From assembly GCA_016793525.1 (NCBI GenBank), contig JAEUJT010000054.1, forward strand, positions 1-6,157: DNA of 6,157 nucleotides, read 5' to 3'. The stretch's first letter is position 1. Every line of letters starts with the position of its first letter. Source of the stretch: Archangium sp. GTDB taxonomy: Bacteria; Myxococcota; Myxococcia; Myxococcales; Myxococcaceae. The translations under genes were made by a program, and so were the position numbers. This document shows, piece by piece, positions 1-6,157 of this stretch. The notes under the pieces were generated by a model. The model had not been told where the DNA came from, did no database searches, and worked only from the letters and a program-made list of their open reading frames with translations.

Positions 1-2
1 GC

Positions 3-3000
3 GAGTCGAGCGTGTGCACCACGGCCTGCAGCGCCACCATAGCGTGCGCCTCGGGTGAGGCCTGCGTCTCGGGAAAGTGCGCGCTCCTCCCCTCGGCGTG
101 CGTCAGCGCGTCTGACTGCCCCACCGGGAAGACGTGCTCCAACGCCATCTGCACCGACGCGTGCATCGGCTCGCGCGACTGCCGCGATGGCCTGGTGTGC
201 AGCTTCGGGGTGTGCGTCGCGCCCGGCACCGGCTGCCTCGAAGACAGCAACTGCGCCAGCGGCAAGGCCTGTTCGCCCAACGGAGAATGCGTCGCCTCGT
301 GCACGATGAGCGCCGAGTGCGCGAGCGGAGAGGCATGCTCCAACGGCGCGTGCGTCTCCAGCGGCCCGGCCACCGCCACGCTGTCGGGCCTCGCCACGTT
401 CACCGGGCTGGCCGATCACTCGAGCATCACCGTCACCGTGAAGGGCCCGAGCAACGATCGCGTCACCACCGGCGCGAGCGGCGCGTACAGCTTCGTCGGC
501 CTCAAGCCCGGCCGGTACGAGCTGATCTTCGCCGCGCCTTCGACGCGCGAGCTGCAGCTCTCGGTCGATGTGGCCGCGCTCGCGGGGGCCGACACCACGG
601 TGCCCACTACGTCGTTCACCCCGGTCGGCATTCTCACCGGCAACGTGAAGCTGCAGGGCAACACCCAACACGCCGGCATCCAGGTCGCGCTGGTGGGGCA
701 GAACATCGTCACCAACACCGACACCGCGGGCGACTTCACGCTGCGCAACGTGCCGGTGGGCACACACCAGCTCTTGGCCACCGCCCCGCTCTTCCTCGCG
801 GCGAGCGTGATGACCACGCCGGTCGTCTACAACATGAGCGTCACCCAGCCCGACATCACCATCGCGCCCGCACCGGTGACCACCGGCTCGGTGTTCAGCT
901 TCGTCACCGCGCCGCCCAACACGGGCAAGGTGGGCGTGCCGTACGTGTACACGGCGGTCGCCGGCGGAGGCGGTATTCAGGCCCCCAGCTACGCCGTGGT
1001 GCAGGGCCTCGGAAACATGGCCATCGACGCGTCGACCGGGGTGATGACCTACACGCCGTCGAGCAGCGACTCCGGCTCGCACTGGGTCATCCTCTCCGCG
1101 ACGGGAGGGAACGCGACCGTCTACCAAATCTTCGCGCTCACCATCGAGCAGCCGTTTCGCGTCATCGCGCCGCTCGCCACCGGCAATGCCGATTCGCTCG
1201 GCGCCATCACCTGGGCGACGCAGAGCTCGTCGACGGCCACTGTCACCCGCATCGTCGACGGCGGCGTCGCCGCCACGTTCCCCGGCTCGGCGGAGGCGCG
1301 CTCGAGCACCTTCACCAGCGCGTCGCTCGTCAACGGCGGCACCATCACCTCGGTGCAGGTGCCCACCGGGACGCTCACCGGCGTGGGAGGAACCGTGGGC
1401 ACCTTGGGCCTCACCTGGCAAGGGGGCACCGTGGGTTCGGTCGCGCCGACCAACGCCGCGCTCACCGTGGCCTCGAAGAGCGCCTTCCCGGCCATCACCT
1501 CGACCCGGCTCATCGACGGAGACGTCATCGCCGACGTCACGTTCCCTTCAGGCGTGGCGCAGAGCATCACCGACGGGCGCGCGGTGCCGACCTCCATCGT
1601 GCCCGCGGCGAGCGGCGTGGTGACGTCGGTGACCTCCACGGTGCTCACCGACTCGAGCGCGACCTTCGTCTCGGGCACGGTCAACGGCCAGTGCATCTCG
1701 GATCAAGCGAGCACCAACTGGCTCACCATCACCTCCAGCACCGCGACGACGCTCACCATCTCCTCCGGTAACTTGACCTCGATTCTCTCCGCGGGGCGGA
1801 GGTACTTCATCGTCAACTGCAGCACGGGCCTGACGCCGTACACGTTGACCCAGACCGGCGCCGCGTTCGGCTCGCTCACCAGCAAGGTGCTCGACTTCTA
1901 CGAGGCGGGGTACCCCATCAACGACTACGCGGTGGTCTCCAACACCGCGACCACCATTCTCTTCGGCGCGCCGACCTACGTGTTCACCGACCTGATGGCG
2001 GTGCCGACGGCGGGCTTCTACACGGTGGCCGATCCCGCGGGCACGCCGGTGACGCTGACCAACCCGTCGGCCGCGTTCGCCGGAGGCCTCAGCGCCACCA
2101 ACCGCGTCGCGTTCGACAACATGCCCAGCGGCAGCTTCGCCATCACCGCGAACACGGCGACCACCATCACCTTCACCGTGCCGACGAGCTCGCTGGGGAC
2201 GTTGAGCGCCGCGGGCATGAACTACCGACTCACCAACACCTCGAGCCAGACGCCGGTGACGCTGAGCTTCCCCACCGCCAACTTCCCCTCGTACACCGGG
2301 CGTTCGCTGTGGGTCGACGGCGCGTTCACCACGTTTACCGTGGCGAGCAACACCGCTACCTCGATCGTGGTGAACGTCGACTCCGCGTATTTCCCCCTCA
2401 CCGCGTGGAAAGGCGGGCACGCGGCGGTCTACACCTCGTCTCGGCCGGTCTTCGAGCTCACCGACAGCACCGCCTCGTACCCGGTGAACGGCCTCGCTGG
2501 GCTGCGCCTGTTCCGCATCGTGGGCACCTCGGCCGCCTGGCGTGGCACCGTGGTGAGCAACACCGCGACGACGGTCACGTTCACCTCCTCGAACACCGGC
2601 ACCATTCGCGACCTGCTGACCTTCTTCGACGGCGCGCGCTACGGCTTCGGGACCCAGACCAACACCATTCGCCAGACCGTGACGGTCAACGGCACGCCGA
2701 ACTGGGCGATCGATTCACTCGTGGGCCGCGCGGTGGCGCAGCTCGACGCACCGGCTTTCGAGGCAACGGTCATGAGCAACACCGCCAGCGCGCTGACGCT
2801 CGAGTTCTCCACCAGCTCGACCACCTTCAACGCGTTCGACACCATGCCGGTGGGCGCCGCGCTGGTGATCTCCACCCCGACCGCGCCGTACGGAGACACC
2901 GGGTACCGCCTGACGCTGACCGACCCGACCGCGACCTACGGCGTCAACGCGCTCGCCGGCTTCAACGTCGTCAACGACGAGAGCAACGTGGTGGGCTTCG

Positions 3001-5396
3001 TCCTCTCCAACACCGCGACCCAGCTTCAGCTCTCGGTGACCGAGCTGTCGTACCTCCCCAGGTTGCGGCCGGGCGCGGTGTACGCGCTCGCCAACCCGCA
3101 GCTCGGAGGCTGCAGCCCCTCCGGGCGCATCGCGGCGACGGCGACGCTCACCGGCGCGACGCTGACGACCAACGCGTACCAAGGCGTCACCACCTCCAAC
3201 AGCGGCCTGCTGCAGGTGACGAGCAACACCACCTCGGCGCTCACCGGGTATTTCTGCCCGAGCTCGCTCACCACCATGATGCTCGCGTTGGGCGCGCCGG
3301 CGATGGCGACGAACGGAGGGCGCGGCACCATCACCCTCACCGATTCGGCCGCCGCCTACGCCGCCCAGGCGCTGGTGGGACGCCGTCTCTTCTTCCCGCA
3401 GCTGAGCGACATCAGCTCTGCCATCACCTCGAACACCGCGACGCAGGTGGTGCTGTCGGCGTCTCCCACCGACTTCACCGAGATCGCGGCCAGCGCCAGC
3501 ATCGGCGCGCGCTACGTGGTGGTCGACACCAGCAACAACGCCACGGTGAACCTGGTGACGAACCTCTCCCTCGGGGTCGACGCGTTGAAGGGGCGAGTCG
3601 TGATGCTCCACACCGCGACGAACAACGACGCGTTCAGCGCCTGGGTCGACACCAACACGGCCACCACGCTGAGCCTTCGCGTGGGCACAAATGACATCGA
3701 CTCCTTCCTTCCTCCCGAGCGGCCGTTCGATCGCGTCACCACCTCGGCGGGGGCGACCCTCACCGTCACCGACCCGACCGCGGCCTTCACCGCCGGAGCG
3801 CTGGTGGGCCAGGCGGTGACGGTCGCTGGCTACCCGATGCAGATCGTCGCCAACACCGCGACGACCTTCACCGCGAGCGCCGCGAGCACCGGCGTGTTGA
3901 TCGGCGCGCGCACCTCGAACCTGTACACCTTCTCCGGGCCGTCGAGCACGGCGCTGGTCGCGACCTTGGCCAACGGCGATGGCGTCACGGTGAGCAACGA
4001 TGGCGCTACGCCGACCCTGCGGCGCTACGGCCCGTCGGGTGTGGTGGCGAGGTTCAACGCGCTGAACACAGGCCGGGCGATGACACTGCAAGCCACCACC
4101 GCGGTGAGCGGCGGCACCATCAACCTGGTGACGTCGAGTGGCGGCCTGATGACCTTCCGCGACCAGGCCGCGACGCTCACGCCCAACGCGCACGTCGGCT
4201 GGCTCCTCCGCGCGCGCATCAGCGGCACCAGCACCTACAGCTACCTGGTGGTGTCGAACACGGCGAAGACCATCACCGTGTACAGCACCTCGAGCACGCC
4301 CAGCGTGGGCACGAGCTACACCCTCGAGCCGCTCACCTACACCGTCACCGGTGGTGGACTCACCGCGGGCGCCCTGGTCGGCAAGCGGCTGCGCCTCAAC
4401 GGAGCGGACCTCGCCATTCGCGGCAACACCGCTACCACCGTGACGGTCGTGCCCTCGTTCACGAGCTATTTCGACGCGTACCCGCTGGCCATCAGCGTCG
4501 ACGCGACCACGCCGGCGTGGGTGCTCGAGGGCCTCAGCGGCACGGTCAGCGGCATCACCCGCTCCGGCAACGGCTTCGTGGTGGCGTCGTCGACCGGCGT
4601 CATTCGCTTCGACGGCACGAGCTGGGCGCGCTTCGGAGAGGTGGAGACCGCGACCTCGGCCAGCGCGTCGGGCACGGTCACCTCGACCTCCGGCACCAAC
4701 GTCTACGACTCGAGCGCCAACTACGTGTCGAACGCGTTGGCGGGCAAGCGGCTCCGCCTGCCGTCGGGGGTGTTCTCCATCTCCGGCAACAGCCGCGACA
4801 CCCTTTTCCTCTCCGGCATCGGGAACTTCACCGTGCCGCTGCCCGGCGAGGCGTATTCGGTGCTCAACGACGACGGGCTGACGTCTGCGGCCGACGTGGC
4901 CTTCGCCACCAACGTGTTGTGGGTGGCCACTCCGGGGCGCGGGTTGTTCCGCCTGCAGGGTTCGGCGTGGAGCCGGTTCACCGTGGCCTCGACCGAATCG
5001 TCACCGGGCCTCGGCAACGGCCTCGCGACCAACACGCTCTACCGGGTGCACTCGGCGTTCGACACCGAGGTCTTCACGTCGGATCAACCCTTCTACTCCG
5101 TCGGCGTCTCGCGCCTGTCGATGACCACCTGGACCCAGCTCTCCGCCGCCACCACCGCGTCGGCGCCGGGGCTGACTGACGGGCTGCCCTCGAACACCGT
5201 GTACGACGTGCTGTCGCTCGGCTCGTCGACCTGGTTCGCCACCAGCGACGGCGTGGCCCGGCTCGCCGGCAGCACGTGGACCACCATCGGCAGCGTGCAG
5301 GGCCTCCCTTCCTCGAATACCGGAGCGCTGGTCACCGGCCCTACGGGACAGATCTGGTACGCCTCGACCCGCGGCCTGGTGCAGCTCAACCCGTGA
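3..5396 (+). CDS. Giant modular surface/secreted protein, 5'-partial (Cys-rich repeats, beta-sandwich domains, SNTATT repeats, beta-propeller)
   Basis: The frame is open from the window edge (first full codon at 3) to TGA at 5394-5396, about 1797 residues. The GTG at 12 is not convincing as the true start, because the codons before it stay open and the Cys-rich repeats are already under way, so the N-terminus and any signal peptide lie upstream. Domain order by nucleotide position: five four-Cys repeats (27-353), two carboxypeptidase-regulatory-like beta-sandwiches (about 375-866), an Ig-like/putative He_PIG-type domain (about 894-1151), a Gly/Thr/Val-rich beta stretch without clear family (1152-1628), about 14 SNTATT repeats (1629-4871) and beta-propeller-like blades (3945-5393). 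The composition is Thr/Ser/Ala/Val/Gly-rich with almost no Lys, as in extracellular bacterial beta proteins. No membrane segment or C-terminal sorting signal is visible; the protein ends in the last blade. An adhesin-like, structural or ligand-binding surface role is inference. No enzyme motif was seen. Confidence 0.9.
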   Translation, partial: ESSVCTTACSATIACASGEACVSGKCALLPSACVSASDCPTGKTCSNAICTDACIGSRDCRDGLVCSFGVCVAPGTGCLEDSNCASGKACSPNGECVASCTMSAECASGEACSNGACVSSGPATATLSGLATFTGLADHSSITVTVKGPSNDRVTTGASGAYSFVGLKPGRYELIFAAPSTRELQLSVDVAALAGADTTVPTTSFTPVGILTGNVKLQGNTQHAGIQVALVGQNIVTNTDTAGDFTLRNVPVGTHQLLATAPLFLAASVMTTPVVYNMSVTQPDITIAPAPVTTGSVFSFVTAPPNTGKVGVPYVYTAVAGGGGIQAPSYAVVQGLGNMAIDASTGVMTYTPSSSDSGSHWVILSATGGNATVYQIFALTIEQPFRVIAPLATGNADSLGAITWATQSSSTATVTRIVDGGVAATFPGSAEARSSTFTSASLVNGGTITSVQVPTGTLTGVGGTVGTLGLTWQGGTVGSVAPTNAALTVASKSAFPAITSTRLIDGDVIADVTFPSGVAQSITDGRAVPTSIVPAASGVVTSVTSTVLTDSSATFVSGTVNGQCISDQASTNWLTITSSTATTLTISSGNLTSILSAGRRYFIVNCSTGLTPYTLTQTGAAFGSLTSKVLDFYEAGYPINDYAVVSNTATTILFGAPTYVFTDLMAVPTAGFYTVADPAGTPVTLTNPSAAFAGGLSATNRVAFDNMPSGSFAITANTATTITFTVPTSSLGTLSAAGMNYRLTNTSSQTPVTLSFPTANFPSYTGRSLWVDGAFTTFTVASNTATSIVVNVDSAYFPLTAWKGGHAAVYTSSRPVFELTDSTASYPVNGLAGLRLFRIVGTSAAWRGTVVSNTATTVTFTSSNTGTIRDLLTFFDGARYGFGTQTNTIRQTVTVNGTPNWAIDSLVGRAVAQLDAPAFEATVMSNTASALTLEFSTSSTTFNAFDTMPVGAALVISTPTAPYGDTGYRLTLTDPTATYGVNALAGFNVVNDESNVVGFVLSNTATQLQLSVTELSYLPRLRPGAVYALANPQLGGCSPSGRIAATATLTGATLTTNAYQGVTTSNSGLLQVTSNTTSALTGYFCPSSLTTMMLALGAPAMATNGGRGTITLTDSAAAYAAQALVGRRLFFPQLSDISSAITSNTATQVVLSASPTDFTEIAASASIGARYVVVDTSNNATVNLVTNLSLGVDALKGRVVMLHTATNNDAFSAWVDTNTATTLSLRVGTNDIDSFLPPERPFDRVTTSAGATLTVTDPTAAFTAGALVGQAVTVAGYPMQIVANTATTFTASAASTGVLIGARTSNLYTFSGPSSTALVATLANGDGVTVSNDGATPTLRRYGPSGVVARFNALNTGRAMTLQATTAVSGGTINLVTSSGGLMTFRDQAATLTPNAHVGWLLRARISGTSTYSYLVVSNTAKTITVYSTSSTPSVGTSYTLEPLTYTVTGGGLTAGALVGKRLRLNGADLAIRGNTATTVTVVPSFTSYFDAYPLAISVDATTPAWVLEGLSGTVSGITRSGNGFVVASSTGVIRFDGTSWARFGEVETATSASASGTVTSTSGTNVYDSSANYVSNALAGKRLRLPSGVFSISGNSRDTLFLSGIGNFTVPLPGEAYSVLNDDGLTSAADVAFATNVLWVATPGRGLFRLQGSAWSRFTVASTESSPGLGNGLATNTLYRVHSAFDTEVFTSDQPFYSVGVSRLSMTTWTQLSAATTASAPGLTDGLPSNTVYDVLSLGSSTWFATSDGVARLAGSTWTTIGSVQGLPSSNTGALVTGPTGQIWYASTRGLVQLNP
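27..353 (+). repeat. Five tandem four-cysteine repeats in the giant protein
   Basis: Five consecutive units follow the pattern C-x5-C-x5-C-x4/5-C, for example CVSASDCPTGKTCSNAIC and CTMSAECASGEACSNGAC. A Gly at the third position after the second Cys recurs in every unit. The linkers between units are 2 to 6 residues. Such Cys-rich tandem units are common near the N-termini of secreted myxobacterial proteins and are expected to be disulfide-bonded outside the cytoplasm (family knowledge). More units may lie upstream of the window. Confidence 0.85.
375..866 (+). other. Two carboxypeptidase regulatory-like (prealbumin-type) beta-sandwich domains
   Basis: Unit one (about 375-600) has the hallmark order of G-x-A-x-F-x-G, an ITVTVKG strand, TTGASGAYSFVGLKPGRYEL and a following hydrophobic strand. 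Unit two (about 627-866) repeats it: GILTGNVKL, GIQVALVG, NTDTAGDFTLRNVPVGTHQL. The pairs T-x-x-x-G-x-[YF]-x-[FL]-x-x-[LV]-x-x-G are diagnostic of this fold, which acts as a rigid spacer or binding module in surface proteins. Confidence 0.75.
894..1151 (+). other. Putative Ig-like (He_PIG/cadherin-like) domain
   Basis: The segment reads P-x4-G-x-x-Y-x-Y near its start, then MAIDASTGVMTYTPSSSDSG, and closes with an alternating hydrophobic strand ending FALTIEQ. The ID-x-x-TG-x-x-x-Y-TP signature followed by a D-x-G turn is typical of bacterial putative-Ig and cadherin-like repeats. Only one copy is visible. Assignment is by motif reading alone. Confidence 0.55.
1629..4871 (+). repeat. Array of about 14 SNTATT beta repeats (period about 66-77 residues)
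   Basis: A recurring unit runs: hydrophobic strand with TLTD-x-TA-x-[YF], then NALAG or a variant with a hydrophobic strand, then [VI]-x-SNTATT-[VIL]-x-[VF], then a variable loop ending in Y-x-[VL]. The motif blocks begin at 1728, 1932, 2142, 2340, 2550, 2769, 3000, 3216, 3423, 3645, 3843, 4248, 4416 and 4779. Spacing is 198-231 nt through the first eleven, then 405, 168 and 363 nt where other sequence intervenes. Copies at 3216 (SNTTSA) and 4779 (GNSRDT) are degenerate. The DNA of the motif is also conserved (aacaccgcgac in many copies), which suggests spread by duplication. Resembles SNT-ATTLTV repeats seen in phage and bacterial surface proteins; no function assigned. Confidence 0.8.
3945..5393 (+). 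other. Interrupted beta-propeller-like blades at the C-terminus
   Basis: Blade-like units resemble the two-component-regulator propeller pattern (GLPSNxVxx... LWxATxxGLxRxxGxxWxxF). Visible copies: about 3945-4074 (weak), 4518-4643 (GVIRFDGTSWARFG), 4869-4985 (LWVATPGRGLFRLQGSAWSR), 5007-5144 (degenerate, contains WTQLS), 5169-5291 (GLPSNTVYDV, then WFATSDGVARLAGSTWTTIG) and 5301-5393 (GLPSSNT, QIWYASTRGLVQL). That gives five or six blades, a plausible propeller count. SNTATT repeats sit between the first and second units and between the second and third. Confidence 0.6.
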
Positions 5397-5399
5397 GGT
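5393..5399 (+). promoter_or_regulatory. Probable ribosome binding site of the selenoprotein gene
   Basis: GTGAGGT overlaps the stop codon of the upstream giant gene and lies about 11-12 nt before the ATG at 5411. The GAGG core is a fair Shine-Dalgarno match, with spacing at the long end. It supports the ATG at 5411 as the start, because that start also yields a lipoprotein signal peptide. Its position in the upstream stop codon suggests translation follows from the same transcript. Confidence 0.5.
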
Positions 5400-5410
5400 A
5401 CATTCGCGCC

Positions 5411-5953
5411 ATGCGCACTCCCTTTGCGTTCGCCAACGGCTTCTCGCTGCCGCTCCTCGCGTCGCTCATCATGGCGTGTCAGCCGGCGGCCCCGGTCACT
5501 CCCGGCGAAGCGATGCCCGACTTCACCCTCACCGACGTGAACCCGGCCTCGATGACGGCAGGCCAACCGGTGTCGGTGCGGAGCCTCCAGGGGCGAGTGA
5601 GCGCCTGGTACTTCACCCACACCACCTGAGGGTATTGCCGGGGCCAGTTTGGCCTCCTCCAGAACCTGCAGAACGAGCTCGAGGCCGAGGCGCCCGGAGC
5701 CTTTGTCGTGCTCGGGGTCAACCTCTCCGGGCACGAAGCGGGCAACGCCGACTTCGTGATGGGGCGCGCGTTGCCGCTGCTGCAAGACACGCCACAGGTC
5801 GACGCGTGGAATGCGTGGCACACCGCCTGGCGCGACGTGGTGGTGCTCGACGCGAGCAACGCCAAGCGGGGGGTGTTGAACCTCACCTCCCACGACCTCA
5901 CCGTGCCGGCCAACTTCGCCGCGCTCAAGCAGCTGCTGCTCGACGCGCGGTGA
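5411..5953 (+). CDS. Selenocysteine-containing thioredoxin-fold lipoprotein (UGA at codon 73; SelP-N-like candidate)
   Basis: The ATG at 5411 and TGA at 5951-5953 are in one frame (180 residues), broken only by TGA at 5627-5629, read here as selenocysteine. Residues 1-22 form a signal peptide ending in a lipobox-like IMA-C, so Cys23 would be lipidated and the domain would face the periplasm or surface. Residues 31-42 (PGEAMPDFTLTD) match the start of redoxin/AhpC-TSA domains. VSAWYFTHTT (63-72) is the strand before the active site. U73-G74-Y75-C76 takes the place of the thioredoxin CxxC, followed by an amphipathic helix (LLQNLQNELEAE) and the strand FVVLGVN (98-104). The rest includes LPLLQ (121-125), W133 and the strand DVVVLD (142-147). 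A thiol/selenol redox role in the envelope is inferred from the fold. The gene lies 14 bp after the giant gene, probably in one operon. Alternatives: a pseudogene or sequencing error changing TGC to TGA. The single disruption, its exact position and the hairpin after it argue against both. Confidence 0.85.
5627..5629 (+). other. In-frame UGA, predicted selenocysteine codon (Sec73)
   Basis: This TGA is 72 codons after the ATG and is followed by GGG TAT TGC, giving U-G-Y-C. It is the only stop codon in the frame before 5951. Sec replacing the first Cys of CxxC is the commonest position in known redox selenoproteins. Sequence before and after it belongs to the same thioredoxin-like fold. Confidence 0.85.
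5640..5656 (+). promoter_or_regulatory. Candidate bacterial SECIS hairpin
   Basis: Positions 5640-5646 (GGGGCCA) pair with 5650-5656 (TGGCCTC) around the three-base loop GTT at 5647-5649. This gives seven pairs including one G-U (5641 with 5655); the five-pair upper stem is perfect. An alternative register bulges U5655 and pairs G5641-C5656 and G5640-C5657. The loop begins with G, and 17 nt separate the UGA from it, close to the spacing in E. coli fdhF (about 18 nt to the GGUCU loop). Within the coding sequence, this is where bacterial SelB-binding SECIS elements lie. The lower stem is not clear, and no folding energy was calculated. Confidence 0.7.
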
Positions 5954-5959
5954 GCCGGG

Positions 5960-6157
5960 TCACTTCAGCTCGCTCAGCTTCAGCGTCGCCGCGTCGGCCG
6001 GCGCGTCGTGCGCAACCAACTGCCGCTGCCAGGCGATCTCTTCGGCTCGGGCCTCTTTCGACTTGATGCTCTTCGCCAGCTCGAGCTCCCGCGCCGCCGC
6101 CCGCTCGGTGATGGTGTGGTCAATCGCGGAGCGGATCTTCTCTTCGATCTGCTTGTT
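5960..6157 (-). CDS. C-terminal part of a charged, helical protein of unknown function (5'-partial)
   Basis: On the minus strand the frame is open from the window edge to TGA at 5962-5960, giving 65 residues that end in LKLSELK. It is rich in Glu, Lys, Arg and Ala with heptad-like stretches (EEKIRSAI, RAAARELELAKSIKSKEARA), so a long helix or coiled coil is likely. No family is recognised; start and main domain lie beyond the window. It converges on the selenoprotein gene with only 6 bp between the two stop codons and no clear terminator hairpin in the gap. Coding is supported by the composition and by a sensible helical C-terminus; the plus-strand frame over the same bases is Arg/Leu-rich and less protein-like. 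Confidence 0.7.
   Translation of the reverse strand, partial: NKQIEEKIRSAIDHTITERAAARELELAKSIKSKEARAEEIAWQRQLVAHDAPADAATLKLSELK

What the first reader, a model, noticed from the sequence alone, without database searches (positions are those of the whole stretch)
5411..5953. Unannotated selenoprotein: an in-frame UGA forms a U-G-Y-C redox motif in an exported thioredoxin-fold lipoprotein
Seen: ATG 5411, TGA 5627 and TGA 5951 share one frame; nothing else interrupts it; the sequence on both sides is one thioredoxin-like domain; the UGA stands where the catalytic Cys of CxxC should be, with Cys76 intact. Known: Sec replaces the attacking Cys in many redox proteins, and gene callers cut such genes at UGA. 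Inferred: the gene is a real selenoprotein, which would be called as two fragments of 72 and about 81 codons.
Basis: partly seen in the sequence, partly recalled or inferred. Interest (0 to 1): 0.93.

Follow-up and report, generated by a model that had tools for sequence, protein, structure and literature searches.

The report
Selenocysteine redox protein, already catalogued family
The gene carries an in-frame UGA at a codon where relatives in other bacteria carry UGA or a cysteine codon, so it likely makes a selenium-containing, thioredoxin-fold enzyme that is predicted to be exported; NCBI already lists its family as a (seleno)protein, so it is a sound new member and not a new kind.

Summary
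In detail: ATG 5411, TGA 5627 and TGA 5951 share one frame that reads as one thioredoxin-fold domain. The selenoprotein reading is supported, but the family is known: 191.6 bits against NCBIfam NF053656, "TUGYCR motif thioredoxin fold (seleno)protein" (cut-off 100). In two sampled phyla, 28 of 32 above-cut-off matches hold exactly one internal stop, always TGA. A 6-bp hairpin 11-27 nt after the UGA is kept in 125 of 126 cells of 21 distinct UGA genes, with compensatory changes. It is complete in 30 of 33 UGA genes examined and in 0 of 10 non-UGA homologues or domains. Of 17 relatives' genomes with the UGA gene, selD is found in 17, selA in 16, selB in 15, tRNA-Sec in 14. The window's own genome is not held, so its sel genes are untested. 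The predicted fold is closest to ResA, then peroxiredoxins. Export, substrate and reductant are inferred. A sister subfamily (UxxCRS motif) below the NF053656 cut-off, with UGA in 5 of 7 matches, is the least catalogued part.

The parts
5411..5953 (+). Whole selenoprotein gene, 180 codons, UGA at codon 73, stop TGA 5951-5953
   Evidence: NF053656 191.6 bits over residues 35-179
5411..5479 (+). Hydrophobic N-terminus with lipobox-like LIMAC; Cys23 (5477-5479) would be the lipidated residue (predicted)
   Evidence: by eye and by a crude pattern that found such a start in 11 of 23 genes examined; no predictor run; lipobox rule recalled
5627..5629 (+). In-frame UGA, likely the selenocysteine codon (residue 73)
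   Evidence: TGA at the same codon in 18 aligned relatives' loci and 3 sister loci, TGC in L032; Cys in P0002, P0003, P0005
5636..5638 (+). Cys76 codon, the resolving residue of UxxC (role inferred)
   Evidence: column invariant in the 23 sequences of A5; lost in the Ser-type tandem domains
5640..5656 (+). Predicted SECIS hairpin: 5640-5645 pair with 5651-5656; loop AGUUU 5646-5650 with G at 5647, 18 nt after the UGA
   Evidence: covariation; non-UGA homologues lack it; weak as a single sequence
5831..5833 (+). Arg141 codon; the Arg stands opposite the Pro of ResA's LPT turn
   Evidence: invariant in the 23 sequences of A5; profile alignment to 2h1b (E 0.039); Asp instead in L067
5395..5398 (+). 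GAGG, possible weak ribosome-binding site 12 nt before ATG 5411
   Evidence: by eye; not tested

Best explanation
The frame 5411-5953 encodes a member of NCBIfam family NF053656 whose in-frame UGA at 5627 is likely read as selenocysteine with the help of a predicted SECIS hairpin at 5640-5656, giving what would be an exported thioredoxin-fold redox lipoprotein. Shown: one open frame through the UGA; UGA or Cys at that codon in relatives; purifying selection on both sides; a covarying hairpin that the non-UGA homologues examined lack; sel genes in relatives' genomes; a confident ResA/peroxiredoxin-like fold model with residue 73 just before the first long helix. Inferred: SelB binds the hairpin and Sec is inserted; the N-terminus exports and anchors the protein; Sec73 attacks an oxidised substrate (hydroperoxide or protein disulfide), Cys76 resolves it to a Se-S bond, and a thioredoxin-like donor reduces that bond. 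I favour reduction of peroxides or oxidised thiols outside the cytoplasm with peroxiredoxin-like chemistry, because a nearly constant Arg stands where ResA-type reductases have Pro; this substrate choice I put at about 0.4, Sec insertion at about 0.95.
Against: No own genome to search for sel genes. The window hairpin alone folds no better than shuffles (z -0.21), and synonymous resampling gives it P 0.10. Two UGA genes, L063 and L067, have only 4 and 3 of the 6 pairs. No Rfam hit in the window at gathering score. selA is common anyway in the phylum of G001 (150 of 195 genomes). UGA was seen only in DNA; no protein evidence. For the substrate: no informative neighbour, the peroxiredoxin TxxC Thr is absent (His70), UGA gene L067 has Asp at the Arg position, and a profile search meant to show the peroxiredoxin Arg failed.
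Confidence: 0.9

Rival explanations
1. Pseudogene or sequencing error: a CxxC redoxin broken by a nonsense change at one codon.
For: Cys homologues exist (P0002, P0003, P0005; L032), and gene callers cut the frame here.
Against: The same codon is TGA in 28 of 32 above-cut-off matches from many genomes, with no TAA or TAG in any of the 32; dN/dS below 1 after the UGA in all 13 pairs computed; covarying hairpin.
Confidence: 0.02
2. Another code or plain read-through: UGA read as Trp or another residue throughout, or leaky termination, without Sec.
For: The frame is open if UGA is read as a residue.
Against: The upstream 1797-codon frame has no internal TGA and ends in TGA, as this gene does; relatives have Cys or UGA, not Trp, at the site; relatives' genomes carry sel genes.
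Confidence: 0.02
3. Sec is inserted, but the enzyme is a ResA/TlpA-like thiol-disulfide reductase (or isomerase) for exported proteins, not a peroxidase.
Against: The Pro of ResA's LPT turn is Arg here in all 23 sequences of A5; NCBIfam TlpA model only 14.3 bits against 230; best Pfam is AhpC-TSA.
Confidence: 0.45

Closest known systems
NCBIfam NF053656 redoxin_TUGYCR, 'TUGYCR motif thioredoxin fold (seleno)protein'
   Same: Full-domain match, 191.6 bits against a cut-off of 100, and the exact T-U-G-Y-C-R motif at 72-77
   Different: Nothing found that sets the window gene apart; no paper naming the model was found
Prx-like UxxC selenoproteins (PMC1088965, PMC9312934: passages seen) and 'Redoxin family protein' UxxC (PMC13188914: passages and part 2 of section 7)
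   Same: AhpC-TSA/redoxin-type domain with UxxC in place of CxxC or TxxU
   Different: Whether they are the same family as NF053656 was not tested; their sequences were not compared
ResA/TlpA thiol-disulfide reductases
   Different: Sec for the first Cys; Arg141 opposite the Pro of ResA
Peroxiredoxins (AhpC/TSA)
   Different: No TxxC/TxxU: residue 70 is His; UxxC instead

Membership tests
NF053656 (TUGYCR motif (seleno)protein) | Score over the curated cut-off of 100 bits | tested here: met
   191.6 bits, residues 35-179, profile 1-146 of 146
NF053656 (TUGYCR motif (seleno)protein) | T-U-G-Y-C-R motif | tested here: met
   residues 72-77
NF053656 (TUGYCR motif (seleno)protein) | Thioredoxin fold | tested here: met
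   model pLDDT 89.6; thioredoxin-fold chains fill the rows shown
Bacterial selenoproteins | In-frame UGA aligned with UGA or Cys in homologues | tested here: met
Bacterial selenoproteins | SECIS-like hairpin just after the UGA, with loop G | tested here: met
   covariation; single-sequence tests weak
Bacterial selenoproteins | selA, selB, selC and selD in the source genome | not testable with these tools
   own genome not held; relatives: 17 selD, 16 selA, 15 selB, 14 tRNA-Sec of 17
Bacterial selenoproteins | Selenium in the protein | not testable with these tools
   needs 75Se labelling or mass spectrometry
Peroxiredoxin proper | AhpC-TSA domain | tested here: met
   PF00578 27.5 bits, cut-off 26; PF08534 below its cut-off
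Peroxiredoxin proper | TxxC/TxxU peroxidatic motif | tested here: not met
   His70 three residues before U73; TxxU as the Prx motif in PMC1088965 (passage)
TlpA/ResA reductases | CxxC (or UxxC) at the start of the first long helix | tested here: met
   U73-G-Y-C76; helix 74-93
TlpA/ResA reductases | Pro opposite the active site (LPT turn; its cis form is recalled) | tested here: not met
   Arg141 aligned with that Pro (weak E 0.039)
Bacterial lipoproteins | Signal peptide with lipobox and acylated Cys | tested here: inconclusive
   LIMAC at 19-23 by eye and crude pattern only

The most novel reading that the evidence does not exclude
The TUGYCR proteins and their sister UxxCRS-motif proteins form one superfamily of exported Sec enzymes of Myxococcota and Planctomycetota in which Arg (His in the sister) replaces the active-site proline of thioredoxins, making peroxidase-like selenoenzymes on a ResA-like frame; the sister branch, encoded just downstream of a protein with a thioredoxin domain, is an uncatalogued selenoprotein family.
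Probability: 0.35. Interest if true: 0.5.

Novelty: new member of a known kind. Interest (0 to 1): 0.33.

Why it matters
It is a clear case of a gene that standard callers split at UGA: 4 of the 7 proteins found in a search of 5.8 billion are 99-residue pieces that begin after the UGA, two of them named 'hypothetical protein'. The comparison adds covariation evidence for the Sec hairpin of NF053656, a model that no paper found in the searched library names, and points to a sister subfamily that the model's cut-off leaves out.

Tried and rejected
Own genome: not held. Gene neighbours: crude gene calls and all-against-all BLASTP around 23 genes; conserved neighbours only among close relatives (L001, L002, L017, L018, L022, L024) and in the sister subfamily, other matches scattered, and none for the window's upstream ORF, so no clue to function. 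Energy of the window hairpin alone: uninformative. Profile of the C-terminal half against PDB, meant to test the peroxiredoxin Arg: one irrelevant hit at E 0.89. One NCBIfam query on L054 gave no family; I probably chose a wrong frame, so it counts for nothing. In one search the minus-strand loci were read on the wrong strand; one search corrected this. Pseudogene, sequencing error and variant code: rejected (see rivals). Papers: searches on TUGYCR, NF053656 and myxobacterial selenoproteins listed nothing on this family; PMC12013277 held none of the terms sought; PMC12013261, a likely source of related families, is not held. The Rfam scan of the window gave no match.

Full report
What is there. 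The frame 5411-5953 is open except for TGA at 5627-5629 and closes at TGA 5951-5953. Read through, it is a 180-residue protein with a hydrophobic start and a lipobox-like LIMAC at 19-23, then one domain with T-U-G-Y-C-R at 72-77. Under table 11 it splits into a piece ending at 5629 and an 81-residue ORF at 5708-5953.

What family. Pfam gives AhpC-TSA at 27.5 bits (cut-off 26). NCBIfam gives NF053656, redoxin_TUGYCR, 'TUGYCR motif thioredoxin fold (seleno)protein', at 191.6 bits against a cut-off of 100. NCBI therefore already knows the family as one with selenoproteins. No paper in the searched open-licence library holds NF053656, and the five papers listed first for selenoprotein or TUGYCR hold no TUGYCR. 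The 2026 review PMC13188914 (passages, and part 2 of section 7) lists a 'Redoxin family protein PF08534 UxxC'; a text search in it found no NF053656.

Homologues. The protein search gave 7 proteins: three full-length ones with Cys at the site (P0002, P0003, P0005) and four of 99 residues that begin after the Sec codon. The genome-contig scan gave 11 loci: L001-L006 have TGA at the site, L007-L011 have Cys. The family search gave 13 of 195 genomes over the cut-off in the phylum of G001 (15 matches, 14 with one TGA) and 13 of 246 in the phylum of G003, a sample of a larger group (17 matches, 14 with one TGA). None of these 32 matches holds TAA or TAG. The four without TGA are a Cys form (L032), two N-terminal domains of tandem proteins with Ser at the site (seen in L065 and L066) and one partial match that begins at profile position 42 and was not looked at. 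Record titles exist only for L001-L011: Myxococcaceae (L001, L002), Phycisphaerae (L003), an uncultured bacterium (L004), Planctomycetota (L005), 'Proteobacteria' (L006) and others. That G001's phylum is Myxococcota and G003's Planctomycetota follows from these titles and recalled taxonomy.

Selection. Nei-Gojobori dN/dS is below 1 before and after the UGA in all 13 pairs computed; for the window against nine relatives 0.20-0.73 before (35-38 codons) and 0.35-0.56 after (107 codons). Synonymous distances are large in several pairs, so the ratios are rough.

The SECIS hairpin. Bases 11-16 after the UGA pair with bases 22-27 around a five-base loop (AGUUU, AGUUC or AGGCU in A3). On A3 (22 UGA genes, 21 distinct, three of them of the sister subfamily) 125 of 126 cells pair (99.2%), against a mean of 77.3% in shuffles and 28.6-63.5% in slid versions. 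Five of 6 pairs show change on both sides (5 of 500 shuffles as high), in 23 cells against 5.0 (0 of 500). The shuffles do not keep relatedness. RNAalifold finds the same stem unprompted, with one more A-U pair. Nine further loci gave 6 of 6 pairs in seven, 4 in L063 and 3 in L067; two further sister genes (L054, L055) gave 6. So 30 of the 33 UGA genes examined have the full stem (L004 has 5); four of the 14 TGA matches were not fetched. Ten non-UGA homologues or domains have 0-4 pairs, none 6. Against: the window hairpin alone has z = -0.21, and synonymous resampling gives P = 0.10 for the window and 0.005-0.115 over the 22 sequences. Loop and distance fit the published bacterial model (PMC13188914, passage).

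Sec machinery. For the 17 genomes with the UGA gene that I searched (G001-G006, G117, G119, G123, G160-G164, G173, G181, G200): selD over cut-off in 17; selA in 16, none in G003; selB in 15, none in G117 and G163 at E 1e-60; tRNA-Sec over the gathering score in 14, not in G004, G005 and G119 (only 150 candidates per genome were scored). All four are found in 11 of 17. Some of these are metagenome bins (titles), so gaps are expected. selA is over cut-off in 150 of 195 genomes of the phylum of G001, so its presence alone says little. The 12 other Planctomycetota-type genomes over the cut-off were not searched for sel genes. The window's own genome could not be searched.

Sister subfamily. L034 and L028 score 47.6 and 36.6 bits, below the NF053656 cut-off, yet they and L035 have TGA at the same place and the same stem. 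A search of the 195 genomes gave 7 matches covering most of the model in 6 genomes: five with one TGA and the full stem, two with Cys and no stem (in most genomes listed only 15 candidates were scored). The ORF just upstream of L034 ends in a thioredoxin domain (PF00085; WCAPC); L035 and L028 have an orthologous upstream ORF (93% and 55% identity). This is the least catalogued part of what I saw.

Verdict. Observation confirmed; selenoprotein interpretation supported; the kind is known.

Noticed in passing
L034 (1270-1941 +), L035 and L028 (minus strand), L054, L055; Cys forms L056, L059: Sister subfamily of NF053656 with a UxxCRS motif: five UGA genes with the same SECIS stem and two Cys genes in 6 of 195 genomes, below the NF053656 cut-off where tested; upstream ORF of L034 ends in a thioredoxin domain.
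   Followed up: partly
L065 and L066 (G416:C470, G267:C135): Two tandem-domain proteins: the second domain has UGA and the full stem, the first has Ser and Ala at the two redox positions and no Arg141 equivalent.
   Followed up: partly
G181: L020, L037 (UGA) and L032 (Cys): One genome holds two Sec forms and one Cys form of the family.
   Followed up: no
selD matches in G003, G004, G005, G119, G173, G200: The best selD match holds one internal TGA in 6 of 17 genomes, so SelD itself is probably a selenoprotein there.
   Followed up: no
window 3-5396 (+): A 1797-codon repetitive ORF, open at the left end, with a Cys-rich start and carboxypeptidase-regulatory-like domains (PF13620, PF13715); its stop lies 14 bases before ATG 5411.
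   Followed up: partly
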